Part shown: piece by piece, positions 1-64,000 of the stretch
How the letters are laid out: each line of letters begins with the position of its first letter
Numbering within the stretch: the first letter of the stretch is position 1
Origin: an uncultured Verrucomicrobiales bacterium
Lineage (GTDB): Bacteria > Verrucomicrobiota > Verrucomicrobiia > Verrucomicrobiales > DEV007
NCBI GenBank assembly: GCA_937891465.1
Contig: CALAHF010000166.1
Location: 1 to 64,000, forward strand
Length of the DNA stretch: 64,000 nt
Reading direction: 5' to 3'
Notes under the pieces: model-generated
The model's input: the letters and a program-made list of their open reading frames with translations, nothing else
What the model was told of the DNA's origin: nothing
Databases searched by the model: none
Position numbers and translations under genes: made by a program

Positions 1-1049
1 GCGTCCGGCACGTGAGACGCCAATCCCCAACCCGTAGGCGCAAAATGCAGTAGCAGCTCAGCTTCCTCGATCTCCTCTCCGTTGAGGTCAGAAAGGTCAA
101 AACCAAGATAAGAAGTTCGCGTCAACTTTCCCTCTTTTATTGGAGTTTTTAAATAGAGCAGGATTTCGGACTCGTGTGTGGGCACTCTGCCGGTGTAGGC
201 ATCTTTCACAGTGGGAAGCAATGTCCAATCGGGACCGTAGTCGAGCGGAGTCACAGGAAGAGTGCGAGGCTCCTGATCAGCTCCTTCCGTTGCGAGGCCA
301 AGCGTTTCGCCGACTACCGTATTTTTCTGCCCCGTTTTTAACTCCACGATCTGATCGGAGTCCGCGTATTCCACCTGAACAATCCCCTCAATGACTTGGG
401 TGTGGGTCTCGCCTGTCTCACCATAAACGCTGACGGCGAAACGCGTTCCGTAGTCGACCACATCCGCAGACGGCGTTTCTATCCGAAAGCCCAGAGCCGA
501 TTCAGGGATGTCCGAAACCACCGTGCCGTTGGCCAATTCGCAATTCATTCGATCCTTCAGAATCAACGTCGCCGGCGCCTCAAGGGTAACTTCCGCGCCC
601 GAATCGAAGCGCAGCGTCGCCATACCTTCCGCAAGACGCAGTGTCCCTTCGCCGAGACGGCTGCCATCGGCGGTAGGCAATTCACCACTTTGCCAGAGAG
701 CGGAGCGGGTTTGCTCCAAAGTCGCGAAGGTGGCATCGCTCGAAAGCTGAAACCACATAGGCAGCGTCAGCATGGCGACAAGACCTGCGGCAATCGCTAA
801 AATTTTACCTGAGAATTGACGACGGGGAACGGGAGCGACGACCTCATTCTGCTCCGGGATGGCCTCGACCTTGATCCCACGACGACTCATGGAACGACGT
901 AAATTCGCATGCATCCATGCTCGATCCGCCAGCCATTCAATCGCATCAGCATCGCCTTCGAGGCTGGCCTGGACCCGAAGACGCTCTGCGTCGGACAAAT
1001 CACCGTCGAGCAGGCGATCCAATTCTCGTTGTCGATCGTCGCTCAGCAT
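1..1049 (-). CDS. FecR-type transmembrane regulator with CBM96/DNRLRE-like domain, partial
   Basis: The frame is open from an ATG at 1049 to the window edge, so the C-terminus is missing (349 codons seen). Residues 1-75 are a charged cytoplasmic part with a DRLLDGDLSD start typical of anti-sigma-like proteins paired with planctomycete/verrucomicrobial ECF factors. Residues about 82-100 form one membrane helix. A FecR-like domain follows to about residue 215, with the motif DYGTRFAVSVYGE. From about 265 the sequence (SYLGFDLSDL, EEAELLLHF) resembles the DNRLRE/CBM96 fold of secreted carbohydrate-binding proteins. The start overlaps the stop of the upstream sigma gene by 7 nt (ATGCTGA), which implies translational coupling. 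It probably senses or binds an extracellular polymer and controls the sigma factor; the family and fold are recognised by motif only. Confidence 0.8.
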   Translation of the reverse strand, partial: MLSDDRQRELDRLLDGDLSDAERLRVQASLEGDADAIEWLADRAWMHANLRRSMSRRGIKVEAIPEQNEVVAPVPRRQFSGKILAIAAGLVAMLTLPMWFQLSSDATFATLEQTRSALWQSGELPTADGSRLGEGTLRLAEGMATLRFDSGAEVTLEAPATLILKDRMNCELANGTVVSDIPESALGFRIETPSADVVDYGTRFAVSVYGETGETHTQVIEGIVQVEYADSDQIVELKTGQKNTVVGETLGLATEGADQEPRTLPVTPLDYGPDWTLLPTVKDAYTGRVPTHESEILLYLKTPIKEGKLTRTSYLGFDLSDLNGEEIEEAELLLHFAPTGWGLASHVPD

Positions 1050-1576
1050 GGCTTCCTCATTTCCTTTTGAATGCAGTCCCCCAGCAGATTGCGAACTCGA
1101 TGCAACAGAACGCGAACCGATCCAGCAGTCGATTCGAGGATCGACGCCATCTCCTCTGCCGAAGCGCCATCTTCATAGCGCAGCTCCAGCAACCTGCGGG
1201 ATTTGTCGGGTAGTTTTTCGATGCACTGCTCCAGAGCCGCCCCTCGATCGGATTGAACCTTCTGCCGGCTCACGAGCGAGTCGACAAGTTGATCGAGCAA
1301 AGGTTCGGAGAACACCAGCTTCTCCCGGCCTTTGACACGGTAGTGATCGATCACACGAGACTTCGCCAGCCAGAGCGTCCACGCCTGAAACGAGCGATTT
1401 TCGTCGTATTCGTGAAAGCGCCGCGCCACGGTTAAAGCCACCTTCTGCGACACGTCTTCGGCATCGGCAAACGAGCTGATCGACGCGAAGACAAAAGCTC
1501 GCACTGCTGGCTCTGCCTCAATCCAGAGGCGAGTCAACCGTTCGAGCGTTTCCGTGTCAGACCGATCATTCATCAC
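1043..1576 (-). CDS. ECF RNA polymerase sigma factor (Rhodopirellula/Verrucomicrobium type)
   Basis: A 177-residue sigma-70 family protein, a normal ECF length. Region 2 covers about residues 20-85, with the conserved DAEDVSQKVALTVARRF stretch and an aromatic WTLWLAKSRVIDHYR segment for -10 recognition and melting. Region 4 covers about 115-170, with the helix-turn-helix SAEEMASILESTAGSVRVLL. It should direct RNA polymerase to a small regulon. The next gene, overlapping by 7 nt, encodes a membrane FecR-type protein that probably acts as its partner. The start has a second Met immediately after it; either is possible. The 5' flank carries CATACCTGTGATG, weakly like part of the 50-nt element found upstream of the second ECF gene in this window. 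Confidence 0.9.
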   Translation of the reverse strand: MMNDRSDTETLERLTRLWIEAEPAVRAFVFASISSFADAEDVSQKVALTVARRFHEYDENRSFQAWTLWLAKSRVIDHYRVKGREKLVFSEPLLDQLVDSLVSRQKVQSDRGAALEQCIEKLPDKSRRLLELRYEDGASAEEMASILESTAGSVRVLLHRVRNLLGDCIQKEMRKPC

Positions 1577-1674
1577 AGGTATGCCGATGAAGGCGGGGAA
1601 ACGTTAACAGAAATTTGTCATTTTTTCTCTACTCGTTCTGAGCAGGGTCGGAAACATCGATCGTATGGTAAAGA

Positions 1675-1712
1675 AGAAGAAGAAAAATGGCGTTCATAAA
1701 ACCACGCCATTT
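1675..1712 (-). terminator. Intrinsic terminator
   Basis: A perfect 9-bp inverted repeat (AAATGGCGT at 1685-1693, ACGCCATTT at 1704-1712) with a 10-nt loop is followed on the minus strand by a T/C-rich tail. It sits directly on the stop codon of the DUF1585-like tail remnant, so it looks like the original terminator of that lost gene and now ends the 8.9-1.7 kb minus-strand cluster. Confidence 0.7.
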
Positions 1713-1806
1713 ACTTTCTGCGGAAGGGCTCGCTGCAAACCAGGGACTGAATGTATTCGTCCATCGAATAGTCGTGGGCCATTGCCGCTGTTACAATCTC
1801 ATTCAT
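1711..1806 (-). pseudogene. Orphan C-terminal tail of a DUF1592/DUF1585-type protein
   Basis: A 31-codon open frame lies 5 nt after the stop of the EF-hand gene. Its translation contains NEIVTAAM...DYSMDEYIQSLV and ends EPFRRK. The intact DUF1592 protein encoded upstream ends with NEIVDAAE...FDVSEFIQALV and APFQRK, so the two tails align along their whole length. DUF1585 domains characteristically end this way. The fragment has no room for the rest of a domain and is taken as the 3' stub of a lost paralogue, with its terminator still in place. It could be translated by reinitiation, since a GGGAG lies just before its ATG, but no function is expected. Confidence 0.65.
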
Positions 1807-1811
1807 TCTCC

Positions 1812-3233
1812 CTAATCACCAATACCGTCCCCATTGGCATCCAGTACTCCGCTCAGTGGATTTTCCGTCACGGCCTGCCAGGCGATTTTTCGAAACAGGG
1901 TGTCCAGTTCGGCGCCCGGAAATTCTTGCCGCTGACCGGAAAATTTGATGGGGTTCTCGATCAGCTCTGGAGACTTTTTGTAGAGCGTTGCGTAGAAGAC
2001 ATAGCCTTCCAGTCGATCAAATCCCGGCCCGAGATGGCCTCGGTGATCTCTCCACACGGAGCGTTCTTTTCCGCTGACTAATTTGTGGAGACTTTCAACG
2101 CCGGGCAGCTCTCCTTTTACCTGGAGAACGGCCGCCTTGGTGATTGCCAATGAAGTGGGGAGTATATAAACTTTGTCAGGATACTTCTCCTGCATGGCAG
2201 TGATAAAAGCCTCGAATAGTTCGTGCTTTTCGGCTTCGAGGTTGGTGAGGAATTCGGGGGTGTATTGAGATTCATCTTTTGGTGGTCTGCCGCCATTGAA
2301 ATCCCAAAGCCGGATCCACGCGTCGGAGAGATAGAATTTCATTTCCGGATTGTATTTCAGGCAATAATCGATCCAACAGGTGTAATACTCCGGTCGATCC
2401 TCACTGTAGGGGCCCCACATCATGGCATCCCAACCAGCGTTCGCGATGGCTGGTAGCAATTTGGGCTTCGGCTTTTTGTCGAAACCGAAGATGCCGTTTT
2501 CCTCTTCCCATTTATAACGAGTGCTCCCCGTCATGCCCCCGCCGGTATGAGTATGCAGGGGTTGCGAGAATCCTGCCGCCTCGCAAATGAGCGGTAGCGT
2601 CAGGTAGCCGGGCTTCATGAAGCTGTGACCTGTGCCTACGACTCTCAATACTCCATCATCGGACTTTGGCAGGTCGGGAAATGAACTTCCATACTGGTCT
2701 TTCAGCTGCTCAGGAGTCAGGTAACAGATTGCGTGTTCAGGAAATTTTTCTTCCTGCCAGCCGGGATCGGGAACGAAGGTGCCCCTGGCCTTACCAGCGA
2801 TTTTTCCCTGGCTGTTTTTGAGTGCTTTTTGGTAAGCGGCCGCTTCTTCTTTTGTCAGTTTTCCATCACCATCCGCATCGGACTCCGGGAATTGTTTCAG
2901 AAATTTGGCGAGTTGCTCAGGGGTGGAGATCGGAGGTGGATTTTTCGGGGGACCGTTGTTTCCGAGCTTCTTGAGAAGTTTGGTCTGTTCGGCCTTTGAG
3001 AGGGTGCCATTGCCGTCCGCATCTGCATCAGAATGTCTTCGCAGAAGCCCTCTTTGAACGACTGTCCACTCGGGACCAGTGATTTTACCGTCTCCGTTTC
3101 GATCGGCCTTGGGAAATTGGATCAGGACTTTTTCTGATAAGGCAGGGAGCATTTCTTCAGCACCTGAAGTAGCAGGAAACGCTCCGACGAATGCGAAAAA
3201 TATTCCAAAGGTGGTTACTTTTTTCAGGATCAT
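1812..3233 (-). CDS. Secreted EF-hand protein with SGNH-hydrolase-like region
   Basis: A 473-residue exported protein with a signal peptide ending near TSGAEE (residue 25). EF-hand calcium loops are visible in order: DRNGDGKITGPEW (about 44), DADADGNGTLSKAE (about 69), DADGDGKLTKEE (about 118), and a last half-loop DANGDGIGD at the extreme C-terminus. The middle (about 190-440) has GTGHSFMKPG, where a block I serine would sit in SGNH-type hydrolases of these phyla, and a late DHRGHLGPGFDRLEGYVFY segment that may supply the Asp/His pair. The catalytic assignment is inference. It lies downstream of the DUF1592 and DUF1552 genes on the same strand and probably belongs to the same set of exported proteins. 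Confidence 0.7.
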   Translation of the reverse strand: MILKKVTTFGIFFAFVGAFPATSGAEEMLPALSEKVLIQFPKADRNGDGKITGPEWTVVQRGLLRRHSDADADGNGTLSKAEQTKLLKKLGNNGPPKNPPPISTPEQLAKFLKQFPESDADGDGKLTKEEAAAYQKALKNSQGKIAGKARGTFVPDPGWQEEKFPEHAICYLTPEQLKDQYGSSFPDLPKSDDGVLRVVGTGHSFMKPGYLTLPLICEAAGFSQPLHTHTGGGMTGSTRYKWEEENGIFGFDKKPKPKLLPAIANAGWDAMMWGPYSEDRPEYYTCWIDYCLKYNPEMKFYLSDAWIRLWDFNGGRPPKDESQYTPEFLTNLEAEKHELFEAFITAMQEKYPDKVYILPTSLAITKAAVLQVKGELPGVESLHKLVSGKERSVWRDHRGHLGPGFDRLEGYVFYATLYKKSPELIENPIKFSGQRQEFPGAELDTLFRKIAWQAVTENPLSGVLDANGDGIGD

Positions 3234-3330
3234 AGATGTGCAAAATTAAGTTCCATTGGAACGGTTTAGTTGCATGAAAAACTCAGATTTTTTCGCAGCT
3301 CAACCCCCAACTAGTCCGTTAGTGATAGGA

Positions 3331-6300
3331 TTACTTTCGCTGAAACGGCGCGCTCTGCACCAGCGCCTGAATAAACTCGCTTACGTCGAAATCCTCGCCC
3401 TCGGCTGCGTCGACGATCTCATTCGCCAGATCTTCATCGGTAAAGCCAAACGGACGCCCCAGCGCATACTCAACCAGATGCTCGGCAAATCCACGGGCGA
3501 AGTCCCCTTCCCGGTCGACAATGAGGTCGCGCATCTCGCGGTAATCGGCAAACGCGGGACCACCGTGGAAGGCACCAGCCGCATCGATTTCCCAGGTCTT
3601 TCCCTTTTTCCATGCCTTGCCGCTTTTGATTCGGTGGGTTTCTGTCTTGCGCCACTTGCCGGCGGCGTCGAAGTTTTCCAGACCAAAACCAATCGGATCG
3701 ATCTTGCGATGGCAACTGGCACACTGCGCTTCTTCCATGTGCGCGGCCAGTTTCTCGCGGGTCGTGAGTGGTTCTTCGGCGAGCCGTGAAAGCTGGGGCA
3801 CATTCGCCGGAGCGGGAGGTGGTGAATCATTGAGCAGATGACGCAGGACCCAGGCGCCGCGTTCGACAGGGCTGCTTTCGATGCCGTCACTACCCATCGC
3901 GTGAATCGCTGCCATTCCTAACAACCCACCACGGGGAGAATCGGCCGGCAGGGCAACTTTCTGAAAATCATCGCCAGTGACGCCTTCTATTCCGTAGTAT
4001 CCGGCGAGCAGACCATTGACGAAAACATGGTCGCTTTTCAGGAGTTTCCCGAGGTGGCCTTCCTCCGGATTACGCAAGAGGTGGGCAAAGGATTGGTAGA
4101 CTTCCTGGCGGGCGGCGGCGCGGGTGCTTTCGTCAAATTCGCGGTGCAGCGTGGTATCGAACTGAAAGAAATCGAGGCGCTCCATGTCGAGCCACTGGTG
4201 CACAAAGCCAGAGACGAATTCACCGGAGCGGGAGTCGGCGATGAGTCGATCCACTTGTTGCCGGATGATTTCCGGTTGGCTCAGTTTTTGTTGCTTCGCC
4301 AGTTCGAGCAGCTCCTGGTCGGGCGGGGCACTCCAGAGGAAGTAGGCCATGCGCACGGCGAGCTCGCGATCCGTGAGCTGGCGACGCTCATCCGCGTCAC
4401 TGGGTTCATTGAGGTAGAGGAAACCCGGTGAAGCAAGGATGATGCTGAGCGGCAAGCGGATGGCGGCGTCGAATTCGTCACCGGACTTGCGGCGCCCGGC
4501 GAAGATGACGGACAAACGGTCGATGAAGTCCTTCTCCGGGGCGGCTCCCCGAAAGGCCCTGAACGCAAACTGTTCGAGGATTTTCCGGGCGCGCGACGAC
4601 TCGTCCGGATCGCTTTCACTACTAATCCACCAGTCCAATTCCGAAGACGTGCCATTCGATGAATTCAACGGGCCTTCCCATTCGACCCAATCGACCCACA
4701 AAGCTGGAACTGGACCCACGCCTGTTTTTGCGCGGGCTGCCCGGTAACGAGCGAGATCTGTCTTGGGATCTCGCTTCTCGCGCAGCGCAAATTTGCGAGG
4801 GCCATCACGAGTCAGTGATACGGGAAATTCGATGATCTGTGGCGCGTCCGTCGAGCCGGTTATCTGAAAAGTATCCAGATGGTTGAATTGGTTTTTTTCA
4901 GGGACACTTCCCAAATTGACGAAGTGTCGATCCGCAGGTGATCCCTTGACGGTGCCAATGCGAAAACGCAGTCGGTAGTCACCGGGTGGCAGTGAGTCGA
5001 CGACGTGCTTCGTTTCCTTCCAACCGGACGGATGTTCCGGGGGTAGCGCGAAATACTCTTCCGTGTTCAGGTTATGGATGGTCAAATAGGAGCCCGTCTG
5101 CGTGAGTGGATCTTCGAGGTAGCGGCGAAAGGTGGGGCCATTTTCTTCAAAAGCCCGAATCCGGAACTTGGCTTCCTGTTCGTCCACGATGCCTTTTTGA
5201 GGCGTTCTCGTTTTAAGGAACTTAGTGGCCTTTTCGAAACCTCCCTTGTGGTAACCATTGTAAGTCCCGCGAACTTTAGCGTTGGCATTTTCTTCGACTT
5301 CACGACGCTGTTTCCAAGAGGTCGGCACGGAAGCGTGCGGGCCTTCCAATTCAACCCAATCGATCCAGATGGCGGGTGGGTGACCGTAGCCGTTTTCTTT
5401 TTTGAAGGCGTTGTGTGCATCCCAAAGCTCTTTCAGATTGCCGGTGTTGGGTTGCTTTTCCTGGATGGCGAACTCTTTGATGGTATCAGCTCCCACTTCG
5501 AGGGGAATCTCGATCACTTGCGGGTTCTCGATGGTGCCGGTGACCTGGTGGCTGCTGATCGGCCGGCCTTCCAGCCCCCAGTTTCTGCTCTCGATCAGAC
5601 GCTGGGGGTGTCCCACTTCGAGGAAATGACGTCCCGCGGGCGAGCCCTCGACGGCCGCCGCTGCGACGCGGAGCGTGTAGCTACCGGGTGGCAGTTGCTT
5701 TTTCTTATGAGAAATAATGAGGCGACCGGTGCCGTGAGCAAGCTTCAGGTAGCTACCACGGTCACGGTGCGGCAGACTCGCGTAGTATTTGTGATAGGCG
5801 AGGTTGCGGCGGTCGGCTTCGGGATCGCCGCCAGCAGCTTTCTTAGAGTCGCGGAAGCCGAATTCCTTGGGATCGGGCATACCTTTAAGGCGGTCGGCAT
5901 AGCCGTAAAAGCGATTGGGATGATCGATGAGGCGATCCGTTTTGCGAATCTCTGCAATGAGCGCCTGGTTCTCAGGAGACTTGGCAGCTTCATCGACGCC
6001 TTTCTTCCATTTGGTGAAGCGGGCGTATTCGTCTTCGATATTTGCGACCTGTTTTTCGTTGTCCGGATTGATCGTCTTTTCGGGCTCGACACGGGTCACG
6101 GTGGATGCGGCTGCTTCCTGCCCCGTCGTTGCGCGGCGTTCGAACAACTCGTCGATCGCGCTGCGTCCGAGTTTTAGGTATTGCTCAATCTGATCGCTGG
6201 AGATGAACTGCGAAGCGCCCACCGTATCGAAGGTGCCCGATCCGCCATCGGAAGGCAGATTGCTCGCATCCACATTGACGCCGGTGAGATAGTCGATCGT

Positions 6301-6699
6301 GTTCTGATATTCCCGCCGGTTGAGACGGCGCATCGTGATGTTGCCACCGGAATCGGCGAGCGACTTCCGCGCCGTAACCATGGTTTGAGCGAGCGCATCG
6401 ATAAAATCGGCCTTCTCCTGGTTCTCAGGTTGGGGCTCATCTTCCGGAGGCATCTCGCCAGAGTTCATTGAATTGAGCACTTTCTGCCAAAGCTCAGCCC
6501 GTTCGATCGTGGAGACCTGAAAAGGGATTTCTTCGAGGTTCACCTTGCCCTTTTCGGTGAGGGAATCGTGGCATTCGAGGCAGTATTTTTCGAAGAACGC
6601 GAAGTGCTTTTCCGGAAGTCCGGGAGTGGGTTCTGCGGCTCGCACAAAGGCACAAAGACACAAAGTCAGGGCTGTAAAAAGAAGTGTGTAGGTTCTCAT
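3331..6699 (-). CDS. Exported di-heme DUF1587/DUF1592/DUF1588/DUF1585 protein with duplicated inserted domain
   Basis: An exported protein of 1122 residues when started at the ATG at 6699, which gives a clean signal peptide (MRTYTLLFT to FVRA). The frame is open 19 codons further upstream but that part is not signal-like. A planctomycete cytochrome C-type domain has a CLECH heme motif (C40-C43-H44). A second CASCH motif lies near residue 991, followed by DPIGFGLENFDAAGKWR, the hallmark of DUF1588. DUF1587 (LNRREYQNTIDYL) precedes it and DUF1585 ends the protein. Between DUF1587 and DUF1592 there are two copies of a roughly 150-residue domain, each ending with a PA-W-IDWVE or PALWVDWVEWEGP type motif; this makes the protein longer than most relatives. 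Such proteins are thought to act in electron transfer or polymer degradation outside the cytoplasm; the substrate is unknown. Confidence 0.88.
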   Translation of the reverse strand: MRTYTLLFTALTLCLCAFVRAAEPTPGLPEKHFAFFEKYCLECHDSLTEKGKVNLEEIPFQVSTIERAELWQKVLNSMNSGEMPPEDEPQPENQEKADFIDALAQTMVTARKSLADSGGNITMRRLNRREYQNTIDYLTGVNVDASNLPSDGGSGTFDTVGASQFISSDQIEQYLKLGRSAIDELFERRATTGQEAAASTVTRVEPEKTINPDNEKQVANIEDEYARFTKWKKGVDEAAKSPENQALIAEIRKTDRLIDHPNRFYGYADRLKGMPDPKEFGFRDSKKAAGGDPEADRRNLAYHKYYASLPHRDRGSYLKLAHGTGRLIISHKKKQLPPGSYTLRVAAAAVEGSPAGRHFLEVGHPQRLIESRNWGLEGRPISSHQVTGTIENPQVIEIPLEVGADTIKEFAIQEKQPNTGNLKELWDAHNAFKKENGYGHPPAIWIDWVELEGPHASVPTSWKQRREVEENANAKVRGTYNGYHKGGFEKATKFLKTRTPQKGIVDEQEAKFRIRAFEENGPTFRRYLEDPLTQTGSYLTIHNLNTEEYFALPPEHPSGWKETKHVVDSLPPGDYRLRFRIGTVKGSPADRHFVNLGSVPEKNQFNHLDTFQITGSTDAPQIIEFPVSLTRDGPRKFALREKRDPKTDLARYRAARAKTGVGPVPALWVDWVEWEGPLNSSNGTSSELDWWISSESDPDESSRARKILEQFAFRAFRGAAPEKDFIDRLSVIFAGRRKSGDEFDAAIRLPLSIILASPGFLYLNEPSDADERRQLTDRELAVRMAYFLWSAPPDQELLELAKQQKLSQPEIIRQQVDRLIADSRSGEFVSGFVHQWLDMERLDFFQFDTTLHREFDESTRAAARQEVYQSFAHLLRNPEEGHLGKLLKSDHVFVNGLLAGYYGIEGVTGDDFQKVALPADSPRGGLLGMAAIHAMGSDGIESSPVERGAWVLRHLLNDSPPPAPANVPQLSRLAEEPLTTREKLAAHMEEAQCASCHRKIDPIGFGLENFDAAGKWRKTETHRIKSGKAWKKGKTWEIDAAGAFHGGPAFADYREMRDLIVDREGDFARGFAEHLVEYALGRPFGFTDEDLANEIVDAAEGEDFDVSEFIQALVQSAPFQRK

Positions 6700-6730
6700 T
6701 TCTTTGTGCCTTGGTGGCTTGGTGTGAGAC
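6639..6730. repeat. 92-bp duplicated palindromic element, copy A
   Basis: This copy matches 6830-6921 over 92 positions without a gap. It is itself an imperfect palindrome: TTTGTGCC-type sequence on one side and GGCACAAAG-type on the other, with several CACAAAG units. It holds the ATG and most of the signal-peptide codons of the DUF1592 gene (start 6699). Repeats rich in CACAAAG/CTTTGTG occur widely in these phyla (recollection, not checked). Confidence 0.75.
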
Positions 6731-6748
6731 TCGTTCGTTTCGCCATTT

Positions 6749-6791
6749 CGATCCAATAGGGTTGGTTCGATGAACAGACCCTGTTCGTTCG
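6749..6791. repeat. 43-nt palindromic repeat, copy 1
   Basis: A member of the dispersed intergenic family. The outer arms CGATCCAATAGGGT and ACCCTGTTCGTTCG and the inner pair GTTC/GAAC can form a hairpin. Here the dyad is extended by CATTTCG before it and CGTGAAATG after it. It lies between the DUF1552 and DUF1592 genes, so an RNA hairpin could modulate expression between them. Confidence 0.75.
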
Positions 6792-6829
6792 TGAAATGGG
6801 TGAAACAGATTCGGGGGTGGTTTCAGCAG

Positions 6830-6921
6830 CTCGCACAAAGCCACAAAGCCACGAAGGCAGGACTGTAAAAAGAAGTGTGTAGGTTCTCATTTCTTTGTGC
6901 CTCAGTGGCTTGGCGTGAGTC
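6830..6921. repeat. 92-bp duplicated palindromic element, copy B
   Basis: Second copy of the element at 6639-6730, displaced by 191 bp. It also carries an ATG (6890, minus) followed by a signal-peptide-like reading MRTYTLLFT, but the frame runs on into unrelated sequence and stops at 6696, so it makes no plausible protein. It follows the 3' end of the DUF1552 gene almost immediately. Confidence 0.75.
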
Positions 6922-6927
6922 CTTCGA

Positions 6928-8214
6928 TTAAGCCTGCAGTTCCTTCACGATTCCCGAGCTATCTCCATGCCGCTCGGCTTCGATACCCATTCCCTGAAGC
7001 ATCGTCAGCCACACGTTGCAGAGCGGCGTGTCCTCTGGCAGGACGAGATGCTGTCCCAATTTCAGATTCGCTCCTCGACCTGCAATGACGGTGGGGCAGT
7101 TGGTCAGGTAGTGAATCGAGCTGATGTTCGATCCGAAAGTCACGGTGGTGTGATCAAAGAGGCTCGATCCGCCGGCTTCTTTCGTGGCCTTGAGCTTGTC
7201 GATGAGGCCGGCGAGCAGTTCGCTGTGGACCTTGTCGCGCTTCTTGGAAGCCTCCATGCGCTCGCCCGGGGAGTAATGGCTCACATTGTGAGCGCTGGGT
7301 TTGAGATCGAGACTCTGCAGGAGGGTGCTGGCGGGCAAACGATAGGTCAGCGCGCGGGTGCTGTCGGTCTGCAACGCGGCGACAATGAGCTGATACATGA
7401 TTTCAATCTCAGCCTTCCCCTTCAAGCCCGGAGCAGGCTCATCGAGTGGAGCCTTTATCTTGGGCACATCGAGCCAGTCTTCGTCTTTGTTGAGGCGGGT
7501 CTCGATGTCGCGAATACCTTGAAAATATTCGTCCAGCTTGTCGGTGTCTGTCGTGGAGAGCCCACGCTGGACGCGCTTTGCTTCGGATAGCACGGCGTCG
7601 AGGACACTGCGGTTCTCGGCGATGGCCGCCTGACGCTGTTCCAAAGGCAGGTCGTCAGCGGAAAACAGTTTGTGGAACACCTGCACCGGGTCGCTCTGTC
7701 CGGCGACCGGCTTGCCGCGCTGATCCCAGGCGAGGGAAAGTCCGGGACCGTGCCCCTGAAGTTCGGAGCTGTTGAGCTGGATCGAAGAAAAGCGAGTCTC
7801 TTGTCCCAGTTGCTGAGCGACGACCTGATCGACGGAAATACTGTTGGCCATGTTCTGCCCGGCCACGGAGTAACGATTCGCGCCGGTGAGCCAGAAGGTG
7901 CTGCCCCAGTGCGCCTCGTTGGTGAATTGGTTGGAACAGCCCTGCACCACCGTGATGTCCGATTTGTGACGCACGAGCGGAGAGAGCCCTTCGGAAAGTT
8001 CGTAGTCGGTGCCGGTCTTCGCCACATCTGGAAACCATGTCTCTTTCGTCATCCCGAAGCCTGTGCCGAGGAAAACGGATCGTTTCGGTGGCGTGCCGGG
8101 TGTCGTGGAAGCGGCCGAAGCAAAGCGTCGAAAACCGATGGACTCCAGCGCGGGCAGAGCGATGAGCGCTCCGGTTCCGCGAAGGAAGTGGCGGCGATTG
8201 AAAGAGGTTTTCAT
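6928..8214 (-). CDS. DUF1552 family protein with Tat-like signal
   Basis: A 428-residue protein beginning with a twin-arginine-like leader (RRHFLRG, then a hydrophobic stretch ending near residue 30). DUF1552 features are visible: FLGTGFGMTKETWFP near the start, QGCSNQF, GANRYSVAGQNMANSISVDQ, SLDLKPSAHNVSHYSPGE, and a C-terminal LCNVWLTMLQGMGIEAERHGDSSG. In Planctomycetota and Verrucomicrobiota this family is almost always encoded next to a DUF1592 cytochrome, as here (229 bp apart). The two are thought to act together at the cell envelope; the chemistry is not established. A folded-state export route through Tat is inferred from the leader. Confidence 0.88.
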   Translation of the reverse strand: MKTSFNRRHFLRGTGALIALPALESIGFRRFASAASTTPGTPPKRSVFLGTGFGMTKETWFPDVAKTGTDYELSEGLSPLVRHKSDITVVQGCSNQFTNEAHWGSTFWLTGANRYSVAGQNMANSISVDQVVAQQLGQETRFSSIQLNSSELQGHGPGLSLAWDQRGKPVAGQSDPVQVFHKLFSADDLPLEQRQAAIAENRSVLDAVLSEAKRVQRGLSTTDTDKLDEYFQGIRDIETRLNKDEDWLDVPKIKAPLDEPAPGLKGKAEIEIMYQLIVAALQTDSTRALTYRLPASTLLQSLDLKPSAHNVSHYSPGERMEASKKRDKVHSELLAGLIDKLKATKEAGGSSLFDHTTVTFGSNISSIHYLTNCPTVIAGRGANLKLGQHLVLPEDTPLCNVWLTMLQGMGIEAERHGDSSGIVKELQA

Positions 8215-8238
8215 GATTTTGTAAATTAAATGGTGAGT

Positions 8239-8946
8239 TCACTTCTCCGGTTCCGATTTCGCTGCCCCCTCGCACTCCCAAAGCCTGACAGAGTCAAACA
8301 TGATACGACAATCCGGGCCTCCTTTGAAGGTGAATCGGGGTCCGAGTTTATCCTTCTCATTGATGATGCTGACCGCCTCGTGTTCGTATGTCTTGCTGTA
8401 GCCGTTGACGGAGATTCGGATGGTGCCCTTTCTGTATTCGATCACCAAATCGATCCACTCATTGAGCGCCATTTCTGAATCCGGCTCGGAAAACAAAGGG
8501 CCGTCGTCAGGCAACTTAATGCGATGCCCACCGCCTTCGAGAAAACCGAGAACAATCATGTGATGGCCGATCTGAAAACTGGGGCGACCGGGAGTCAGTT
8601 CTTTTTTCTCGAATTGGTAGCGAAGGTGACAAACGAATTGGCCCGGGATTTTGTTCAGATGTCCCACCGGCTCGAGGCCGAGATGATGATCGCGCTTGAG
8701 AGCCTTCATCGCTACTTCGCGGTCCGTAAATTGGGGTGAAATGATCAATTTTCCCTCTTCGATTTTCGTGCCTTTGGCACCCCATCTCTCGCGGTTGATT
8801 TCCCCATCAAAGTCATCGGAATAGACCAGGGTTCCGGAAGAGAACAGTTCGGATTCAAAAGCCGGCTCCTCGGCTCTCAGACTAGCTGAAAACGCGATAA
8901 GAATAATAAGAGCCAAGGCCCATGTTTTAGAGGTGTTTTTCTTCAT
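8239..8946 (-). CDS. Secreted concanavalin-like (DUF1080-related) protein
   Basis: A 235-residue protein with a signal peptide (MKKNTSKTW, hydrophobic core, cleavage near SLRA). The mature part has the pattern of a LamG/DUF1080-like beta sandwich: LVYSDDFDGEINRERWGAKG near the start, EGKLIISPQF, a central FQIGHHMIVLGFLEGGGHRI, then NEWIDLVIEYRKGTIRISVNG and a C-terminal FDSVRLWEC strand. Similar proteins bind or cleave glycans outside the cell. It is the first gene of the minus-strand cluster and has a 50-nt conserved element at 9002-9051 upstream, shared with the second ECF sigma gene, suggesting control by an ECF factor. Confidence 0.7.
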   Translation of the reverse strand: MKKNTSKTWALALIILIAFSASLRAEEPAFESELFSSGTLVYSDDFDGEINRERWGAKGTKIEEGKLIISPQFTDREVAMKALKRDHHLGLEPVGHLNKIPGQFVCHLRYQFEKKELTPGRPSFQIGHHMIVLGFLEGGGHRIKLPDDGPLFSEPDSEMALNEWIDLVIEYRKGTIRISVNGYSKTYEHEAVSIINEKDKLGPRFTFKGGPDCRIMFDSVRLWECEGAAKSEPEK

Positions 8947-9001
8947 GTTTTCGGCTCGACTGAACGGTTAAATATGATCGTGGGCTACGCTGGTAAATCG
9001 C

Positions 9002-9051
9002 CTTCCGCTACAGGTCCACGAAATGAACCCAAATTGGACAAAAAAGTTTGG
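9002..9051 (-). promoter_or_regulatory. Conserved 50-nt upstream element, copy 1 (putative ECF-type promoter)
   Basis: This aligns without gaps with 15598-15647; 39 of 50 positions are identical by hand count. On the plus strand the blocks are CTTCC, ACAGGTCC, and the invariant ATTGGACAAAAAAGTTTGG. It ends 55 nt before the ATG of the secreted protein gene at 8946. Two conserved blocks separated by a variable centre fit a sigma-factor promoter, but which block is -35 or -10 is not known. Confidence 0.55.
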
Positions 9052-9213
9052 CGCATAGCCTTTTCCGATCAGTCGCCGCTGAAATCCTCGCTTCCCGCGG
9101 CCGATGATAAGCAAGGCGCTATCGATCATCTCCAGCGTCGAATCGAATTGCTCGACGTAGTAGAGCGTCCAGATTTCCCCGCTGGCGTCACAGTACGGCG
9201 AACCGAAGTTTTA
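9052..9213. other. Intergenic stretch without a supportable gene
   Basis: The whole 8947-9480 gap holds the conserved element at 9002-9051 and two 43-nt palindromes. The remaining sequence is open in more than one frame on both strands (for example minus-strand YCDASGEIWTLYYVEQFDST) but lacks a start, a ribosome site and any recognised family. It may be decayed coding DNA. Confidence 0.4.
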
Positions 9214-9256
9214 CGAACCAGCAGGGTACGTTCGCTGAGGAAACCCTGTTGGTTCG
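9214..9256. repeat. 43-nt palindromic repeat, copy 2
   Basis: Arms CGAACCAGCAGGGT and ACCCTGTTGGTTCG pair over nearly all 14 positions. The element is flanked by TTTA before it and TTAAA after it. It lies in the gap between the divergent secreted protein and sulfatase genes. Confidence 0.8.
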
Positions 9257-9391
9257 TTAAAATAGGGAGATGAATTCTTCAGATTAGATGCAAGCCGATT
9301 TGGTTGAACTACTTCGATAAAAATTGAAAAATGTTGACCCCGTCGCCGAGGTTTGTGGTCGCGTTCCCCAAATTGAAGCCGAAGTAATTTT

Positions 9392-9434
9392 CGAACGAAC
9401 AGGGTCTGTTCATCGAACATACCCTATTGATTCG
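9392..9434. repeat. 43-nt palindromic repeat, copy 3
   Basis: Arms CGAACGAACAGGGT and ACCCTATTGATTCG with inner TGTTC/GAACA pairing. It is the second copy in the same gap, 178 nt after copy 2, and ends 46 nt before the sulfatase start. Confidence 0.8.
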
Positions 9435-9480
9435 TGCGAGTTGTTGTGCTCCGATGTGCAGCTAATAAGTTGGAGAATTT

Positions 9481-10938
9481 ATGGCACGGGAAAGACCTAA
9501 CATCATTTTTATCATCACCGATCAGCAGCGATTCGACACGATCAATGCGCTCGGATTCCCCTATGCGGACACGCCCCATTTGGATCGGTTGGTGAATGGC
9601 GGTGTCACGTTCACCAATTGCCATGTCACCGCACCCAGCTGCGCTCCATCGCGAGCGAGCCTTTTTACTGGGCAGTATCCACACACCAACGGGATTCTAA
9701 AAAACGCAGATCGCTGGACAAGGAGCTGGGTGAACGATCTCGCGGAGTCGGGTTATCACTGTGTGAATGCAGGAAAAATGCACACTTTTCCGTTTACGAC
9801 GCCGTGCGGATTTAATGAGCGCTACGTGGTGGAAAATAAGGACCGCTATCTCGAAGGGCGTTACTTTTTTGATGAATGGGACAAGGCGCTGGCGGCTCGC
9901 GGATTGGTGAAACAACAGCGCGAAACCTATCGGGAAAGAGATGATTACGCGGACCGACTCGGGGCTTTCACGTGGGATTTGCCGCCGGAAACGCATTCGG
10001 ATAACTTTGTGGGGAATCTTTCGAAATGGTGGCTGAAAACGCATCCGAAAGAGGATCCGCTGTTTCTACAAATCGGATTTCCGGGGCCTCATCCGCCGTA
10101 TGATCCCACACCGGAAGCGCTCGCGGATTACGCCGATCGGGAGATCCCACTTCAGCCGGTGACAACGGATGATTTGGAAAACCAGCCGGAAGCCTACAAA
10201 GCGATGCGGCAACACAACAACGAGGTCGACCATGACTCCGTGATTTTGGAGCTTGATCCAACCGAGGAGCAACGGCTCGATCAGCGGCGGCACTACATGG
10301 CAAACGTGACGATGATTGATACAAAAGTCGGCGAGATCATGGAATCGCTCGAGGAACAGGGCTACCTGGAAAACTCAGTGATCATCTTTACGAGCGATCA
10401 CGGCGATTGCCTGACAGATCACGGGCATTCCCAGAAGTGGACGTTTTACGAACAAGTCACAAAGATGCCGACGATCGTTTGGTCTTCAAACGGACGGTTT
10501 GGTGAAGGTGGACGTCGCATTGATGAGCTGACGTCGCTATTTGATTTGGGGCCGACGATTCTGGAGTTGGCGGATTGTGAAGTGCCGGAGAATTTCATGG
10601 CGGAATCCTTGAACCCCGCGTTGGAAGGTGACTCTGAGTGGTCGGGCCGTGACTATGTTTTTGCCGAAGGCTGCCGCGACGGAAATTTTGTTTCAGCGGA
10701 TTACCAGACGATGATCCGAAGCGACGAATGGAAGCTGGTTCAAATCACAGGGAGTGATCCGATCGATGGCGGAACGGAAGGGCAGCTTTTTGATTTGGTG
10801 AACGATCCGGGCGAGCAGGTCAATTTGTGGAATTCAGCGGATCATGCAGAAAAGAAAAATGAACTGGTGTGTGAGCTTTTTGAATGGCGAGTCAAGACTG
10901 GTCATCTTGCGGCGAGTCATTATGCTGATGCCCGATAA
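9481..10938 (+). CDS. Cytoplasmic sulfatase (type I, CAPSR)
   Basis: A 485-residue alkaline-phosphatase-superfamily sulfatase. The N-terminal RPNIIFIITDQQRFDT supplies metal-binding aspartates. The C54-A-P-S-R motif is the CxPSR signature in which the cysteine becomes formylglycine through a separate activating enzyme. Further metal ligands lie in TSDHGDCLTDHGHSQK. No signal peptide is visible, so it probably works in the cytoplasm on an imported sulfate ester, unlike the exported sulfatase at 55.6-57.0 kb. A GGAG ribosome site lies just before the ATG. The next gene, a TctA-type permease, begins 5 nt after the stop, so transporter and sulfatase form one operon; the transporter may import the sulfated acid or a product, which is inference. 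Confidence 0.9.
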   Translation: MARERPNIIFIITDQQRFDTINALGFPYADTPHLDRLVNGGVTFTNCHVTAPSCAPSRASLFTGQYPHTNGILKNADRWTRSWVNDLAESGYHCVNAGKMHTFPFTTPCGFNERYVVENKDRYLEGRYFFDEWDKALAARGLVKQQRETYRERDDYADRLGAFTWDLPPETHSDNFVGNLSKWWLKTHPKEDPLFLQIGFPGPHPPYDPTPEALADYADREIPLQPVTTDDLENQPEAYKAMRQHNNEVDHDSVILELDPTEEQRLDQRRHYMANVTMIDTKVGEIMESLEEQGYLENSVIIFTSDHGDCLTDHGHSQKWTFYEQVTKMPTIVWSSNGRFGEGGRRIDELTSLFDLGPTILELADCEVPENFMAESLNPALEGDSEWSGRDYVFAEGCRDGNFVSADYQTMIRSDEWKLVQITGSDPIDGGTEGQLFDLVNDPGEQVNLWNSADHAEKKNELVCELFEWRVKTGHLAASHYADAR

Positions 10939-10943
10939 TCATC

Positions 10944-12473
10944 ATGTTTGAATTTGTTCCACTTTTAGCTGAAGCCAGCCCGCTCGCCGACGCACTTGCC
11001 AGTATTCTAAGTCCGTGGGGCTTATTGCTGATTGTTTTCGGAACTGCGCTCGGCGTTTTCGTCGGGGCGGTGCCTGGCCTCACGGGAACAATGTTGATCG
11101 CGCTGATGCTGCCGCTGACTTATGGCCACGACAAGCTGCTCTCGATGGCGTTTCTCATCGCGGTTTATGTCGGGGCGGTGAGCGGTGGGATGATCACGGC
11201 GACGCTGTTGCGAATGCCGGGAACGCCTGCATCAATCGTGACGACGCTCGACGGCTACCCGATGGCCCGCGACGGATTGCCGGGCAAAGCCCTCGGGCTG
11301 GGGGTCATGGCCTCAACGATGGGCGGCATGATTTCATGGGGATTTCTCGTTTTGCTGACAGAACCGATCGCGCGGCTGTCCTCGAAATTTGGCTACTTCG
11401 AGTATTTTTCGCTCGTCCTCATGGCCCTCGTTTTGATCGCTACGATCGGCGGAAAATCGCTCTCCCGTTCGCTGTTCTCGGGCTTTTTCGGGATTCTTCT
11501 CTCGATGCCGGGGATCGTCGCTGCAACCGGCGCGCCGCGAATGACGTTTGGCATCACAGAAATGAACGCCGGATTCGGACACATGCCAGTGTTGATCGGG
11601 TTGTTCGCGGTAAATCAAATCCTGCGGGAAATCATCAATATCGAGCAAAAGAAAAAACCGATCGATATTGGTAAAAATAAAGTGCTGGTCGGACTGGTCG
11701 ACATCAAGAATCACGCCGTCAATATGGTCCGCTCGTCGGTGATCGGAACGTGGATTGGGATTCTACCGGGCATCGGCGCAAATATCGGATCGGTCACCGC
11801 GTATTCGGTGGCGAAGAGCGTTTCAAAAGAGCCGGAGAAATTCGGGACCGGTCATGAGCCGGGAGTCGTCGCGGCGGAATCAGCCAACAATGCGACCATC
11901 GGCGGGGCCTTGATCCCTCTCCTTGCTATGGGCTTACCTGGCAGTGTCATGGAAGTGGTATTGCTCGGCGCGCTCATCGTTCACGGAATACAGCCGGGGC
12001 CGCGCCTGATGGAGCAGAGCCCAACCATGGTCTACACAATTATGGGAGCGATGTTCATCGCCAACATTTTCATGGCGTTGATCATGTTTGGCTCAATGAA
12101 GAAAATTGCAAAGCTCGTGCGCATTCCGCGCCCGTATTTGCTACCGATGATCCTTTGTTTCGCGGTCATAGGGTCCTACGCGCTGTCGAATCGAGTCTTC
12201 GATATTTACGTGATGCTCGGATTTGGATTGCTCGGGTTTTGCATGGAATCGTTCAGGATTCCCCTCGCCCCATTTGTGATTGGTTTCGTGCTTGGACCAA
12301 TCGCCGAGAAAAATCTCAGCCTTGGTCTTCAGGCCTCGAACGGAAGTTACTCCCCGATTTTCACCCAACCCATTTCCCTGACCTTCGTCATCATTTCTGT
12401 GCTGATGCTTTTCATGCCTGCGATTAGAAAACTTCTTTCATTACCCAAACCACCCGGGGTCAAAGCGTCATGA
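10944..12473 (+). CDS. tctA: Tripartite tricarboxylate transporter large permease TctA
   Basis: A 509-residue polytopic membrane protein, the normal length for TctA, with about 12 hydrophobic segments. The typical glycine-rich motifs are present: VGAVPGLTGTMLIALMLPLT near residue 40-60, GMITATLLRMPGTPASIVTT, and the second repeat GILPGIGANIGSVTAY with GHEPGVVAAESANNAT. TctA forms the transport path of TTT systems, which take up citrate-like carboxylates with a periplasmic binding protein (TctC) and a small membrane subunit (TctB). The start is 5 nt after the sulfatase gene, and the stop overlaps the next start (ATGA), so the three genes are an operon. The substrate cannot be read from sequence. 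Confidence 0.92.
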   Translation: MFEFVPLLAEASPLADALASILSPWGLLLIVFGTALGVFVGAVPGLTGTMLIALMLPLTYGHDKLLSMAFLIAVYVGAVSGGMITATLLRMPGTPASIVTTLDGYPMARDGLPGKALGLGVMASTMGGMISWGFLVLLTEPIARLSSKFGYFEYFSLVLMALVLIATIGGKSLSRSLFSGFFGILLSMPGIVAATGAPRMTFGITEMNAGFGHMPVLIGLFAVNQILREIINIEQKKKPIDIGKNKVLVGLVDIKNHAVNMVRSSVIGTWIGILPGIGANIGSVTAYSVAKSVSKEPEKFGTGHEPGVVAAESANNATIGGALIPLLAMGLPGSVMEVVLLGALIVHGIQPGPRLMEQSPTMVYTIMGAMFIANIFMALIMFGSMKKIAKLVRIPRPYLLPMILCFAVIGSYALSNRVFDIYVMLGFGLLGFCMESFRIPLAPFVIGFVLGPIAEKNLSLGLQASNGSYSPIFTQPISLTFVIISVLMLFMPAIRKLLSLPKPPGVKAS

Positions 12474-13870
12474 GTGATTCTTCCGATTCTCAGAAAAAAA
12501 CAGGCCTACTGCGCGCCTGGCACATCGTGGCGTGGCTTCTTGTTGTCGTCCTGGTCGGTTGGTGGATCGCGAAAGGTTTCAGTGCGCAAAAGACGACCTA
12601 CCCGAATAAGCCCATCGAAGTCGTTGTACCGTATCCTGCGGGCGGTGGCTCAGACACGTTTGTCCGGCGAGTCATTCAGCAAGGGATCGAAGAAGGACAG
12701 CTGCTCGATGTTCCGCTGGCGGTGTTCAACGTCCCCGGCGGTGGCGGCACGATTGGCAGCCGCGACGTGATGAACAGCCGTCCCGACGGCTACAAGGTAA
12801 TCTGTCATCACACCTCGATGATCAGCTCTAAATTAGCGGGTACCGTAGATTTTGGCCCGGATGATTTTGCAAAGTTTGCCCAGACGGGAAAGAATACCAT
12901 GATCGTGATGGTCCGCGAAGACTGTCCCTATCCGGATCTCAAAGCTCTGTTGAACGCGGCGGCCGAGAATCCGAAATCTCTCAAGTTCGGCGCGAACATC
13001 GGTTCCGCGGCCTACTTCATCACCCTCCAGCTCGAAAAAGCGGTTCCAGGAGCTAAATTCAGCATTGTCTCGGCCGATGGTGGAGCGGATCGTTACAACC
13101 GCCTCATCGGAGGGCACCTCGACGCCGGAATTTTCTCTCTCTCGGAATATCTTGATTTCCGGGACGGGGATGACACCCCAGCCGATCGAAATGTGAAAGC
13201 GCTGTCGGTACTGTCTGAAGAGCGACATCCCGCAATTCCCGATGCCGGCACTGCAATCGAGCAGGGCTTTCCCGTGACCTTCAGCAATGGTTACTACTGG
13301 TGGGCTGCCAAAGACACGCCCCCCGAAATTCAGGAGTATCTCGCCGATGTATTGGAAAGAACGATGCAGACGGAAATCGCCCAGAGCGAGATGAAGCGGT
13401 TGCGTATTGATCCAACCTTTCTGCGTGGCAAAGAGGTCGAAGCCGACATTCAGGCCACCGTCGACAGCTTCAAATCCGTCATCGCTGAGGAGAATCGGGT
13501 CGTCCCTGATTTCGCGAAGTACATGCAGATCCTCGTGCTGATCTTGTTCGTGATCGTCATCATCGTTTCCATTCGCGAACGCGGCCAGCCCGACGAAGAC
13601 GCGATTGATCTCGACTCGGACAGCCCCGCCTTCACCAAACGTAAAGGACGCGCCACCGCCTGTTTTGTCGCCTTGTTAAGCTACGTGTTGCTTCTCGTGT
13701 TCACACCCATTCCGTTCGCGATTGCCTCGAGTCTCATGGTTTTCATTACCGGAGGTTTGATGTCTGCCTGGGACAAAAAATACCGCCTCATCCTTTTCCA
13801 GCTGGCGTTGCTCACCGGCTTCGGCGCGGAATTTGTCTTTACCAAAGTGTTCACGATTCCGCTTCCGTGA
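12470..13870 (+). CDS. Fused TctC-TctB protein: membrane-anchored solute receptor plus small permease
   Basis: One 466-residue frame contains what are normally two proteins. Residues about 19-37 form a membrane helix rather than a cleaved signal. Residues about 44-340 are a TctC/Bug-type binding domain: NKPIEVVVPYPAGGGSDT at the start, NVPGGGGTIGSRDV, PDGYKVICHH, and DAGIFSLSEYL. A second helix follows at about 351-368. The C-terminal part (about 385-466) has the hydrophobic segments and the terminal F-x-IPLP ending of TctB. The receptor is thus tethered at both ends, facing the periplasm. The start overlaps the tctA stop by 4 nt, which argues for a genuine gene rather than an assembly join. 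The order tctA then tctC-B is also unlike the common tctC-B-A. Confidence 0.85.
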   Translation: MSDSSDSQKKTGLLRAWHIVAWLLVVVLVGWWIAKGFSAQKTTYPNKPIEVVVPYPAGGGSDTFVRRVIQQGIEEGQLLDVPLAVFNVPGGGGTIGSRDVMNSRPDGYKVICHHTSMISSKLAGTVDFGPDDFAKFAQTGKNTMIVMVREDCPYPDLKALLNAAAENPKSLKFGANIGSAAYFITLQLEKAVPGAKFSIVSADGGADRYNRLIGGHLDAGIFSLSEYLDFRDGDDTPADRNVKALSVLSEERHPAIPDAGTAIEQGFPVTFSNGYYWWAAKDTPPEIQEYLADVLERTMQTEIAQSEMKRLRIDPTFLRGKEVEADIQATVDSFKSVIAEENRVVPDFAKYMQILVLILFVIVIIVSIRERGQPDEDAIDLDSDSPAFTKRKGRATACFVALLSYVLLLVFTPIPFAIASSLMVFITGGLMSAWDKKYRLILFQLALLTGFGAEFVFTKVFTIPLP

Positions 13871-13899
13871 ATTCCATCCGCCCGTCGAATGGCATCGAC

Positions 13900-14078
13900 C
13901 AGGGAATAGAAACAATCCCGATTCCTGTGTTCACTCTTCGGAAAAACAAAAATGGTCCGCTGAATTTCCCGCCTGGGGCTGCGATTGAATGAAGGCCCAT
14001 TCTATGGCCGACGATCAGCACCCGCCCAAAGTCATCGGGAAATCACGAATGCAAAGACCGCACATCCTCAATCAGATG
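13900..14078 (-). pseudogene. Decayed C-terminal part of a histidine phosphatase-like gene
   Basis: The minus-strand frame reads HLIEDVRSLHS, a stop, then FPDDFGRVLIVGHRMGLHSI and later FFRRVNTGIVSI before stopping near 13851. RVLIVGH followed by a short hydrophobic run is the typical second-histidine motif of SixA/phosphoglycerate-mutase-type phosphatases, and FFRRVNTGIVSI fits the late segment of that fold. There is no start, there is an internal stop, and the N-terminal RHG part is absent. It lies between the convergent TctC-TctB gene and the membrane regulator at 14080. Assignment is by motif only. Confidence 0.35.
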
Positions 14079-14079
14079 C

Positions 14080-15054
14080 TCACTTCACAAATCGCACCGG
14101 AAGATTGGGCTGTTTAATCAAGGTGAGATGGACATCATCCACGAAGTAGCCGCCCAGTTCGATGGGGGTTTTGGACCCCGTCATGGTATTCACGTTCACA
14201 GAAATGAGGGCGATGGTGGCTTCCGGGGCCAGGATGCAGGATGTGGAAAGGGTGCCCGGCTCGTCTCCGGGCTTGAGCTTGATCGCCTTGTTCCCAACCG
14301 CTACCGCATCGCTGATCACGAGCGGCCATGCTTTGCCGATGGACTCGGGCTCAGCCCGGTAGAGAGAAATCGTGCACGTCCCTTTCAGTTTGGGCACTTC
14401 TGTATCATTGGGAGCCGCTTCGCGATTGAACCTGGCAGAAAACTCAAGCGTGAACTGAGCTTCTGAGTTCTCTGTGTCCCACTGTTGCTGGATCGACGAC
14501 AGGTCAATGAGCTGAAACACATTGCACGCGGAGGCTCCGCCGTTGGGCTTTCCGGTGACATTGGCCGTCTCAAGAAACCGCAATTTATGGTTTCCGTCTG
14601 CTTCCTCGATCACCTCGGCAGGATCTCCGCTCCAACCGCCGAAGGTGGATGGGAAACCACTATCGATGGGACCCGCTGAATCCTCAAAGGCTCCATTCGC
14701 GACAGGAATCAATGCAGCTTGCGACTTTGGTGAACCCACGGCCCATGCCACTCCAACACCTAACACACCCAACAAAGCACCGGCAACGAGAGCGGCAGCG
14801 AGCTGTCTGGACCAGGCAAAGGGGCGAAGGTTGAGGCTTTGAGATGGCTCCGGGGCGGGGAACGGAACCGTTTCCATATCCAAAGCCAGCGTTTCATCGC
14901 CGAGCGCGCCATGAATTTGCGCCGCCGTGAGATACTCCGATCGAACCGTTGCATCGCTTACTATCTTATCAGACAAGACTGCTGCTTCCTCCCCGGAAGT
15001 CTGTCCATCGAGATGCTTTTGTATGAGCGCTTGCCAATCGTTTGAGTCAGTCAT
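14080..15054 (-). CDS. Single-pass membrane regulator coupled to ECF sigma factor
   Basis: A 324-residue protein. Residues 1-80 are cytoplasmic and include a DWQALIQKHLDGQTSGEEAA start and the SEYLTAAQIHGALGD helix, a layout found in anti-sigma-like partners of verrucomicrobial ECF factors. A membrane helix covers about 84-106. The rest is outside and resembles a galactose-binding-like beta sandwich (IPVANGAFED, then FGGWSGDPAEVIE, CNVFQLIDLSS, and a C-terminal GYFVDDVHLTLI). No FecR core is evident, unlike the regulator at 1-1049. Its ATG overlaps the stop of the sigma gene by 4 nt (ATGA). The inferred role is control of the sigma factor in response to an extracellular ligand. Confidence 0.7.
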   Translation of the reverse strand: MTDSNDWQALIQKHLDGQTSGEEAAVLSDKIVSDATVRSEYLTAAQIHGALGDETLALDMETVPFPAPEPSQSLNLRPFAWSRQLAAALVAGALLGVLGVGVAWAVGSPKSQAALIPVANGAFEDSAGPIDSGFPSTFGGWSGDPAEVIEEADGNHKLRFLETANVTGKPNGGASACNVFQLIDLSSIQQQWDTENSEAQFTLEFSARFNREAAPNDTEVPKLKGTCTISLYRAEPESIGKAWPLVISDAVAVGNKAIKLKPGDEPGTLSTSCILAPEATIALISVNVNTMTGSKTPIELGGYFVDDVHLTLIKQPNLPVRFVK

Positions 15055-15581
15055 GCCGGTTCCTTTGCTAGTTGTCGTTCAATGCACGCCTGCAGATCGC
15101 GGCGGGCGCGTTGGATCGTTTTGTAAATCGCCTCGACCGTGCGACCTTCGCGTTGTGAGAGAATTTCGGGACTGTGGCCCTCGTGGTAGTAGCCCTTCAC
15201 CAGTCGGCGGGGCTTTTCGTTGAGCTTGCCGAGGCAGGTGGCGAGATGCGTTTCGAGGGCAATGTCGAAATCAGATGAACGCTCCATCCCCTGCTCGAGG
15301 GCTTCCCTGGCTTGTTCCGTGAGCTGAGCCCTGCGGGATTCCTTCGCCAAAAAGCGCCGCGTTTCAATCCGCGAAAATCCCATCGCCCAATTGATGAACG
15401 GACGGTCAGGATCATAGCTTTCAAACTGTCGCCACAGTGCCACAGCCGTTTCCTGCAGGATTTCCCTAGCGTCCGCCCGATGCGGAACCATGACGAGAAT
15501 CGACCGCAGCATCACTGGTTCGCTCTCGAGAAGGAGGCGGGTAAAGCGTTCATGATCGCTGTTGGAATCCGTGGTTGGCAT
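15051..15581 (-). CDS. ECF RNA polymerase sigma factor, second copy
   Basis: A 176-residue sigma factor of the same class as the one at 1043-1576. Region 2 (about 15-80) contains HRADAREILQETAVALWRQF and an aromatic FINWAMGFSRIETRRFL segment. Region 4 (about 110-165) contains the helix-turn-helix SPEILSQREGRTVEAIYKTI. It is coupled by a 4-nt overlap to the membrane regulator. The 50-nt element 16 nt upstream of its start is shared with a secreted-protein gene, which suggests that the sigma factor directs its own transcription and that of the distant gene; this is inference from sequence identity alone. Confidence 0.9.
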   Translation of the reverse strand: MPTTDSNSDHERFTRLLLESEPVMLRSILVMVPHRADAREILQETAVALWRQFESYDPDRPFINWAMGFSRIETRRFLAKESRRAQLTEQAREALEQGMERSSDFDIALETHLATCLGKLNEKPRRLVKGYYHEGHSPEILSQREGRTVEAIYKTIQRARRDLQACIERQLAKEPA

Positions 15582-15597
15582 GGAGAAAAAAGAGTAA

Positions 15598-15647
15598 CTT
15601 CCACAACAGGTCCGCGGAAGGACGGATTATTGGACAAAAAAGTTTGG
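15598..15647 (-). promoter_or_regulatory. Conserved 50-nt upstream element, copy 2 (putative autoregulated ECF promoter)
   Basis: The partner of 9002-9051. Invariant blocks are ACAGGTCC and ATTGGACAAAAAAGTTTGG (plus strand), with a variable centre of the same length. It ends 16 nt before the sigma gene start at 15581, so transcription would begin very close to the ATG or the true start lies further in. Confidence 0.55.
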
Positions 15648-15965
15648 TTTTTCGAATTCGGGCGCTTGCGGACAGTTCGCCAAGACCCAGCATTTTTGGA
15701 TCACGTCCCCGCAAACTCAACAACCCAGGCAATGTAGCCGCCGTAGATTTCAAATTTGGATTGAATGATGAAGAACGAGTGATTGATCGCCACCCAAAAG
15801 CTTCCGAGCTAGGTCGGCCCTCCTGTCACCCAATCGAGAAAAACTCGATTTTCATTGGTCGAAACGAGAAAAAACGGACCGACAAACAGGTAAAATCAGA
15901 TCAAAAGACCGATGATCAAAACGACGGTCAGTCACTTCTACAGATGAATTTGCCGACTGGTTTCG
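15648..15965. other. Intergenic stretch without a supportable gene
   Basis: Between the ECF upstream element and the membrane protein stop at 15966 there is no convincing start or family. A 36-codon minus-strand frame (15700-15810) reads WVAINHSFFIIQSKFEIYGG but lies between stops without a start; it may be a remnant. Confidence 0.4.
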
Positions 15966-16478
15966 TCAGTCTTCATCATCCGCCTCGTCCGTCATCCCAA
16001 TCCCAGCCTTCTCCAAAAAAGCCGCAAGCCGCTCCGTGTCTTCACAGTTAAAAACATACCGCCAGCTTCCACCCTTCGGCGTGACTTCAATCACGGAACC
16101 TTTATTCGCGAGAAAACCGATTTTTTTTCCGCCAAAATCAAAACGCCAGCCAACGCCGCCGAATTTCAGCAGGTTCACATGTTGAATAATTTCGATGGAT
16201 TCAATCGTCTCAACCGGCACGTAGCCGTTCAGCTTTGAGAAGCCAAAACTCAGTCGCTCGCCATCGAAGGTCACTGAATATTTAGCAAAAGCGATCGCTG
16301 CAATCACCAGCGCGATCAACGTGACGACGACAAGCACGATGGCAAACCATGCGAGCGGATTCGAGGCGGCGGCGGCATCAAATTGTTGCCACAGATAAAC
16401 GCCAAGAATGACGTCGCCAACCGCGATCGCCCAGAGGAGCTGCGACCACCAGACTGTTTTGGTTTCTTCAAAAAGCAT
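15966..16478 (-). CDS. Membrane protein, PH-domain-like, function unknown
   Basis: Two close hydrophobic helices near the N-terminus (WWSQLLWAIAVGDVILGVYLW and LAWFAIVLVVVTLIALVIAAI) are followed by a cytoplasmic beta-rich part (YSVTFDGERLSFGFSKLNGYVP, VETIESIEII, GVIEVTPKGGSWRYVF-like strands), the usual form of small bacterial membrane-anchored PH-like proteins. The frame is open to 16646, but a start there would overlap the divergent ceramidase gene. The Met at 16478 (MLFEETKTVWW) is chosen because it leaves room for a divergent promoter; the Met at 16511 is an alternative. No partner gene is obvious. Confidence 0.6.
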   Translation of the reverse strand: MLFEETKTVWWSQLLWAIAVGDVILGVYLWQQFDAAAASNPLAWFAIVLVVVTLIALVIAAIAFAKYSVTFDGERLSFGFSKLNGYVPVETIESIEIIQHVNLLKFGGVGWRFDFGGKKIGFLANKGSVIEVTPKGGSWRYVFNCEDTERLAAFLEKAGIGMTDEADDED

Positions 16479-16539
16479 CACTGAATGCGTAACGTAAAAT
16501 CCTCGCCGCATCGCCTGATTTTTCACAAAATTTGCGGAC

Positions 16540-17904
16540 ATGAACCGATTTCTCATTCCGCTGATCGCCATTTTCTTAGTCTTTGCGAGTTCTCTCGCTT
16601 CCGCTGAAACGCCGTGGAAGGCGGGCGCGGCGGCGACAATCATCACACCCGAAAAGCCAATGTGGATGGCGGGTTACGGCGGACGCAAAGCCCCGGCGGA
16701 TGGAAAATTCACCGAACTGTGGGCAAAGGCGTTAGTCCTCGAAGACGCAGCGGGAAAACGCGGCGTCATCATCACGCTCGACCTCGTCGGGATTGATCGC
16801 GCGGCGACGGGAAAAATCTGCGAGCAGCTGAAAACCCAGCACAACCTGACGCGCGACCAAATTGTAATTTGCACGTCGCACACGCACAGCGGGCCGGTTG
16901 TCGGGCAAAACCTCGGGCCGCTTCACTACATGAACGTCGATGCGGAACAGAAAAAATTGATCGATGAGTACGCCGCCACCTTGCAGAAAAAAATCATCGA
17001 ATTAGTCGGCGCTGCGATCGATTCGGCCGAGCCAGCAACGGTTCAATGGGGCAGCGGAAAAGCGACGTTTGCGGTCAATCGACGCGAAAACAAGCCCTAC
17101 ACCGAAGTTCCTGAAAAACGAAATCGCGGCGAGCTGAAAGGCCCCGTTGATCACGATGTGCCAGTGCTTAGCGTTCGTGACACCGAAGGAAAACTGCGCG
17201 CCGTTCTTTTCGGGTACGCCTGTCACGCCACGACGATTGGCCTGCAAAAATGGAGCGGCGATTACCCTGGCTACGCTCAAATCGAAATCGAAAAAATGCA
17301 TCCCGATTGTGTCGCGCTTTTCTGGGCGGGCTGCGGTGGTGATCAGAATCCCCTCCCCCGAAGATCAGTTGAGCTCGCTGAAATTTACGGCGCAGAATTG
17401 GCCGAAGCCGTCGAAGAAGTTCTCACCGCCCCGATGCCGACGCTTCCCGCGAAGCTTTCGACAAACTACAGCGAAACCGATCTTGAACTCGCTGGTTTGC
17501 CGTCAAAAAATGATTTAGACTCAACCGCAAAATCGACCAGCATTTTCGAAGCAGCGCGAGCCAAGCATCTCCTCCGGCAAATGGAGAAAAAAGGCGCCAT
17601 CGACGGCAGTTACCCCTACCCGATCACCGGTTGGAAAATTGGAGGCGAGATTGATTTCATCGCCCTCGGCGGCGAAGTCGTGGTTGATTATGCGGTGCGG
17701 ATAAAACGTGAACGCAGCGATGAAAAGACGTGGGTGGCAGGGTATGCGAACGACGTCATGGCATATATCCCCTCACTTCGCGTACTGAAAGAAGGCGGTT
17801 ATGAAGGAGGCACTTCAAACGTTTATTATGGCCTGCCGGGTTTGTGGTCCGAAGCTGTGGAAGAGACCATTCTGAAAGCGGTCCACGAGGTTTTACCGAA
17901 GTAG
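16540..17904 (+). CDS. Exported neutral/alkaline ceramidase-like hydrolase
   Basis: A 454-residue exported protein, with signal peptide residues 1-22 ending ASAETP. It carries the N-terminal zinc hydrolase domain of the neutral/alkaline non-lysosomal ceramidase family: KAGAAATIITPEKPMWMAGYG at the start, CTSHTHSGPVVG (zinc histidines) near 110-120, and YACHATTIG then FWAGCGGDQNP. The family cleaves amide-linked lipids, but many bacterial members have this domain alone, lack the C-terminal immunoglobulin-like domain and have unknown substrates; that is the case here. It is a single gene with a 54-nt gap to the dehydrogenase that follows on the same strand. Confidence 0.87.
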   Translation: MNRFLIPLIAIFLVFASSLASAETPWKAGAAATIITPEKPMWMAGYGGRKAPADGKFTELWAKALVLEDAAGKRGVIITLDLVGIDRAATGKICEQLKTQHNLTRDQIVICTSHTHSGPVVGQNLGPLHYMNVDAEQKKLIDEYAATLQKKIIELVGAAIDSAEPATVQWGSGKATFAVNRRENKPYTEVPEKRNRGELKGPVDHDVPVLSVRDTEGKLRAVLFGYACHATTIGLQKWSGDYPGYAQIEIEKMHPDCVALFWAGCGGDQNPLPRRSVELAEIYGAELAEAVEEVLTAPMPTLPAKLSTNYSETDLELAGLPSKNDLDSTAKSTSIFEAARAKHLLRQMEKKGAIDGSYPYPITGWKIGGEIDFIALGGEVVVDYAVRIKRERSDEKTWVAGYANDVMAYIPSLRVLKEGGYEGGTSNVYYGLPGLWSEAVEETILKAVHEVLPK

Positions 17905-17958
17905 AAGGCACCGTTTGTCATTTCAAAATCCAACGCTAGCATCTTCGAACTTCTTCAC

Positions 17959-19005
17959 ATGCTCGCTTCCAAATCCGACTCCCAACTCGAAATCTCGCTC
18001 GCCGAACCCGGCCGTTTTGTTTCGCAAACCGGCCCCGTCCCGACCGAAGTTCCTCTAGGATACGCGCGCATTCGCATTCGGCGAATCGGAGTTTGCGGGA
18101 CGGACATTCACGCGTTTCACGGGCGGCAGCCATTTTTCGATTACCCCCGAATTCTAGGACACGAACTCGGTGCCGAAATTCTCGAACTCAACGGCGATTC
18201 AGATCTCAAACCTGGCCAGCTCGTCGCGGTTGAGCCGTATCTGAACAATCCAAACTCTCCGGCTTCGCTTCGAGGAAAATCAAATTGTTGCGAGGAATTG
18301 CAGGTTTTGGGAATTCATACCGATGGAGGAATGCGGCGCGAAATCATCGTGCCAATCGATAAACTTCACGCAGGTAAATCCGCGACGGCAGATCAGCTTG
18401 CCCTCGTCGAAATGCTTTGCATCGGTGCGCATGCCGTTGATCGCGCTGAAGTAAAACCCAATGACTACGCCGTCGTTCTTGGCGCAGGGCCGATTGGAAT
18501 GAGCGTTCTCCAATTCCTCAAAACAAAAACAGACCAAGCCACCATCGCCGATCTCGATACCTCGCGTCTCGAATTTTGCCGCGATGGCTTGGGCGTTCCA
18601 CGAACGCTAACGATTGATCCCGCAGTTGAACTCGAGCGCGGGCTCCGCGATTTAGGCGGCGGAAATTTGCCTTCGATCATTTTTGACGTCACCGGAAACC
18701 CGGGCTCAATGGCCCGGTGTTTCGAAAACATCGGCCACGGTGGAACGATTGTTTTCGTGGGACTGTTTCAGGGCGATGTCACCTTCAACGACCCGAATTT
18801 TCACCGCCGCGAAACGACCTTGAAGTCGAGCCGAAATGCGACCCCGGATACGTTCACCAGCGTCATCGAAGCGATCGAATCTAAAACAGTTGATACATCC
18901 CCGTGGATCACTCATCAGATGAATTTGGCTGATGTGCCGACTCAATTCGAGCCGACGATCACCTCCGCGGGAATGCGGAAAGCAGTGATTCAGTTAGACG
19001 ACTGA
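17959..19005 (+). CDS. Zinc-type medium-chain alcohol/polyol dehydrogenase
   Basis: A 348-residue protein of the MDR superfamily. RIGVCGTDIHAFHG carries the catalytic zinc cysteine (about residue 49), and GHELGAEI supplies the histidine and glutamate. The NAD-binding Rossmann motif is VLGAGPIGMSVLQFL (about 173-187), with the adenosine-binding acidic residue in ADLDTSRLEF. The structural-zinc loop is degenerate: only a CC pair in KSNCCEELQ instead of four spaced cysteines. Overall it is closest to the threonine dehydrogenase/sorbitol dehydrogenase-like group that oxidises polyols or sugar acids. The 3' end overlaps the convergent STAS gene by 16 nt. Confidence 0.85.
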   Translation: MLASKSDSQLEISLAEPGRFVSQTGPVPTEVPLGYARIRIRRIGVCGTDIHAFHGRQPFFDYPRILGHELGAEILELNGDSDLKPGQLVAVEPYLNNPNSPASLRGKSNCCEELQVLGIHTDGGMRREIIVPIDKLHAGKSATADQLALVEMLCIGAHAVDRAEVKPNDYAVVLGAGPIGMSVLQFLKTKTDQATIADLDTSRLEFCRDGLGVPRTLTIDPAVELERGLRDLGGGNLPSIIFDVTGNPGSMARCFENIGHGGTIVFVGLFQGDVTFNDPNFHRRETTLKSSRNATPDTFTSVIEAIESKTVDTSPWITHQMNLADVPTQFEPTITSAGMRKAVIQLDD

Positions 19006-19301
19006 AAATTCAAAAACTCAGCAGCGCCCAGAATCGCGATCACGTTTCCAACCACAGGCCTTACATTTTTCAGCGAAAACGTCGCAGCAGCTTTGTCGAA
19101 TTGACGCTTCAGGTCGAGCAGAGCGCCCAAGCCGGAACTGTCCATGCAATTCACACGCTCCAGATCAACGGCAACCGTTTCGACATCATCAGCGCGGAGA
19201 CTGCCAATTTCGTCGCGAAAACTCGAAATCGATGAGCCTTCGAAGTTTGCGTGATCAATACGAACGTCAAATTGGTGGGATTCAGGATTAAAATGGATCA
19301 T
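18990..19301 (-). CDS. STAS-domain protein (anti-sigma factor antagonist-like)
   Basis: A 103-residue single STAS domain. VAVDLERVNCMDSSGLGALL has the strand and the DSSG loop in which a serine is phosphorylated in SpoIIAA/RsbV-type antagonists. Such proteins bind an anti-sigma kinase or relay signals through partner switching. No anti-sigma kinase or PP2C phosphatase is encoded nearby, so the partner must be elsewhere. The gene stands alone, convergent with and overlapping the dehydrogenase gene by 16 nt. The upstream 19302-19487 stretch is AT-rich and probably holds its promoter. Confidence 0.85.
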   Translation of the reverse strand: MIHFNPESHQFDVRIDHANFEGSSISSFRDEIGSLRADDVETVAVDLERVNCMDSSGLGALLDLKRQFDKAAATFSLKNVRPVVGNVIAILGAAEFLNFQSSN

Positions 19302-19487
19302 TTTTTGTGCAGTTAGCGCTTCTAGTAAACTTGATAAGTTATGAAATAAGTATTAAATTATGTAAATTAAAAGAATTGAGTAACAAACTTGTGAATATTC
19401 TTAATTTCCAGAATCAAAACTGTCACATGCGGATGTCGGGCTAATGATTTATCGGTTATCGGCAAGCAGCCAGATCCCCATTTCAAA

Positions 19488-20129
19488 ATGAGAAAAGCCA
19501 TCGTCGAATTTGTAGGAACGTTTTTTCTGATGCTCATCATCGTCATTGCCGGCGTGATGGGAAAAGCGGGCGATCTCGCGGGAGTCGCGATCGGTCTCGG
19601 CTTGATGGCGCTCATTTACGGCGGCGGCCACGTTTCGCGGGCGCATTACAATCCTGCAATCACGTTGGCCTTTTGCATTCGTGGGGAAATCAGTCAGCAT
19701 GAGGTTCTTCCCTATCTGATCGCCCAATTTTCCAGCTGTATCCTCGGAGCGCTTGTCGGGATTTACCTGCTCGGTCCAGGCCCCGCAGCGATCGAAACCG
19801 CAGATTTGGAGGTCTTTCCCGCCCTCGTGGCCGAGTTTTTCTTTACGCTCGCATTGGCCTGGATTATTTTGCAAGTTGCGATGGCCCCGGGGTTGGCAGG
19901 CAACCAGGTATACGGCCTTGCGATTGGTTCCATCGTTCTTGCGGCGATCTATTGCGTTGGTGATATTTCACTCGCCGTTCTCAATCCAGCAGTCGCGATC
20001 GGTTTGGTGATTGCCGGAAAATTGGCTCTCAGTCAACTGTGGATTCCCGTCGTGGCGTCCCTCGCGGGTTCAGTGACAGCTGCGCTTTTGTTTCGATTGA
20101 CCTGCTGCCATGACGACAAGTGTTGCTGA
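19488..20129 (+). CDS. Aquaporin/MIP family channel with cysteine-rich tail
   Basis: A 213-residue integral membrane protein with the two half-repeats of the major intrinsic protein family. The first NPA box is in SRAHYNPAITLAF (NPA at 55-57) and the second in AVLNPAVAIG (about 168). Six transmembrane helices plus two re-entrant loops fit the length. It would pass water or small neutral solutes; selectivity-filter residues were not assigned. The last residues read TCCHDDKCC, a compact Cys/His/Asp cluster that looks able to bind a metal and is not typical of aquaporins. The gene is separated from the convergent heme protein gene by a 43-nt palindrome. Confidence 0.87.
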   Translation: MRKAIVEFVGTFFLMLIIVIAGVMGKAGDLAGVAIGLGLMALIYGGGHVSRAHYNPAITLAFCIRGEISQHEVLPYLIAQFSSCILGALVGIYLLGPGPAAIETADLEVFPALVAEFFFTLALAWIILQVAMAPGLAGNQVYGLAIGSIVLAAIYCVGDISLAVLNPAVAIGLVIAGKLALSQLWIPVVASLAGSVTAALLFRLTCCHDDKCC

Positions 20130-20140
20130 AAATAGATTTA

Positions 20141-20183
20141 CGAACCAACCCTGTTGATTCAGCGAACAGACCCTGTTGGATCG
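20141..20183. repeat. 43-nt palindromic repeat, copy 4
   Basis: It lies between the 3' ends of the aquaporin gene (20129) and the PVC heme protein gene (20194) and fills almost the whole gap. The left arm is partly inverted relative to other copies (ACCCTGTTGATTC is repeated directly as ACCCTGTTGGATC). Its position between convergent genes would suit a terminator-like role. Confidence 0.75.
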
Positions 20184-20193
20184 TAGAAAATAC

Positions 20194-23136
20194 TCAGCCT
20201 TTCAACGACGCCAAAAACGCAATCAAATCGATCAGTTCGGCCGGTTTCAGCGTGGCTGTTAATCCCGCGGGCATCAGCGATCCAATCTGTTCCTGCTTCA
20301 GAATTTGATGCTGGGAAACCGGGCGCAGTTTTTGAGTGGCGCTGTCTCGCAGCCAAATCGCTCCGGCAGCTTCGCGATCGATGTATCCCGTGTGAACTTG
20401 CTCATCAACCGTGGTGATAGCCGTCGCAAAATAGCCTTCTTTAAGCTGGCGGGCCGGCCATAGAACCGATTCGACAATCTGATCCAACGGCAATCCCGCG
20501 CCAACGGCATCCAACGACGGCCCGAGAACTCCTCCGATTTTTTTGATTTGATGACACGCCACACAAGTTAGCTGAGCTCGATCGTAAACCGCTTTCCCGC
20601 GAGTCTCGTCGCCGTCACCGGCTTGAACTGCAGCCACAATTGTGGCAACGCGTTTGGCATCGTAGTCGTCCGAATCCGCATTTCCAACGTCTTTGGGTTT
20701 AGCGTAAACGTTCAGGTCGAGCCGGCCGATTCGAGTGAGTACGTTGACAATTTGCTGCGTCGTTTCCGAAGGCATTTCCGTTTTTGAAAGGAGCGATTTG
20801 AAATGCGCCGCCCCGACTCCTGTTTTCAAAACGGGGTTAATGATCAGCAACAAGTCGGTATTTTTTGAAGTCGTTTGAATCAGTTTCACAGCGGCATCTG
20901 AAGCTGCATTTGCATCTGCAATGGCGAGTGCTTCGAGCGCAGTCATGCGATGAGTGTCCGTCGAAAAAGCCAGTTCCTGAAGTTTTGGCGACAAGGACTT
21001 CCCTCGAATCCGGGCGACACTCAGTAATGCCGGGCCTCGAACAGCAGACGCAGTTGCTGAATCAAACGCAAGTTTTTCGATCGAATCTCCCAGTTCTCCA
21101 GCGGACCACAAGCCCGCCAGTTTAATCGATGCGATTTTGATTTCGCTATTTTCGGAATTGAGCAGCTCGCCCAATCGGGGTTGAAACGGCGGGGTCGGAA
21201 CCAATCTTCGGATCGGCCACGAATCGATCATTGCATTGAGAAGCGAAGCGTTTTCGTGAGGATGCGCGAGGACCATGGAAAGGTCGTTCGCGATTCCTGA
21301 ACTCGCCAGGAGCTGCAAAAACACTACCCGATTCGGGTCGGAAGGATTCATCTCGTTTATTTTTTTGCGAGCAATCACGGCACTTCTTTCTCCGCCGAAT
21401 GTCGTGAGCGCGAACGCCAAATGTTCCGGCTTTTCAAATTCAATCGCACCCGATTCAACATCGGCCAACCAATGCGGAGCGAGCGCATGAACCGACTGCT
21501 GAAGAGCATGATCGATGTTTTTATCCACTTTGGAATCCAATGCGATCAACGCAAATCTCATGGAATCCGATGTCGGAATATTGCCGCAGGCAACGACCGC
21601 TTCAAGCCGGGGACGGGGGTGTGGATCTCGCAGCAGTCGGGAAAGTCGTTCGGCCGAATCGGAAATGGGATCAGCCGCACGGGCAATCATCCGGGCAACC
21701 ACAGCCCGAGCGTGAGGCTCCGTCGATGCTTCCAAACGATCTAAAATGTTGGCTTCTACAATGCGATGGGATTCAAGAATCCCGGCGGCCTCGACAAGTG
21801 CGTGGCTTTCGGTCTTTGATTTTGGATCCAGTTTCAGCGCCCATTCAACCAGTTGATCAGAAAACGTCGTTGGATCGGAATCGAATAAATGTTGCCGAGC
21901 CTGATCTCGAATCCAACGCTCGGGGGATCGTAAATGTTCGAACAATGACTCCCGATTGGCAGCATCAAAAATGGGGCGTTTCACCAGCGATCGATTTTTG
22001 GCAGTAATCCTCCAAATCCTACCGTGATCATAATCCCGATGCGGATGCCGTAGGGAAACCTGATAGTGGTTGATGACGGGATTAAACCAATCTGCCACGT
22101 AAATTCCACCATCAGGGCCAATCCGAATATCCACTGGACGAAAACTCTGGTGCTCGGCGGACATGATTTTCACCGGCTCAACTACTTCGAATCCTGCTCC
22201 CTTTTCGATCAATGGAAGTGACATCACTTGTCGTGCGAAGTAACCCGATATCAGCGCGTGGTTTTGAATCCACTCTGGCAAATGCTCCGTCTCGACAATT
22301 TCTGCGCCCATGCTTTTTCCGGTTGTCGCACCGATTTGGGCGAACTGCATCAGCTCTTTCGGATGCGTTGTCGGGATCAACCCGGGCGTGGCAAAACCGA
22401 GGTGAGGGCCGTTACTTTTTACGAACAAGGCACCCCACTGGTCTAAAGCAATTCCGCATGGATTCGCGCTCATCATCGTCGGAAAACAGAACGGATCGAG
22501 TTTGGTAATCCGTCGATCAAACCGCCAAAAACCGGCGTGATCTCCCCTCGACACTCCCCAAGGTGTCTCGACATGAGAGAAGGCATGGAGTCCCTGACTG
22601 AAATACAAAAAACCTCCCGAATCGAAGGTGAAGTTGCTGATATTCTGGTGGGTGTCGCCCGTTCCAAATCCGGTCAAAATTAAATTTTTCCTATCGGATT
22701 TATTATCGCCGTCCGTGTCTTTCAGATGAACCAAATCCGGGCCTTCAGCCAGGTAAACACCTCCGTGCCCCAGCGCAAATCCCGTCGGCATTTCAAGTCC
22801 GTCAGCAAACACCGTCGAAGTATCTGCGTTCCCGTCGCCATCGGAATCTTCGAGGATGATCAGCTTGTCGTTGGGAATTTCGGCGGGCTTCAACTGGGCG
22901 TAGGCCGATGTGGTTAGCACCCAAAGCCGTCCTCGATCATCCCATTGGATTGCGATCGGATTCGCAATTCCCATTGTCTCGTCCGCAAAAAGCGATACTT
23001 CAAAATCGTCGTGAATTTCGAACGAAGCCATTTCAGCTTCTACGGAATTATCCTTTGCCGGAGCTCGGTCAGGACTCTTCACCTGAGAAAAAGCCGTCGC
23101 AGAAACACAAATGAGCGCGATTAGAAATGGTTTCAT
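20194..23136 (-). CDS. PVC-type heme-binding CxxCH protein (membrane-bound dehydrogenase-like propeller, HEAT-like, cytochrome c)
   Basis: A 980-residue exported protein (signal peptide residues 1-18). The N-terminal half is a beta-propeller of the family called membrane-bound dehydrogenase domain: FEVSLFADETMGIANPIAIQWDD, IILEDSDGDGNADTSTVFADGLEMPTG and FRPVDIRIGPDGGIYVADWFNP are typical. Alpha-helical repeats rich in Ala/Leu follow (about 400-800). Near residue 857 a CVACH heme motif opens the C-terminal cytochrome domain (GGVLGPSLDAVGAGLPLDQIVES). Such proteins are large families in Planctomycetota and Verrucomicrobiota, thought to oxidise sugars or similar outside the cytoplasm. The 5' end overlaps the upstream GDSL gene by 4 nt, so the two are co-translated. 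Confidence 0.9.
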   Translation of the reverse strand: MKPFLIALICVSATAFSQVKSPDRAPAKDNSVEAEMASFEIHDDFEVSLFADETMGIANPIAIQWDDRGRLWVLTTSAYAQLKPAEIPNDKLIILEDSDGDGNADTSTVFADGLEMPTGFALGHGGVYLAEGPDLVHLKDTDGDNKSDRKNLILTGFGTGDTHQNISNFTFDSGGFLYFSQGLHAFSHVETPWGVSRGDHAGFWRFDRRITKLDPFCFPTMMSANPCGIALDQWGALFVKSNGPHLGFATPGLIPTTHPKELMQFAQIGATTGKSMGAEIVETEHLPEWIQNHALISGYFARQVMSLPLIEKGAGFEVVEPVKIMSAEHQSFRPVDIRIGPDGGIYVADWFNPVINHYQVSLRHPHRDYDHGRIWRITAKNRSLVKRPIFDAANRESLFEHLRSPERWIRDQARQHLFDSDPTTFSDQLVEWALKLDPKSKTESHALVEAAGILESHRIVEANILDRLEASTEPHARAVVARMIARAADPISDSAERLSRLLRDPHPRPRLEAVVACGNIPTSDSMRFALIALDSKVDKNIDHALQQSVHALAPHWLADVESGAIEFEKPEHLAFALTTFGGERSAVIARKKINEMNPSDPNRVVFLQLLASSGIANDLSMVLAHPHENASLLNAMIDSWPIRRLVPTPPFQPRLGELLNSENSEIKIASIKLAGLWSAGELGDSIEKLAFDSATASAVRGPALLSVARIRGKSLSPKLQELAFSTDTHRMTALEALAIADANAASDAAVKLIQTTSKNTDLLLIINPVLKTGVGAAHFKSLLSKTEMPSETTQQIVNVLTRIGRLDLNVYAKPKDVGNADSDDYDAKRVATIVAAVQAGDGDETRGKAVYDRAQLTCVACHQIKKIGGVLGPSLDAVGAGLPLDQIVESVLWPARQLKEGYFATAITTVDEQVHTGYIDREAAGAIWLRDSATQKLRPVSQHQILKQEQIGSLMPAGLTATLKPAELIDLIAFLASLKG

Positions 23137-24125
23137 TGAGCGACCTCCCGGGTGTAGCGATGAATATCTGCTTCGGTTTCAGCGATGAGGTTGGGCAAAG
23201 CCTGAACCTCATCCACAAACCAGCGCTTCGCGGTATCAATATGATCTCGCGATGCAGGCACATGTTGCCGATCCCCAAAAAGGAACGCCCAATTCGTGGG
23301 ATGATAAAATTGCTGCCAGAGCCGGTTTTTTCGCTGAACGGCTTGATTAATTGGCGAGCTGGCGTCCAATTTTCGTAACTGAGGAAATTTCAGTTCAGCA
23401 GCAACCCGATCGGCAAACGCAGCCTGTCCCACATCAGTGAGATGAACTCCATTGGTCGAGAATTGCTTACCCGGTGGTGATTTAGGAAACGCAAATGCAT
23501 CCACGAAAATCAGTTCTCTTTCTTCGGCGAGTTTCTGAATCTCGATAACGTATTTCTCCAAAACGGCATTTCGGGAATCCGCCAACGCCGCAGCTGGCCC
23601 CGTTTCGAAAAACGGCGTTGGGCCGATCAAAACCAGCCGCCTTGTCTTTTGCTCAAGTAGATCGAGAAGTGTTTTGTATTCCGCCACGAAATCTGGAAGC
23701 GCTTCGATTCCAGAGAGCGATTCCATTTTCCCGAAATTCAAAATGATAATCCCCGGAGTCGTTCGCTCACGAATATCGGGAGAGCTTCCCGGCTGGGTAT
23801 CGCCGACTTTCGTGTAGAAATATCGAGGCCTCGCTTGCTTGAAAAGAGTATCTCCCTGCCAGGCAAGATTACGAGTTTCCAACTCTCGCTCCGGCCACGC
23901 AAGGTAAAAACTGATCTCCAGCGCATTAGCCCGTTGCTGATCGAAGGTGTTGGTTCCCCCGAGAAAGGAAATGGTCTCTCCATTCTTCGGATTAAATTTT
24001 CCTTCGGTGAATGTCCCCATCGGATTTTTCACCTCGGCAAAACTTCGAACCAGTATTGGAAACTCGACTTCCTGGGAAAAGGCGTGATTACCCAATAGGA
24101 TGAGGATAAAAAAACGTGAAATCAT
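23133..24125 (-). CDS. Exported SGNH/GDSL-type hydrolase
   Basis: A 330-residue exported protein with a short signal peptide (cleavage near AFSQE). Motifs of the SGNH fold that can be seen are GETISFLGGTNTFDQQRA in the block I position, where the usual serine is replaced or shifted (FLGGTNT), IIILNFGKMES, LVLIGPTPFFE in block III, and a late DAFAFPK then NGVHLTDVGQAAFADRVA, the block V Asp/His. The loss of a clear nucleophile suggests an altered or non-hydrolytic role. This type of domain often accompanies or is fused to PVC heme proteins; here it is a separate gene overlapping the heme protein start by 4 nt. Confidence 0.8.
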   Translation of the reverse strand: MISRFFILILLGNHAFSQEVEFPILVRSFAEVKNPMGTFTEGKFNPKNGETISFLGGTNTFDQQRANALEISFYLAWPERELETRNLAWQGDTLFKQARPRYFYTKVGDTQPGSSPDIRERTTPGIIILNFGKMESLSGIEALPDFVAEYKTLLDLLEQKTRRLVLIGPTPFFETGPAAALADSRNAVLEKYVIEIQKLAEERELIFVDAFAFPKSPPGKQFSTNGVHLTDVGQAAFADRVAAELKFPQLRKLDASSPINQAVQRKNRLWQQFYHPTNWAFLFGDRQHVPASRDHIDTAKRWFVDEVQALPNLIAETEADIHRYTREVAQ

Positions 24126-24190
24126 GAATCTGATTACTCATCACACCAGATTTTAGCCAACTCCGCAATGGCCGAAACCAGCCACTCGAA

Positions 24191-24805
24191 TCACATTCCG
24201 ACGCGGCCTTCGAGTGCGCGGAACAACGTCAATTCATCAACGGATTCCAAACCGCCACCCACCGAAATTCCCTGAGCCAACCGGGTAATTTTCAATTCTT
24301 TACCAACCTGCCCGAGCACTTCGACGAGGTAATTCGAAGTCGCCTCTCCTTCCACGTCAGCACTCAGCGCTAAAATGAGTTCTGAATACGAACCCCGCTT
24401 CAAACGCGCGACCAACTCACCGATCCGCAGATCTTCCGGCCCCACATTATCGAGCGGCGAAATTTTCCCACGCAACGCATGATACTGACCACGAAACGCT
24501 CCCGAGCGCTCCAACGGCAAAATATCGGTGGGCTGCTCGACAACGCACATCACCGAATCGTCGCGTCCCAACCCATCGCAAATCGCGCAGCCTTTCTCTG
24601 CCGTTGCAAAAAAACCACACGTGCCGCATTCAAGCACCAGTTCGCCCGCCTTTTCGAGAGCTTCCGAAAACGGTCCCGTCATTTCGCGGCCCCGCTGCAT
24701 CAACCACACCGCAATGCGCTCGGCGCTCTTGGGACCAACTCCGGGGAGGCGCTTCAACTGCGCAATCAGCACTTTTACCGGTTCGGGATAATCGACTTGA
24801 GCCAT
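24191..24805 (-). CDS. recR: Recombination mediator RecR
   Basis: A 204-residue protein of normal RecR length. The N-terminal helix-hairpin-helix (LKRLPGVGPKSAERIAVWL) is followed by a zinc finger (CGTCGFFATAEKGCAIC), then a Toprim domain (VMCVVEQPTDILPLERSGAF, LILALSADVEGEATSNYL), and a C-terminal RLAQGISVGGGLESVDELTL. RecR with RecO/RecF loads RecA at single-strand gaps. It is usually preceded by dnaX and a YbaB-type gene; here its upstream neighbour, 16 nt away, is the cyclase-like membrane protein, so the usual context is broken. Confidence 0.96.
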   Translation of the reverse strand: MAQVDYPEPVKVLIAQLKRLPGVGPKSAERIAVWLMQRGREMTGPFSEALEKAGELVLECGTCGFFATAEKGCAICDGLGRDDSVMCVVEQPTDILPLERSGAFRGQYHALRGKISPLDNVGPEDLRIGELVARLKRGSYSELILALSADVEGEATSNYLVEVLGQVGKELKITRLAQGISVGGGLESVDELTLFRALEGRVGM

Positions 24806-24821
24806 TTCTTATTCCGAAAAA

Positions 24822-26192
24822 TTAGAGCGTCCCGAGCAACCGCGCGTGCGTCCGATCCGTGATTTCATGGCGGTCTTCCGCATGCTCAGAATCGGGATTT
24901 GTCAGGTATTCCTGAGTCCGATTAATGAAGAAATTCAGTGGTGGGTCTTCCACTCCATGAACCTGTGCTCGGCTGAAAAGCTCCAGTGCTTGATCGTATT
25001 TCGCTTCGCGATAAAAAATAACGCCCTGCCAAAACAAATCGCGTCGCTTCAGTTCCTCTTCTGTCATCTGATTGGCCAACGCGACAAGCTGATAAATCTC
25101 AGTCATCACCTCTTCTTCTGGATCGTAAAACATTTCCAACGGCCGCACCTCAACTTTGCCCGTAACCGCCTGCAGCGTCTGAGAACTCACGAGCACATCC
25201 GAATTGTAGCGTAAATTTGCCGATGCTAACCGTCGTGAAAAATCGGTTTCCGGCCCTACTCCGCTATAGAAGAAGTGCCGATTTGATCCGTAGACGCCCA
25301 CCGTCATTTCGCCCGTGCTAACCGCGACCCCGAATTGGAGCGTCTGAAACCAGCGGCTTTCACATTCCTTGTTTAAATTTTGAAGTCGCGTCCGCAATTC
25401 CAACGCCGTTCGACAGGCATTGAGCGCGTGATCAACTTCAGGCTTCAAAAGCCCAAAAAAGACCCGAACCAAATCCGGTCCCGACTCGTCGACATAGCCG
25501 CCTTTTGATTTCAAAAAATCGGCCGTTGTCCGCAAAAAGAGATTTGAAATTTTCAGCTGCTCCGCCGGTTGCAGTTTTGACCTCAATTCGTCATCATTGA
25601 AAACCCGAACCGTCAACACACTCAATTCCCGCGTCGTCCCGCTGAAATCCGGCGGCGTTTTTGAATCCATCAGCTCATTGAAAGTTGAAATCGAAACTCG
25701 TGAGCCCAGCACATTTTGCAGCACTTTCTTCCGCATTCCCTGCTCCGTTCCTGCGTAAATGATTCCAGCCGTTGCCGCCAAAAACGCGCTGATCATCGCC
25801 GAAAACGGCTCGAACAGTTTTCCATAAAGCGCCAGTGAAGGAGAAAGCCCGAGAATCACGATCAGCATCGTCATGAAAACCAGCACCTTATGCCCGAGCT
25901 GAGGAACATCGACCAAACACCACGCCGCACCGAGCGCCGCTGCTGTGATCAGCACGATTTCCAGCCAGCCCATCCGGGCAGCTTCACCTTCAGGAAAAAA
26001 GCCACTGCTTTGGTAGACCAGGCCCAGCCAGTTCGCCAGCGGACCAAAAACTCCCAACAGATATAGTCCGAGCACAACTCCAGCCATAATCATGCCGATT
26101 AAAAGGGCTGTCAGCGCATATCGTCGCATGAATTTGGTCGTCAGGGAGGCTTGAAGATGAGGGTGTTCGCTTGGTGTCTTAGCCGCAAACAT
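24822..26192 (-). CDS. Membrane protein with class III nucleotidyl cyclase-like domain, probably degenerate
   Basis: Five to six hydrophobic segments occupy about the first 165 residues, followed by a class III cyclase homology domain (about 195-390) and a C-terminal tail with a TPR-like stretch (GVIFYREAKYDQALELFSRA). The cyclase fold is recognised from VDESGPDLVRVFFG, FGVAVSTGEMTVGVYGS and FFYSGVGPETDFSRRLASANL. In the first metal-binding strand the usual F-x-D-I/V-x-G-F-T is replaced by LTVRVFNDDEL, so one metal aspartate seems absent and cyclase activity is doubtful. The start at 26192 (MFAAKTP) is chosen because the longer frame to 26225 collides with the divergent gene. It may act as a nucleotide-sensing or regulatory relic. 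Confidence 0.65.
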   Translation of the reverse strand: MFAAKTPSEHPHLQASLTTKFMRRYALTALLIGMIMAGVVLGLYLLGVFGPLANWLGLVYQSSGFFPEGEAARMGWLEIVLITAAALGAAWCLVDVPQLGHKVLVFMTMLIVILGLSPSLALYGKLFEPFSAMISAFLAATAGIIYAGTEQGMRKKVLQNVLGSRVSISTFNELMDSKTPPDFSGTTRELSVLTVRVFNDDELRSKLQPAEQLKISNLFLRTTADFLKSKGGYVDESGPDLVRVFFGLLKPEVDHALNACRTALELRTRLQNLNKECESRWFQTLQFGVAVSTGEMTVGVYGSNRHFFYSGVGPETDFSRRLASANLRYNSDVLVSSQTLQAVTGKVEVRPLEMFYDPEEEVMTEIYQLVALANQMTEEELKRRDLFWQGVIFYREAKYDQALELFSRAQVHGVEDPPLNFFINRTQEYLTNPDSEHAEDRHEITDRTHARLLGTL

Positions 26193-26314
26193 ATAGCTTT
26201 CGATTGCGAAAACAAGGGGCGACACGCACTTTTGACGAAGGACATTTTTTCGATCCGCGTCCCACTCTCAATCGCGCCGTTGCCAATTTACTGGTTTCCA
26301 CGGTCAGTCTCTTC

Positions 26315-27040
26315 GTGAGAGAAGGTTCTTCCAATATTTTCCAATCGATTTGGTTCGCATTGCTTTTCGGCGGTCCTCTGGTCGCGATTTCTCAGGATGA
26401 AATGCCGGTGAATTCGGCCCATCTCCCTCGCCCTGTCACGACGAAAAATTTCACGGCGTTGAAAAGTGAATCCCCGTTTCTTCGAACCGTCGGCCTTTCC
26501 AAATCGCTTGTAATGACCGGCATTGCCACGATCGAGGACGACCTTTACGCAACTCTCATCGACCTGGAAACCAAAGAATCCTTCCTCGTTTCCGAAGAAG
26601 CGAACGACGGTGGATTGCAGCTGGTCGCAATGGATGGCGATGAAGATGATTTGGAAACGCTGACCGCACAGATCAAAATTGAAGGAAATCAAGTGGTCGC
26701 GATTCGTTATGAGCAGCTCTCGGCGAAAGACCTGAAGCGCCCATCCAGCGGAAGCAGTGGAAGCAGTGGAAGCAGTGGAAGCAGTGGAACCAAGCCACTC
26801 TCATCCAGCCAACTTCTCGATGCAAAAAAGTCCGCCATCAATTACAAAGCAGGCACTTCATCAGACGGATTTGCCGATAAGCCACCGGCAGAGATCGTCC
26901 AAAAACTGTCACGGATGTCTGTTCAGGCCCGTGAAAACCTCAATCGCGAAATGCTACAACTTCGCAACAAAGGACTCGGTTCAGATGCGCGTAAAAAAAT
27001 CTACGTCAAGAAAGTCGACGATGCTTCGCGACGCCGGTGA
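26315..27040 (+). CDS. Exported protein with Gly-Ser repeat linker, function unknown
   Basis: The frame is open from 26204, but the first residues are not signal-like; a GTG at 26315 gives a short charged N-region and a hydrophobic core (IWFALLFGGPLVAIS) with cleavage near ISQDE, so that start is preferred (about 241 residues). The mature N-terminal part (VMTGIATIEDDLYATLIDLE, SFLVSEEANDGGLQLVAMDG) is a small beta domain. A low-complexity linker follows (GSSGSSGSSGSSG, encoded by a 9-bp tandem repeat), then a basic helical C-terminus (VQARENLNREMLQLRNKG). No family is recognised. It is divergent from the cyclase-like gene. Confidence 0.55.
   Translation: MREGSSNIFQSIWFALLFGGPLVAISQDEMPVNSAHLPRPVTTKNFTALKSESPFLRTVGLSKSLVMTGIATIEDDLYATLIDLETKESFLVSEEANDGGLQLVAMDGDEDDLETLTAQIKIEGNQVVAIRYEQLSAKDLKRPSSGSSGSSGSSGSSGTKPLSSSQLLDAKKSAINYKAGTSSDGFADKPPAEIVQKLSRMSVQARENLNREMLQLRNKGLGSDARKKIYVKKVDDASRRR
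26750..26785 (+). repeat. 9-bp tandem repeat (GGAAGCAGT x4) inside a gene
   Basis: Four exact units plus partial flanking units encode the Gly-Ser-Ser linker. Unit changes keep the frame, so linker length may vary between strains. Confidence 0.85.
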
Positions 27041-27059
27041 TTGATTTTTGCGAATTCAA

Positions 27060-27946
27060 CTACTCACCCCAATCAGTCAAAACCCACTGATTGGCAGCGA
27101 CAAATTCTTTCAGCGTCTCATCGTATTCTTCCTTCAACTTTCTCCGCTCACCGGAAGGTTTGCGATTCTCAGAAGCACTCGCGTATTCCCGGCCGAGTCG
27201 AATGAAAGCAAACCAAAGCTGGGAGAGAGCCTTGTCACCCTTGAATTTTTCAAGTTTTGCCGGAACCGGATCCAGGTCCTTGTGATATAAAACCGGTTCT
27301 GCGCTAGTGACACGACCGTTGGCTCCAATTGGAACCAGTATCATCGGCGCAGCCGCTCCACCGTTGGCTTGTCCCACCGCTCCCTGATTTTTCCAGGCCG
27401 CTTCTTTGATCGTTTTTCCCTGACTCTCCCATTCAGCAATCTCCCGATCACCCAGGAAAACTTTGATCCGAATACCATCAACCTCCAAGTCTTCCTTCAA
27501 CTTGGCAAGAATTTCCTCGGTGTACGAGTCACCCTCTGCATCTCGCTTATAAATAATACGCTGTTCCTCCCACTTGGTTTCTGTGCAATCGATCCAGACC
27601 GTTGAAATGGTCGCTACTCTTGAATTCTCGATTTGCTGAACTGTGGTCACTCCCTCTTTCACGATAAAGCTTTCCGTGGTGCGATCTTTTCCACTTTTTG
27701 CGCTGTCGGAAACAGTCGTTCGAACCGCCACCAGATACTTCACCGTCAGATTTTCCAAATTCTCGCCCGATCGATTTTGGATTCGGACGTTATACCCCTA
27801 CTGCTCCCTTTCATATCCGACCCCACTCTTGCGCGAGTGCGCGGAGAATTCCGACCCGGCGCTGGGGATTTGCCTTCTGTCCGACCGTTGGGATCCTCAA
27901 CATCATCCGCAGTGAAGGTCAGCTTGTAGGATTTATTCTCCTTCGC
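27060..27946 (-). pseudogene. Broken C-terminal part of an SHD1-domain gene
   Basis: Directly after the TAG of the small SHD1 gene (27947) the same frame continues as ENKSYKLTFTADDVEDPNG. It then enters a G/C-rich stretch (about 27775-27885) unlike its surroundings and stops. Beyond it, in another frame, VRIQNRSGENLENLTVKYLV leads into an open frame to 27060 (FIVKEGVTTVQQIENSRVAT, a coil-rich middle, LVPIGANGRVTSAEPVLYHK, ending TDWGE). The only initiator for that frame is a TTG at 27758. Beta strands before and after the stretch look like parts of one domain, so the simplest reading is an ancestral exported protein of about 340 residues interrupted by a nonsense codon and an insertion of roughly 110 bp. 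The 232-residue part might still be made from the TTG. Confidence 0.5.
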
Positions 27947-28156
27947 CTATTTCTTGATAAAGGTCTGATCCACTTCCACAAGCATCGCGATCGGGAAAAT
28001 AAACCGCTTAGTTGCCACCTTCATTTCGACTCGGTCACCGGAGACACTCTGAATTTCTCCATTGATCTTCTTTCCCTGAAGATTTGTGAAAATCCGCGAA
28101 AATCCAACTTGCTGCACAGCGAGAAACACAACGAGTAATATGAACCACCTTCTCAT
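27947..28156 (-). CDS. Small exported SHD1-domain protein (probably truncated)
   Basis: A 69-residue protein. Signal peptide MRRWFILLVVFLAVQQVGFS is followed by RIFTNLQGKKINGEIQSVSG and KRFIFPIAMLVEVDQTFI, the pattern of SLA1 homology domain 1 repeats (R-x-F-T-x-x-x-G-K-x-I, then I-x-x-L-x-x-x-D-Q-x-F-I), common in exported proteins of this group. It stops at TAG immediately after the domain, but coding-like sequence continues in frame, so the gene is probably the 5' piece of a longer broken one. RNA leaving its promoter would read through the pseudogene below. Confidence 0.65.
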   Translation of the reverse strand: MRRWFILLVVFLAVQQVGFSRIFTNLQGKKINGEIQSVSGDRVEMKVATKRFIFPIAMLVEVDQTFIKK

Positions 28157-28268
28157 AAGAAAAAGGTGATGTTTAGTCGTTCTTCCAGCAAGACTAAAAA
28201 CTGGATTTACGGAAAATGCTCAACAGTCAATCAGCTGATTTATCAAACTGTTGCACCTTCAAAATTTT

Positions 28269-28311
28269 CGATCGAACAGGGTATGTTCATCGAACCAATA
28301 AGGTTGGATCG
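28269..28311. repeat. 43-nt palindromic repeat, copy 5
   Basis: Arms CGATCGAACAGGGT and right arm ending AAGGTTGGATCG, inner TGTTC/GAAC. It lies 12 nt past the stop of the exported protein gene ending at 28324, within the gap before the SHD1 gene start. Confidence 0.75.
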
Positions 28312-28323
28312 TAACGGCTTTGC

Positions 28324-29142
28324 TTAGAACGAATCCAAGAACCATTGATCGCCCTCTTTCACCAAATTCATGGTTTCTGATTTGGTTCCGCTGGGTCCGA
28401 ATGTGAAATTGATTGCTGCTTTGTTTCCTTGAATCTTGGGAGCGCCGGAGATCTTGCCTTTCATGAAATAGCTTTTGAACTCGGCCTGTTTTTCGGCTGA
28501 GGCTTTTCCAACTGAGCAGACGTCTTTGACATCACCATCGGGATCAGATGATTTCAAGGAAATGAGCGGAGCGATATTTCCCGAATTGGCTGCGTCAAAA
28601 ATAGCCTGAAGCACGTTTTCGGGTTTCGACTGATCAACTGCCGTCAACGATGCGGCTACCTTCTCCATCTTGCCTGGCTCAGTTTTAGCTTTGCCAGCGC
28701 CGATTTCGAAAGCAACGCGCGCGGTTTTCGACGCGGCCACAATATTCATCAAATACATTCCAGGCTCCAAGCTTGCCGGCTGCATGGTCTTGTCTTTCGT
28801 GTCGGCCAATTTAAACGCAGTCCCTTTGGTGACCATGATGATTTTGACCTGCTCCTGTGCGTCTGCTGTGGGTGTCCCGTTTTTGTCGACGGGAAAGACG
28901 TTCACGATGATCATGGTCGGCTCAATATCGAGCTTCACTTCGACATCGTTTTTCACGACTTTCCTGGTCCGCGCAAAAATTGCAGCGTCGCCCGAGCCCG
29001 GCAAGACAGCCACTTCGCCGGCAATCGTGACATCAAACGGATAAATCCGATGGTGATTTCCATCCTGACCAACAGCCACTGAAATAGCGGCCAAAAAACT
29101 GACTGCAACAATTTTGAAGTGCTTCCCCAAGTCTCGTTTCAT
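28324..29142 (-). CDS. Exported protein, function unknown
   Basis: About 272 residues from the Met at 29142, which starts a clear signal peptide (MKRDLGKHFKIVAVSFLAAI, cleavage near SVAVGQ); the longer frame to 29178 adds a proline-rich start without sense. The mature protein has an N-terminal beta-rich domain (DVTIAGEVAVLPGSGDAAIF, DIEPTMIIVNVFPVD, LEPGMYLMNIVAAS) and a C-terminal alpha/beta domain (VLQAIFDAANSGNIAPLISL ... GDQWFLDSF) resembling the SnoaL/NTF2-like folds that end in a W-x-x-D strand. That last resemblance is weak. No operon partner is visible; it is divergent from the exported methyltransferase gene, with 102 bp between the starts. Confidence 0.6.
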   Translation of the reverse strand: MKRDLGKHFKIVAVSFLAAISVAVGQDGNHHRIYPFDVTIAGEVAVLPGSGDAAIFARTRKVVKNDVEVKLDIEPTMIIVNVFPVDKNGTPTADAQEQVKIIMVTKGTAFKLADTKDKTMQPASLEPGMYLMNIVAASKTARVAFEIGAGKAKTEPGKMEKVAASLTAVDQSKPENVLQAIFDAANSGNIAPLISLKSSDPDGDVKDVCSVGKASAEKQAEFKSYFMKGKISGAPKIQGNKAAINFTFGPSGTKSETMNLVKEGDQWFLDSF

Positions 29143-29244
29143 GAAAAATAATCTGCGAGCTGGACCCGGGCCTGTCAAATTCCGCTACGCAGACCGGAAG
29201 AAATTTTTATGTGATTTTTCGCCAAATTTCACGACGGTATTTCC

Positions 29245-29991
29245 ATGAAACGCTCTTTCGTCCCCCTTCTCGGCCTCGTCTCGATCTCCGCTTTTGCGGT
29301 CGCTGTTTTCGCTCAAGAGAAAAAACCGGCCACCACAGAATCGAGGCCGCGTTATACCGAAAAGAAGGCTTCACGCGATGGCACGGGCAAGGTTTACATG
29401 GGACGCGAGATCTCAGGCGTGGTTTCCGTTCATGCTATCAAATGGCTGGAACGTCCCGAGCGGACCAAGGAGGAGGCTCCTCAAGATGTGGTTGAAAACA
29501 TGGGCTTGAAGGCAACTGATGTAGTTGCTGACATCGGTGCGGGTTCCGGGTATTTCAGTTTTTTGATGGCTCCAAAAGTGCCCGAAGGCAAAGTTCTCGC
29601 GGTCGATATCAATGCGCAGATGCTGGAATTCATTGCCGCGAAAGGACGTAAAGCGGGAGTGACGAACGTGGAAGGCCTGCTCGGAACGATCGAGGATACC
29701 AAATTGCCCGAAGGCGAAGTCGATGCAGTTTTGATGGTCGATGCGTATCACGAATTTTCCCATCCTCACGAAATGATGACCTCGATCGTGAAAGGCCTGC
29801 GTCCGGGCGGCCGCGTGATTTTGCTGGAATATCGCGGCGAAGATCCTTCGGTGCCGATCAAGCCGCTTCATAAAATGACGCAAAAACAAGCCATCGCGGA
29901 AATGGAAGCGGTTGGCTTGAAGCACAAAGAAACGAAGGATTTTCTCCCTCGTCAGCACTTCATGGTGTTTGTGAAGCCGGGTGGAGAATAA
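29245..29991 (+). CDS. Exported SAM-dependent methyltransferase-like protein
   Basis: A 248-residue class I methyltransferase fold with an N-terminal signal peptide (MKRSFVPLLGLVSISAF, cleavage near VFAQE). Motif I VVADIGAGSGYFSFLMAP (about 93-110) binds S-adenosylmethionine in relatives, the acidic end of strand 2 is VLAVDINAQMLEF, and DAVLMVDAYHEFSHPHEM and LRPGGRVILLEYRGED are motifs III-IV. The pre-motif VHAIKWLERPER is shared by a family of exported methyltransferases in these phyla. A SAM-dependent enzyme outside the cytoplasm is puzzling because the cofactor is cytoplasmic; the signal may be a membrane anchor or the cofactor may be bound before export. An intrinsic terminator follows. 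Confidence 0.85.
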   Translation: MKRSFVPLLGLVSISAFAVAVFAQEKKPATTESRPRYTEKKASRDGTGKVYMGREISGVVSVHAIKWLERPERTKEEAPQDVVENMGLKATDVVADIGAGSGYFSFLMAPKVPEGKVLAVDINAQMLEFIAAKGRKAGVTNVEGLLGTIEDTKLPEGEVDAVLMVDAYHEFSHPHEMMTSIVKGLRPGGRVILLEYRGEDPSVPIKPLHKMTQKQAIAEMEAVGLKHKETKDFLPRQHFMVFVKPGGE

Positions 29992-30048
29992 AAAGAGCCT
30001 CTGCTCTCCTGATTTTGGCCCTCCTGATAAGGGCTGAGCTCCCCCATG

Positions 30049-30077
30049 AAGCACCTCATTTCGAGGTGCTTTTTTTT
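30049..30077 (+). terminator. Intrinsic terminator after the methyltransferase gene
   Basis: A perfect 9-bp stem AAGCACCTC/GAGGTGCTT with a 5-nt loop is followed directly by eight T residues. It lies 58 nt past the stop at 29991. Confidence 0.9.
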
Positions 30078-30145
30078 ATTTTTGTGAAAATTGATTCGCA
30101 TATAGTTAAAATTTAATCTTCATTTTATGAAAGTTAGTTTTAACA

Positions 30146-31064
30146 ATGTCAAAATCTGAACACGAAAAATGGCTCAATGGCCTCAATGATGAAGACCTCG
30201 CTTTCATTAAGCGATTCCTCCTGGCCTCTGGTTCATTGAAGGATTTGGCGAAGGCCTACGGCATTACTTACCCGACGATTCGGGTTCGGCTCGATCGACT
30301 CATCGAGAAAATCAAAGTCTACGACGCCGAAGACGAGCGATCGGCCTTCGAGCGCACGACGCGGGCTCTTTTTGCTGACGGGAAAATTGATGCTGAAACT
30401 CTGAAAACCATTCTTACCGCTCACGAAACCGAACTGAACCACGCCGTTGGCGGAGAAATTCGCTACTCCGATGTCGCTGGAACTGGATTTGTCGAAATGT
30501 GGACCCATTGCGAAAACGGAGCTCACTATTTTTCGCGAACGCGTGGAGAAGCAGGCCCCATGGCGAAACTCTCGGGAACTTCAGAGTGGCGTCCTTTTCT
30601 GCTCCCGTTTTTTGGTGAAGCCAACACCGTGCTTTCAAAGCTGCAGATCAATCTGATGCTTCCCGGCGGTGGAACGGTTGAATTCCGTAATGTGGCGCTG
30701 TATCAGCTTCCTCGGGACGGGGTCTGGCGCACCTCAAAGCGGCGGGTGGCGTGCCGAAACGGGAAATAAAATCGGAGCCATCGGCGGTTCGCTTTTCGGG
30801 GCGCTTGCGGCTATTGGCGGAATCCTCGCCTCGCTTGGAAAAGGGCGCCGGTTTTGCATGGCGCTTTGCCTCGTTTTCATGACCATCGGCGGGCTCTCAC
30901 TAGTCTTAGGAATCGCGGCTCTTTTTGCCAGCCAACCCTATGCTGTCTGGTTTCCGTCACTCTTGATTGGTGGAATCCTGCTTCTGGTTGGAGGGATTCT
31001 GTATCCCGTTCTTCGCAAAGTCTATTTAGACCATGAGCTGCACACTATCGCTGCGGCGGGTTAA
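30146..31064 (+). pseudogene. DUF2089-type regulator with membrane C-terminus, split by a frameshift
   Basis: The 5' part (30146-30769) encodes a DUF2089 helix-turn-helix region (LNDEDLAFIKRFLLASGSLK, ITYPTIRVRLDRLIEKI) and a beta domain ending LQINLMLPGGGTVEFRNVAL. It then runs off into nonsense (VWRTSKRRVACRNGK). From about 30719 the +1 frame continues the expected protein: SGAPQSGGWRAETGNKIGAI, then two membrane helices (GSLFGALAAIGGILASL; MALCLVFMTIGGLSLVLGI) and a third, ending at 31064. Removing one G from the GGGG run at 30719-30722 joins the halves into about 305 residues. Homologues known to me are single proteins with this layout. It is either a true frameshift mutation or a homopolymer error in the sequence. 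Confidence 0.65.
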
Positions 31065-31293
31065 GACTTTCGAATGAACTGGGCTGGATGATTCAGGAAA
31101 AAGTAAAATATGTCCATTTCACAGCTCCTCGAATTGAAAATGCAGCGTCCGACGTTACTGAAAGATGAATTTCATACCCACTAAACTCACTCTTCGTTAA
31201 ATTCTCAAAATTGCAAAAGCTCTGAGAAATGAGTCGCTAAATTTTAAAAAACATCTTTAACCAAAACTTAAATTGTGTAACCTTTCGCCCGAT
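31065..31293. other. AT-rich gap before the LysM lipoprotein gene
   Basis: No gene is supported here. A 24-codon frame starts with ATG at 31110 (MSISQLLELKMQRPTLLKDE) but has no clear ribosome site. The AT-rich part from 31190 probably holds the promoter of the LysM gene. Confidence 0.4.
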
Positions 31294-31296
31294 ATG

Positions 31297-31995
31297 ATGG
31301 ACCGACGTTTGCTTTACACACTTTCCGGAATTGGCGCTGCTGCTTTGCTTTCCAGCTGTGGCTCCAAAGATCAGGTGCTTTCTCCACTTGCAAATGGGGC
31401 TGCTGGTTCCATTGCTGCAGTTGGAGATACTGCTAATAACATGGCTGGCGATACTGCATCAACGCTTGCGAATGAAGCTCGCACTGCTGCACCAGCCACC
31501 AAACCGACGCCTTCTTCGGAACCGTTTTCACTTCGCAATGGAGAGCAAATCGTCAATCACCGCATTTCTTCGGGTGATACGTTGAGCAGGCTTGCCAAAA
31601 CATACGGCACTCGAATTTCTCGAATTCAGGCGGCCAACAACATGACTGGCACGAAAATCATTCTCGGAAAAACCCTGAAGATTCCTACAAGTCAGTCCGT
31701 TGCAAATGCGCCCCGGCCTACAGAATCAGCGCCAGTTCCTCCATCAGCAGCTGCGCCTTCATTTGCTCCAGCGCCTCCGGCAGCGGCTCCATCCGCCGCA
31801 CCTGCAGCAGCCCCAAGCGGGTTTTCAGGATTTAGCAATCCTGCGCTTGCCGATCCTCGTGGACCGGCTCCTGCTCCGGCACCGGCGGCTCCTTCAGCAG
31901 AACCCATTGCCCCCGCTCCAGCGCCGGCACCTGCCGTTCCAGCCCCAAATGGCCTTCCAAGCTTTTCCACTGGTGGCCTTCAAATTCAGGATTGA
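31297..31995 (+). CDS. LysM-domain lipoprotein with Pro/Ala-rich tail
   Basis: Begins MDRRLLYTLSG with a lipobox LLSSC (cysteine near residue 20), so it is lipidated and anchored to a membrane; the upstream Met codons at 31294 and 31273 are less likely. One LysM peptidoglycan-binding domain lies at about 83-130 (NHRISSGDTLSRLAKTYGTR, ANNMTGTKIILGKTLKIPTS). The last 100 residues are a Pro/Ala-rich low-complexity segment (PAPAPAAPSAEPIAPAPAPA), probably an extended spacer across the periplasm. It likely ties the membrane to peptidoglycan. A strong intrinsic terminator follows at 32027. It is related in domain type, not in order, to the three-LysM protein at 49388. Confidence 0.82.
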   Translation: MDRRLLYTLSGIGAAALLSSCGSKDQVLSPLANGAAGSIAAVGDTANNMAGDTASTLANEARTAAPATKPTPSSEPFSLRNGEQIVNHRISSGDTLSRLAKTYGTRISRIQAANNMTGTKIILGKTLKIPTSQSVANAPRPTESAPVPPSAAAPSFAPAPPAAAPSAAPAAAPSGFSGFSNPALADPRGPAPAPAPAAPSAEPIAPAPAPAPAVPAPNGLPSFSTGGLQIQD

Positions 31996-32026
31996 TTCTG
32001 GATTTGCAGTCAACCACTCAACAAAG

Positions 32027-32056
32027 AAAGCGAGCCTGGAACGGCTCGCTTTTTTT
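32027..32056 (+). terminator. Intrinsic terminator after the LysM lipoprotein gene
   Basis: A 10-bp stem AAAGCGAGCC/GGCTCGCTTT with a 6-nt loop is followed by a run of T. It lies about 30 nt past the stop at 31995. Confidence 0.9.
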
Positions 32057-32201
32057 GTGTCCACGGGTCGGGGCAAAGTTTCCCCATTTCAGATTCAGAA
32101 GCGCAACGATGACTGAGGCTCACCCATTTGCGGCGTTATTTTTCTGAAACACTTTGCCAGCTCAGTTGTTATACTCGGAGTTAATTCGCTTGGTTTTTAA
32201 T

Positions 32202-34595
32202 ATGAAAAATATTTCCCTTTGGCTTTCCTCTGCCTTGGTTCTCGCAAGTTCCATTGGAGTTGCTGCAGAGCCTTCCAATCCGTCTCAAAAAATCGATGCC
32301 CTCGTCGCAGCCGGTCTGGAGAAAAACGGAATCAAACCGAATGCCGCGATTTCTGACGAAACCTTTCTACGGCGCGTCTATTTGAATATCGGCGGGCGGA
32401 TTCCCACCATCGAAGAAGCGGAAAAATTTCACTCCAGCGCCTACGAAAATAAGCGGGAACGGCTCATTGATGATTTGGTCGGCTCTGAAGCCTATGCTTC
32501 CAATGCCTACCACTTCTGGGCGGATATTCTGCGGGTGAACGACGAGGTCGATGGCGCAGCCAAAAGCGCCTATCAGCTGTGGATCAATCAAGCCATTCGT
32601 GAAAACAAGCCGTATGACCAAATGGTCCGCGACTTGGTCACCGCTTCCGGAAAAATCTGGGAGAACGGAGCGACCGGCTACTACTTTCGCGATCGCGGAA
32701 TGCCGCTCGATAACATGTCGAATACTGTCCGTGTCTTTCTCGGAACTCGCCTGGAATGCGCTCAATGCCACAACCACCCCTTCGATAAGTGGACCCAGAT
32801 GGACTACTACGAAATGGCGGCCTTCAGCTTCGGAATGAACGCGAAGAACTACCGTTCCCCCAATCGGGACCTCGTCAGAACAGAACTCGAGAACCGCGCC
32901 ACCGCCGCCTACGCAAAAGAAACATCGCGGCTTTCAGGAAACGAAAACTTTCCTGAAATGAAAAATGAACGCCAGCTTGAACAGGCCTTATCGATAGAGC
33001 TTCCAAAGGCTGGAAAAAACAAAAAGCGCAAAGACAAAGGACGTGGAAAAATTCCCGCTTTTCTCGAAGCCAACAACATGTCGAAAGAACGCTTCCGCGA
33101 AATTGCCGAGGCAGGATTTGAAGTGGCTAATGCCGAACGCGGCAAAACCAAAGTCTTTCAACAAGTCATCAAGGAACTCTACGATCCATTGCAGTATACC
33201 AATGTGACGGCGAACACTCAGTCGGCTCCCAAACTTCCCCACGATTATCAGTATTCAGACGGCAACCCGCATCAGGAAATTCAGCCAAAAGCCATGTTTG
33301 GTGCCGCCATCGATCCTGCCAATCTCGATGACGATAAAATCAACGCCTACGCCTCGTGGATGACATCACGGGACAATCCGACGTTTACCAAAGTCATCGT
33401 GAACCGGCTCTGGAAAGAAGTCTTCGGCCTTGGAATTTTTGAACCGGTCGATGATCTGACCGATCATGTAAAACCCGCAAATCCTGAACTGCTTGCCTAT
33501 CTTGAAGTGTTGATGAAAGAGCTCGACTACGATGTTCAAGCTTTCCTCAGCACACTTTACAATACCGAAACTTACCAGCGCAAAGCCGATCAAGGCGAAA
33601 TCGTCCTGGGAATGCCCTTTCATTTTCAGGGACCTGTTTTACGCCGGATGTCAGCCGAGCAAATGTGGGACTCACTCGTCGCCCTCGCGCTGCCCGAGTC
33701 CGACAACTATCGCCCAGATCTGAAACGACAGCTCGCTGCCGTCGAAAAGGTTCGCCAGATTTACATCAGCCTCGAGGACCGACCGACTGAAGACTTTATG
33801 GCGATGCTCGAAGAATTAGCCCCCGCGCTTAAGGGAAAAGGCGATTCAGACAAGAAAATCCGGGCCGCCATGGTCGAGGCGAAAAACGCCGGAGACGACG
33901 CCAAATTCAATGAGCTCCGCCGGAAACTAAAAAACACAGGCAACAATTTAAGGCAAAAAATATCCGAAATCGCCTACATTCACCTCAACAAGAAAATGGA
34001 TGGAGCAGATTTGCTACTTGCTCTGGGGATGAACGAAGTTGCCGCCGGAATGATGAATAGTGACAAAGCCACCATAGCTTCGCAGGAAAATGCGGTGGTG
34101 ACCAGCTTGCCGAAAATCGATTTCAAAAAAAGCGATATGCCGGAAGGCCTCAGCAAATCCGAAAAGAAAAAATGGGCGATCAGTCAGAAAGCTGATTACA
34201 AGACCTACACCAGCCTTATTAGCGGGATGGCTCGCGCTTCTGAACTTCGCTCCCCCGCCCCGCGCGGACATTTCCTGCGCGACTTTGGTCAGTCCGATCG
34301 TGAAGTCATCGAAAATGCTGCCGATCACGCCTCTGTCCCACAAGCGTTGAATTTGCTAAACGGCCAAATGGTAGAAGCACTCACCAATAAATACTCAACC
34401 TTCGGGCAGCGCGTTCATGCTGCAGGTGATGTCGAAGAAAAGACGCGCATGATTTTTCAAGCCATGCTCACTCGCCAACCGTCTAAAAAAGAACTCGAGC
34501 TCGTCAAAAGCGAAGTCGCAAATTCCGGAGATAGCGCCTACGAAGGCATCGTTTGGGCGCTGCTGAACACGCAACAATTTATGTTCGTGCAGTAG
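32202..34595 (+). CDS. Exported DUF1549/DUF1553 protein
   Basis: About 797 residues from the Met at 32202 (MKNISLWLSSALVLASSIGV, cleavage near GVAAEP); the frame extends 16 codons upstream but without a signal-like start. DUF1549 covers the first 250 residues: DETFLRRVYLNIGGRIPTIE, KRERLIDDLVGS, and CAQCHNHPFDKWTQMDYY with a heme-like CxxCH. DUF1553 covers the second half: NPTFTKVIVNRLWKEVFGLG, EFL-type LLAYLEVLMKELDYDVQAFL, RRMSAEQMWDSLVAL, and a C-terminal PSKKELELVKSEVAN, ALLNTQQFMFVQ. A Lys-rich insert lies near 270-310. Such genes are normally followed by a DUF1501 partner; none is present here. Confidence 0.88.
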   Translation: MKNISLWLSSALVLASSIGVAAEPSNPSQKIDALVAAGLEKNGIKPNAAISDETFLRRVYLNIGGRIPTIEEAEKFHSSAYENKRERLIDDLVGSEAYASNAYHFWADILRVNDEVDGAAKSAYQLWINQAIRENKPYDQMVRDLVTASGKIWENGATGYYFRDRGMPLDNMSNTVRVFLGTRLECAQCHNHPFDKWTQMDYYEMAAFSFGMNAKNYRSPNRDLVRTELENRATAAYAKETSRLSGNENFPEMKNERQLEQALSIELPKAGKNKKRKDKGRGKIPAFLEANNMSKERFREIAEAGFEVANAERGKTKVFQQVIKELYDPLQYTNVTANTQSAPKLPHDYQYSDGNPHQEIQPKAMFGAAIDPANLDDDKINAYASWMTSRDNPTFTKVIVNRLWKEVFGLGIFEPVDDLTDHVKPANPELLAYLEVLMKELDYDVQAFLSTLYNTETYQRKADQGEIVLGMPFHFQGPVLRRMSAEQMWDSLVALALPESDNYRPDLKRQLAAVEKVRQIYISLEDRPTEDFMAMLEELAPALKGKGDSDKKIRAAMVEAKNAGDDAKFNELRRKLKNTGNNLRQKISEIAYIHLNKKMDGADLLLALGMNEVAAGMMNSDKATIASQENAVVTSLPKIDFKKSDMPEGLSKSEKKKWAISQKADYKTYTSLISGMARASELRSPAPRGHFLRDFGQSDREVIENAADHASVPQALNLLNGQMVEALTNKYSTFGQRVHAAGDVEEKTRMIFQAMLTRQPSKKELELVKSEVANSGDSAYEGIVWALLNTQQFMFVQ

Positions 34596-34620
34596 CCAGA
34601 GTCGGCGGAAGAAGAAAAAA

Positions 34621-34680
34621 CGAAGACAGCGCGGCCACCGGTTCCCCCTCAGAAACCGTGGCCGCAATGTGCTGTCTTCT
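34621..34680 (-). terminator. Long hairpin, intrinsic terminator for the minus strand
   Basis: The arms GAAGACAGC-GCGGCCAC-c-GGTT and AACC-GTGGCCGC-(5 nt)-GCTGTCTTC give about 21 bp. On the minus strand it is followed by GTTTTTTCTTCTTC. It ends transcription from the VCBS-like gene whose stop is at 34767, and may also slow transcription from the convergent DUF1549/1553 gene. Confidence 0.7.
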
Positions 34681-34766
34681 GTGTATTCGATCGAGCCATT
34701 TGATTTTAATTTCGCCGTTGCCCCAAGCAGTGGCGACAGAAGGTCGGGGTGCTCAATCTTCTCTTC

Positions 34767-35520
34767 CTACTGAATAAAATTAATCGTGACGTCTCCGCCT
34801 GAAATCCCCTCTTCTTCACCGATGTCAATTTGCTTTGCGTCCATGACATCAAAGGGAGCACTCTCGAAATAGGTAATTGCGCCGTTCGGCTGCAACGTCG
34901 CCGTCGTTCCAAAAAGTGAGTCAAATATTCCCTCCACTTCGAGTTCCCCTTCAACTGCTGTCTCAATAGTATCAAACCCGCGATCGCCGGAAACGGTCAC
35001 CTTCACTGCCTCCATCGCAAATCCACCTTCGCTATTCGAAATGGAATAGGAAAATACATCCTCTACCCTTCTTTCTTCTTCCTTCTTCCAGGCCGTCGAA
35101 TGCACCATTGGGATCGTACAAAATTCTACCCGTGGCTTTCAACGCAATCGTTGCCCCGGACTCCAGTAGCCAGGGCTGATCGATTCGTAATTTTTCCCCA
35201 CCGATTCGCACAGCAGACATCATGTCCTTGGGATCAAAATCCTTTACCATCAGCGCAATTGAAACGGGCGATGCAAAATCAGTTGATGCCCTGTCTGATC
35301 GCTCATTTAGCATTCCGACTACCGAAAACCAATTGCTGTCAGCCAATTCAATAATCGCTTCCTCTCCTACCCAGCGGGTTAAAAACGGCACCTCCTCTAC
35401 ATTTTGATCAACCACTGCAAACGTTTCTGTTTCGAAAACAAATAATGTGTCGCCAATTTCCGCCGATACGGCTTCGAAAGAAGCTTCGTCAGGATCAGTG
35501 GAAGAGACGTGAATATTCAT
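34767..35520 (-). pseudogene. VCBS/cadherin-like protein split by a frameshift in a polypurine tract
   Basis: The 5' part (start MNIHVSST at 35520) runs to GATIALKATGRILYDPNGAF then DGLEE and then becomes nonsense. The other frame picks up with RRVEDVFSYSISNSEGG. In VCBS repeats, ILYDPNGAFDGLEEGE is followed by DTFSYTISDSNGG, so the two frames belong together; the join lies in the GAA/AGA-rich tract at about 35075-35095. The rejoined protein is about 250 residues and continues AVKVTVSGDRGFDT and ATLQPNGAITYFES to ITINFIQ-like ends. It has no signal peptide, so it may be a piece of a once larger surface protein. Slippage in the tract, decay or a sequencing error are all possible. Confidence 0.55.
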
Positions 35521-35762
35521 TGACGGATGAGGGTTAAATGAAAAACGGGAAGAAGATTTGGAACGTTGCACTAATTTATGAAAATTATGATATTTACATC
35601 AAAAATGCCATTCTGCAGCTTATATCAAGACTTTTTTGATCTGAATTCGTATTATTTTCTGATTTTTGAACACACCACTCCTGATTTGATGTTGAAGACA
35701 GCCCCAAAATTGCGCCATCACATTCAGCCACGCGTTTTTGCGATTCCAGGAGGTTGACTCAT

Positions 35763-35806
35763 CGAACAAATCCTGTTGATTCGTCAGCGTTTTACGGTCC
35801 AATAGG
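35763..35806. repeat. Degenerate copy of the 43-nt palindromic repeat, copy 6
   Basis: Only the right half is well kept (CGAACAAATCCTGTTGATTCG, with TGACTCAT before it in place of TGTTCAT). It lies in the gap between the VCBS-like gene and def, 128 nt before copy 7. Confidence 0.5.
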
Positions 35807-35890
35807 AGCAGATCGCCAGATCAACCTTGGTAGCTCGCGCTCTGTCCAGCTTGCTGGACGAAGGGCCGAAGTTGTGCGACCACTTTGAAA

Positions 35891-35933
35891 CGACCCAATA
35901 GGGTCTGTTCATCGAACCAACCCTATTGGTTCG
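35891..35933. repeat. 43-nt palindromic repeat, copy 7
   Basis: One of the best copies: arms CGACCCAATAGGGT and ACCCTATTGGTTCG, inner TGTTC/GAAC. It ends 27 nt before the def start codon, so a hairpin would sit in the def leader. Confidence 0.85.
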
Positions 35934-35960
35934 AAAAGTCTCAATTCCTCATCACGTTTA

Positions 35961-36512
35961 ATGATTCTCGAAATCGTCAATTACCCAGCCCCCGTGCTCC
36001 GCAAAGTTGGAGCTCGCGTCGAAGATGTCACGCCCAAGATCGAAAAGCTCGCTGAAGACATGATCGAAACCATGTACGAAGCCAAAGGCGTCGGCCTCGC
36101 AGCACCTCAGATTGGTAAATCCCTCCAGATGGCGGTGATCGATGTATCATTCGACGAAGAGTGCATTTCCTACCTCCGCGTGAACGGAGAAGACGCCGAG
36201 CTCGAAGACATCTGCCCGCTTGTATTCATTAATCCCGAGATCAAACCGCTCGGCGAAAAAGAGACCGACATCGAAGGCTGCCTCTCGTTTCCCGATTTAC
36301 GAAGCGAAATCACCCGCCCCGGCGAAGTGAAAGCTGAAATGACCCTCCTCGACGGCTCCACCATCACCATCGAAACCGACGGGCTTTTCTCCCGCGCGAT
36401 TCAGCATGAAGTCGATCACCTGTTCGGAAAGCTCTTCATCGACCGGATGACCAGCGTTCGTAAACTCGCGATCAAGCGTCAGTTGAAGGAATTGCAGGCT
36501 GAGTATGGGTAG
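35961..36512 (+). CDS. def: Peptide deformylase
   Basis: A 183-residue cytoplasmic metalloenzyme that removes the formyl group from the N-terminal methionine of new proteins. All three family motifs are present: GVGLAAPQIG (about 44-53), EGCLSFP (about 107-113, cysteine metal ligand), and QHEVDHLFGKLF (about 150, two histidine ligands and catalytic glutamate). It starts MILEIVNYPAPVLRK as usual. It stands alone, with no fmt partner downstream; a 43-nt palindrome lies in its leader region. Confidence 0.97.
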   Translation: MILEIVNYPAPVLRKVGARVEDVTPKIEKLAEDMIETMYEAKGVGLAAPQIGKSLQMAVIDVSFDEECISYLRVNGEDAELEDICPLVFINPEIKPLGEKETDIEGCLSFPDLRSEITRPGEVKAEMTLLDGSTITIETDGLFSRAIQHEVDHLFGKLFIDRMTSVRKLAIKRQLKELQAEYG

Positions 36513-36845
36513 AGTCAGAATTCACTCGGTTGATGAATTTTCTAAAACGTTTCTTATCCCAGACAGCCATCATTTTTGATGGCGAAGAAACACTTTGCAA
36601 AAAAGGAAGTTTGCGAGGGAAGCAATTGGTGTAGGTAGAAAACGTTTTTATACGGGCTGGACTGAAAACTGGAGAGATTTGGATAAGTTCAGAAAGAAAG
36701 ATTACATTTTCGAAAAACATTCCGAAACGAATCCATCAGGGCATTCGGAATTGTTTGTGATTAGCTAACAAGTTTTACTGATACAACGTTCCAACACCTG
36801 GAATTTGCCCCCGCGAGCAATCCTCTTCGAATCACTGCCCCAGCA
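36513..36845. other. Gap after def, no gene supported
   Basis: An open plus-strand frame of about 55 codons up to 36770 reads WRDLDKFRKKDYIFEKHSET and ends SELFVIS, which looks protein-like, but no start codon or ribosome site fits and no family is recognised. It could be the 3' stub of a lost gene. Confidence 0.35.
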
Positions 36846-37547
36846 TCAACCGACCGCCTCGCGGCCATGTTCCCGCTCGTCGTCGGCGAGTTTATCCTCG
36901 TCGATTTTCACAGTGATCTTACTAACAGTGGTATTCCTCAAAACAGGCAAACCGCCATCTTCGTTTTGCATGCCCTCAATCGAAAGCAGCGTTTTGGCAA
37001 CGGCTTGCATCGTTCCCGAGGCCGTAATTTCAAACGAGTCGTCGGCGCTGACTGCACCTAACTTCGGAGATAGTCCCGCTTCATACGGAATTCCCTTCAG
37101 CGTTCCGCGACCGGCTTCGATGATGAGGTAACCAGCGCTTTCCACAAACGGAACCCACGTGTCGGGATCTTCGCCGGTGTGATGCCCGATCGTCAGTTCG
37201 GTATCTCCGGCTTTGAACGGCTCATTAGCCGATGCACCGCGACTCCAAAACTGAACCCAATGATCGGAAAACGACGTCTGCATTTGGCCGATGACGACAG
37301 GATTGGCGTAACTCTGCTGAGGCGTCACCTCGCTGCCGAAGGTGAATCCATTCCACGCCGACGACGAATCGACCAGATCAACTTTTCCGACTTCCATTTT
37401 AGCTCCGTCATTGCCGAGCGAATAAGTGCCTTCTTCTAAAACGAAGGTGTGTATTTTCACATCGGCAACCGCTGTGGCCAGTCCATCCAGTCGCTGCACC
37501 GTGAGTTCATACCCTGCCGAAGTGACAATGATTAAAGATAAGTGCAT
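36846..37547 (-). CDS. Beta-rich surface-type domain protein, function unknown
   Basis: 233 residues without a signal peptide. A central segment (SSSAWNGFTFGSEVTPQQSY, NPVVIGQMQTSFSDHWVQFW, ESAGYLIIEAGRGTLKGIPY) matches a domain type that in these bacteria occurs inside large secreted or calcium-binding surface proteins (W-x-x-V, then NPVV-x-x-x-x-x-T and VGY-x-x-x-EAG). The flanks, including an acidic C-terminus (DDEREHGREAVG), are unrecognised. Standing alone it is probably a fragment or a small relative of such proteins, similar in kind to the broken VCBS-like gene at 34767. The start MHLSLII is the first Met; no ribosome site decides it. Confidence 0.5.
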   Translation of the reverse strand: MHLSLIIVTSAGYELTVQRLDGLATAVADVKIHTFVLEEGTYSLGNDGAKMEVGKVDLVDSSSAWNGFTFGSEVTPQQSYANPVVIGQMQTSFSDHWVQFWSRGASANEPFKAGDTELTIGHHTGEDPDTWVPFVESAGYLIIEAGRGTLKGIPYEAGLSPKLGAVSADDSFEITASGTMQAVAKTLLSIEGMQNEDGGLPVLRNTTVSKITVKIDEDKLADDEREHGREAVG

Positions 37548-37761
37548 TCAGTATTAAAAAATATGAAAAACATAAAAATACCGGAAAATCCACTAAATTT
37601 AAAGATGCAAATCACAAATTTTACGGAAATTATCGTTTTTTATTTTCAATTTTGAGAAAACCGGGCGGATAATCGAGAACCAATCCGCCAGAGTTTGTCG
37701 CCCAAACAATGTTTCGACAAAATCGAGCAAAAATGGAGAGCCGCCCTCTTGTTTCAACAAT

Positions 37762-38091
37762 TCACACCGCGACCTGGATTTCGCCGTCTATTTCACGAAC
37801 CGGATACGTCTTAACTCCCTCACAGGCAGGACCAGACATCGCTTCTCCTGTCTCCAAATTGAACTCGGCGTAATGCCACGGACACATGACGCATCCTTCC
37901 CTAATCGGACCGAACGCGAGCGACGCATCAGCATGCGTGCACATTTCGTCCAGCGCGTGAAGTTTTCCTTCGTGACGAATCACGGCAACTCGAATCCCCT
38001 TCACCTCGTAACCGCGTCCACGCTCGTCGGCGATTTCCGACGAGAGGCCAACGGTTTGAAATTCTGGTTCGGTGGAATTCGCCTCACTCAT
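37762..38091 (-). CDS. Rieske-type [2Fe-2S] ferredoxin
   Basis: A 109-residue soluble protein with both Rieske cluster-binding boxes: CTHADASL (Cys and His) and CPWHYAEFNLETGE (Cys and His), spaced about 18 residues apart, with the flanking G-P-I-R-E-G pattern. It looks like the small electron-transfer ferredoxins of NirD/BphF type rather than the membrane cytochrome bc subunit, as there is no anchor. No oxygenase or reductase gene is adjacent, so its partner is unknown. It is divergent from the exported gene at 38158. Confidence 0.9.
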   Translation of the reverse strand: MSEANSTEPEFQTVGLSSEIADERGRGYEVKGIRVAVIRHEGKLHALDEMCTHADASLAFGPIREGCVMCPWHYAEFNLETGEAMSGPACEGVKTYPVREIDGEIQVAV

Positions 38092-38157
38092 GTGTATTAA
38101 ATTTTACACCGGAATTTGACTTGCCGCCCACCTTATTCGTCTATTTCTTAAACAAGG

Positions 38158-39213
38158 ATGAAGAAATTTCAGTTAACTGGATTGGTTTTGATACTTGCAC
38201 TATTCGCTCCGGCGATCATAGCGGGGGAGTCCGATCTGAAACTCCCGCCGATCTTGCAGCGGGAGTATGGGAAGGTGCTCGTAAGCCACGGCTGGGGTGC
38301 AAAAAAAGTGCGCTTCCACAATGGCATGAATCGGAAAAAGGGATCGACTCGAATCGTCGCTCCAAAATCAGCGACCGACGCGGAGGTGGCTGCTCTTCTT
38401 TTAAATGATTTCTGGGACGGAAAATTTCGAAATCAGGAACTGGCGGAATTTGCACCAATCAATCGTGAAGTATTCCTGAAACATGGAACCAGTAAATTGA
38501 CGGATAAAAAATCTGACGCGACCCAACTGATTTACGATTGGTGGAATGTGAGGATGGGCGTCCCGCTTCCGATCAGCAAAACCTACCAAATCGTGGCGAT
38601 TAATATTTACCACGACGACGGCGGATCGGAGGTCGGACATTTTTGCATCGGCGTTCGAAAGATCGGTGGTGATGCAGAAAATGACTTTGTGATCGACTTG
38701 CGTGCGCCCTGGACTGAAGACCGCGCCGCAACGATGGCTGAAGCAATCAATCACAACAATTCGCTGATCAACCAACTGATTCCCAACAATCTTTACGATT
38801 GGATGTGGACGCAATCCGAACTCCGCGGATGCCGGAATGAACTCTGGTTTTGCAATGTCTCAGACGCTCAAGTGCGATTACTTCAGACTATTCCTGCCCG
38901 CGATTCGACGATCAAAGTGGGTCCATTCCGCCCCTTAAAAAGCAACTGCGCATCACTTGGGAAATTGATCGTGAATCGAATTCTGCCGTTCGATATGCCA
39001 ATCGATAACTGCCGGACGATTGCTGATTTCCCCAAACCCGTGGCAAAAAAAATGGCAAAACGTTTTGGCGGAGAGCTTACTTTTGAAGTCTTGCGCGAAC
39101 ATCAGCGCGAAGGAACCCAACCCACTTCTGCCTCGAAAATTCATCGCGCTCAGCCAAGTCGCGCTGGCTCTATTGAGTTTTTGAAGTTGAAGAAGGTGCC
39201 GGAAATTAATTAA
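38158..39213 (+). CDS. Exported protein, possible permuted NlpC/P60-like (DUF4105-like) fold
   Basis: A 351-residue exported protein (signal peptide MKKFQLTGLVLILALFAPAI, cleavage near IAGES). I do not recognise a family with confidence. A hydrophobic strand with a histidine (SEVGHFCIGVRKIG, about 160) is followed about 100 residues later by a cysteine segment (LKSNCASLGKLIVNRILPF), the His-then-Cys order of permuted papain-like proteins such as DUF4105. If so it would be an envelope amidase or peptidase. The C-terminal 50 residues are basic and low in structure. It stands alone on the plus strand, 3' overlapping the convergent membrane gene by 8 nt. Confidence 0.5.
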   Translation: MKKFQLTGLVLILALFAPAIIAGESDLKLPPILQREYGKVLVSHGWGAKKVRFHNGMNRKKGSTRIVAPKSATDAEVAALLLNDFWDGKFRNQELAEFAPINREVFLKHGTSKLTDKKSDATQLIYDWWNVRMGVPLPISKTYQIVAINIYHDDGGSEVGHFCIGVRKIGGDAENDFVIDLRAPWTEDRAATMAEAINHNNSLINQLIPNNLYDWMWTQSELRGCRNELWFCNVSDAQVRLLQTIPARDSTIKVGPFRPLKSNCASLGKLIVNRILPFDMPIDNCRTIADFPKPVAKKMAKRFGGELTFEVLREHQREGTQPTSASKIHRAQPSRAGSIEFLKLKKVPEIN

Positions 39214-39628
39214 TCTCAGAGTGCGCCTGAATCGCATAGCTGCGCGAAAGGATCAGCGCGCAAAATACCATTCCGCAAAGAATTCCGGAAATGTATGATC
39301 CACTCGTAAAACTCACGTAAGTGAATCCTATCCAAAACAGCGCTAGCGGATAGATCGTAAGAATCAGCGAAATACCACTTAACCAGGGACGGCCCGAATC
39401 CCATAGGAATGACTTCAATTTTCCGAGTTCGCCATTTGGAACCTTTCCCAGAATCCAGCAGGCGATGGGAAAAATAAAAAGGAGGTAGAAAAACAGCGGG
39501 ATGGAAGCGCTATCTGCATCTGGCGGAAAAGCTCCATTGCGTTGGGTTTCAAAGAGCACACCTCCGAGAATCAATGGAGATAGATAAATCGGGATCGAAA
39601 TGAATTTTTTCGTCCGGTTAAATTTCAT
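39206..39628 (-). CDS. Small four-helix membrane protein, function unknown
   Basis: 140 residues with four hydrophobic segments (FISIPIYLSPLILGGVLF, IPLFFYLLFIFPIACWI, GISLILTIYPLALFWIGF, ISGILCGMVFCALILS) joined by short loops. No motif is recognised. It overlaps the 3' end of the convergent exported gene by 8 nt and lies 33 nt after the start of the acyltransferase gene region, so it may be read from the pyrH-frr transcript or from its own promoter. Confidence 0.55.
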   Translation of the reverse strand: MKFNRTKKFISIPIYLSPLILGGVLFETQRNGAFPPDADSASIPLFFYLLFIFPIACWILGKVPNGELGKLKSFLWDSGRPWLSGISLILTIYPLALFWIGFTYVSFTSGSYISGILCGMVFCALILSRSYAIQAHSEIN

Positions 39629-39661
39629 TCCCTCTTTTTGATATCGAGAATGATCCGTTGA

Positions 39662-40348
39662 TCACCGCTTCTCAGCAATCTCAATCGGTTGACGGTTTTT
39701 AACGATCTTCTTTTCTCCAAGCACACCATGCCAGTGAGTACAGGGATGAACGATGCAATCGCGCCCGAGAATTGAGCCGGGGCTGAGAACGGAATTGCAG
39801 CCCACTTCGGTCCGGTCTCCTACAATGGCTCCGAATTTATGAAGGCCGCTGTCATGGCCTTCGATCTTCACATTTTGGCGATCCAATCGAACATTGGAAC
39901 AGATCACACCAGCTCCGATATGGGCTTTGTAACCGAGAATCGAATCGCCAACGTAATTGAAATGCGGCACTTCGCAGTTGTCGAAAAGAAGGCAGTTTTT
40001 GAATTCGCTTGAGTTTCCGAGCATGCAGTTTTTGCCAACAATCACGTTTTCGCGAACGTAAGCTCCGCTGCGAACCGTCGTACCAGCACCAATCCAGGCC
40101 GGACCTTTGATCGTTGCAAATGCCTCGACGGTCGCGCCTTTAGCAATGAAAACGTCGTCACCAATCACGGCCCGCTCATCGACGTTTCCGAGAATGCGAT
40201 CTCCTTCCACGTTATCGAGTAAACCTTCAAGATGACCTTCAATTTTTGAAAGCGCCGACCAAATGGGCTCGTCAGCATCAAATACAGACGCATGCGCCGT
40301 GTGTTCGAAATCAAGAAATTCCGGCGCGAGGTAGCTTCGATCACTCAT
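39662..40348 (-). CDS. Hexapeptide-repeat (left-handed beta helix) acyl/nucleotidyl transferase-like protein
   Basis: A 228-residue protein dominated by I/V-G-x-x-x-x hexapeptides from about residue 55 on (AVIGDDVFIAKGATVEAFAT, IGAGTTVRSGAYVRENVIVG, ILGYKAHIGAGVICSNVRLD, VGDRTEVGCNSVLSPGSILG). The order and the NCLLFDNCEVPHFNYVGDSIL segment resemble the C-terminal acetyltransferase half of GlmU-type and related sugar nucleotide enzymes, without the pyrophosphorylase half. It would act as a trimer on an amino sugar or similar acceptor; the substrate is open. It is encoded just downstream of pyrH and frr on the same strand. Confidence 0.8.
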   Translation of the reverse strand: MSDRSYLAPEFLDFEHTAHASVFDADEPIWSALSKIEGHLEGLLDNVEGDRILGNVDERAVIGDDVFIAKGATVEAFATIKGPAWIGAGTTVRSGAYVRENVIVGKNCMLGNSSEFKNCLLFDNCEVPHFNYVGDSILGYKAHIGAGVICSNVRLDRQNVKIEGHDSGLHKFGAIVGDRTEVGCNSVLSPGSILGRDCIVHPCTHWHGVLGEKKIVKNRQPIEIAEKR

Positions 40349-40402
40349 CGGAGATTGGACTGGGATAGATCACACTTCGACCGCCGGTCGAAGCTACGGT
40401 GA

Positions 40403-40969
40403 CTAGACCGTCATAATCTCTTTCTCTTTATGGTCGAGATGTTCATCGATCGACTTCACGTATTTGTTGGTCAAATCCTGAACGGTGCTCTCGTGATCAT
40501 GAAACGCGTCCTCGGTGATCGACTTATCTTTGAACGCCGTTTTCAGCTTATCATTGCCGTCTTTCCGGGCGGCCCGAATACGAACACGACCTTGTTCAGC
40601 CATGTCTTTCACGAGTTTCACGTATTCAACACGACGCTCTTCCGAAAGCTCGGGAATCGGCAAACGAATCAGTTTTCCCTGAACATTCGGAGTGATTCCG
40701 AGTTTGGATTCTTTTAAACCGCGCTCCACATCCGCCATGACACTGGGGTCGTGCGGCTGAACTACGATCAGTCGTGGCTCCGGAGTAGAAATCAGCGCGA
40801 TGTTTTTAAGCGGCATGTTTGATCCGTAGGACTCCACCTTGATGCTGATGTTTTCCACCAGCGCAGGGCTCGCTTTTCCGGTGCGGACTGCGGACATTTC
40901 GCCAAGCAGATAGTCCACCGAGTGTTGCATCGCATCTTCGGTTTCAAAAAGAATTTCGTCAGGATTCAT
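40403..40969 (-). CDS. frr: Ribosome recycling factor
   Basis: A 188-residue protein of normal length. It contains the triple-helix and beta parts of RRF: VDYLLGEMSAVRTGKASPAL at the start, LIVVQPHDPSVMADVERGLK, LGITPNVQGKLIRLPIPELSE, and LVKDMAEQGRVRIRAARKDG. It splits the post-termination ribosome together with EF-G. It lies 76 nt downstream of pyrH on the same strand, the conserved order in many bacteria. Translation ends in an acidic/lysine-rich helix (DHKEKEIMTV). Confidence 0.97.
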   Translation of the reverse strand: MNPDEILFETEDAMQHSVDYLLGEMSAVRTGKASPALVENISIKVESYGSNMPLKNIALISTPEPRLIVVQPHDPSVMADVERGLKESKLGITPNVQGKLIRLPIPELSEERRVEYVKLVKDMAEQGRVRIRAARKDGNDKLKTAFKDKSITEDAFHDHESTVQDLTNKYVKSIDEHLDHKEKEIMTV

Positions 40970-41045
40970 CGTTATAAATAGTAAGTTTTCAGTGCGTAGT
41001 ATTCAGTTTTCAGCCGGTGAAAACCAGTAAAAAATTTCGAAGTTC

Positions 41046-41780
41046 TTAACTTTCGAGCTCTTCGGCGCAAACAATCGTTCCAATGTCTTCGCCAACGAGC
41101 GCTTTTCGGATGTTATCCGGCGCCATCATATCAAAAACAATAATCGGAATGTTGTTATCCTGACACAGCGTAAAAGCGGTACTGTCCATGACTTTCAGGC
41201 CTAGCGAAATCGCGTCGTTGAACGAGACTTTTTCATACCGCTTCGCATCATCGAATTTATTTGGGTCCTTATCGTAAACGCCATCCACCATCGTCGCTTT
41301 GAAAACGACATCCGCGCCGACTTCGCTCGCACGAAGCGCTGCGGTTGAGTCCGTCGAGAAAAACGGATTACCCGTTCCCGCTCCAAAAATCACGACGCGA
41401 CCTTTTTCCAAATGCCGAATCGCTTTCCGGCGGATAAAAGGTTCGGCCACCGAACGCATTTCAATCGCCGTCTGCACACGACTTGGGACACCCGCATGCT
41501 CCAACGCAGCCTGAAGCGCGAGTGCATTCATTACCGTAGCCAGCATGCCGACGTAGTCCGCTGTGGTCCGCTCCATCCCGCGACCCGCAGCCGCCGCTCC
41601 CCGCCAGAAATTTCCACCGCCCACCACAAGCGCGACTTCGATATCCGCCTCTTCGATCGCGAGTTTAATCTGACGAGCGATTTCCTCCACGATTTCAGGA
41701 GAGATATTGTCGTGGCTCCCCTTCTCTCGAAGGGCTTCACCACTGAGTTTTAGGACGATGCGTTTGAAATTTTGAGACAT
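41046..41780 (-). CDS. pyrH: UMP kinase
   Basis: A 244-residue amino-acid-kinase-fold enzyme that phosphorylates UMP to [15 protein letters not shown] (phosphate-binding lysine) opens the protein, [13 protein letters not shown] is the UMP site, [18 protein letters not shown] follows, and [19 protein letters not shown] and VDGVYDKDP are the ATP/UMP motifs. It is hexameric and GTP-regulated in relatives. It lies directly upstream of frr; the usual tsf and rpsB genes are not upstream here, where a broken membrane gene and DUF58 are found instead. Confidence 0.96.
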
Positions 41781-41917
41781 GAGGAAGAGGGCAGAAGGGA
41801 TACAACCGCCCCAATCTTCGAACAGGTTTTACGGGTTGGAAAGTGTTTTTGCGGATTGGATCAAGGAACTCGTCTGATCCGGTAGATTAGCAGGGTTGCT
41901 CAACCATTCCGACTTTT

Positions 41918-42339
41918 TTAGCGACGCCGAATCACCATCCAACACACTGCTCCTCCAAAAATTGAAACACTGGTCAAAAACCAGAATGAAACAGTGATTG
42001 TAAACCCAAACTCTTCTCGAATTGTTGCAAAACTTCCCCGACACACTTCCCAAGATGTCGGATAAAGCCTTTCCGGAATCCTAAACGGATCAAAGAGATT
42101 CGGAGGCGGTACACTGGGTAGATCGTAAGGAATAAAAACTCCCACTATCTCATGGTGAAATCCGAAATCATCAGGTTCTACAAACTGAAAAGAAAAGGAG
42201 CCTGCTTGAATAATAAATCCAATTATTCCCCTATTAGTTAAGTCATCAATCCCAGCAAAAACCTCAAACCATCCCGAAGAAATCCACAGAATGACGAGAG
42301 CAATTACCGCCCCTCCTAAAATCGTAAATCACGCTCCAT
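41918..42339 (-). pseudogene. Small two-helix membrane protein, start region frameshifted
   Basis: The open frame covers about 137 codons ending at 41918. It has an N-terminal helix (ILGGAVIALVILWISSGWFEV), a soluble middle (SFSFQFVEPDDFGFHHEIVG, then FDPFRIPERLYPTSW) and a C-terminal helix (FWFLTSVSIFGGAVCWMVI) with RRR at the end. No ATG, GTG or TTG begins it before the first helix. An ATG at 42339 starts MERDLR in another frame and stops six codons on; adding one base near 42330 would join it to the helix. The layout resembles short two-helix proteins common in Verrucomicrobiota. It may be a real mutation or a base-call error; a truncated product from the GTG at 42145 would lack the first helix. 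Confidence 0.5.
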
Positions 42340-42411
42340 GCTGTTTTAGCTCATTCAAAATCTATTTTTTTGCGTGTTCTACGCTTTTTTGCGGCTAACA
42401 ACATCTCCAAC

Positions 42412-43317
42412 TCACCCGCGCTTCGCAGTCCCCCGCCGCTTAAAAAATGCGTGCAACGCCGGCAGATATTCTTCGTCGGTTCGCAGATCAATTTTATCGA
42501 TCGCCAGCTTTTTGAAGTGACCATCGACCTCTTCCCGCCAGCGTGCTGTTTCAGCGGCGTAAGCCTTCCGAATCCCGGGATTACTGGTATTCACTTCAAC
42601 CTGCTGGCCGGTTTCAGGATCTTCCAGCCGAACGTGGCCCGCTACGGGCAATTCAAACTCGGCGGGATCACTCACTTGAATTGCAACCATGTCGTGCTGG
42701 CGGCTGACGGTTTTGAGATTCGCGAAAATATCTTCTTCGAACAGGAAATCGGAGATCACAAAAACGAGTGAGCGCTTGCGAACCGAATTCTGCAAAATGT
42801 GAACGGGTGGCTCAAGATGAGTTCCATGGCGGCGCGGGCGACAAAACAGGACTTCACGGATGAGCCGGAGCGCATGAGACGTTCCCTTTTTCGGTGGAAC
42901 GTAGAGCTCCACTTCATCGGAAAATAAAATCAGACCGACTTTATCTTTATTCTGCAACGCACTGAACGCCAACAGAGCAGCCACTTCCGCCATCAGTTCG
43001 CGTTTTGATGGGCCGAAGCTGCCGTAGTTTCCGGAGGCACTCACGTCGATCGCCAGAAAAACGGTCATCTCGCGCTCTTCGGTGAATTTTTTCACAAACG
43101 GAATGCCCATCCGCGCGGTCACATTCCAGTCAATCGCACGGACTTCATCACCAGGCTGGTATTCCCGAAAATCCTCGAAATCGATCCCCTCCCCTTTAAA
43201 GCATGATTGATATTCCCCACCGAAGCTTTCGTTCACGAGGCCGCGGGTTCTCAGCTCGATCTTGCGGATCTTACGGAGAATTTCGGTGACGTCGGCGGCT
43301 TCTGCTTGGGTGGCCAT
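42412..43317 (-). CDS. DUF58 domain protein (von Willebrand A-like)
   Basis: A 301-residue cytoplasmic protein. IRKIELRTRGLVNESFGGEY and FKGEGIDFEDFREYQPGDEVR then IDWNVTARM are the DUF58 signature, followed by a von Willebrand A-type domain (MTVFLAIDVSASGNYGSFG, metal-binding D-x-S-x-S like) and LVFVISDFLFEEDIF. DUF58 genes normally lie with a MoxR-type AAA ATPase and further VWA or membrane proteins; none is inside this window next to it, so the cluster is either split or continues differently. Its role is probably in assembly or maturation of envelope complexes. Confidence 0.88.
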   Translation of the reverse strand: MATQAEAADVTEILRKIRKIELRTRGLVNESFGGEYQSCFKGEGIDFEDFREYQPGDEVRAIDWNVTARMGIPFVKKFTEEREMTVFLAIDVSASGNYGSFGPSKRELMAEVAALLAFSALQNKDKVGLILFSDEVELYVPPKKGTSHALRLIREVLFCRPRRHGTHLEPPVHILQNSVRKRSLVFVISDFLFEEDIFANLKTVSRQHDMVAIQVSDPAEFELPVAGHVRLEDPETGQQVEVNTSNPGIRKAYAAETARWREEVDGHFKKLAIDKIDLRTDEEYLPALHAFFKRRGTAKRG

Positions 43318-43446
43318 GATGGGCGTTTACAGGTGAAATTTGGCCATGATTCTTAAAATGAACAGCGGTTTTTGAAATCAATTCCAAAACTTGACGTCTT
43401 GCGTCCTTGAAACTTTATCTGTATTCCGGTTTTCTATTCCCTAGCA

Positions 43447-43662
43447 ATGCGTTTCCTGAATCTTAGGATCCAAACCAAACTGATGCTGGCGATCATCGCA
43501 TCGGTAATCTTTGTATCTGGATTGGTGATTTCAGTTTCGGAGAAAAAAATCAAAGACACCTGGAAACGGGCGGTTGAAAGCCACGTCAGCGAAGAGGTCA
43601 TCGGGTTTTCTGCAACAGAGGAAAATTCTGTTTCGCCAGAACCGGCAAAGCAAACCGTGTAG
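43447..43662 (+). pseudogene. N-terminal fragment of a membrane sensor protein
   Basis: 71 residues: LRIQTKLMLAIIASVIFVSG with a membrane helix and VSEKKIKDTWKRAVESHVSE, the typical first helix and start of the extracytoplasmic region of sensor kinases, cyclases or chemoreceptors. Then it becomes low-complexity (ATEENSVSPEPAKQTV) and stops. No cache, HAMP or output domain follows, and a 43-nt palindrome begins 25 nt past the stop. The gene seems to have lost its 3' part, perhaps by a deletion ending at or near the repeat. A free-standing small membrane protein cannot be excluded. Confidence 0.5.
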
Positions 43663-43687
43663 CGGAAATTGCCAAAACTTCCGTCCA

Positions 43688-43730
43688 CGAACAAACAGGG
43701 TCTGTTCAACGAATCGATAGGGTTGGTTCG
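43688..43730. repeat. 43-nt palindromic repeat, copy 8
   Basis: Left arm CGAACAAACAGGGT, inner TGTTC, right side GATAGGGTTGGTTCG. It lies 26 nt after the sensor fragment stop and 130 nt before kdsA. Confidence 0.8.
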
Positions 43731-43860
43731 TAAAACTTAATTTCAGACTTCCCGTAGGCAAACCACCTGATCAACCCCTGCTCGCTCACGCTTGCTGCTA
43801 AGTTGTGAGTTTCGCGGGATTTTTAGGCAGGAAAGTCGGGTTTATCCGCTATGATGATGC

Positions 43861-44706
43861 ATGTCTGATTTTTTATCTGAACCTGTTGTCGAACCGCTTG
43901 CGATTACGGACTCCGTTACGCTTGGTGGCGAGAAGCCGCTGTTTATTTTGGGGCCGTGTGTGATCGAATCTGAAAAATTCGTGCGCGAAACGGCAGAAAA
44001 AATCAAAACGATCGCCGAAGCAGCAGGAGCAGTTTTCGTATTTAAAGCCTCCTACGACAAAGCAAACCGCAGTTCGGTCTCGTCGTTCCGGGGAATGGAT
44101 TGCCGCGAGGGCTGCGCGTTGTTGGCTGACATTGGAGAACAGCTTGGCGTTCCGGTAACGACGGATGTTCACACGGAAGAACAGGCGACGATCGCGGGCG
44201 ATTACATCGATATTATCCAAATCCCGGCGTTTTTGTCGCGTCAGACAGATTTAATTGAAGCTGCAGCTAAGACTGACCGTGTTGTGAACGTAAAGAAGGG
44301 ACAGTTCATGGCCCCTCACGATGTGAAAAACATTGCAACAAAACTTAATAGTTTTAAAAACTTTAAATTCTTTTTTACTGAAAGAGGTGTCAGTTTCGGT
44401 TATAATACCTTGGTTGCTGATATGAGGTCACTCTATTGGATGCGTGAAGCTGGGTTTCGCGTCGTGTTTGACGCGACGCATTCAGTGCAACGTCCCGGTG
44501 GTCTCGGCGAATCGAGCGGTGGCGATGGAGTTTTGGCTCCAGTCCTTGCTCGTGCTGCGTTGGCGACTGGCTGCGAAGGAATTTTTATGGAAACCCACCC
44601 CAACCCTGCTGAAGCGCTCAGCGATGGTCCGAATCAGGTCCCACTCGAACATCTTGGCGAGGTTTTGGAGCGTTTGCAGCGAGTTCACGCGGCATCTCGT
44701 GCGTGA
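43861..44706 (+). CDS. kdsA: 3-deoxy-8-phosphooctulonate synthase (Kdo-8-phosphate synthase)
   Basis: A 281-residue TIM-barrel enzyme that condenses phosphoenolpyruvate with arabinose 5-phosphate, the first committed step of Kdo synthesis for lipopolysaccharide. Family motifs are LFILGPCVIESE, VFKASYDKANRSSVSSFRG, TTDVHTEEQA, IPAFLSRQTDL, VNVKKGQFMAPHD, and VVFDATHSVQRPGG, with a final GIFMETHPNPAEALSDGPNQ. Cysteine in GPCVIE does not by itself decide metal dependence. It opens a cluster with three lpt-type genes on the same strand (15 nt to the next start), so Kdo synthesis and LPS export are linked here. Confidence 0.97.
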   Translation: MSDFLSEPVVEPLAITDSVTLGGEKPLFILGPCVIESEKFVRETAEKIKTIAEAAGAVFVFKASYDKANRSSVSSFRGMDCREGCALLADIGEQLGVPVTTDVHTEEQATIAGDYIDIIQIPAFLSRQTDLIEAAAKTDRVVNVKKGQFMAPHDVKNIATKLNSFKNFKFFFTERGVSFGYNTLVADMRSLYWMREAGFRVVFDATHSVQRPGGLGESSGGDGVLAPVLARAALATGCEGIFMETHPNPAEALSDGPNQVPLEHLGEVLERLQRVHAASRA

Positions 44707-44721
44707 TAAATTCTTGAAAAA

Positions 44722-45465
44722 ATGACAAATTTGGCGACAACAACTGCGAAAAAAATCCGGACGCTTTGCGGCGTTGCAGGACTACTCGTGGTTCTTTGCC
44801 TGCCGAATTCGATTGTTTCCGCTCAGGATTTCATGGATAAAGCGGCGATTCCCCGTCCAGGTGACGCACGAATGAAACGCGAAGACGAAGCCCTCGAGGC
44901 ACGACGTCGGTCCCGCGAACTCGCCATCGCCGCGACTGTTGCTGAAGCGGAAGGCCGTTCTTTGGAGACTGAGGAAAAAGAGACCGCCGAAGATGAGAAC
45001 GCGGCAGTGGGAATGACCGGCTTGGATGAGGCACTGCCACCGGAACTGGCCGCATTATTGCCGGTAGGCTCGGTATTTGAAGGCGTCCGTTTTCCTCAGT
45101 ATAAAAATGACAAGCTGACGCAGATCATCAATGCGGAAAAAATGGCGCGTTTGGACTCCGAACATCTCGACCTAATCGATCTGGTGATTGACGTGCTGAA
45201 CGACTTTGGTGAAATCGAGACTAAGATTTTTATGGATCGGGCCGTTTATGATTTAACCGAGAAAAAATTGGTTAGCCGAACTCCAGCAACGATCGAACAA
45301 AAACCGAAGTTTGTGATGACGGGCAATAAATTGACTTTTGAGGGCGATTCCCAACAAGGAACCATGACAGGAGACGTCAGAATGGTGATGCAGTTAGGAA
45401 AGACCTCAAATAGCGGCGGACTTTTCGAAGGTCAACCCGCCAACGCAGAGGTGGAAAAACAGTAA
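44722..45465 (+). CDS. LptC-like exported protein
   Basis: 247 residues with an N-terminal hydrophobic signal or anchor (LCGVAGLLVVLCLPNSIVSA) and a charged region rich in Glu/Arg (about 40-100). The C-terminal half (VGSVFEGVRFPQYKNDKLTQ, IINAEKMARLD, KIFMDRAVYDLTEKKLVSRT, FVMTGNKLTFEGDSQQGTMT) is a beta-strand pattern like the LptC/OstA jelly roll that passes LPS from the inner-membrane complex. The identification rests mainly on this and on its place between kdsA and lptA; sequence identity to LptC families is weak. It is 21 nt from the following lptA start. Confidence 0.55.
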   Translation: MTNLATTTAKKIRTLCGVAGLLVVLCLPNSIVSAQDFMDKAAIPRPGDARMKREDEALEARRRSRELAIAATVAEAEGRSLETEEKETAEDENAAVGMTGLDEALPPELAALLPVGSVFEGVRFPQYKNDKLTQIINAEKMARLDSEHLDLIDLVIDVLNDFGEIETKIFMDRAVYDLTEKKLVSRTPATIEQKPKFVMTGNKLTFEGDSQQGTMTGDVRMVMQLGKTSNSGGLFEGQPANAEVEKQ

Positions 45466-45486
45466 CGATAGACGAGGATAACAATC

Positions 45487-46551
45487 ATGAAAACCAACCT
45501 AAAAGCAGGATTTCTAGCAGGGAGCGCCGTTGCGTTATTTGTTTTAGCCACCACACCAACCGTTGTCGCGCAGGATGCAACTGAGACAGCAAAGAAGGCT
45601 GCCGAGACTATTTTTAAAAATCCGGAGCTTCAGGGCATTCTGAAATCGGTGAAGGAAAATCCTGACGCGGCGTTGAAAAACGTGTCGAGCATGGCCAAGG
45701 AGCGAATGAATCGCGTTAGCGGAGCGACTTCGACCAACGGAGGCGTGCCCGCAACTCGTTCGCAGGTTCCGCCTGCAACCGTTCCTGCCCCGGCTGCAAA
45801 ACCAGACATGCAAATTCCAGAGCCTGTTGCTCGAGGCGAGCGCCCGCCAGCGCCGACTTACACAACGGTGACAGAGCCAACGTTGAAAAATACTCCTCCG
45901 GCTCCAACACAAATTCCAGCTCCATCTCAAAACACAGGGATTCCCGGATTGCCAGTTCCAGCCCCTCGTCCTCTGACTCCACGCTACACGGAAGAAAGCG
46001 GCATTGCAGCGCAGCCAAAGAAAACTGCGGCTGGTGCACAGGAAATGCAGATCGATGCGGATGAATCGATCATGAACGAGCGGGACAATATTCTGACCTT
46101 CACCGGCAATGTGGTTCTTCAGCATCCTTCGTTTAACCTCACCGGCGACAAGTTGGTGATTTATTTGAATGACGATCAGCCAATGGGAGCGAATGGAGCA
46201 GCGGCGGCCGACGACAACGACGCACCTTTTAAGAAAGCCATTGCAACCGGGGGAATGGTCGAAATCGTTCGTCGCGGACTCGATGGGAAAACGCAGATCG
46301 CAAAAGCTCGGAAAGCAACTTACGACGGCGCAACGAAAGACATGACGTTGAGTGGCGGCCCACCAACACTCCAGAGCGGCAGCGGTTTGATCAATCCGTC
46401 ATCTCCTCAGGCAGTGATCATTTTAAAAGGAAATGGCCGTCACGAAGTCAAAGGCGGTCGGTCCTCCTTTACAATTCCAGTCAAAGGTGGTGCCGCAACC
46501 GGCGGTTTGCCTGGCGGCAGCCTTGATTCGATGAAGAACAAGGACCGCTAA
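45487..46551 (+). CDS. lptA: LptA/OstA-like periplasmic lipopolysaccharide transport protein
   Basis: 354 residues with a signal peptide ending near VVAQDA. The middle (about 80-165) is a Pro-rich linker (PPATVPAPAAKPDMQIPEPV, SQNTGIPGLPVPAPRPLTPR). The C-terminal part is an OstA/LptA domain: AGAQEMQIDADESIMNERDN, ILTFTGNVVLQHPSFNLTGD, KLVIYLNDDQP, and AIATGGMVEIVRRG with ARKATYDGATKDMTLSGGPP. LptA bridges the periplasm between LptC and the outer-membrane LptD. The long linker makes it nearly twice as long as enterobacterial LptA. It precedes lptB and follows the LptC-like gene. Confidence 0.8.
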   Translation: MKTNLKAGFLAGSAVALFVLATTPTVVAQDATETAKKAAETIFKNPELQGILKSVKENPDAALKNVSSMAKERMNRVSGATSTNGGVPATRSQVPPATVPAPAAKPDMQIPEPVARGERPPAPTYTTVTEPTLKNTPPAPTQIPAPSQNTGIPGLPVPAPRPLTPRYTEESGIAAQPKKTAAGAQEMQIDADESIMNERDNILTFTGNVVLQHPSFNLTGDKLVIYLNDDQPMGANGAAAADDNDAPFKKAIATGGMVEIVRRGLDGKTQIAKARKATYDGATKDMTLSGGPPTLQSGSGLINPSSPQAVIILKGNGRHEVKGGRSSFTIPVKGGAATGGLPGGSLDSMKNKDR

Positions 46552-46619
46552 ATTGCCGGTTTTCTGGATTCATTCACTTTAATTAAGAAAGTAGACGGCT
46601 TCGGGTTCTCCAATTCTGT

Positions 46620-48146
46620 ATGAGCGACGATTTCGATCACTATTCCGAGGAAGATCCAAACGCAACCTCAACCACTGCTGACGAGGAAAAAGCGACCGGC
46701 GAACCGACGGTGGAGACTTCTTATCACCCCGGGGCGACCGGAGGTGAAGTCGATCCCCTCACCGCAGACGTAAAACCTCCTATGACCGTCGATCCCTTTC
46801 AAGCCGCGTCAGCCGGTTATGGCTACGACGACGAGCCGGACGAAGTCTATGCATTTGAGCAATCCTCCGGCGCAGGATACGCGCCGGCCGTTTCCGAACC
46901 GCAGCCTGCAGCCGAGGCACTACCGATCGAAACCTACATCGACGAATCCGGTCAGGTGGAAGGAGGCGATTACGTTTACGAGGAAGTAGAGGAGACCGTC
47001 GAAGGCGAAGAGGAAGCCGGCTACGAATACTACGAGATCGAAGAAGTCGACGAACAGCAGCCCGTTGCTGAAGCTACAGCGCCCTACGTTGCTCCCGAAG
47101 CTGAACATGAGTATTACGAGGAAGACGAAACGGTGCCCGCCGAGCCTGAGTTTGAGCCAATTTCACTGCCTCCTATCCAACAGTCCGCCGCCGATACTGG
47201 AAGCAGTCGTATTTCCATTCTTTCGGAGCCTGATCCCGACGATACAGCGGTCGCAGCAGCAGGGTTTGGTGCTCTACTCGAAAAACAGCAAGCAAAAGCT
47301 CCCGCTCCAGCAGTTTCTGAGCCGGCAGTCGATTATCCTCAAGGACAGTTTTCTCCTATTCCAGAACTGAACGTCGAGCAGGTCGAGCAACGTTCCTTTG
47401 TTCCCAAATCGATTGCAGATCGCGAGATGCTTCTTCAAACCAATGGGTTGGTAAAAGTTTACGATGGTCGCGCAGTGGTAAACGGCGTCGACATCAACGT
47501 TCGTCCCGGCGAAATTGTTGGTCTTCTCGGACCCAACGGAGCTGGTAAGACGACGACATTCTACATGATTGTTGGCCTCGTTCCGCCAAACGGCGGTGCC
47601 GTAAATTTCAACGGAAACGACGTGACCCGCATGCCCATGTATAAGCGGGCCCGACTCGGAATGGGCTATTTGCCACAGGAAGAATCTATTTTCCGCAAAC
47701 TGACCGTTGAGCAGAACATCATGGCCGTGATGGAAACCCTCAATATCAGTCGGGCCGAACGCCACGAGCGTTGTCAGGCACTGATGGAGCGATTCGGCAT
47801 CACACACATCGCCCAGAACACCGCCCTGCAATGCTCTGGTGGTGAAAAACGTCGCCTCACGATTGCTCGTTCGCTCGTGACGCAGCCGAATTTGCTCATG
47901 CTCGATGAGCCGTTTTCCGGAGTTGATCCCATTGCGGTGGGCGAAATTCAAAAAATCGTCACCGACCTTCGCGAATCCGGTTTGGCGATTCTGATCACTG
48001 ACCACAACGTACGCGAAACCCTGCAAATTGTAGATCGCGCTTACCTTATTTTTGAAGGCCAAGTTCTCCGTGAAGGTACCCAGGATTTCCTCATCAACGA
48101 TCCGATGAGTCGAAAACTGTATCTCGGCGAGAATTTCAATATGTAA
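46620..48146 (+). CDS. lptB: LptB-type ABC ATPase with a long acidic N-terminal extension
   Basis: 508 residues, about twice the usual LptB. The ATPase (about 266-508) is complete: Walker A GPNGAGKTT at 304-312, Q-loop in YLPQEESIFRKLTV, signature CSGGEKRRLTIARSL, Walker B NLLMLDEPFSGVDPI, and switch histidine in ILITDHNVRETLQIVDRAYL. These fit LptB, which powers LPS extraction with LptF/LptG. Residues 1-265 are disordered in appearance: highly acidic, rich in Glu, Tyr, Pro and Ala (for example EEVEETVEGEEEAGYEYYEI). I know of no such extension as a standard LptB feature. The frame and codon use look continuous, so it is not an obvious mis-start. The gene ends the kdsA-lpt cluster, followed by a 43-nt palindrome. 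Confidence 0.85.
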   Translation: MSDDFDHYSEEDPNATSTTADEEKATGEPTVETSYHPGATGGEVDPLTADVKPPMTVDPFQAASAGYGYDDEPDEVYAFEQSSGAGYAPAVSEPQPAAEALPIETYIDESGQVEGGDYVYEEVEETVEGEEEAGYEYYEIEEVDEQQPVAEATAPYVAPEAEHEYYEEDETVPAEPEFEPISLPPIQQSAADTGSSRISILSEPDPDDTAVAAAGFGALLEKQQAKAPAPAVSEPAVDYPQGQFSPIPELNVEQVEQRSFVPKSIADREMLLQTNGLVKVYDGRAVVNGVDINVRPGEIVGLLGPNGAGKTTTFYMIVGLVPPNGGAVNFNGNDVTRMPMYKRARLGMGYLPQEESIFRKLTVEQNIMAVMETLNISRAERHERCQALMERFGITHIAQNTALQCSGGEKRRLTIARSLVTQPNLLMLDEPFSGVDPIAVGEIQKIVTDLRESGLAILITDHNVRETLQIVDRAYLIFEGQVLREGTQDFLINDPMSRKLYLGENFNM

Positions 48147-48166
48147 GAGGAGTTCCCGCTCTTCAA

Positions 48167-48209
48167 CGAAACAACAGGGTGCGTTCGAAGAACAAATACT
48201 GTTGGTTCG
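48167..48209. repeat. 43-nt palindromic repeat, copy 9
   Basis: Arms CGAAACAACAGGGT and right end ACTGTTGGTTCG, inner GTTC/GAAC. It lies 20 nt past the lptB stop, before the DUF1080 gene start at 48271. Confidence 0.75.
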
Positions 48210-48270
48210 AAATTCACTCCCACGTTTCCACCCTTGCGGCTGGAATCGGATCATGGCAGAATTTTTGCCT

Positions 48271-49125
48271 ATGAAACCCATTTTCACTCTCATTTGCACT
48301 GCGGCACTGGTTCTTTCGTACGCGACTGGCGTTGCCCAGGACGATAAAAAGAAAAAGAAGGCTGCTGAAAAGCCAAAGGTTCACCCGACCGGCTATACGG
48401 ATACTCCCCTGCTCCCCGGCGGAAAATGGCGCGTCCACGACGATGCCCGTCCCCGTCCCGACGTTGTCACACCCGGTGAAACGGCCGCTCATGCGCCCTC
48501 GGATGCGATCGTGCTCTTTGATGGAACGAACCTCGATCAGTGGGTCATGGAAAAAGAAAGCGCCAAGGCTGACTGGATTGTGAAAGACGGTTTCATGGAG
48601 GTTCCGCCAAAAGATCAAACAGTTGGGGGTTACATCCGCACAAAGAAGGAGTTCAGTGACGTTCAACTCCATATTGAGTGGGCATCCCCTGCCGAGGTGA
48701 AGGGAGATTCCCAGGGACGAGGAAACAGCGGGATCTTCTTTCTCGGCGAATACGAAGTTCAGGTTCTAGATTCCTACAAAAACAAATCCTACGCCGACGG
48801 TCAGGCATCCGCGCTGTACGGCTGGAAACCACCATTGGTGAACGCAGCCCGCAAATCAGGTGAATGGCAGACTTACGACATCATCTTTGAAGCCCCTAAA
48901 TATGACTCTGAGGGGAACGTTCTTGAAAAAGCCTATGTAACAGTGATTCACAACGGCGTAGTCACTCAACATCGCCAGTCATTTCTAGGACCCACCGGCC
49001 ATAAAAGAGTCGCTACTTATAAAGGGGGCCCTTCAAAGGGACCAATCAAACTTCAGAACCACGGAAATCCGACTCGATTCCGCAATATTTGGATTCGTGA
49101 GCTGAATCTCAACTCAAACGATTGA
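48271..49125 (+). CDS. Exported DUF1080 (3-keto-disaccharide hydrolase-type) protein
   Basis: About 284 residues from the Met at 48271 (MKPIFTLICTAALVLSYATG, cleavage near GVAQDD); the frame begins 23 codons earlier but overlaps the repeat and is not signal-like. After a Lys-rich stretch (DDKKKKKAAEKPKV) comes a concanavalin-like DUF1080 domain: AIVLFDGTNLDQWVMEKES, WIVKDGFMEVPPKD, GGYIRTKKEFSDVQLHIEW, GNSGIFFLGEYEVQVLDSYK, and PIKLQNHGNPTRFRNIWIRE. The family includes enzymes that hydrolyse 3-keto sugars made by partner dehydrogenases. It stands alone and is followed by a bidirectional terminator. Confidence 0.88.
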   Translation: MKPIFTLICTAALVLSYATGVAQDDKKKKKAAEKPKVHPTGYTDTPLLPGGKWRVHDDARPRPDVVTPGETAAHAPSDAIVLFDGTNLDQWVMEKESAKADWIVKDGFMEVPPKDQTVGGYIRTKKEFSDVQLHIEWASPAEVKGDSQGRGNSGIFFLGEYEVQVLDSYKNKSYADGQASALYGWKPPLVNAARKSGEWQTYDIIFEAPKYDSEGNVLEKAYVTVIHNGVVTQHRQSFLGPTGHKRVATYKGGPSKGPIKLQNHGNPTRFRNIWIRELNLNSND

Positions 49126-49164
49126 CCTCAGTTTGATAAATTTTGCCACATTTGCCGACATTTT

Positions 49165-49196
49165 AAAAAACACGATCTTTTCAGTTCGTGTTTTTT
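49165..49196. terminator. Bidirectional intrinsic terminator
   Basis: AAAAAACACGA and TCGTGTTTTTT flank a short loop, giving a stem with A and T runs on the outside in both directions. It lies 40 nt past the DUF1080 stop. Confidence 0.85.
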
Positions 49197-49387
49197 GTGT
49201 CCGCACGGCGCCAATTCAACTCCATAAAAACTAAAGACTGATCAAATTGGGTCAAAATTGATCAGGAAAATTGAAAAAATGCAATTATTATATAATTACC
49301 ATATTTTAAATGGGGGAATTTGAAAATTTATTTAGTTTTTCTAAAATTTAACCTTGTCTAAACCTTTAAAAACTTTAAACTAAAAAC

Positions 49388-50275
49388 ATGAATCGGATCA
49401 CCTCTGTTTTTGGGTTAATAACCCTGGCATCAGTCGCAACGCTCAGCCCAACGGCTCAAGCGCAAGGGAATGACGTGCAGCTTCTTAAATCTCGCGTTTC
49501 GGCGCTTGAATCACGAGTTGCCGTTTTGGAAAATGCAGCCGCAACTGGGATTACCAATGTTGGTTTCTACACTCCTGCTGAAAAGGCTCCTGTGGCTGAA
49601 TCAGAATCTTATGTGATCAAAGAAGGCGACACTATTAGTGAGGTCGCCCGTCGCAATAGTGTTCCTCGCTCACTTCTCATGGAGGAAAACGGGCTCCGCG
49701 AAGGTCAGCAGATCTACATCGGTGATCGCCTCAATATTCCAGTGAAGCCCAAGGCGGCGACTCCGGCAAAGCCAAGCAATGTGGCGACAACCAAGCCGAA
49801 AACATCAGCACCTACAAATGCTGGAGGTCATACGTTTTATACGGTGAAGCTAGGTGACAACCTTACGGAGATCTCGCGGAACACCGGTGCCAGTATTGCA
49901 TCGATCAAGGCGGCAAATGGATTGCGCAGCGATGTAATCGACGGCGGACAGCGTCTCAAGATCCCGTCAAAGGGTAGCGCACTAGTGTCACCGCCAACAA
50001 CCCCACAATTGGCAGGCTCCCCTTCATCATCGAAGTCTGCTACCGCAGGAAAGGCTTACGACAATCCCAAACTCGCTGACAGCGAGTCCTACGGTGAATA
50101 TACAGTTGAGAAAGGTGACAACCTCTACGCCCTCGCTCGTGATTTCTTCACCACGATGAAAGAATTGCAGCGGATCAATGGCCTCGGAGCAAGCACTCTC
50201 ATTTTTCCAGGCAGCAAGTTGATTGTTCCTACGGGAAAATACAATGAATACCATAATAAAGTGGCCACTCGATAA
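49388..50275 (+). CDS. Exported protein with three LysM domains
   Basis: 295 residues: signal peptide MNRITSVFGLITLASVATLS (cleavage near AQAQG), a short coiled coil (VQLLKSRVSALESRVAVLEN, about 30-55), then three LysM peptidoglycan-binding domains: ESYVIKEGDTISEVARRNSV (about 78-122), HTFYTVKLGDNLTEISRNTG (about 150-195), and GEYTVEKGDNLYALARDFFT (about 237-283). Ser/Pro/Thr-rich spacers separate them. It has no catalytic domain, so it probably oligomerises through the coil and binds the cell wall. The upstream 49230-49387 is very AT-rich and likely carries its promoter. A terminator follows. Confidence 0.87.
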   Translation: MNRITSVFGLITLASVATLSPTAQAQGNDVQLLKSRVSALESRVAVLENAAATGITNVGFYTPAEKAPVAESESYVIKEGDTISEVARRNSVPRSLLMEENGLREGQQIYIGDRLNIPVKPKAATPAKPSNVATTKPKTSAPTNAGGHTFYTVKLGDNLTEISRNTGASIASIKAANGLRSDVIDGGQRLKIPSKGSALVSPPTTPQLAGSPSSSKSATAGKAYDNPKLADSESYGEYTVEKGDNLYALARDFFTTMKELQRINGLGASTLIFPGSKLIVPTGKYNEYHNKVATR

Positions 50276-50381
50276 TTTTAAAATTCTTTTGAACGCTACT
50301 CTGATACTTTTGTCTTAGTTTTTCGAAAATTTGTCTCCAATACATGTCCCGAGGTTATTGGAAACATCGTTGAGTGGTCAA

Positions 50382-50414
50382 AAAGCCCGGTTCCCTTTTA
50401 GGGGGCCGGGCTTT
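50382..50414 (+). terminator. Intrinsic terminator after the LysM protein gene
   Basis: Stem AAAGCCCGG/CCGGGCTTT with a 15-nt loop, followed by TCTCAGTTTT. It lies about 105 nt past the LysM gene stop and 32 nt before sixA. Confidence 0.75.
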
Positions 50415-50446
50415 CTCAGTTTTAAAATTCTGTGATACCCTAACGC

Positions 50447-50956
50447 ATGAAAACACTCACCATCATCCGGCACGCGAAATCAGATTGGGGATCGCCTGAT
50501 CTCGGAGACCATGACCGGCCATTGAATTCCCGAGGTGATCGGGATGCCCCGCGAATGGGCTCGTTTTTGAATGAAAAAGGCATTTCACCCGAGGTCGTTC
50601 TCAGCAGCACAGCCCTTCGCGCAATCACCACAGCTCGGATTATCTCACAAAAGCTGGGTTTCCCTTCAGATTCGATCACTGAAATGCGCGCAATCTATCT
50701 CGCCAGCGTTACCACGCTTTTGGAAATTGTGAGTCAGATTGATGAGGATATGGATTCAGCCATGATGTTTGGCCATAATCCGGGGTTTCACGACCTGACC
50801 TGCGAACTGGTCGGCAGCTACAACGCTGTCGAAAATTTTCCGACGTGTTCTGTCGCTTGCTTGAAAATCCACACCGATACCTGGGGCGAAATCGGCGGAG
50901 GCGATGCTGAGATCATCGCCCATTTCTATCCAAGGATGCTTCGATTGGGTTGGTGA
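50447..50956 (+). CDS. sixA: Phosphohistidine phosphatase SixA-type
   Basis: 169 residues, the usual SixA length. KTLTIIRHAKSDWGSPDL has the catalytic RHxK(S) motif near residue 8, and SAMMFGHNPGFHDLTCEL holds the second histidine. It probably removes phosphate from phosphohistidine in an Hpt or PTS-type protein in the cytoplasm. No other phosphorelay gene is intact nearby; the two-component pair at 52 kb is broken. It is convergent with the NYN nuclease gene, 23 nt between stops. Confidence 0.9.
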   Translation: MKTLTIIRHAKSDWGSPDLGDHDRPLNSRGDRDAPRMGSFLNEKGISPEVVLSSTALRAITTARIISQKLGFPSDSITEMRAIYLASVTTLLEIVSQIDEDMDSAMMFGHNPGFHDLTCELVGSYNAVENFPTCSVACLKIHTDTWGEIGGGDAEIIAHFYPRMLRLGW

Positions 50957-50979
50957 AGGACTCAAGCCCAGCTTTGCGC

Positions 50980-51429
50980 TCAGCGTTTCCTCCGTCGTTC
51001 GATGAAACGCTGCATCTCCCCTGCCGCCCGGTCCAGCCAATCAGACAGCTGATTCGAGCTGATCGCAAAACCACCTGACGAAATCACGCCGTTTTGCACC
51101 AGGAGATCGTCCGTTGCCACGGTAAGATCGTATTTTTCGGCATACTTCGCAGCGAGACGCTCAATCACGTCATCCGCCGAGCTCGATCCGTCGGTATAAA
51201 TCACCTGCAGTCCGTTCGGCTCGCGTTCATCTGTGATTCCAGGTCCCCTGCCATCGAAAACCAGGACGACCCGTTTTCCTGATTGATCCTGATATTCCAG
51301 CAACTGTCGCTGCAGTTCCGTGTGGGCAAGGCCCTTCTGGCGGCGATGCAGATCATGCAGCTCCGGCCAGGCGTGGATGATGTTGTTGCCATCCACCAGT
51401 AAAAAAGAAAAAGGCACCATGGAATCCAT
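50980..51429 (-). CDS. NYN-domain (YacP/Rae1-type) ribonuclease-like protein
   Basis: 149 residues of a PIN-like NYN domain. FLLVDGNNIIHAWPEL opens with the metal-binding aspartate, VVLVFDGRGPGI and IYTDGSSSADDVIERLAAKY have further acidic residues, and LTVATDDLLVQNGVISSGGF completes the set. YacP/Rae1 proteins cut mRNA on the ribosome in Firmicutes; whether this one does is unknown. The C-terminus is basic (RFIERRRKR), as often in RNA-binding forms. It lies downstream of the histone-like gene on the same strand, with a terminator between. Confidence 0.85.
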   Translation of the reverse strand: MDSMVPFSFLLVDGNNIIHAWPELHDLHRRQKGLAHTELQRQLLEYQDQSGKRVVLVFDGRGPGITDEREPNGLQVIYTDGSSSADDVIERLAAKYAEKYDLTVATDDLLVQNGVISSGGFAISSNQLSDWLDRAAGEMQRFIERRRKR

Positions 51430-51470
51430 GACGCCTTAAAATTGACTCAAATTCACCGAATGGCGAGTTG

Positions 51471-51507
51471 AAAAAGAGGCAGATCGATCAAGGTGAACGT
51501 CTGCCTC
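51471..51507 (-). terminator. Intrinsic terminator after the histone-like gene
   Basis: Stem GAGGCAGA/TCTGCCTC with a 16-nt loop, followed on the minus strand by TTTTT. It begins 10 nt past the stop at 51517, so the gene is mostly monocistronic. Confidence 0.8.
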
Positions 51508-51516
51508 CGAAAATGA

Positions 51517-51918
51517 TTACTCAGAATCGTCGTCTTTAGAATCGGCGGCCTTTTTAGCAGGAGCCTTTTTAGCAGGAGCCTTTTTCTTCGCCGCAGCTTT
51601 CTTTTTAGCAGGAGCCTTTTTCTTAGCAGCTGCCTTCTTTTTAGCCGGAGCCTTCTTAGCAGGCACCGCCTTTTCAGCGGCAGGAGCATCAGCGGCTTTT
51701 TCGTCAGCTTTTGGAGCTTCCACTTCCTCAGTTTTGGGAGCTGCTTCCTTCTTAGGGGCGGCTTCTTTTTTCGGAGCAGCAGCTTTTTTGGGAGCAGCCT
51801 TTGGCTTTGAACCAGCCTTTTTGTTCAACGCAATCTGCGTTTTAGCAAGCTCTTCCTTACGCTTAAGGTACTTAGCGCGACGACTACGTTTTTCGACTTT
51901 GTTTCTTTGTTGGCCCAT
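51517..51918 (-). CDS. Histone H1-like lysine/alanine/proline-rich protein
   Basis: 133 residues. The N-terminal 30 (MGQQRNKVEKRSRRAKYLKR) is very basic and seems to be a conserved head. The middle switches to an acidic stretch (TEEVEAPKADEKAADAPAAE) and the end is a run of APAKK/AAAKK units typical of histone H1-like proteins such as chlamydial Hc1 or AlgP, closing with DSKDDDSE. It likely binds nucleic acid (DNA or ribosomal RNA). The repeat region is low complexity in DNA too and could vary in length. A short terminator follows. Confidence 0.75.
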   Translation of the reverse strand: MGQQRNKVEKRSRRAKYLKRKEELAKTQIALNKKAGSKPKAAPKKAAAPKKEAAPKKEAAPKTEEVEAPKADEKAADAPAAEKAVPAKKAPAKKKAAAKKKAPAKKKAAAKKKAPAKKAPAKKAADSKDDDSE

Positions 51919-52029
51919 GGCTTAGAAATAAAAAACCCGCCCAAAATCGGCGAGGATCGGTATTTAAAGGCCAAATGCCTCCCCCGCAAGCAGAAATACA
52001 TGCCCCTGACCACGAACCTTGCTCAAGCG

Positions 52030-52709
52030 CTACTTTTTGGGATTTACGGCCTTAAATCGATAGCCAAATTCCCGAATAGTCTCAATCCACTGCGTTTCTT
52101 CAGGATGAGGCTCGATCTTTTTCCGCAGTGTCGTGATGAAGCGATCCACACTTCATCCATGATACGATCCCGACTCAAAGCCGCCCCCGCATTCTCGACC
52201 AAAAAGACGAGCAAAGAATATTCCTTCGGTGATAATTTGACCGCTTCCCCCGTTCGTTTAATCCGTAACTTGTGCGCCGCCAGATCCAGTTCAAAATCTC
52301 CAAAAAGGCGATTTTCCACTGTTGGAGCAGTCGAATTGCCACTCACACCTGATCGACGCAGCACCGCTTCCGACCGCGCCAATAATTCACGAATACTGAA
52401 CGGCTTCGCTAGATAATCGTCCACTCCCTGGCCCAGCCCCAGTAAAATGTCCGATTCCTCTCCTTTTGCGGTCAGAAAAATAATTGGCATTGTCAGTCCC
52501 TCCGCTCTCAAATGCCGGCAGATCTCATAGCCATTTATTCCGGGCAACATCACATCGAGAATGATCAAATCCGGCCGCGCTCGCATTGCCTGATCCAGCC
52601 CGCTCTCGCCATCCATTGCCGAACGGACGTGATAGCCACGCGCCGAAAAATTATCTGAAATTCCGCGCTGCAACGTCGCATCATCCTCCACGATCAACAC
52701 ATCAGGCAT
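52030..52709 (-). pseudogene. OmpR-type response regulator with a broken DNA-binding domain
   Basis: The receiver is intact: MPDVLIVEDDATLQRGISDN (start 52709), the phospho-acceptor in DLIILDVMLPGINGYEICRH, and IIFLTAKGEESDILLGLGQG then DDYLAKPFSIREL. The winged helix starts normally (KLSPKEYSLLVFLVENAGAA, LSRDRIMDEVW) but then runs in the wrong frame to 52044. The correct continuation, VDRFITTLRKKIEPHPEET and IREFGYRFKAVNPKK, is in another frame and ends at 52030. About 11 residues around the recognition helix are missing between DEVW and VDRF, so this is a deletion that also shifts frame, not a base-call slip. The protein should not bind DNA properly. Confidence 0.8.
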
Positions 52710-52899
52710 GGGCAATTTCTCCCTTCTCTTTTGCATCAGACATCTCACTCTTTATCGCCATTCCGGGCGAAATCACCACGGCTTCCCGCAAAACGACCAC
52801 AAAACAGGCTCCCTGGCCTTCCTGTCCCCGTTGAACCCGAATTTTTCCGTGCATCAAACGAGCCAGGCGATCACAGATAGCCCTCGCGAGGCAACCACC
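52702..52899 (-). pseudogene. C-terminal remnant of a sensor histidine kinase
   Basis: About 65 codons read RAICDRLARLMHGKIRVQRG then QEGQGACFVVVL, the G2 box and last strand of a HATPase domain (G-L-A-I-C-x-x-L-A-x-x-M-G-G-x-I ... G-x-G-x-x-F). Nothing upstream matches the rest of a kinase; that space is now the 3' end of the pilin-like gene in another frame. The end overlaps the response regulator start by 8 nt, the normal coupling in a kinase-regulator operon. So most of the kinase was deleted and the pilin gene now abuts its stub. Confidence 0.7.
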
Positions 52900-53497
52900 G
52901 TTCGTCATCAGTTCCCTGAAGCCGGATCACTCGCGCGCTGCAACCCACTGTGATGTAAATTCCTCTGGTTCCTTCCCAGCAACCACCCTTTTTTCCACGA
53001 ACCTTCCCATACATGCCGGAACCATCAGTACCATCAACAATCAGCGGCCAATCGGAATTCGAGGTATCCGACAAACCAGCTATATACGCGTAGTGATTTT
53101 CCCTCGGCTGGAGAATGTCACCGGGTTCCTTGCATCGATTGTCCACCTTCGGTCCCCAGGCTGATTTTTTCACTTCGAAGACTCGTTCTGAATCGATATA
53201 GTGAGGGAACAGTCCGCGAAAAGCGTCGTTCGATGTGGCAATTTCTTCTCCGTGGAAATTTTCGCCAGCGGGAAAAATACCGTCGTTGTCCATCGCAGCA
53301 CTTCGAAGCGCAATCGCAATCTGGCGTCCGTGAACCGCCGCTTTCTCCATCTGCGCGTTTCGCATCGCAGAGATCATCGCGGGAGCTGCGACGCCTCCCA
53401 GTACAGCCATGATCGCAACGACAGTCATCAATTCAATGAGAGTGAAACCAGCTGCTGCCCGAAGCTTGAGTAGTTTGTTTTGAGTAATTTTTTTCAT
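52871..53497 (-). CDS. Type IV pilin-like / type II secretion pseudopilin protein
   Basis: 208 residues with a class III leader: a basic leader MKKITQNKLLKLRAAA, then G|FTLIELMTVVAIMAVLG with the glutamate at +5, and a membrane helix. The C-terminal globular part (AMDNDGIFPAGENFHGEEIA, DNRCKEPGDILQPRENHYAY, DWPLIVDGTDGSGMYGKVRG, GIYITVGCSARVIRLQGTDD) matches pseudopilins of the xcpT_dom_PVC/DUF1559-like verrucomicrobial type. Such proteins are numerous in this phylum. Its 3' end overlaps the kinase remnant by about 29 nt, as if a deletion placed it there. Confidence 0.82.
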   Translation of the reverse strand: MKKITQNKLLKLRAAAGFTLIELMTVVAIMAVLGGVAAPAMISAMRNAQMEKAAVHGRQIAIALRSAAMDNDGIFPAGENFHGEEIATSNDAFRGLFPHYIDSERVFEVKKSAWGPKVDNRCKEPGDILQPRENHYAYIAGLSDTSNSDWPLIVDGTDGSGMYGKVRGKKGGCWEGTRGIYITVGCSARVIRLQGTDDERWLPREGYL

Positions 53498-53659
53498 CCG
53501 TATTATTTATTGGGTATGGTTGGAGAAACAGGATTCGCATCCGTTGTTGGAATCGATTTCCGTTCCCGATTTATTTCACTGCCGAGCGTGACGAGGCTGT
53601 GTTACCACTTTGTTACCGTCCGGTTCGCACTTCGTGAAAAAGCCCGAATTCCTGAAAAA

Positions 53660-54223
53660 ATGACTGAAACTGACACTTCAAACCCGTGGAAAACTCACGA
53701 CACCCGAGAGGTTTATGACAATCCGTGGATTCTTGTAACCGAGAGCAACGTCATCAATCCGGCTGGGGGAAAAGGAATTTACGGTGTGGTTCACTACAAA
53801 AACTTAGCGGTCGGGGTGATCCCCATTGATGATGAAGACCACACGTGGCTGGTCGGCCAATACCGCTACACGTCAGACACTTATGAATGGGAAATCCCTG
53901 AAGGTGGCTGCCCCAAAGGAAGCGAATTACTCGACACTGCTACGCGCGAGTTGCGGGAAGAAACCGGTCTCGTGGCGGAAAGCTACGAGCTGATTCTGAA
54001 CGATCTCGTGCTTTCGAACTCGGTTTCCGATGAACGGGCATTCATCTACACAGCTCGCGGAATTTCGCAGGGAGAATCGGATCAGGAAGACACCGAGAAG
54101 ATTACGGTGGAGAGAATTCCACTCACGGAAGCGTTTGCGATGGTGGATCGCGGAGAAATTCGTGACGCAATGTCAGTCGCGGGGCTGTTACGACTTCGGT
54201 GTATGATGGCTGAGAGCAAGTAA
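53660..54223 (+). CDS. Nudix hydrolase
   Basis: About 187 residues from the Met at 53660 (MTETDTSNPWKTHDTREVYD); the frame is open from 53480 but the earlier part overlaps the divergent pilin start and is unlike a protein start. The Nudix box (GX5EX7REUXEEXGU) is complete: GCPKGSELLDTATRELREET followed by G-L. The upstream TWLVGQYRYTSDTYEWEIPE is typical of ADP-ribose/nucleotide-sugar hydrolases. It cleaves a nucleoside diphosphate linked to another group; the exact substrate is not evident. It is a cytoplasmic monocistronic gene. Confidence 0.92.
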   Translation: MTETDTSNPWKTHDTREVYDNPWILVTESNVINPAGGKGIYGVVHYKNLAVGVIPIDDEDHTWLVGQYRYTSDTYEWEIPEGGCPKGSELLDTATRELREETGLVAESYELILNDLVLSNSVSDERAFIYTARGISQGESDQEDTEKITVERIPLTEAFAMVDRGEIRDAMSVAGLLRLRCMMAESK

Positions 54224-54227
54224 CGCC

Positions 54228-55418
54228 TCAGTTTCCGAAGCGCAGTCCTGACCGCAGCGGTTTCAATTCGAAGATATGAAACGGAGGAACGAACGCATTT
54301 TTTTCTCCTGTGAAAATCTTCGTCCGATGAAGCTGATTGGAGAAAAAGTGGAGTCGGTCATCGGCGTAAACAATCCCCCCGGGCCAAATAATCCGTGGAT
54401 CGCGAACGAGAATTCGAAGATCGAGATACTCGTCATCCTGCGTGACGTAGTCAATCGAACCGCGAGCGATATCAGTGAAATAGATATTGCTCCGCGAATC
54501 GATCGCCATCGAATCGCAAATTGGCTTTTGTGAAACTCCTTTGAATTGAGCTTGCAACGAGTCAGGCGAAAGGGATTCATCCCGAAGCAAATCGGTGCGG
54601 ATTTTAAAAAGCGTCCGGCCATTTCGTGGTCCGTAGTAAAGCCACGTCCCTTTTTTATCCAACGCAATCGGACTGACACCTGCAAGGAGGCTGACCGCTT
54701 CGCCATCAGCCCGTTTTACAACAACGGGCTGGCCATCGAGCTGAATTTCGAGCCCAGTCTGAGGTTTCACAGACTCGTGCCCCTGCAAAACGCGCCGACT
54801 CAGGCCAGTGGTGATATCGACAACAATAATCGCAGCTTCTTCACCATTCGCCGGATCGCTGATGTAAATGATTGGGTGATTCGGATCCAGCACGAGGTTT
54901 TTCAAGAACGACGTTCGGACCACTGCACTGATTGGCAACGAAGCTCGCAGCTTGTTTTTCTTCGTATCCCACGCGACCAGCTTCGGTGGCTGTTCGGTGC
55001 GGCGCCCATTATCGAGCATCCAAACAACGCCTTTGGAATCACAAACAATACCGACAACAGAATCAAGCTGCTTGCCCGGAGCAGACCCGCCACCCGGCAC
55101 ATTCATTTCGATATTGGGGAACGGCTCCCAGGATCCATCCCGCTTCATCCGCATGACGCGATAAACGGGATCAAAAAACTGGTGACATGAAATGATATAA
55201 TCACCATTCGGCAAAACACAGAGGCCACCCGGCCCACACGGAGCCTGCCCTGCTTCAACGAGGGTATCGTCATCACGCTTAAACAGGTTTTTCAGTTCAG
55301 AAAACCGGGACGGTTCTTGAGCGCAACTTTGCGACGGTGATCCAGCGAAGATTGTCACACCAAAGATGGTGGTAACAATCAAAGGTAACTGCTTGATGCT
55401 GAATTTTATCCTACCCAT
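54228..55418 (-). CDS. Exported six-bladed propeller protein (major royal jelly/SMP-30-like)
   Basis: 396 residues. An N-terminal hydrophobic signal lies at about 10-32 (LPLIVTTIFGVTIFAGSPSQ). The mature protein has repeated beta-propeller blades: GGLCVLPNGDYIISCHQFFD, VVGIVCDSKGVVWMLDNGRR, IIYISDPANGEEAAIIVVDI, GVSPIALDKKGTWLYYGPRN, and CDSMAIDSRSNIYFTDIARG, matching the major royal jelly protein/gluconolactonase-like group. The catalytic metal ligands of SMP-30 were not assigned. It may be a lactonase or a binding protein. Convergent with the Nudix gene, 4 nt between stops. Confidence 0.8.
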   Translation of the reverse strand: MGRIKFSIKQLPLIVTTIFGVTIFAGSPSQSCAQEPSRFSELKNLFKRDDDTLVEAGQAPCGPGGLCVLPNGDYIISCHQFFDPVYRVMRMKRDGSWEPFPNIEMNVPGGGSAPGKQLDSVVGIVCDSKGVVWMLDNGRRTEQPPKLVAWDTKKNKLRASLPISAVVRTSFLKNLVLDPNHPIIYISDPANGEEAAIIVVDITTGLSRRVLQGHESVKPQTGLEIQLDGQPVVVKRADGEAVSLLAGVSPIALDKKGTWLYYGPRNGRTLFKIRTDLLRDESLSPDSLQAQFKGVSQKPICDSMAIDSRSNIYFTDIARGSIDYVTQDDEYLDLRILVRDPRIIWPGGIVYADDRLHFFSNQLHRTKIFTGEKNAFVPPFHIFELKPLRSGLRFGN

Positions 55419-55584
55419 TAAGTTGTCAAAATGTGATTCGCCAATTCTAAAACCGACGGCGCGATTGTAACGCTCTCGTTCTGTTCTGAAAGCCTAAATA
55501 CACTCAAAGAAACGCACTTTTCTCGCCAATCTTAGAGGAAATTGTGAAAATTCTGTTCGATTGACAAAATTAAGGCACTCTCGC

Positions 55585-57033
55585 TTATTTTTTTACAAAT
55601 TCAGGATTTTTGCGTGGCAATTTTGCTTCCTGTTTTTTCAAATTTTCCATCAACTCAGCTTCGAGCGCCTCAACTTTCTCAGGCATGGATTCGGCCAGAT
55701 TTTTCGTTTCACCAAGATCAGCAGCCAAATCAAACAACTCATGCGGTCCCGCCCAGAATTTGATGAGCTTCAAATCGCCCTTCCGAATGATTGAATACGG
55801 CCCCGGCGCGTGCCGGTAATGAGGAAAATGCCAAATGAGCGTTTCGCGGTCGATTCCAGTTTCGCCTCCTGATTCCAGATGAGGCAGCAATGAAAGCCCG
55901 TCGATCGGCCGATCCGCAGGTTGCTCGACCTCCGCTACGTCCAGAATCGTCGGAAATATATCGATCGAACACACCGGAGCATCTGAGACTTTGCCCGCCG
56001 CAACCACGCCCGGCCAGCGAACCAAAAACGGAACTCGAATTCCACCTTCATAGGCGTAGCCTTTGCCGGAGCGAAGCGGCGCGTTGTTCGTCGGATTGTC
56101 TTTGTTATCCAAACCGCCATTGTCACTCGTGAAAATCACCAGCGTGTTTTCAGTGAGTTCCAGATCTTCCAACGTATCGAGGATTTGCCCCGTGGAATCA
56201 TCGACGGACTCGACCATCGCCGCGTATTTCGCATTCTTCTGAGTTGAACCGGGGGTCTTGTATTTATCAGCCACTTCGGGAATTGCCTGAATCGGCGTAT
56301 GAACCGCGTAGTGGGAAACCTGAATGAAAAACGGCTCGTCTTTCCATTTTCGGATCAACGCTTCCGCCTCATCCGCCTCGCGATGTGTCAAATACTCGCC
56401 CTTGGTGCGGCTCGGCAGTTTGTAAATGCCTTTGCGAAGCGACTCATGCTTTCCTTTTGGTTGATTATAGGGATCAAAATACGAAGGTGGCTGCCCGTAA
56501 TCGCATCCACCCCGATTTTCGGTAAATCCCTGTCCCTCAGGATACCACGCCGGATCGCCGAGATGCCATTTCCCAATGTAAGCGGACTTGTAATTTTTCG
56601 CCGCACCGAGCGCTTCCGCGACGGTGATTTCTTCGTGCTCCATCCAAAACGGATTCGGAGGGCAGAGAAATTCGTTCTTTTTACCGCCCACATAATCCGT
56701 CGGATTTTTCTCCGGCGTCCCCTTTCCCCCACGTTGAAACCGCGACCGAATCCAATCCGTCACGCCCACTCGATGCGGATAGCGCCCTGTTTGCACAGCC
56801 GCCCGAGTAGGTGAACACACCGCACACGCTGCATACCCATTCGTAAAACGCATCCCTTCAGCCGCGATTCGATCGACATTCGGCGTTTTGTAAAAATCAG
56901 ATCCCTGACAGGACAAATCCATCCAGCCCATGTCATCAACAAGAATCAGGACGACGTTGGGTGGGCGGTCGGCGGCGAGGGAAAAACAGGCGGTCAGCGA
57001 AACCGCCGCTATGAGCAAAAATCGGAAAATCAT
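55585..57033 (-). CDS. Exported sulfatase (type I, CSPTR)
   Basis: About 482 residues from the Met at 57033 (MIFRFLLIAAVSLTACFSLA, cleavage near SLAADR); the extra 13 codons upstream are not signal-like. PPNVVLILVDDMGWMDLSCQ gives metal-binding aspartates, C-S-P-T-R (cysteine about 73) is the formylglycine motif, and YIGKWHLGDPAWYPEGQGF, FIQVSHYAVHTPI and IFTSDNGGLDNKDNPTNNAP complete the active site. It acts on sulfate esters outside the cytoplasm and needs an FGE-type maturase, not seen here. It is typical of the many sulfatases of PVC bacteria that degrade sulfated polysaccharides. Confidence 0.93.
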   Translation of the reverse strand: MIFRFLLIAAVSLTACFSLAADRPPNVVLILVDDMGWMDLSCQGSDFYKTPNVDRIAAEGMRFTNGYAACAVCSPTRAAVQTGRYPHRVGVTDWIRSRFQRGGKGTPEKNPTDYVGGKKNEFLCPPNPFWMEHEEITVAEALGAAKNYKSAYIGKWHLGDPAWYPEGQGFTENRGGCDYGQPPSYFDPYNQPKGKHESLRKGIYKLPSRTKGEYLTHREADEAEALIRKWKDEPFFIQVSHYAVHTPIQAIPEVADKYKTPGSTQKNAKYAAMVESVDDSTGQILDTLEDLELTENTLVIFTSDNGGLDNKDNPTNNAPLRSGKGYAYEGGIRVPFLVRWPGVVAAGKVSDAPVCSIDIFPTILDVAEVEQPADRPIDGLSLLPHLESGGETGIDRETLIWHFPHYRHAPGPYSIIRKGDLKLIKFWAGPHELFDLAADLGETKNLAESMPEKVEALEAELMENLKKQEAKLPRKNPEFVKK

Positions 57034-57087
57034 GATTCGGTAACTGTAAGGCAGAAGTCCCCAAATCCGCAAGCAGGTGGTGTAACC

Positions 57088-57561
57088 CTACTTAACCGGC
57101 CCAAACCGCTCTTCCAAACAAGTCCGCCGAAAACCGAAAATCGTTTCAAGTTTGTTCCTCACGAACGGAAGACCAATTTCACCAAACGGGAAAAAGGGCA
57201 TTGCGTAGTGAACCCGATCAAGCATTCGAGTTCCTTGAGCGCATGCTTCAAAACGATGCATATGATGCCAGAACCGATAGGGCCCAGATCGCTGCTCATC
57301 GATGAAATAAAGCTGCTTGCCCTCATCGGATACCGTGGTGATTTCCGTAGTCCAATTTGCCCAAATCATCGGTGCGATCTGAATCTTGTGGCAAATAATC
57401 TGCCCTTGAAACATTTCCTCATCGTTTCCTGATATCGTTTTGAACGCCAAATCCTCCGGCGTCATGTCATCGAGATTTTTGGGATTGCAGAAAAACGCCC
57501 ACGCTTCCTCCAGAGGGATTGGAAGGATCTGGGTCTGCTCGAGTTGGTGAACTTTCATCAT
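57088..57561 (-). CDS. SRPBCC-fold protein
   Basis: 157 residues of the START/SRPBCC ligand-binding fold: HQLEQTQILPIPLEEAWAFF at the start, FCNPKNLDDMTPEDLAFKTI, WANWTTEITTVSDEGKQLYF, FWHHMHRFEACAQGTRMLDR, and MPFFPFGEIGLPFVRNKLET at the end. It is the cyclase/dehydrase-like type often annotated as a SRPBCC family protein near nucleotide-sugar epimerase genes. Nothing nearby gives a ligand. It lies 54 nt upstream of the sulfatase gene frame end at 57033 and may be co-transcribed with it. Confidence 0.82.
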   Translation of the reverse strand: MMKVHQLEQTQILPIPLEEAWAFFCNPKNLDDMTPEDLAFKTISGNDEEMFQGQIICHKIQIAPMIWANWTTEITTVSDEGKQLYFIDEQRSGPYRFWHHMHRFEACAQGTRMLDRVHYAMPFFPFGEIGLPFVRNKLETIFGFRRTCLEERFGPVK

Positions 57562-57615
57562 CGCAGAAGGTTACGCCTCTTCCTGCCAATCGGTGCTAAA
57601 AAGTCAATTGGCAAA

Positions 57616-58512
57616 TCACTTTACCCGCGGCGTGAGAACAACCCGATCGCCCGAGATGAAATGAATTCGATCTCGCTTGAACGGCTGGTCTATCATTACC
57701 GTCGAGTCTGGTTTTTTGCGTTTCACGAGAAAGTGATTCCAATCGAGTTCGGTTTTATTGAGGACCTTAAAAAGCGCGTCTACCCCCCGCCAATCAGCAG
57801 ATGCCGACTCTTCGGCAAATCCCCGGTCCCAGCCACCCTCTCCTTTTTTAAAAAGCGGCTGCGGTGGAAGAAGCGTGTAATCAGCTGATTTTCCTGATGT
57901 CAAAAATTCAGCTTCGACCTCGACCTGCGCCCAACCTTTCAGCTTAAACCACATCGTTGAATCAAATCCGATCCACGGCTTTTCAGCGCTATCTTTTGTT
58001 GCCGGAATTTCGATAATATCGCCCCACTCCAGCCTAAATTTTGGCGGAAACGGAACATGGATAGACTTGTAAGGAAGTTGATTCAGTTTGGCGCTTTCCA
58101 TCAGCGGGTCCAGTTGCTTGCTGATCGATTCCTGCGGCCACGGATCGCTAGTTTCGCCTTGAACCAGGACCCGGTTATTCTGCCTTTCATCCAAAGTTCG
58201 AACGCTTTCTGGATCGATGATCGTCATCGCTTTCAGAGCGTTCTGCAAAACCTTGGCCGTCGCTTCCGCCGGCATCTCTTTGTCAGGATATTTTTGAATA
58301 ACCACCGCATTACTCGGAGGATCTTTCGAGATTTTCAACAACTTCAGTGGAATCCGCGTCTCCTTGCCATCCTCCCCCAGACGCCGAATCACCACCCGAT
58401 CCAAATCCGGATTCGGCAGCACTTGCTCGCCCCGAATATAAAAATCCAAGATCGTTCCAGCCAACTGATACCTGTTTTTTAAATCCGGCAGTTCCGTCAT
58501 TTTTCGCTGCAC
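57616..58512 (-). CDS. Third gene of the ankyrin operon, function unknown
   Basis: 298 residues, no signal peptide. Segments such as FYIRGEQVLPNPDLDRVVIR, RIPLKLLKISKDPPSNAVVI, FRLEWGDIIEIPATKDSAEK, and HFISGDRVVLTPRVK resemble the beta-grasp/SLBB-like pieces found at the end of the ankyrin protein upstream (for example MPLQGGDILEVMRALEKGEA). It starts 13 nt after the ankyrin gene, so the two are co-translated and may form one complex. No family is recognised with confidence. It ends the three-gene operon. Confidence 0.55.
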   Translation of the reverse strand: MQRKMTELPDLKNRYQLAGTILDFYIRGEQVLPNPDLDRVVIRRLGEDGKETRIPLKLLKISKDPPSNAVVIQKYPDKEMPAEATAKVLQNALKAMTIIDPESVRTLDERQNNRVLVQGETSDPWPQESISKQLDPLMESAKLNQLPYKSIHVPFPPKFRLEWGDIIEIPATKDSAEKPWIGFDSTMWFKLKGWAQVEVEAEFLTSGKSADYTLLPPQPLFKKGEGGWDRGFAEESASADWRGVDALFKVLNKTELDWNHFLVKRKKPDSTVMIDQPFKRDRIHFISGDRVVLTPRVK

Positions 58513-58525
58513 TTTCGTGATAAAT

Positions 58526-60778
58526 TCAATCTCCGGGCGGACTGATAAAAATCCCGGCGCGACGTGCCTCCAACGTTTTTTCAGGATCCTTTTGCAATAG
58601 AATCGTCAGTTCATCCCCTTCCCTCCAAAGCACCGTTTTTTCCGTCAAGTTCACCGCGAAGCTCTTCCCCTCTCGGATCAGTATAGACTGCTCCAGATCC
58701 AATTCAGGATTACCGGTCAGCCCCATTTTCTGAATCGAAAATAACCAGTTTTCCGATGGATCAAGTAAGACATCTTCCCGTATCGAATTCGTTTCGTAGA
58801 TCTTTGATTTGCCATCACCAATCGCCACCTCGATTTGCGGCAACGCGGGCTTAAACGCAGCTTCCCCCTTTTCCAATGCACGCATCACCTCCAGAATATC
58901 TCCGCCTTGCAACGGCATTTCCCAATTTTCAGGCACCACTTTTCCCATTCCCCGCCACACCGCAATGTCCGATGGCTTCGCTACTTTTAAATCGAAGCGT
59001 CTCGAAACGAGATCAATCAATCGAATCGAATTTTGGGGAGCTACCCGGCTAACCGTTTCGCCGTGATAGAATTCACCCGTTTTGATAGTCTCCGGTAAAA
59101 CAATCGAAATCTGTTTTTCTCGATCTCTCAGCTTAGGAAATTCCGTCGCCCGGCACACGCGAAGTTGAACCTCGATCGGAACTTTATTCGTCTCCGCAAT
59201 CATAGGTCGTGAAAGCGACCGGGAAGCCCTTCCGTGCACGTTCGATTCAATCGAAAGATCCACATCGTTTTTCAGATAAAAATCTACAATGGCCGCAGCC
59301 GGCTCGCCTTTTGCCAAAAAGATCCCCGTTTCATTGTCTTCGTTCACCGCATTGATATCTGCCCCCGAATCAACCATGAGCTGGGCCAAATCAAAAACTG
59401 CCGCGCGCTGTTCTTCGCTGACGTCATCGGCAAACAGAGTTGAAATCAAAACTGAAAGCACCGGCGAATCATTCGACTGAGGTGACTTCACATTCGGATC
59501 CGCCTCCGCTTTAACGAGCAACGTTGCCGTTTCAATTTTCGCCCGACTCGCCGAACGCAGCAGCGGCGTATTTCCTAACGCATCCACCACATTTGGGTTC
59601 GCACCGGCGGCCAACAACTTCTCGACCACTCGAACTCCATTCCGATAATTTACGGCCTCAAACAATGCCGTTCCTTTCAAACTGTCGGCTTTGTTCACGT
59701 CCACTTTTGCCTCCAAAAGTAGATCGAGCAGTTCCATCTGGTCACCCGGAACAGAATTGCAAATCAACATCACCGTCGTCTTCCCGTCATCAGTCACGGC
59801 ATGAACATCCGCTCCGCGCTCGATCAGAAGTCTTGCCGACGCCCACTTCCTTCTCTCCAATGCCAAAGCAAGCGGAGTATAATCCAATTCATCTCCTGCC
59901 ACTTGGGGAACTTTTTTCTCCAAAAGGAATTTCACCATTTTTTCGTCATTCAGAATCGCCAAATGAAGCGAATTCCCCGTCAGCGATTTCTCTTCGCCAT
60001 CCAAATTTCCATCTTTCAATTTCCTCACCCACACCCGTCGAAGCACCTTGTCATTTCCAGAAAACAAAGAAACCATCCGCCCCGCATCCGTGCCCGATTT
60101 CATCAAAAAGTCAACAGTCGAACCGTGTCCACAAGCAACGGCAAGATGCAGAGGCGATCGCCCAAGGGAATTCGGGCGATCGACCTCTGCTCCACGCTCA
60201 ATCAACAACTTAACCATCGACAAATGCCCGTTCTCAGCCGCTAAATGCAGCGCCGTTGAGTCCCGTTGAATCAGTCCGTCAATCGCTACTCCCTGATCCA
60301 ACAAATAGCCTCCCACAGTCAAAAAGCTCTTCGAAGCCGCATCGGAAAGCAGCCCATTTCCGTCCTCTCCGACGTGATCCAACAGATCAGGACTCTCCTT
60401 AGCAGTCGCCTTCGCATGGGCCAGCGTCTTCGCTTCCTCAGTCCGGATCGTGGGCGTCACTCCTGTCATCTTCGCCCCGTCCGCGACATTGGGATCACCC
60501 GCTTTTGGCACCTCCGCGCCAAGCCCACGCAGATAGCCTTCACTCAATTTCACCAACGGTTTCTCATCCGGAAAATCACGAATCAGTCGTCGATAGAGTC
60601 CGATTGCTTGAGGCTTATCGCCCTTTTCCCGATGCACCTCGGCCAGCCGAAAAACTGCCGTCGCCACCACCGTCGGGTTGTTATCAAACTCAGTAATCAC
60701 TGATTCATAACCCGCCGCCGCCTCCAAATCACGATTCACCTCCTCTTCATAAAGCGCCCCCTGAAAGCGTTTCAGCAT
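58526..60778 (-). CDS. Ankyrin-repeat protein with N-terminal TPR-like and C-terminal SLBB-like regions
   Basis: 750 residues. Residues 1-80 (FQGALYEEEVNRDLEAAAGY, VVATAVFRLAEVHREKGDKP) match a TPR-like module found in many verrucomicrobial proteins, though it starts mid-module, without a signal. From about 150 to 520 there are roughly nine ankyrin repeats (DSTALHLAAENGHLSMVKLL, GRSPLHLAVACGHGSTVDFL, KGTALFEAVNYRNGVRVVEK, GNTPLLRSASRAKIETATLL). The last 200 residues are beta-rich (SIVLPETIKTGEFYHGETVS, MPLQGGDILEVMRALEKGEA). Its start overlaps the membrane protein gene by 32 nt. A cytoplasmic or envelope scaffold for protein-protein contacts is likely. Confidence 0.75.
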   Translation of the reverse strand: MLKRFQGALYEEEVNRDLEAAAGYESVITEFDNNPTVVATAVFRLAEVHREKGDKPQAIGLYRRLIRDFPDEKPLVKLSEGYLRGLGAEVPKAGDPNVADGAKMTGVTPTIRTEEAKTLAHAKATAKESPDLLDHVGEDGNGLLSDAASKSFLTVGGYLLDQGVAIDGLIQRDSTALHLAAENGHLSMVKLLIERGAEVDRPNSLGRSPLHLAVACGHGSTVDFLMKSGTDAGRMVSLFSGNDKVLRRVWVRKLKDGNLDGEEKSLTGNSLHLAILNDEKMVKFLLEKKVPQVAGDELDYTPLALALERRKWASARLLIERGADVHAVTDDGKTTVMLICNSVPGDQMELLDLLLEAKVDVNKADSLKGTALFEAVNYRNGVRVVEKLLAAGANPNVVDALGNTPLLRSASRAKIETATLLVKAEADPNVKSPQSNDSPVLSVLISTLFADDVSEEQRAAVFDLAQLMVDSGADINAVNEDNETGIFLAKGEPAAAIVDFYLKNDVDLSIESNVHGRASRSLSRPMIAETNKVPIEVQLRVCRATEFPKLRDREKQISIVLPETIKTGEFYHGETVSRVAPQNSIRLIDLVSRRFDLKVAKPSDIAVWRGMGKVVPENWEMPLQGGDILEVMRALEKGEAAFKPALPQIEVAIGDGKSKIYETNSIREDVLLDPSENWLFSIQKMGLTGNPELDLEQSILIREGKSFAVNLTEKTVLWREGDELTILLQKDPEKTLEARRAGIFISPPGD

Positions 60779-61589
60779 CGTTTTTCTCCATCGGAAAAAC
60801 CGGAAAAACCGGAGCGAGAGATGTCATTTCGGTCTCCCAAAAAATCGGCCGATCGTTCAGCAACACCTCCATCGCATAGGCCGGCGACCTGTCTGTTACC
60901 GTTGCGAGAATAGATTCGAAACTTTGCTGCAATATGCTCGCTTCGATCACTTTAAGTTCATTACCGCTTTCCATTGAAAGCGGGATCCAACCTTCGAATG
61001 TCCCCCCAAATCCTGCCTGTAAACGCTTCAGATAATTGATCCTTGCGAGAACATTTGGGGGTTTAACATCCAATTTTTTCACCATCAGATCAGTCAAACT
61101 ATGAGGCCAATTGCGGGACTGCCACCTTTCCCACTTCTCCGTTTTACCCGTCATGTTGGCCTCTGCGAAATAGATCATCGCCATCGCCGGAATCCCCGAG
61201 GCCAGTTTCAAATTTGGATTTTTCGACGCCACCAATGATTCCGCTTCGTTGAACTTTCCCTCGTAAATCAGCCGCTGACACTGCTCAGCCGTTTTCGAAA
61301 CCAATTCGGGGGGCCACGGTCGATCGCCTTCGAATACTCCGGAATTGCCCGATTCCAGCATCTCTCGCGTCATATCGGGGTGCTGATATTCTTCAGGGAT
61401 ATGCTGAAGCCATAGTCTCAATTGCTGTTGATATGCCGTTACCGCGATCGCCGCTTTTTGACGCTCAGCCTGCTCTGCGACCCGTTTTTGGGCGCGGACA
61501 AAAAACATCCCTGCCACAGCCAGCACGAGAACCGGCAACAGCAAGAACCACCCCAGCCAACGGCTCCCGCCCTTTAAAAACGAACTCAA
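60747..61589 (-). CDS. Single-pass membrane protein, first gene of the ankyrin operon
   Basis: 280 residues. A short N-terminus (MSSFLKGGSRW) is followed by one membrane helix (LGWFLLLPVLVLAVAGMFFV, about 13-32) and a long soluble part of helices (ERQKAAIAVTAYQQQLRLWL, KTAEQCQRLIYEGKFNEAES) with no recognised family. Its last 10 codons overlap the start of the ankyrin gene, so the two are translationally linked. It could anchor the ankyrin protein at the membrane. Confidence 0.65.
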   Translation of the reverse strand: MSSFLKGGSRWLGWFLLLPVLVLAVAGMFFVRAQKRVAEQAERQKAAIAVTAYQQQLRLWLQHIPEEYQHPDMTREMLESGNSGVFEGDRPWPPELVSKTAEQCQRLIYEGKFNEAESLVASKNPNLKLASGIPAMAMIYFAEANMTGKTEKWERWQSRNWPHSLTDLMVKKLDVKPPNVLARINYLKRLQAGFGGTFEGWIPLSMESGNELKVIEASILQQSFESILATVTDRSPAYAMEVLLNDRPIFWETEMTSLAPVFPVFPMEKNDAETLSGGAL

Positions 61590-61697
61590 TACAGAGACAT
61601 CATACCAGACTTCATGCTATTTTTTGTCACAGAGTTGTCTGGTTTCTAACAAAAAATTTACGCCCGCATTTCGTCCCAAGAATGGCGGAACTCGCAA

Positions 61698-61726
61698 TTG
61701 ACAAAACGTGTAAAATTTATGATATT
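61698..61726 (+). promoter_or_regulatory. Possible sigma-70 promoter of the S9 peptidase gene
   Basis: TTGACA at 61698-61703 and GATATT at 61721-61726 are separated by 17 nt, the optimal spacing. The ATG at 61741 would then be only a few bases from the transcription start, and no ribosome site is evident, so translation would be nearly leaderless. Confidence 0.35.
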
Positions 61727-61740
61727 TATAGTCCACTAAA

Positions 61741-64000
61741 ATGAAAGGTTTCCGAAATAGTTGGGGTCAGCTTTCCCTGACACTTCTCTCCATCGCGATT
61801 TGCGCGATTGGTGTCAGCTCCGCCAAGGATAAAAAGCAAAAGCAAGATCCTGCTGTGCTCACGCTCGACCGGATATTTTTGGATCGTGAATTCTCAGCTA
61901 AACGGGCTTCGATCGCCTGGCACGGAAAATCGCATGAATACACCAAGAAGACTGACGAGGGCATCATGCGCTATTCGGCGGCCAGTCGAATGGGCAAGTT
62001 GCTCGTTCCAATCGATGATCTTATTCCACCAGTAGATACCACCCCTCTGGAAGTAGACAGCCTTTCGTGGTCGGAAGACAAGTCGCTATTTCTCATTTAC
62101 ACCAATTCAAAACGAGTCTGGAGGACCAAAAGTCGTGGCGACTACTGGATTTTGGATCGTGGTAGCAGGGAACTCCGCAAGCTCGGCGGCGAAAACGCGA
62201 AGCCATCATCGATGAGCTTTGCCCAGATTTCGCCGGACAATCAGCACGTTGCTTACGTTCGCGAACGAAACATCTTCATCGAAAATCTGCTCGACCATTC
62301 CATTCGACAACTGACTGAAACTCCCACCGAATTTGTCATCAACGGAACGTTTGACTGGGTTTACGAAGAGGAATTGCGCCTCCGGAACGGTTTCCGTTGG
62401 AGCCCTGACGGGAAATCGATAGCTTATTGGCAGCTCGATTCAGAAGGCGTTCGCGGCTTTACCATGGTTGATAATGTCTCCGGTTTGTATCCCAAGCTGA
62501 CAACGTTTCCTTACCCAAAAGTCGGCCAGAAAAACTCCGCGGCCCGGATCGGGATTGTCCCAATCGCCACTGGAAAAACTCAGTGGCTCAAAATCACTGG
62601 CGATCCCCGCGAACATTATTTGGCAAAACTGGAGTGGCTTCGGAAAGACTCGAAACAAGTTGTCGTTCAGCAACTCAACCGACTTCAAAACACCAATCTG
62701 GTCATGGTCGGCAACGCTGAAACCGGCGAGGTCCGCACTATTTTGAAAGAGCGCGACAAAGCCTGGGTCGATGTCCACGACGAAATGTTTTGGACCGATA
62801 AAGGTGAACGTTTCACGTGGATCAGCGAGCGCGATGGGTGGCGCCACATTTACTTTGCCGCGACATCAGGCGACGGCGATCCCGTTCAAATCACAAAAGG
62901 AAATTTCGATGTCATCAAACTTCTTCGGGTCGATCAGCGACGCAAAAAACTCTATTTCTCGGCATCGCCTGACAACCCCGCGGAACGCTATTTGTATTCC
63001 GTAGATTTCAGCGGCGAGAATCTTACTCGCGTGACTCCTGCTGATGAAAAGCGGGGAAGCCACGCCTATTCCATTTCTCCAAATGCCCGCTACGCATTGG
63101 TCACGTCATCGAATTTTGATAGCCCACCGATTTCCAAAATGGTGCGTCTGCCGGAGCATAAAACGCTCAATACGCTGGAAAAAAACAAAACGCTCCGCAA
63201 AAAAATCGAGAAACTGGATCGCGGAGAAACTGAGTTTTCCTACATCGACATCGGCGATGACGTTCTGCTGCACGCCCAAACGATCAAGCCTCCAGACTTT
63301 GATCCCGAAAAGAAATACCCACTTCTCATTTATGTATACGGCGAGCCAGCCGGCCAGACCGTTCGGGACAGCTGGGGTGGCAACACATCGATGTGGCACA
63401 GCTATTTAGCCCAACAGGGAGTGGTCGTCATGACGATAGACAACCGCGGAACAGCGGCTCCGCGCGGGCGCGATTTTCGAAAAAGTGTTTATCGGAAAGT
63501 CGGAACGCTCGGCCCGGACGATCAAGCAAAAGCACTTCAGGCAGTTCTGAAAGAGCGTCCTTATCTCGATACTAAACGTGTGGGAATCTGGGGATGGAGC
63601 GGCGGCGGTTCCTCCAGTTTACACGCCATTTTTCGCTACCCCGATCTTTACAAAGCCGCGATTTCCGTTGCCGCAGTTCCCAATCAGCGAGCCTACGACA
63701 CGATTTATCAAGAACGCTACATGGGACTCCCCGGTGATAATGTGAAGGGCTATCGAGCTGGATCCGCAATTAATTTCGCCAATCAACTGAAAGGAAATCT
63801 GCTGATCATCCACGGCACGGCCGATGACAATTGCCACTACGCGACATTCGAAAAGCTGGTGAATCAACTCATCAAAAAGAACAAGCAGTTCGCGATGATG
63901 GCCTATCCGAATCGCGCCCACGGAATCAACGAAGGCGGCAAAAATACCCAGCGGCATCTTTTCAAAATGATGACCAATTACTTAGAGAAAAATCTGACCG
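61741..64000 (+). CDS. Exported S9 family peptidase (DPP4-type), partial
   Basis: The frame is open from the ATG at 61741 to the end of the window (753 codons) without a stop, so the C-terminus is just cut off. A signal peptide is visible (MKGFRNSWGQLSLTLLSIAI, cleavage near VSSAKD). The N-terminal propeller has NGTFDWVYEEELRLRNGFRW, typical of dipeptidyl peptidase IV-type enzymes including the paired glutamates (EEE) that bind the substrate N-terminus. The hydrolase domain carries the catalytic serine in GWSGGG (Ser620), aspartate in HGTADDN (Asp695), and histidine in RAHG (His727). It should release dipeptides from peptide N-termini outside the cytoplasm. Confidence 0.92.
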   Translation, partial: MKGFRNSWGQLSLTLLSIAICAIGVSSAKDKKQKQDPAVLTLDRIFLDREFSAKRASIAWHGKSHEYTKKTDEGIMRYSAASRMGKLLVPIDDLIPPVDTTPLEVDSLSWSEDKSLFLIYTNSKRVWRTKSRGDYWILDRGSRELRKLGGENAKPSSMSFAQISPDNQHVAYVRERNIFIENLLDHSIRQLTETPTEFVINGTFDWVYEEELRLRNGFRWSPDGKSIAYWQLDSEGVRGFTMVDNVSGLYPKLTTFPYPKVGQKNSAARIGIVPIATGKTQWLKITGDPREHYLAKLEWLRKDSKQVVVQQLNRLQNTNLVMVGNAETGEVRTILKERDKAWVDVHDEMFWTDKGERFTWISERDGWRHIYFAATSGDGDPVQITKGNFDVIKLLRVDQRRKKLYFSASPDNPAERYLYSVDFSGENLTRVTPADEKRGSHAYSISPNARYALVTSSNFDSPPISKMVRLPEHKTLNTLEKNKTLRKKIEKLDRGETEFSYIDIGDDVLLHAQTIKPPDFDPEKKYPLLIYVYGEPAGQTVRDSWGGNTSMWHSYLAQQGVVVMTIDNRGTAAPRGRDFRKSVYRKVGTLGPDDQAKALQAVLKERPYLDTKRVGIWGWSGGGSSSLHAIFRYPDLYKAAISVAAVPNQRAYDTIYQERYMGLPGDNVKGYRAGSAINFANQLKGNLLIIHGTADDNCHYATFEKLVNQLIKKNKQFAMMAYPNRAHGINEGGKNTQRHLFKMMTNYLEKNLT

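Follow-up and report, generated by a model that had tools for sequence, protein, structure and literature searches.

A dispersed palindromic repeat at the 5' end of a DUF1592-type gene, read in part as a predicted signal peptide, and its likeness to inverted arrays bracketing GxxExxY genes

In a 64,000-nt stretch of DNA from an uncultured Verrucomicrobiales bacterium (the whole analysed stretch, hereafter the window), the 5' end of a cytochrome-like gene, coding for a DUF1592-type protein, holds a palindromic repeat built of short tandem units, here called element A. We consider it likely that this is a dispersed repeat, one arm of which is read as half of the predicted signal peptide, that the 5' end of the gene was subsequently duplicated, and that A belongs to the cargo-less members of a class of inverted arrays linked to GxxExxY genes; that such elements move is what we infer from their distribution.

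A duplicated 5' end

The features of the region are as follows.
3331..6699, minus strand: DUF1592-type gene, with domains PSCyt1, DUF1587, 1595, 1592, 1588 and 1585
6621..6638, minus strand: duplicated stretch past the inner arm, early mature codons, 14/18 identical to 6812-6829
6637..6699, minus strand: predicted signal peptide encoded by core and arm, MRTYTLLFTALTLCLCAFVRA, with cleavage expected ahead of AEP (by rule and eye)
6639..6728, minus strand: inner A element, with CTCG at 6639-6642, core at 6667-6701 and GAG at 6726-6728 (plus-strand reading)
6643-6650, 6651-6658 and 6659-6666 (plus-strand reading): left units of inner A, CACAAAGG, CACAAAGA and CACAAAGT
6702-6709, 6710-6717 and 6718-6725 (plus-strand reading): right units of inner A, CTTTGTGC, CTTGGTGG and CTTGGTGT
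6696..6890, minus strand: outer frame of 64 aa, from its ATG to a TGA that overlaps the inner ATG
6729..6811, no strand: spacer holding the REP-like palindrome B, whose core is matched exactly at 6758-6782
6830..6919, minus strand: outer A element on the plan of inner A, with CTCG at 6830-6833, units at 6834-6857, core at 6858-6892, units at 6893-6916 (2/3 worn) and GAG at 6917-6919
6928..8214, minus strand: DUF1552 gene (domain match), the upstream neighbour, with a Tat-like signal match

The DUF1592-type gene (6699-3331) comes after the DUF1552 gene (8214-6928) on the minus strand. The gap-free match of 92 positions that the first-pass annotation had described between 6639-6730 and 6830-6921 is real, with 83/92 positions identical. 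A repeat search delimited the pair as 6621-6728 and 6812-6919 (89% over 108 nt); the 191 bp given earlier is the distance from start to start, and the gap between the copies is 83 nt by these limits and 99 nt by those of the 92-mer. The inner copy is indeed an imperfect palindrome, with 16-nt arms that are 94% complementary in the repeat search. Three 8-nt units stand on each side of its core (CACNAAGN outward, NCTTNGTG inward). The outer copy is built alike, although its right arm is more worn (CTCAGTGG, CTTGGCGT). Of the nine mismatches in the 92-mer, five affect two positions of the 8-nt units, the eighth (three) and the fourth (two), both of which also vary among dispersed copies of the element.

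Both copies carry, on the minus strand, an ATG followed by MRTYTLLFT (ATG at 6699-6697 and 6890-6888), and only the inner one leads into the protein with PSCyt1 and DUF1587/1595/1592/1588/1585 domains, in agreement with the first reading of the sequence. The outer ATG had been called a dead start. It leads to no DUF1592 protein, but it does open a frame of 64 codons whose TGA (6698-6696) overlaps the inner ATG. The likeness of the copies extends on the coding side beyond the palindrome, where 14/18 bases are identical (0/20,000 random 18-nt pairs drawn from the window were as alike), and ends there, the next 30 nt giving 5/30 identical positions. Element A and at least 18 nt after it are therefore present twice at an offset of 191, with repeat B in between. 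A search of the genome (5.97 Mb) for the 92-bp unit returned these two copies and no third. A local duplication of the 5' end, one of the two origins proposed earlier, is supported by the restriction of the 92-mer to this site and by the 18 nt copied past the arm. The gene's own copy would be the source and the outer copy the duplicate; the simplest order is that A came to lie at the gene and was then duplicated with it, with B between the copies.

Element A is dispersed among related genomes

The general plan of A is CTCR-(CACNAAGN)2-4, a variable core, and (NCTTNGTG)2-4-YGAG. The arm pattern CTTNGTGNCTTNGTGYGAG has 67 matches in 15/74 genomes of the family and none for the reversed control, and a 124-nt query was matched at E<=0.01 in 11/57 genomes, own included. 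Left arms lie at most 160 nt upstream of 103/224 right arms, versus downstream of 16/224, both counts taking both strands and overlapping loci and being inflated alike. Altogether, 28 distinct paired A elements of 61-163 bp were identified. Their cores vary among elements of different lineages, and no full-length match including the core was found elsewhere in the own genome or in 56 relatives.

The own genome is poor in A. It holds five matches to CTTNGTGNCTTNGTGYGAG, three of them here and two on contigs C31 and C147; searched with one mismatch allowed, the shorter CACAAAGNCACAAAG gave eight matches, mostly here, versus five for the reversed word. This rarity would fit a plain local duplication, in which the CTTTGTG run codes for a signal peptide by chance and the upstream arm is coincidental. 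The occurrence of the 92-mer at only two places, the copied coding bases and the paralogous signal peptides, alike in length and start, point the same way. Against it, both arms, the 8-nt period and the CTCR/YGAG ends match the dispersed elements of relatives, for which the reversed pattern gives no match; we regard this explanation as quite unlikely, the dispersed arms having already largely refuted it. Given arms that are dispersed and a 5' end that was copied locally, recruitment of a repeat and duplication, which had been put forward as two options, both apply here and are not rivals.

Rfam gave no match for 6500-7050 at E<=1. GTAG/CGTC-tagged REPs, the dispersed extragenic palindromes of 20-40 bp associated with RAYT, are known from bacteria including the verrucomicrobium O. 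terrae, which is said to be rich in REPs in the part of the source cited here (PMC3733652). Both these REPs and A are dispersed palindromes, but A is longer (61-163 bp) and, by eye, bears neither the GTAG nor the CGTC tag described there (PMC3733652). On six contigs of one genome, G025 (L065, L069, L072, L075, L123, L125), an A arm lies within about 700 bases of the contig end, as if the repeats break assemblies.

The spacer between the two A copies holds a second repeat, element B, with the consensus TTTCGATCCAATAGGGTT.GTTCGATGAACAGACCCTGTTGGTTCGTGAAA from 40 copies. Allowing one mismatch, its core pattern has 249 matches in the own genome and 142 in a second genome of the genus, versus one across the remaining 52 of 54 genomes and none for the reversed control. 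Among the matches listed, exact copies in the window lie at 6758-6782, 9401-9425 and 35900-35924, and a shorter core word gave 10 window matches versus 1.29 expected. B is thus a short palindrome in high copy number, as REPs are, and near their size as given in the cited part of PMC3733652, but its 40-copy consensus shows no GTAG tag by eye. Y1_Tnp was, besides GxxExxY, the one mobility family sought; the sole Y1_Tnp (RAYT-like) match of the own genome (L226, G000:C171:2452-2754) contains an internal stop, and there is therefore no evident intact RAYT for B here.

An arm read as half of a predicted signal peptide

The first arm of inner A, which on the gene strand ends in CACAAAGA, stands directly before the start codon (AATG). 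The second arm is read in frame as LCLCAFVRA, with AEP as the next codons, and by this sequence reading it would form the second half of the hydrophobic stretch together with a signal-peptidase context, V-R-A/A-E. A valine at -3 and an alanine at -1 are suited to signal peptidase I. The features of a Sec signal (positive n-region, hydrophobic core, small residues at -3/-1) were recognised by rule and eye in MRTYTLLFTALTLCLCAFVRA followed by AEP, and the sequence offers no in-frame ATG, GTG or TTG between element A and the CxxCH motif. The best 12-residue hydropathy is 2.42 for the inner signal and 1.69-2.80 for eight other N-termini, with the outer frame lowest.

The arms seem generally suited to such a reading. 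Among 56 distinct 3-unit arms, the three sense frames have mean hydropathies of +2.04, +1.99 and +1.56 (single-arm minimum -0.05), versus means of -1.37 to -2.69 in the antisense frames. Shuffled arms are fairly hydrophobic too (mean +1.31), so that composition accounts for a large part of this property. The 8-nt length of the unit presumably explains why a sense arm tends toward hydrophobicity whichever frame is read. One sense frame is free of stops in only 21/56 arms. An A element inserted the right way round could thus serve as a hydrophobic core, and an ending GTGCGAGC would then yield V-R-A.

The earlier proposal to compare homologues for their own signal peptides was followed with an N-terminal search, which gave 36 other matches, 22 of which (7 in the own genome, 15 in relatives) were traced back to their signal peptides. 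All 22/22 have other signal peptides and lack A-type arms within 330 nt before CxxCH, and element B is absent from the same interval in 22/22. The arms therefore look gained at this gene. Two paralogues in the own genome start with MKYLLFAAIY and MKNLLFAAIY at the matching place (M-K-x-LLF-A), so the core may be native and only the arms surely foreign. The nearest paralogue, on contig C147, is 80% identical over 758 aa; its N-terminus lies past the start of the contig, and it is absent among the N-terminal search matches. A degenerate A element is found just 3' of its stop (L225, G000:C147, 2304-2380). The other genome of the genus gave no match to the DUF1592-type gene at the limits used. At four further loci (L019, L035, L042, L046), DUF1592 genes stand behind an apparent DUF1552 end with a different repeat leader like GATCGGTCCTATCCGACCGATCAGACAGATCCGACCGATG, which ends at the ATG (by eye).

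These comparisons bear on which part of the signal peptide the repeat contributed. The claim that the repeat supplies both start codon and signal peptide holds for the arm, which encodes the predicted second half and the cleavage context; for the ATG and n-region, where two paralogues are similar, an origin in the element is less sure. The ATG and MRTYTLLFTALT may instead be ancestral, with the arms added or grown around them. We think this somewhat doubtful but a serious possibility, and it is compatible with the rest of the preferred explanation. The M[KR]-x-LLF-A start common to the two own-genome paralogues, the differing cores of dispersed elements in different lineages and the lack of a full-length match including the core, in the own genome or in 56 relatives, all speak for it, whereas the entire core was duplicated along with the arms, and a short likeness between signal peptides is weak evidence.

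The palindromes might be kept as RNA hairpins, acting in translation control or at the boundary of the DUF1552 and DUF1592 messages, with the signal peptide as a by-product. The inner copy does fold well on the gene strand (-26.1 kcal/mol, z -2.41, 3/200 shuffles as good), and the opposite strand gives even stronger folds (z -2.64 for the inner copy and -3.50 for the outer, 0/200 each). That better-folding strand is, however, not the one carrying the gene; the outer copy reaches only z -1.17 on the gene strand, with 27/200 shuffles as good, and the DNA folds have z -1.65 and -1.49. Promoter and terminator scans of 6500-7100 returned nothing, and hence no terminator-like site. An RNA role as the primary reason for these palindromes seems unlikely to us.

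Other recruitments and known systems

Recruitment of a repeat as an export signal, as first suggested for this gene, is supported by the dispersed arms, the predicted signal half and the 22/22 homologues with other signal peptides, but it is a single case. The expectation that other copies would also encode export signals failed as a general rule: by inspection, one of 90 distinct arrays does so, the inner copy of the window. A frame runs at least 60 codons past the array in 26/90; with so many through-frames and one recognised export signal, recruitment appears possible yet rare. One through-frame, at L129, resembles a restriction specificity subunit by eye and was rejected as an export signal.

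The arm-ATG-arm pattern had no match in the genome contigs scanned, the window's genome perhaps being left out. A relaxed pattern from AATG to the right arm, run over 84,980 species genomes, returned 20 stretches from Spirochaetes, Proteobacteria, Chloroflexota, Planctomycetes, a Verrucomicrobiales MAG and others, including the archaeon Candidatus Altarchaeum, the left arm being visible in only some of them. A frame of at least 50 codons past the array is present in 8/20, none of which looked credible by eye; the through-frames of L229, L231 and L242 were judged by first look alone, and only L239 was checked further. Its signal-like through-frame was rejected, an overlapping MotB-like frame (by eye) starting downstream. 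Within the order, the AATG-to-array pattern matched in 16/288 genomes and its reversed control in none.

Palindromic repeats within protein genes have been described before. In Yersinia, a hydrophobic translated reading of the palindromic MITE YPAL/RU-2 forms part of the predicted signal peptide of YPO1552 (Delihas; PMC2229807, in the part cited here). The likeness to A lies in a small palindromic repeat read as part of a predicted signal peptide, and it is one of description: arms of 8-nt units are a feature of A, and none are mentioned for YPAL/RU-2 in that part of the paper (PMC2229807). The gene hosting YPAL/RU-2 is given there (PMC2229807) as coding for 144 aa, a putative exported protein that is thought to be new. 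The host of A is of the DUF1592 type, and other signal peptides are found in its relatives. The same part describes Rickettsia palindromic elements (RPE) as palindromes of 105-146 bp with terminal inverted repeats that are fused in frame within protein genes (PMC2229807). A differs in its arms of tandem 8-nt units and its variable core, and the cited part gives no signal-peptide role for RPE (PMC2229807). With RPE and YPAL/RU-2 in print, at least in the part of PMC2229807 cited here, the kind is already known and the present case is a new variant.

The letters of the array units were not found in the literature searched, a scope outside which most subscription journals fall. What the window adds is a clear bacterial example of a dispersed repeat with one arm read as half of the export signal predicted for a member of a conserved protein family, and it suggests why such repeats lend themselves to this use. 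We regard the recruitment as moderately interesting and the link between GxxExxY genes and arrays as the part most worth testing.

Inverted arrays often bracket GxxExxY genes

Several short repeats are common in microbial genomes and unexplained. We analyzed two samples, of 70 and 30 genes (loci L151-L180, L278-L317 and L318-L347), for the PD-(D/E)XK-like GxxExxY proteins (TIGR04256 / PF13366 PDDEXK_3), taken from longer lists. In a motif-free comparison, the flanks of these genes pair as inverted repeats: 51/69 beat every shuffled flank and 42/69 beat 99% of mismatched pairs. The second sample from the phylum gave 27/29 and 14/29, respectively. Exact two-unit CACNAAG/CTTNGTG arrays had been found near 0/30 GxxExxY genes, and the rejection of the link first drawn from this count was overturned by the flank comparison. 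With a wider unit, 4/30 GxxExxY loci are bracketed, versus none for random anchors in 26 DUF1592 loci in five rounds. At two mismatches, GxxExxY and DUF1592 loci compare as 8/30 versus 2/26, and at three as 11/30 versus 12/26, which is no excess by locus count.

Many different short units make up the arrays that serve as bracketing arms (CGCAGAGN, CACGGAGG, CAGGATTAA, ATTCGCGG, CCGCAGAT and others). For example, CTCA-(CGCAGAGN)3 stands before the GxxExxY gene of L175 and its inverted partner after it. The arm kind tracks the GxxExxY protein tree, with eight changes versus a shuffled mean of 25.5 (0/200 as low), and in the joint tree of both samples with 10 changes versus 30.9 for shuffled labels. 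The unit classes were drawn up after the first arms had been seen and were applied unaltered to the second sample. The first-sample tree counts 42 rows, 18/70 scoring below 15 and 10/70 classed as 'other' being left out, and the joint tree counts 57/100; trees were built from matched regions, motif extraction of whole proteins having caught just 40/70. The reversed arm class CTYNGYG, with two and then three rows, is unclustered on the tree. In addition, three GxxExxY genes that lie beside A-type arms and had been left unlabelled group on the tree with labelled rows exclusively of that arm kind, in either direction (8 + 2, support 95; 10 + 2, support 96). A single one of these genes shares 93% identity with a labelled row; the remaining pair share 78% identity. 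Much of this co-variation of arm and gene is expected if both are inherited as one piece; it shows joint travel, not an action of the protein on the arm. A loose D..ExK expression matches 59/70 GxxExxY regions and a stricter one 25/70.

The A element of the window has the inverted arrays of about three 7-12-nt units that define the proposed class. It has the arm plan in common with the arrays flanking GxxExxY genes, its own units being CACNAAGN, but no GxxExxY gene lies between its arms as cargo. A may move as a non-autonomous member of an inverted-array class that often carries a GxxExxY gene, and the GxxExxY protein might take part in its spread. More broadly, we tentatively propose, at somewhat less than even confidence, that GxxExxY genes and their flanking arrays form an undescribed, widespread mobile class with its own array 'dialect' for each protein clade, alongside which cargo-less A-like members spread, copy adjacent gene starts and, their 8-nt units tending to a hydrophobic reading in any sense frame, can provide an export signal for a gene before which they insert. 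GxxExxY names and accessions are scarce in the literature searched, where no title or abstract start concerns such arrays, and the cited part of PMC8934634 merely names the domain. The arrays thus bear on the open question of the role of the GxxExxY protein. If it does act on its flanking arrays, a single explanation would cover several short repeats, and it would be open to direct biochemical test.

Complete A elements are present on both sides of the GxxExxY gene at L137 and L124. At L124 (G025:C64, around 1293 and 1543), where several A copies cluster, A is duplicated together with the first codons of the GxxExxY gene at an offset of 250; judged from the sequence, this appears to be the same kind of event as the duplication in the window. 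The own genome has two GxxExxY genes, both elsewhere, one (L278) with CACAGAG/CGCAGAG-type arms and the other (L279) with arms of another kind.

Follow-up and report, generated by a model that had tools for sequence, protein, structure and literature searches.

The window, a 64,000-nt stretch from the draft genome of an uncultured Verrucomicrobiales bacterium, carries a three-gene operon on its forward strand. The first gene (9481-10938, +) encodes an S1-type sulfatase of 485 aa (PF00884, E 2.8e-47; SGSH_C, E 6.5e-13) that carries the formylglycine motif CAPSRASLFTG and lacks a signal peptide before RPNIIFIITDQQRFD. Since it is leaderless, the enzyme is probably cytoplasmic, as had been proposed from the sequence alone. 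It ends 6 nt before tctA (10944-12473, +), which encodes the TTT large membrane subunit of 509 aa (PF01970, matched over its full length, E 3.4e-139). The third gene (12470-13870, +) is a single uninterrupted frame of 466 aa, running from an ATG at 12470 to a stop at 13868-13870, in which a TctC receptor and a TctB membrane subunit are joined. Its overlap with tctA, already reported in the sequence-only reading, is exactly 4 nt (ATGA, 12470-12473). Divergent from the operon lie genes for a Tat-signal DUF1552 protein (6928-8214, −) and a weak LamG-like secreted protein (8239-8946, −). Just downstream of the fusion, two genes named by eye encode a sigma-factor-like protein (15051-15581, −) and then a FecR/anti-sigma-like protein (14080-15054, −).

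Both domains of the fusion scored above the curated Pfam cut-offs: TctC at residues 66-341 (PF03401; 74.3 bits, cut-off 27, E 1.5e-20) and TctB at residues 350-466 (PF07331; 35.8 bits, cut-off 29.1, E 1.1e-8). This search, suggested by the sequence-only reading, thus placed the TctB profile in the C-terminal part of the protein and bore out the claim of TctC and TctB in one frame. The TctB match spans profile positions 34-137 of 137, leaving positions 1-33, which correspond to helix 1, unaccounted for. An AlphaFold model of the fusion without TctA (mean pLDDT 87, pTM 0.70, 23 aligned relatives as input) displayed an N-terminal helix at residues 7-37, the TctC fold, a short weak or disordered linker, and four helices at residues 348-372, 386-411, 416-431, and 436-460. 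The TctC-type periplasmic solute-binding domain was assigned to residues 49-335 (12614-13474, +), with PF03401, Foldseek, and the motif columns as evidence; its GGxxD and DG columns are invariant in the 23 relatives. The soluble part resembles TctC/Bug structures (4x9t, BugD, Bug27, MatC, and TphC), and the structure entries matched by Foldseek for this domain include 4x9t, 2f5x, 2qpq, and 6hke. The linker to the first TctB helix (residues 336-347; 13475-13510, +) has pLDDT <50 at residues 341-345 and is evolving fast, residues 336-350 being 47% identical to the closest orthologue compared with 84% for TctC. The TctB part without helix 1 occupies 13511-13867 (+).

The orthologue belongs to the same three-gene operon in another genome (G414), where the sulfatase, TctA, and fusion are 86%, 86%, and 72% identical to those of the window, respectively. 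Relatives thus carry the fusion instead of separate genes, and one of them has the operon fully conserved. Between the two fusions, nonsynonymous differences occur at a much lower rate than synonymous ones in TctC (pN/pS 0.108/0.754) and at a lower rate in TctB (0.306/0.625), indicating purifying selection on both parts. Genomes of Verrucomicrobiota and Lentisphaerota, including metagenome-assembled genomes of Opitutales/Opitutaceae, Opitutia, other Verrucomicrobiia, and Lentisphaerales/Lentisphaeraceae, yielded more than 45 fusion loci; every relative is represented by a draft or metagenome-assembled genome. The fusion alignment matched 30 of 75 genomes in the family of the window, mostly through full fusions, and 11 of 387 genomes in a phylum-wide draw, some of them only via separate TctC proteins. 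The window protein alone, as a query on genome contigs, gave 0 matches, and an alignment of 8 rows proved too diverse. The four best-covered plasmid matches inspected outside the phylum (H1, H4, H11, and H13) were separate genes or a lone receptor. The gene adjacent to the fusion is tctA at 44 full-length loci, the window included, either upstream, often with the 4-nt overlap seen here, or downstream.

The window genome itself yields two matches each for TctC and TctB, and each TctC is fused to a TctB. A contig end cuts the second fusion, which is carried by a different contig (C74) and has no tctA downstream. A second TctA of this genome (contig C125, 4733-6211 of locus L043) is accompanied by neither TctC nor TctB and adjoins a metallophosphoesterase-like gene. 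A candidate TctB-TctA fusion at another locus (L035, genome G214) was dropped, its frame being a long ORF through GC-rich repeats.

We compared the fusions with separate TctBs, that is, genes of 153-190 aa above the Pfam cut-off. Matches to the TctB profile start at positions 20-39 in fused frames versus 3-9 in separate TctBs. For one separate TctB of this lineage, a low-confidence model (pLDDT 55) shows five helices (8-29, 44-69, 82-101, 107-123, and 127-154), and by comparison with that model the four helices after TctC in the window protein match helices 2-5. In the alignment, the join immediately precedes a conserved proline that lies before TctB helix 2. The TctC family is periplasmic, so the segment that follows the receptor has to cross the membrane out-to-in. 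TctB helix 1 has the opposite direction, in-to-out, and would leave whatever follows it on the incorrect face of the membrane, which would explain its absence from the fusions. A second fusion type, of independent origin, was found at L142 (2672-4297; genome G483) and L152 (4925-6538; genome G412), whose proteins are 55% identical to each other. Their TctB matches begin at position 6 (6-137) and position 2, respectively, and therefore include helix 1. Hydropathy disclosed an added hydrophobic segment between TctC and TctB in both (residues 358-376 in L142, 352-370 in L152). These were the only fusions found to keep helix 1, and each has one extra helix before it. Judged from hydropathy, profile alignment, and AlphaFold, dropping one helix or adding one yields the same predicted topology, as the topology argument predicts. 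The two topology-saving routes provide a clean natural example of a parity constraint on membrane-protein fusions.

A more extreme reduction was observed at six loci, in which TctC is followed by one C-terminal helix in place of TctB helix 2 and then a stop: L118 (3526-4572), L119 (3896-4942), L120 (4386-5492), L121 (5565-6671), L122 (3960-5030), and L146 (6731-7828). The tctA gene starts in overlap directly downstream, and the TctA proteins of these loci form one clade (support 100/100). Pfam TctB was not recognised in the three short forms scanned. The best case is genome G453, which contains a short form and gave no TctB match above the cut-off. Genome G398 lacks TctB matches altogether, but a truncated piece of a second receptor on contig C171 makes this case less clean. 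We tentatively suggest, as a serious possibility, that the essential role of TctB lies in keeping the receptor at TctA and that, with the receptor covalently attached, TctB can be reduced to one anchoring helix, in which case the short forms could be two-polypeptide TTT importers without TctB.

Several other explanations of the joined frame were considered. An assembly or frameshift error could have united two genes, given that the window genome is a draft of 229 contigs, yet fusions occur in dozens of independent assemblies, the 72% identical orthologue sits within the same operon, and both parts are under purifying selection. The orthologues refute an artefact, and the TctC-TctB fusion is real, conserved, and recurrent. 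Another explanation concerns the N-terminal helix (12488-12580, +; hydropathy peak at residues 19-37), which could be helix 1 of TctB itself, with the receptor inserted in the first periplasmic loop. The topology fits, the helix of the window protein looks uncleaved, and once the TctC domain is deleted, the resulting chimeras align to almost the whole TctB profile. The accompanying change in score, however, was only −0.3 to +4.3 bits, and since control helices from separate TctCs gave similar changes (+0.3 and +2.6), the gain is not specific to this helix. The N-terminus was inspected by eye in other fusions. It resembles an uncleaved anchor both in the window protein and in its orthologue, where no AXA-type site follows the helix, like a cleavable signal peptide in L038, L039, L078, and L118, and like a lipoprotein segment in L131, L137, and L147. 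Since other fusions of this clade begin with segments resembling signal peptides or lipoprotein signals, retention of TctB helix 1 is not a general feature, and we consider an insertion into TctB quite improbable. The uncleaved helix proposed by the sequence-only reading is thus probably a signal anchor here and in the closest orthologue, yet the architecture does not always include it; as judged from these sequences, the constant element is the C-terminal tether.

The tether could also be incidental, an adjacent tctC and tctB in the same frame having been joined and the product kept neutrally, working as separate subunits would. A related system (L046) has separate tctC and tctB genes in the same frame, 3 nt apart, and joining would thus be easy; the fast-evolving linker is likewise consistent with neutrality. 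A simple stop loss, however, would leave TctB helix 1 in place and so produce an incorrect topology, and all the fused proteins examined show a compensating change. The tree of partner TctA proteins also argues against an incidental join, as the fusion arose more than once. In this tree, a single origin of all fusions was rejected (one-clade constraint, p-AU 7e-11): the L142/L152 pair, L137, and the main clade fall apart, and L137, on a very long branch, groups with the unfused L149 (100/99). Within the main clade, the unfused L046, L087, L089, and L090 adjoin the fused L038 (support 80/93; 95/90 in a second tree), and a tree holding the fused rows of this clade together was not rejected (p 0.33). 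On balance, an incidental tether appears rather unlikely. The fusion may also be cut after translation.

The reading we favor, and consider likely, is a TTT importer in which the receptor TctC is covalently joined to TctB, so that it consists of two polypeptides (TctA and TctC-TctB) rather than three, and in which the sulfatase probably cuts the imported compound. The fusion, its conservation, the absence of helix 1, the gene order, and the leaderless sulfatase were observed directly, and a tethered receptor follows almost directly from the sequence. We infer that the TctC domain lies in the periplasm, its C-terminus running directly into TctB helix 2, and that the fusion forms a complex with TctA. 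The receptor would then be kept beside the transporter at a fixed ratio of one per TctB part, and could deliver its ligand by swinging on the short linker instead of diffusing in, from which a kinetic effect of tethering would be expected. TctA, presumably as an ion-coupled permease, would move the ligand inward, and the sulfatase, having no export signal, would probably strip a sulfate group in the cytoplasm from a putatively acidic, sulfated substrate. The receptor and TctB as one chain, with TctB trimmed to one helix in some lineages, make the role of TctB directly testable, and the fusion family offers fixed-stoichiometry constructs for cryo-EM.

The gene neighborhood provides a lead to the substrate. 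Leaderless sulfatases of the subclass found in the window recur beside these transporters, being nearby in about 16 loci in all. The window genome (5.97 Mb) has at least 151 sulfatase matches, of which only three carry the TDQQRFD signature of the leaderless type, one of them in this operon. A same-strand sulfatase lies within 150 bp at 19 of the 44 full-length fusion loci and at one of five short ones, the rows for L125 and L131 being less sure owing to overlapping ORFs. This is well above chance if sulfatases make up ~3% of genes, assuming ~5000 genes, with the reservation that the relatives are not independent. The substrate inference is weak, as no sulfatase adjoins more than half of the fusion loci, and at some the sulfatases look secreted rather than leaderless. 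In the short-form loci L118 to L121, the gene after tctA is amidohydrolase-like; the L118 copy matches PF04909 and scores 96.8 bits against L-fucono-1,5-lactonase, far below the cut-off of 400. Together, these neighbors suggest, as a lead, that the imported compound could be acidic, in part sulfated, and perhaps sugar-derived. Elsewhere, three orphan TctC receptors (L083, L084, and L085) without TctA or TctB each lie beside secreted-looking sulfatases.

With regard to family membership, Pfam and Foldseek identified TctA, TctC, and TctB homologues in the operon. The canonical TTT form, in which the three polypeptides are separate and the receptor diffuses freely, is not required for homology and is absent here; with TctC and TctB sharing one frame, the operon is a TTT variant and not a canonical system. 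No TRAP family (DctP/TAXI or DctQ/DctM) was among the Pfam matches up to E 10, so the locus does not encode a TRAP P-Q fusion. The Pfam search likewise recovered no ABC permease family; the operon genes are those for the sulfatase, TctA, and TctC-TctB, with no ATP-binding cassette subunit. Among solved structures, no TctA relative turned up. In the open-access literature searched, we found no report of a TctC-TctB fusion; domain databases may contain such proteins without remark.

Compared with TctCBA systems, the window likewise encodes TctA, TctB, and TctC homologues together, with a TctC of the Bug fold, and differs in having TctC and TctB as one polypeptide, a TctB without helix 1, and a gene for a leaderless sulfatase ahead. 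A 2018 review of TTT transporters (TC 2.A.80) describes the function of TctB as unknown and reports a TctAB fusion in Paraburkholderia caribensis (PMC5812351). That protein is also a fusion inside the TTT family; it joins the two membrane subunits, whereas the window protein joins the receptor to the small membrane subunit. The latter arrangement is that of the TRAP Q-P fusions, described as rare in a 2021 review citing Kelly and Thomas 2001 (PMC8276074). DctQM fusions of TRAP transporters have an additional linker helix (PMC5812351), which the extra helix of L142 and L152 resembles. Unlike TRAP transporters, with which TTT systems share no sequence similarity (PMC5812351), the window protein has matches to TTT families alone. 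Fused receptors also occur in ABC importers (PMC8276074). The window protein shares with such importers a tethered receptor and an expected gain in local receptor concentration. Whereas OpuA and GlnPQ are ABC importers of this kind, the system described here has no ATPase, and its TctA is, by family, a secondary transporter.
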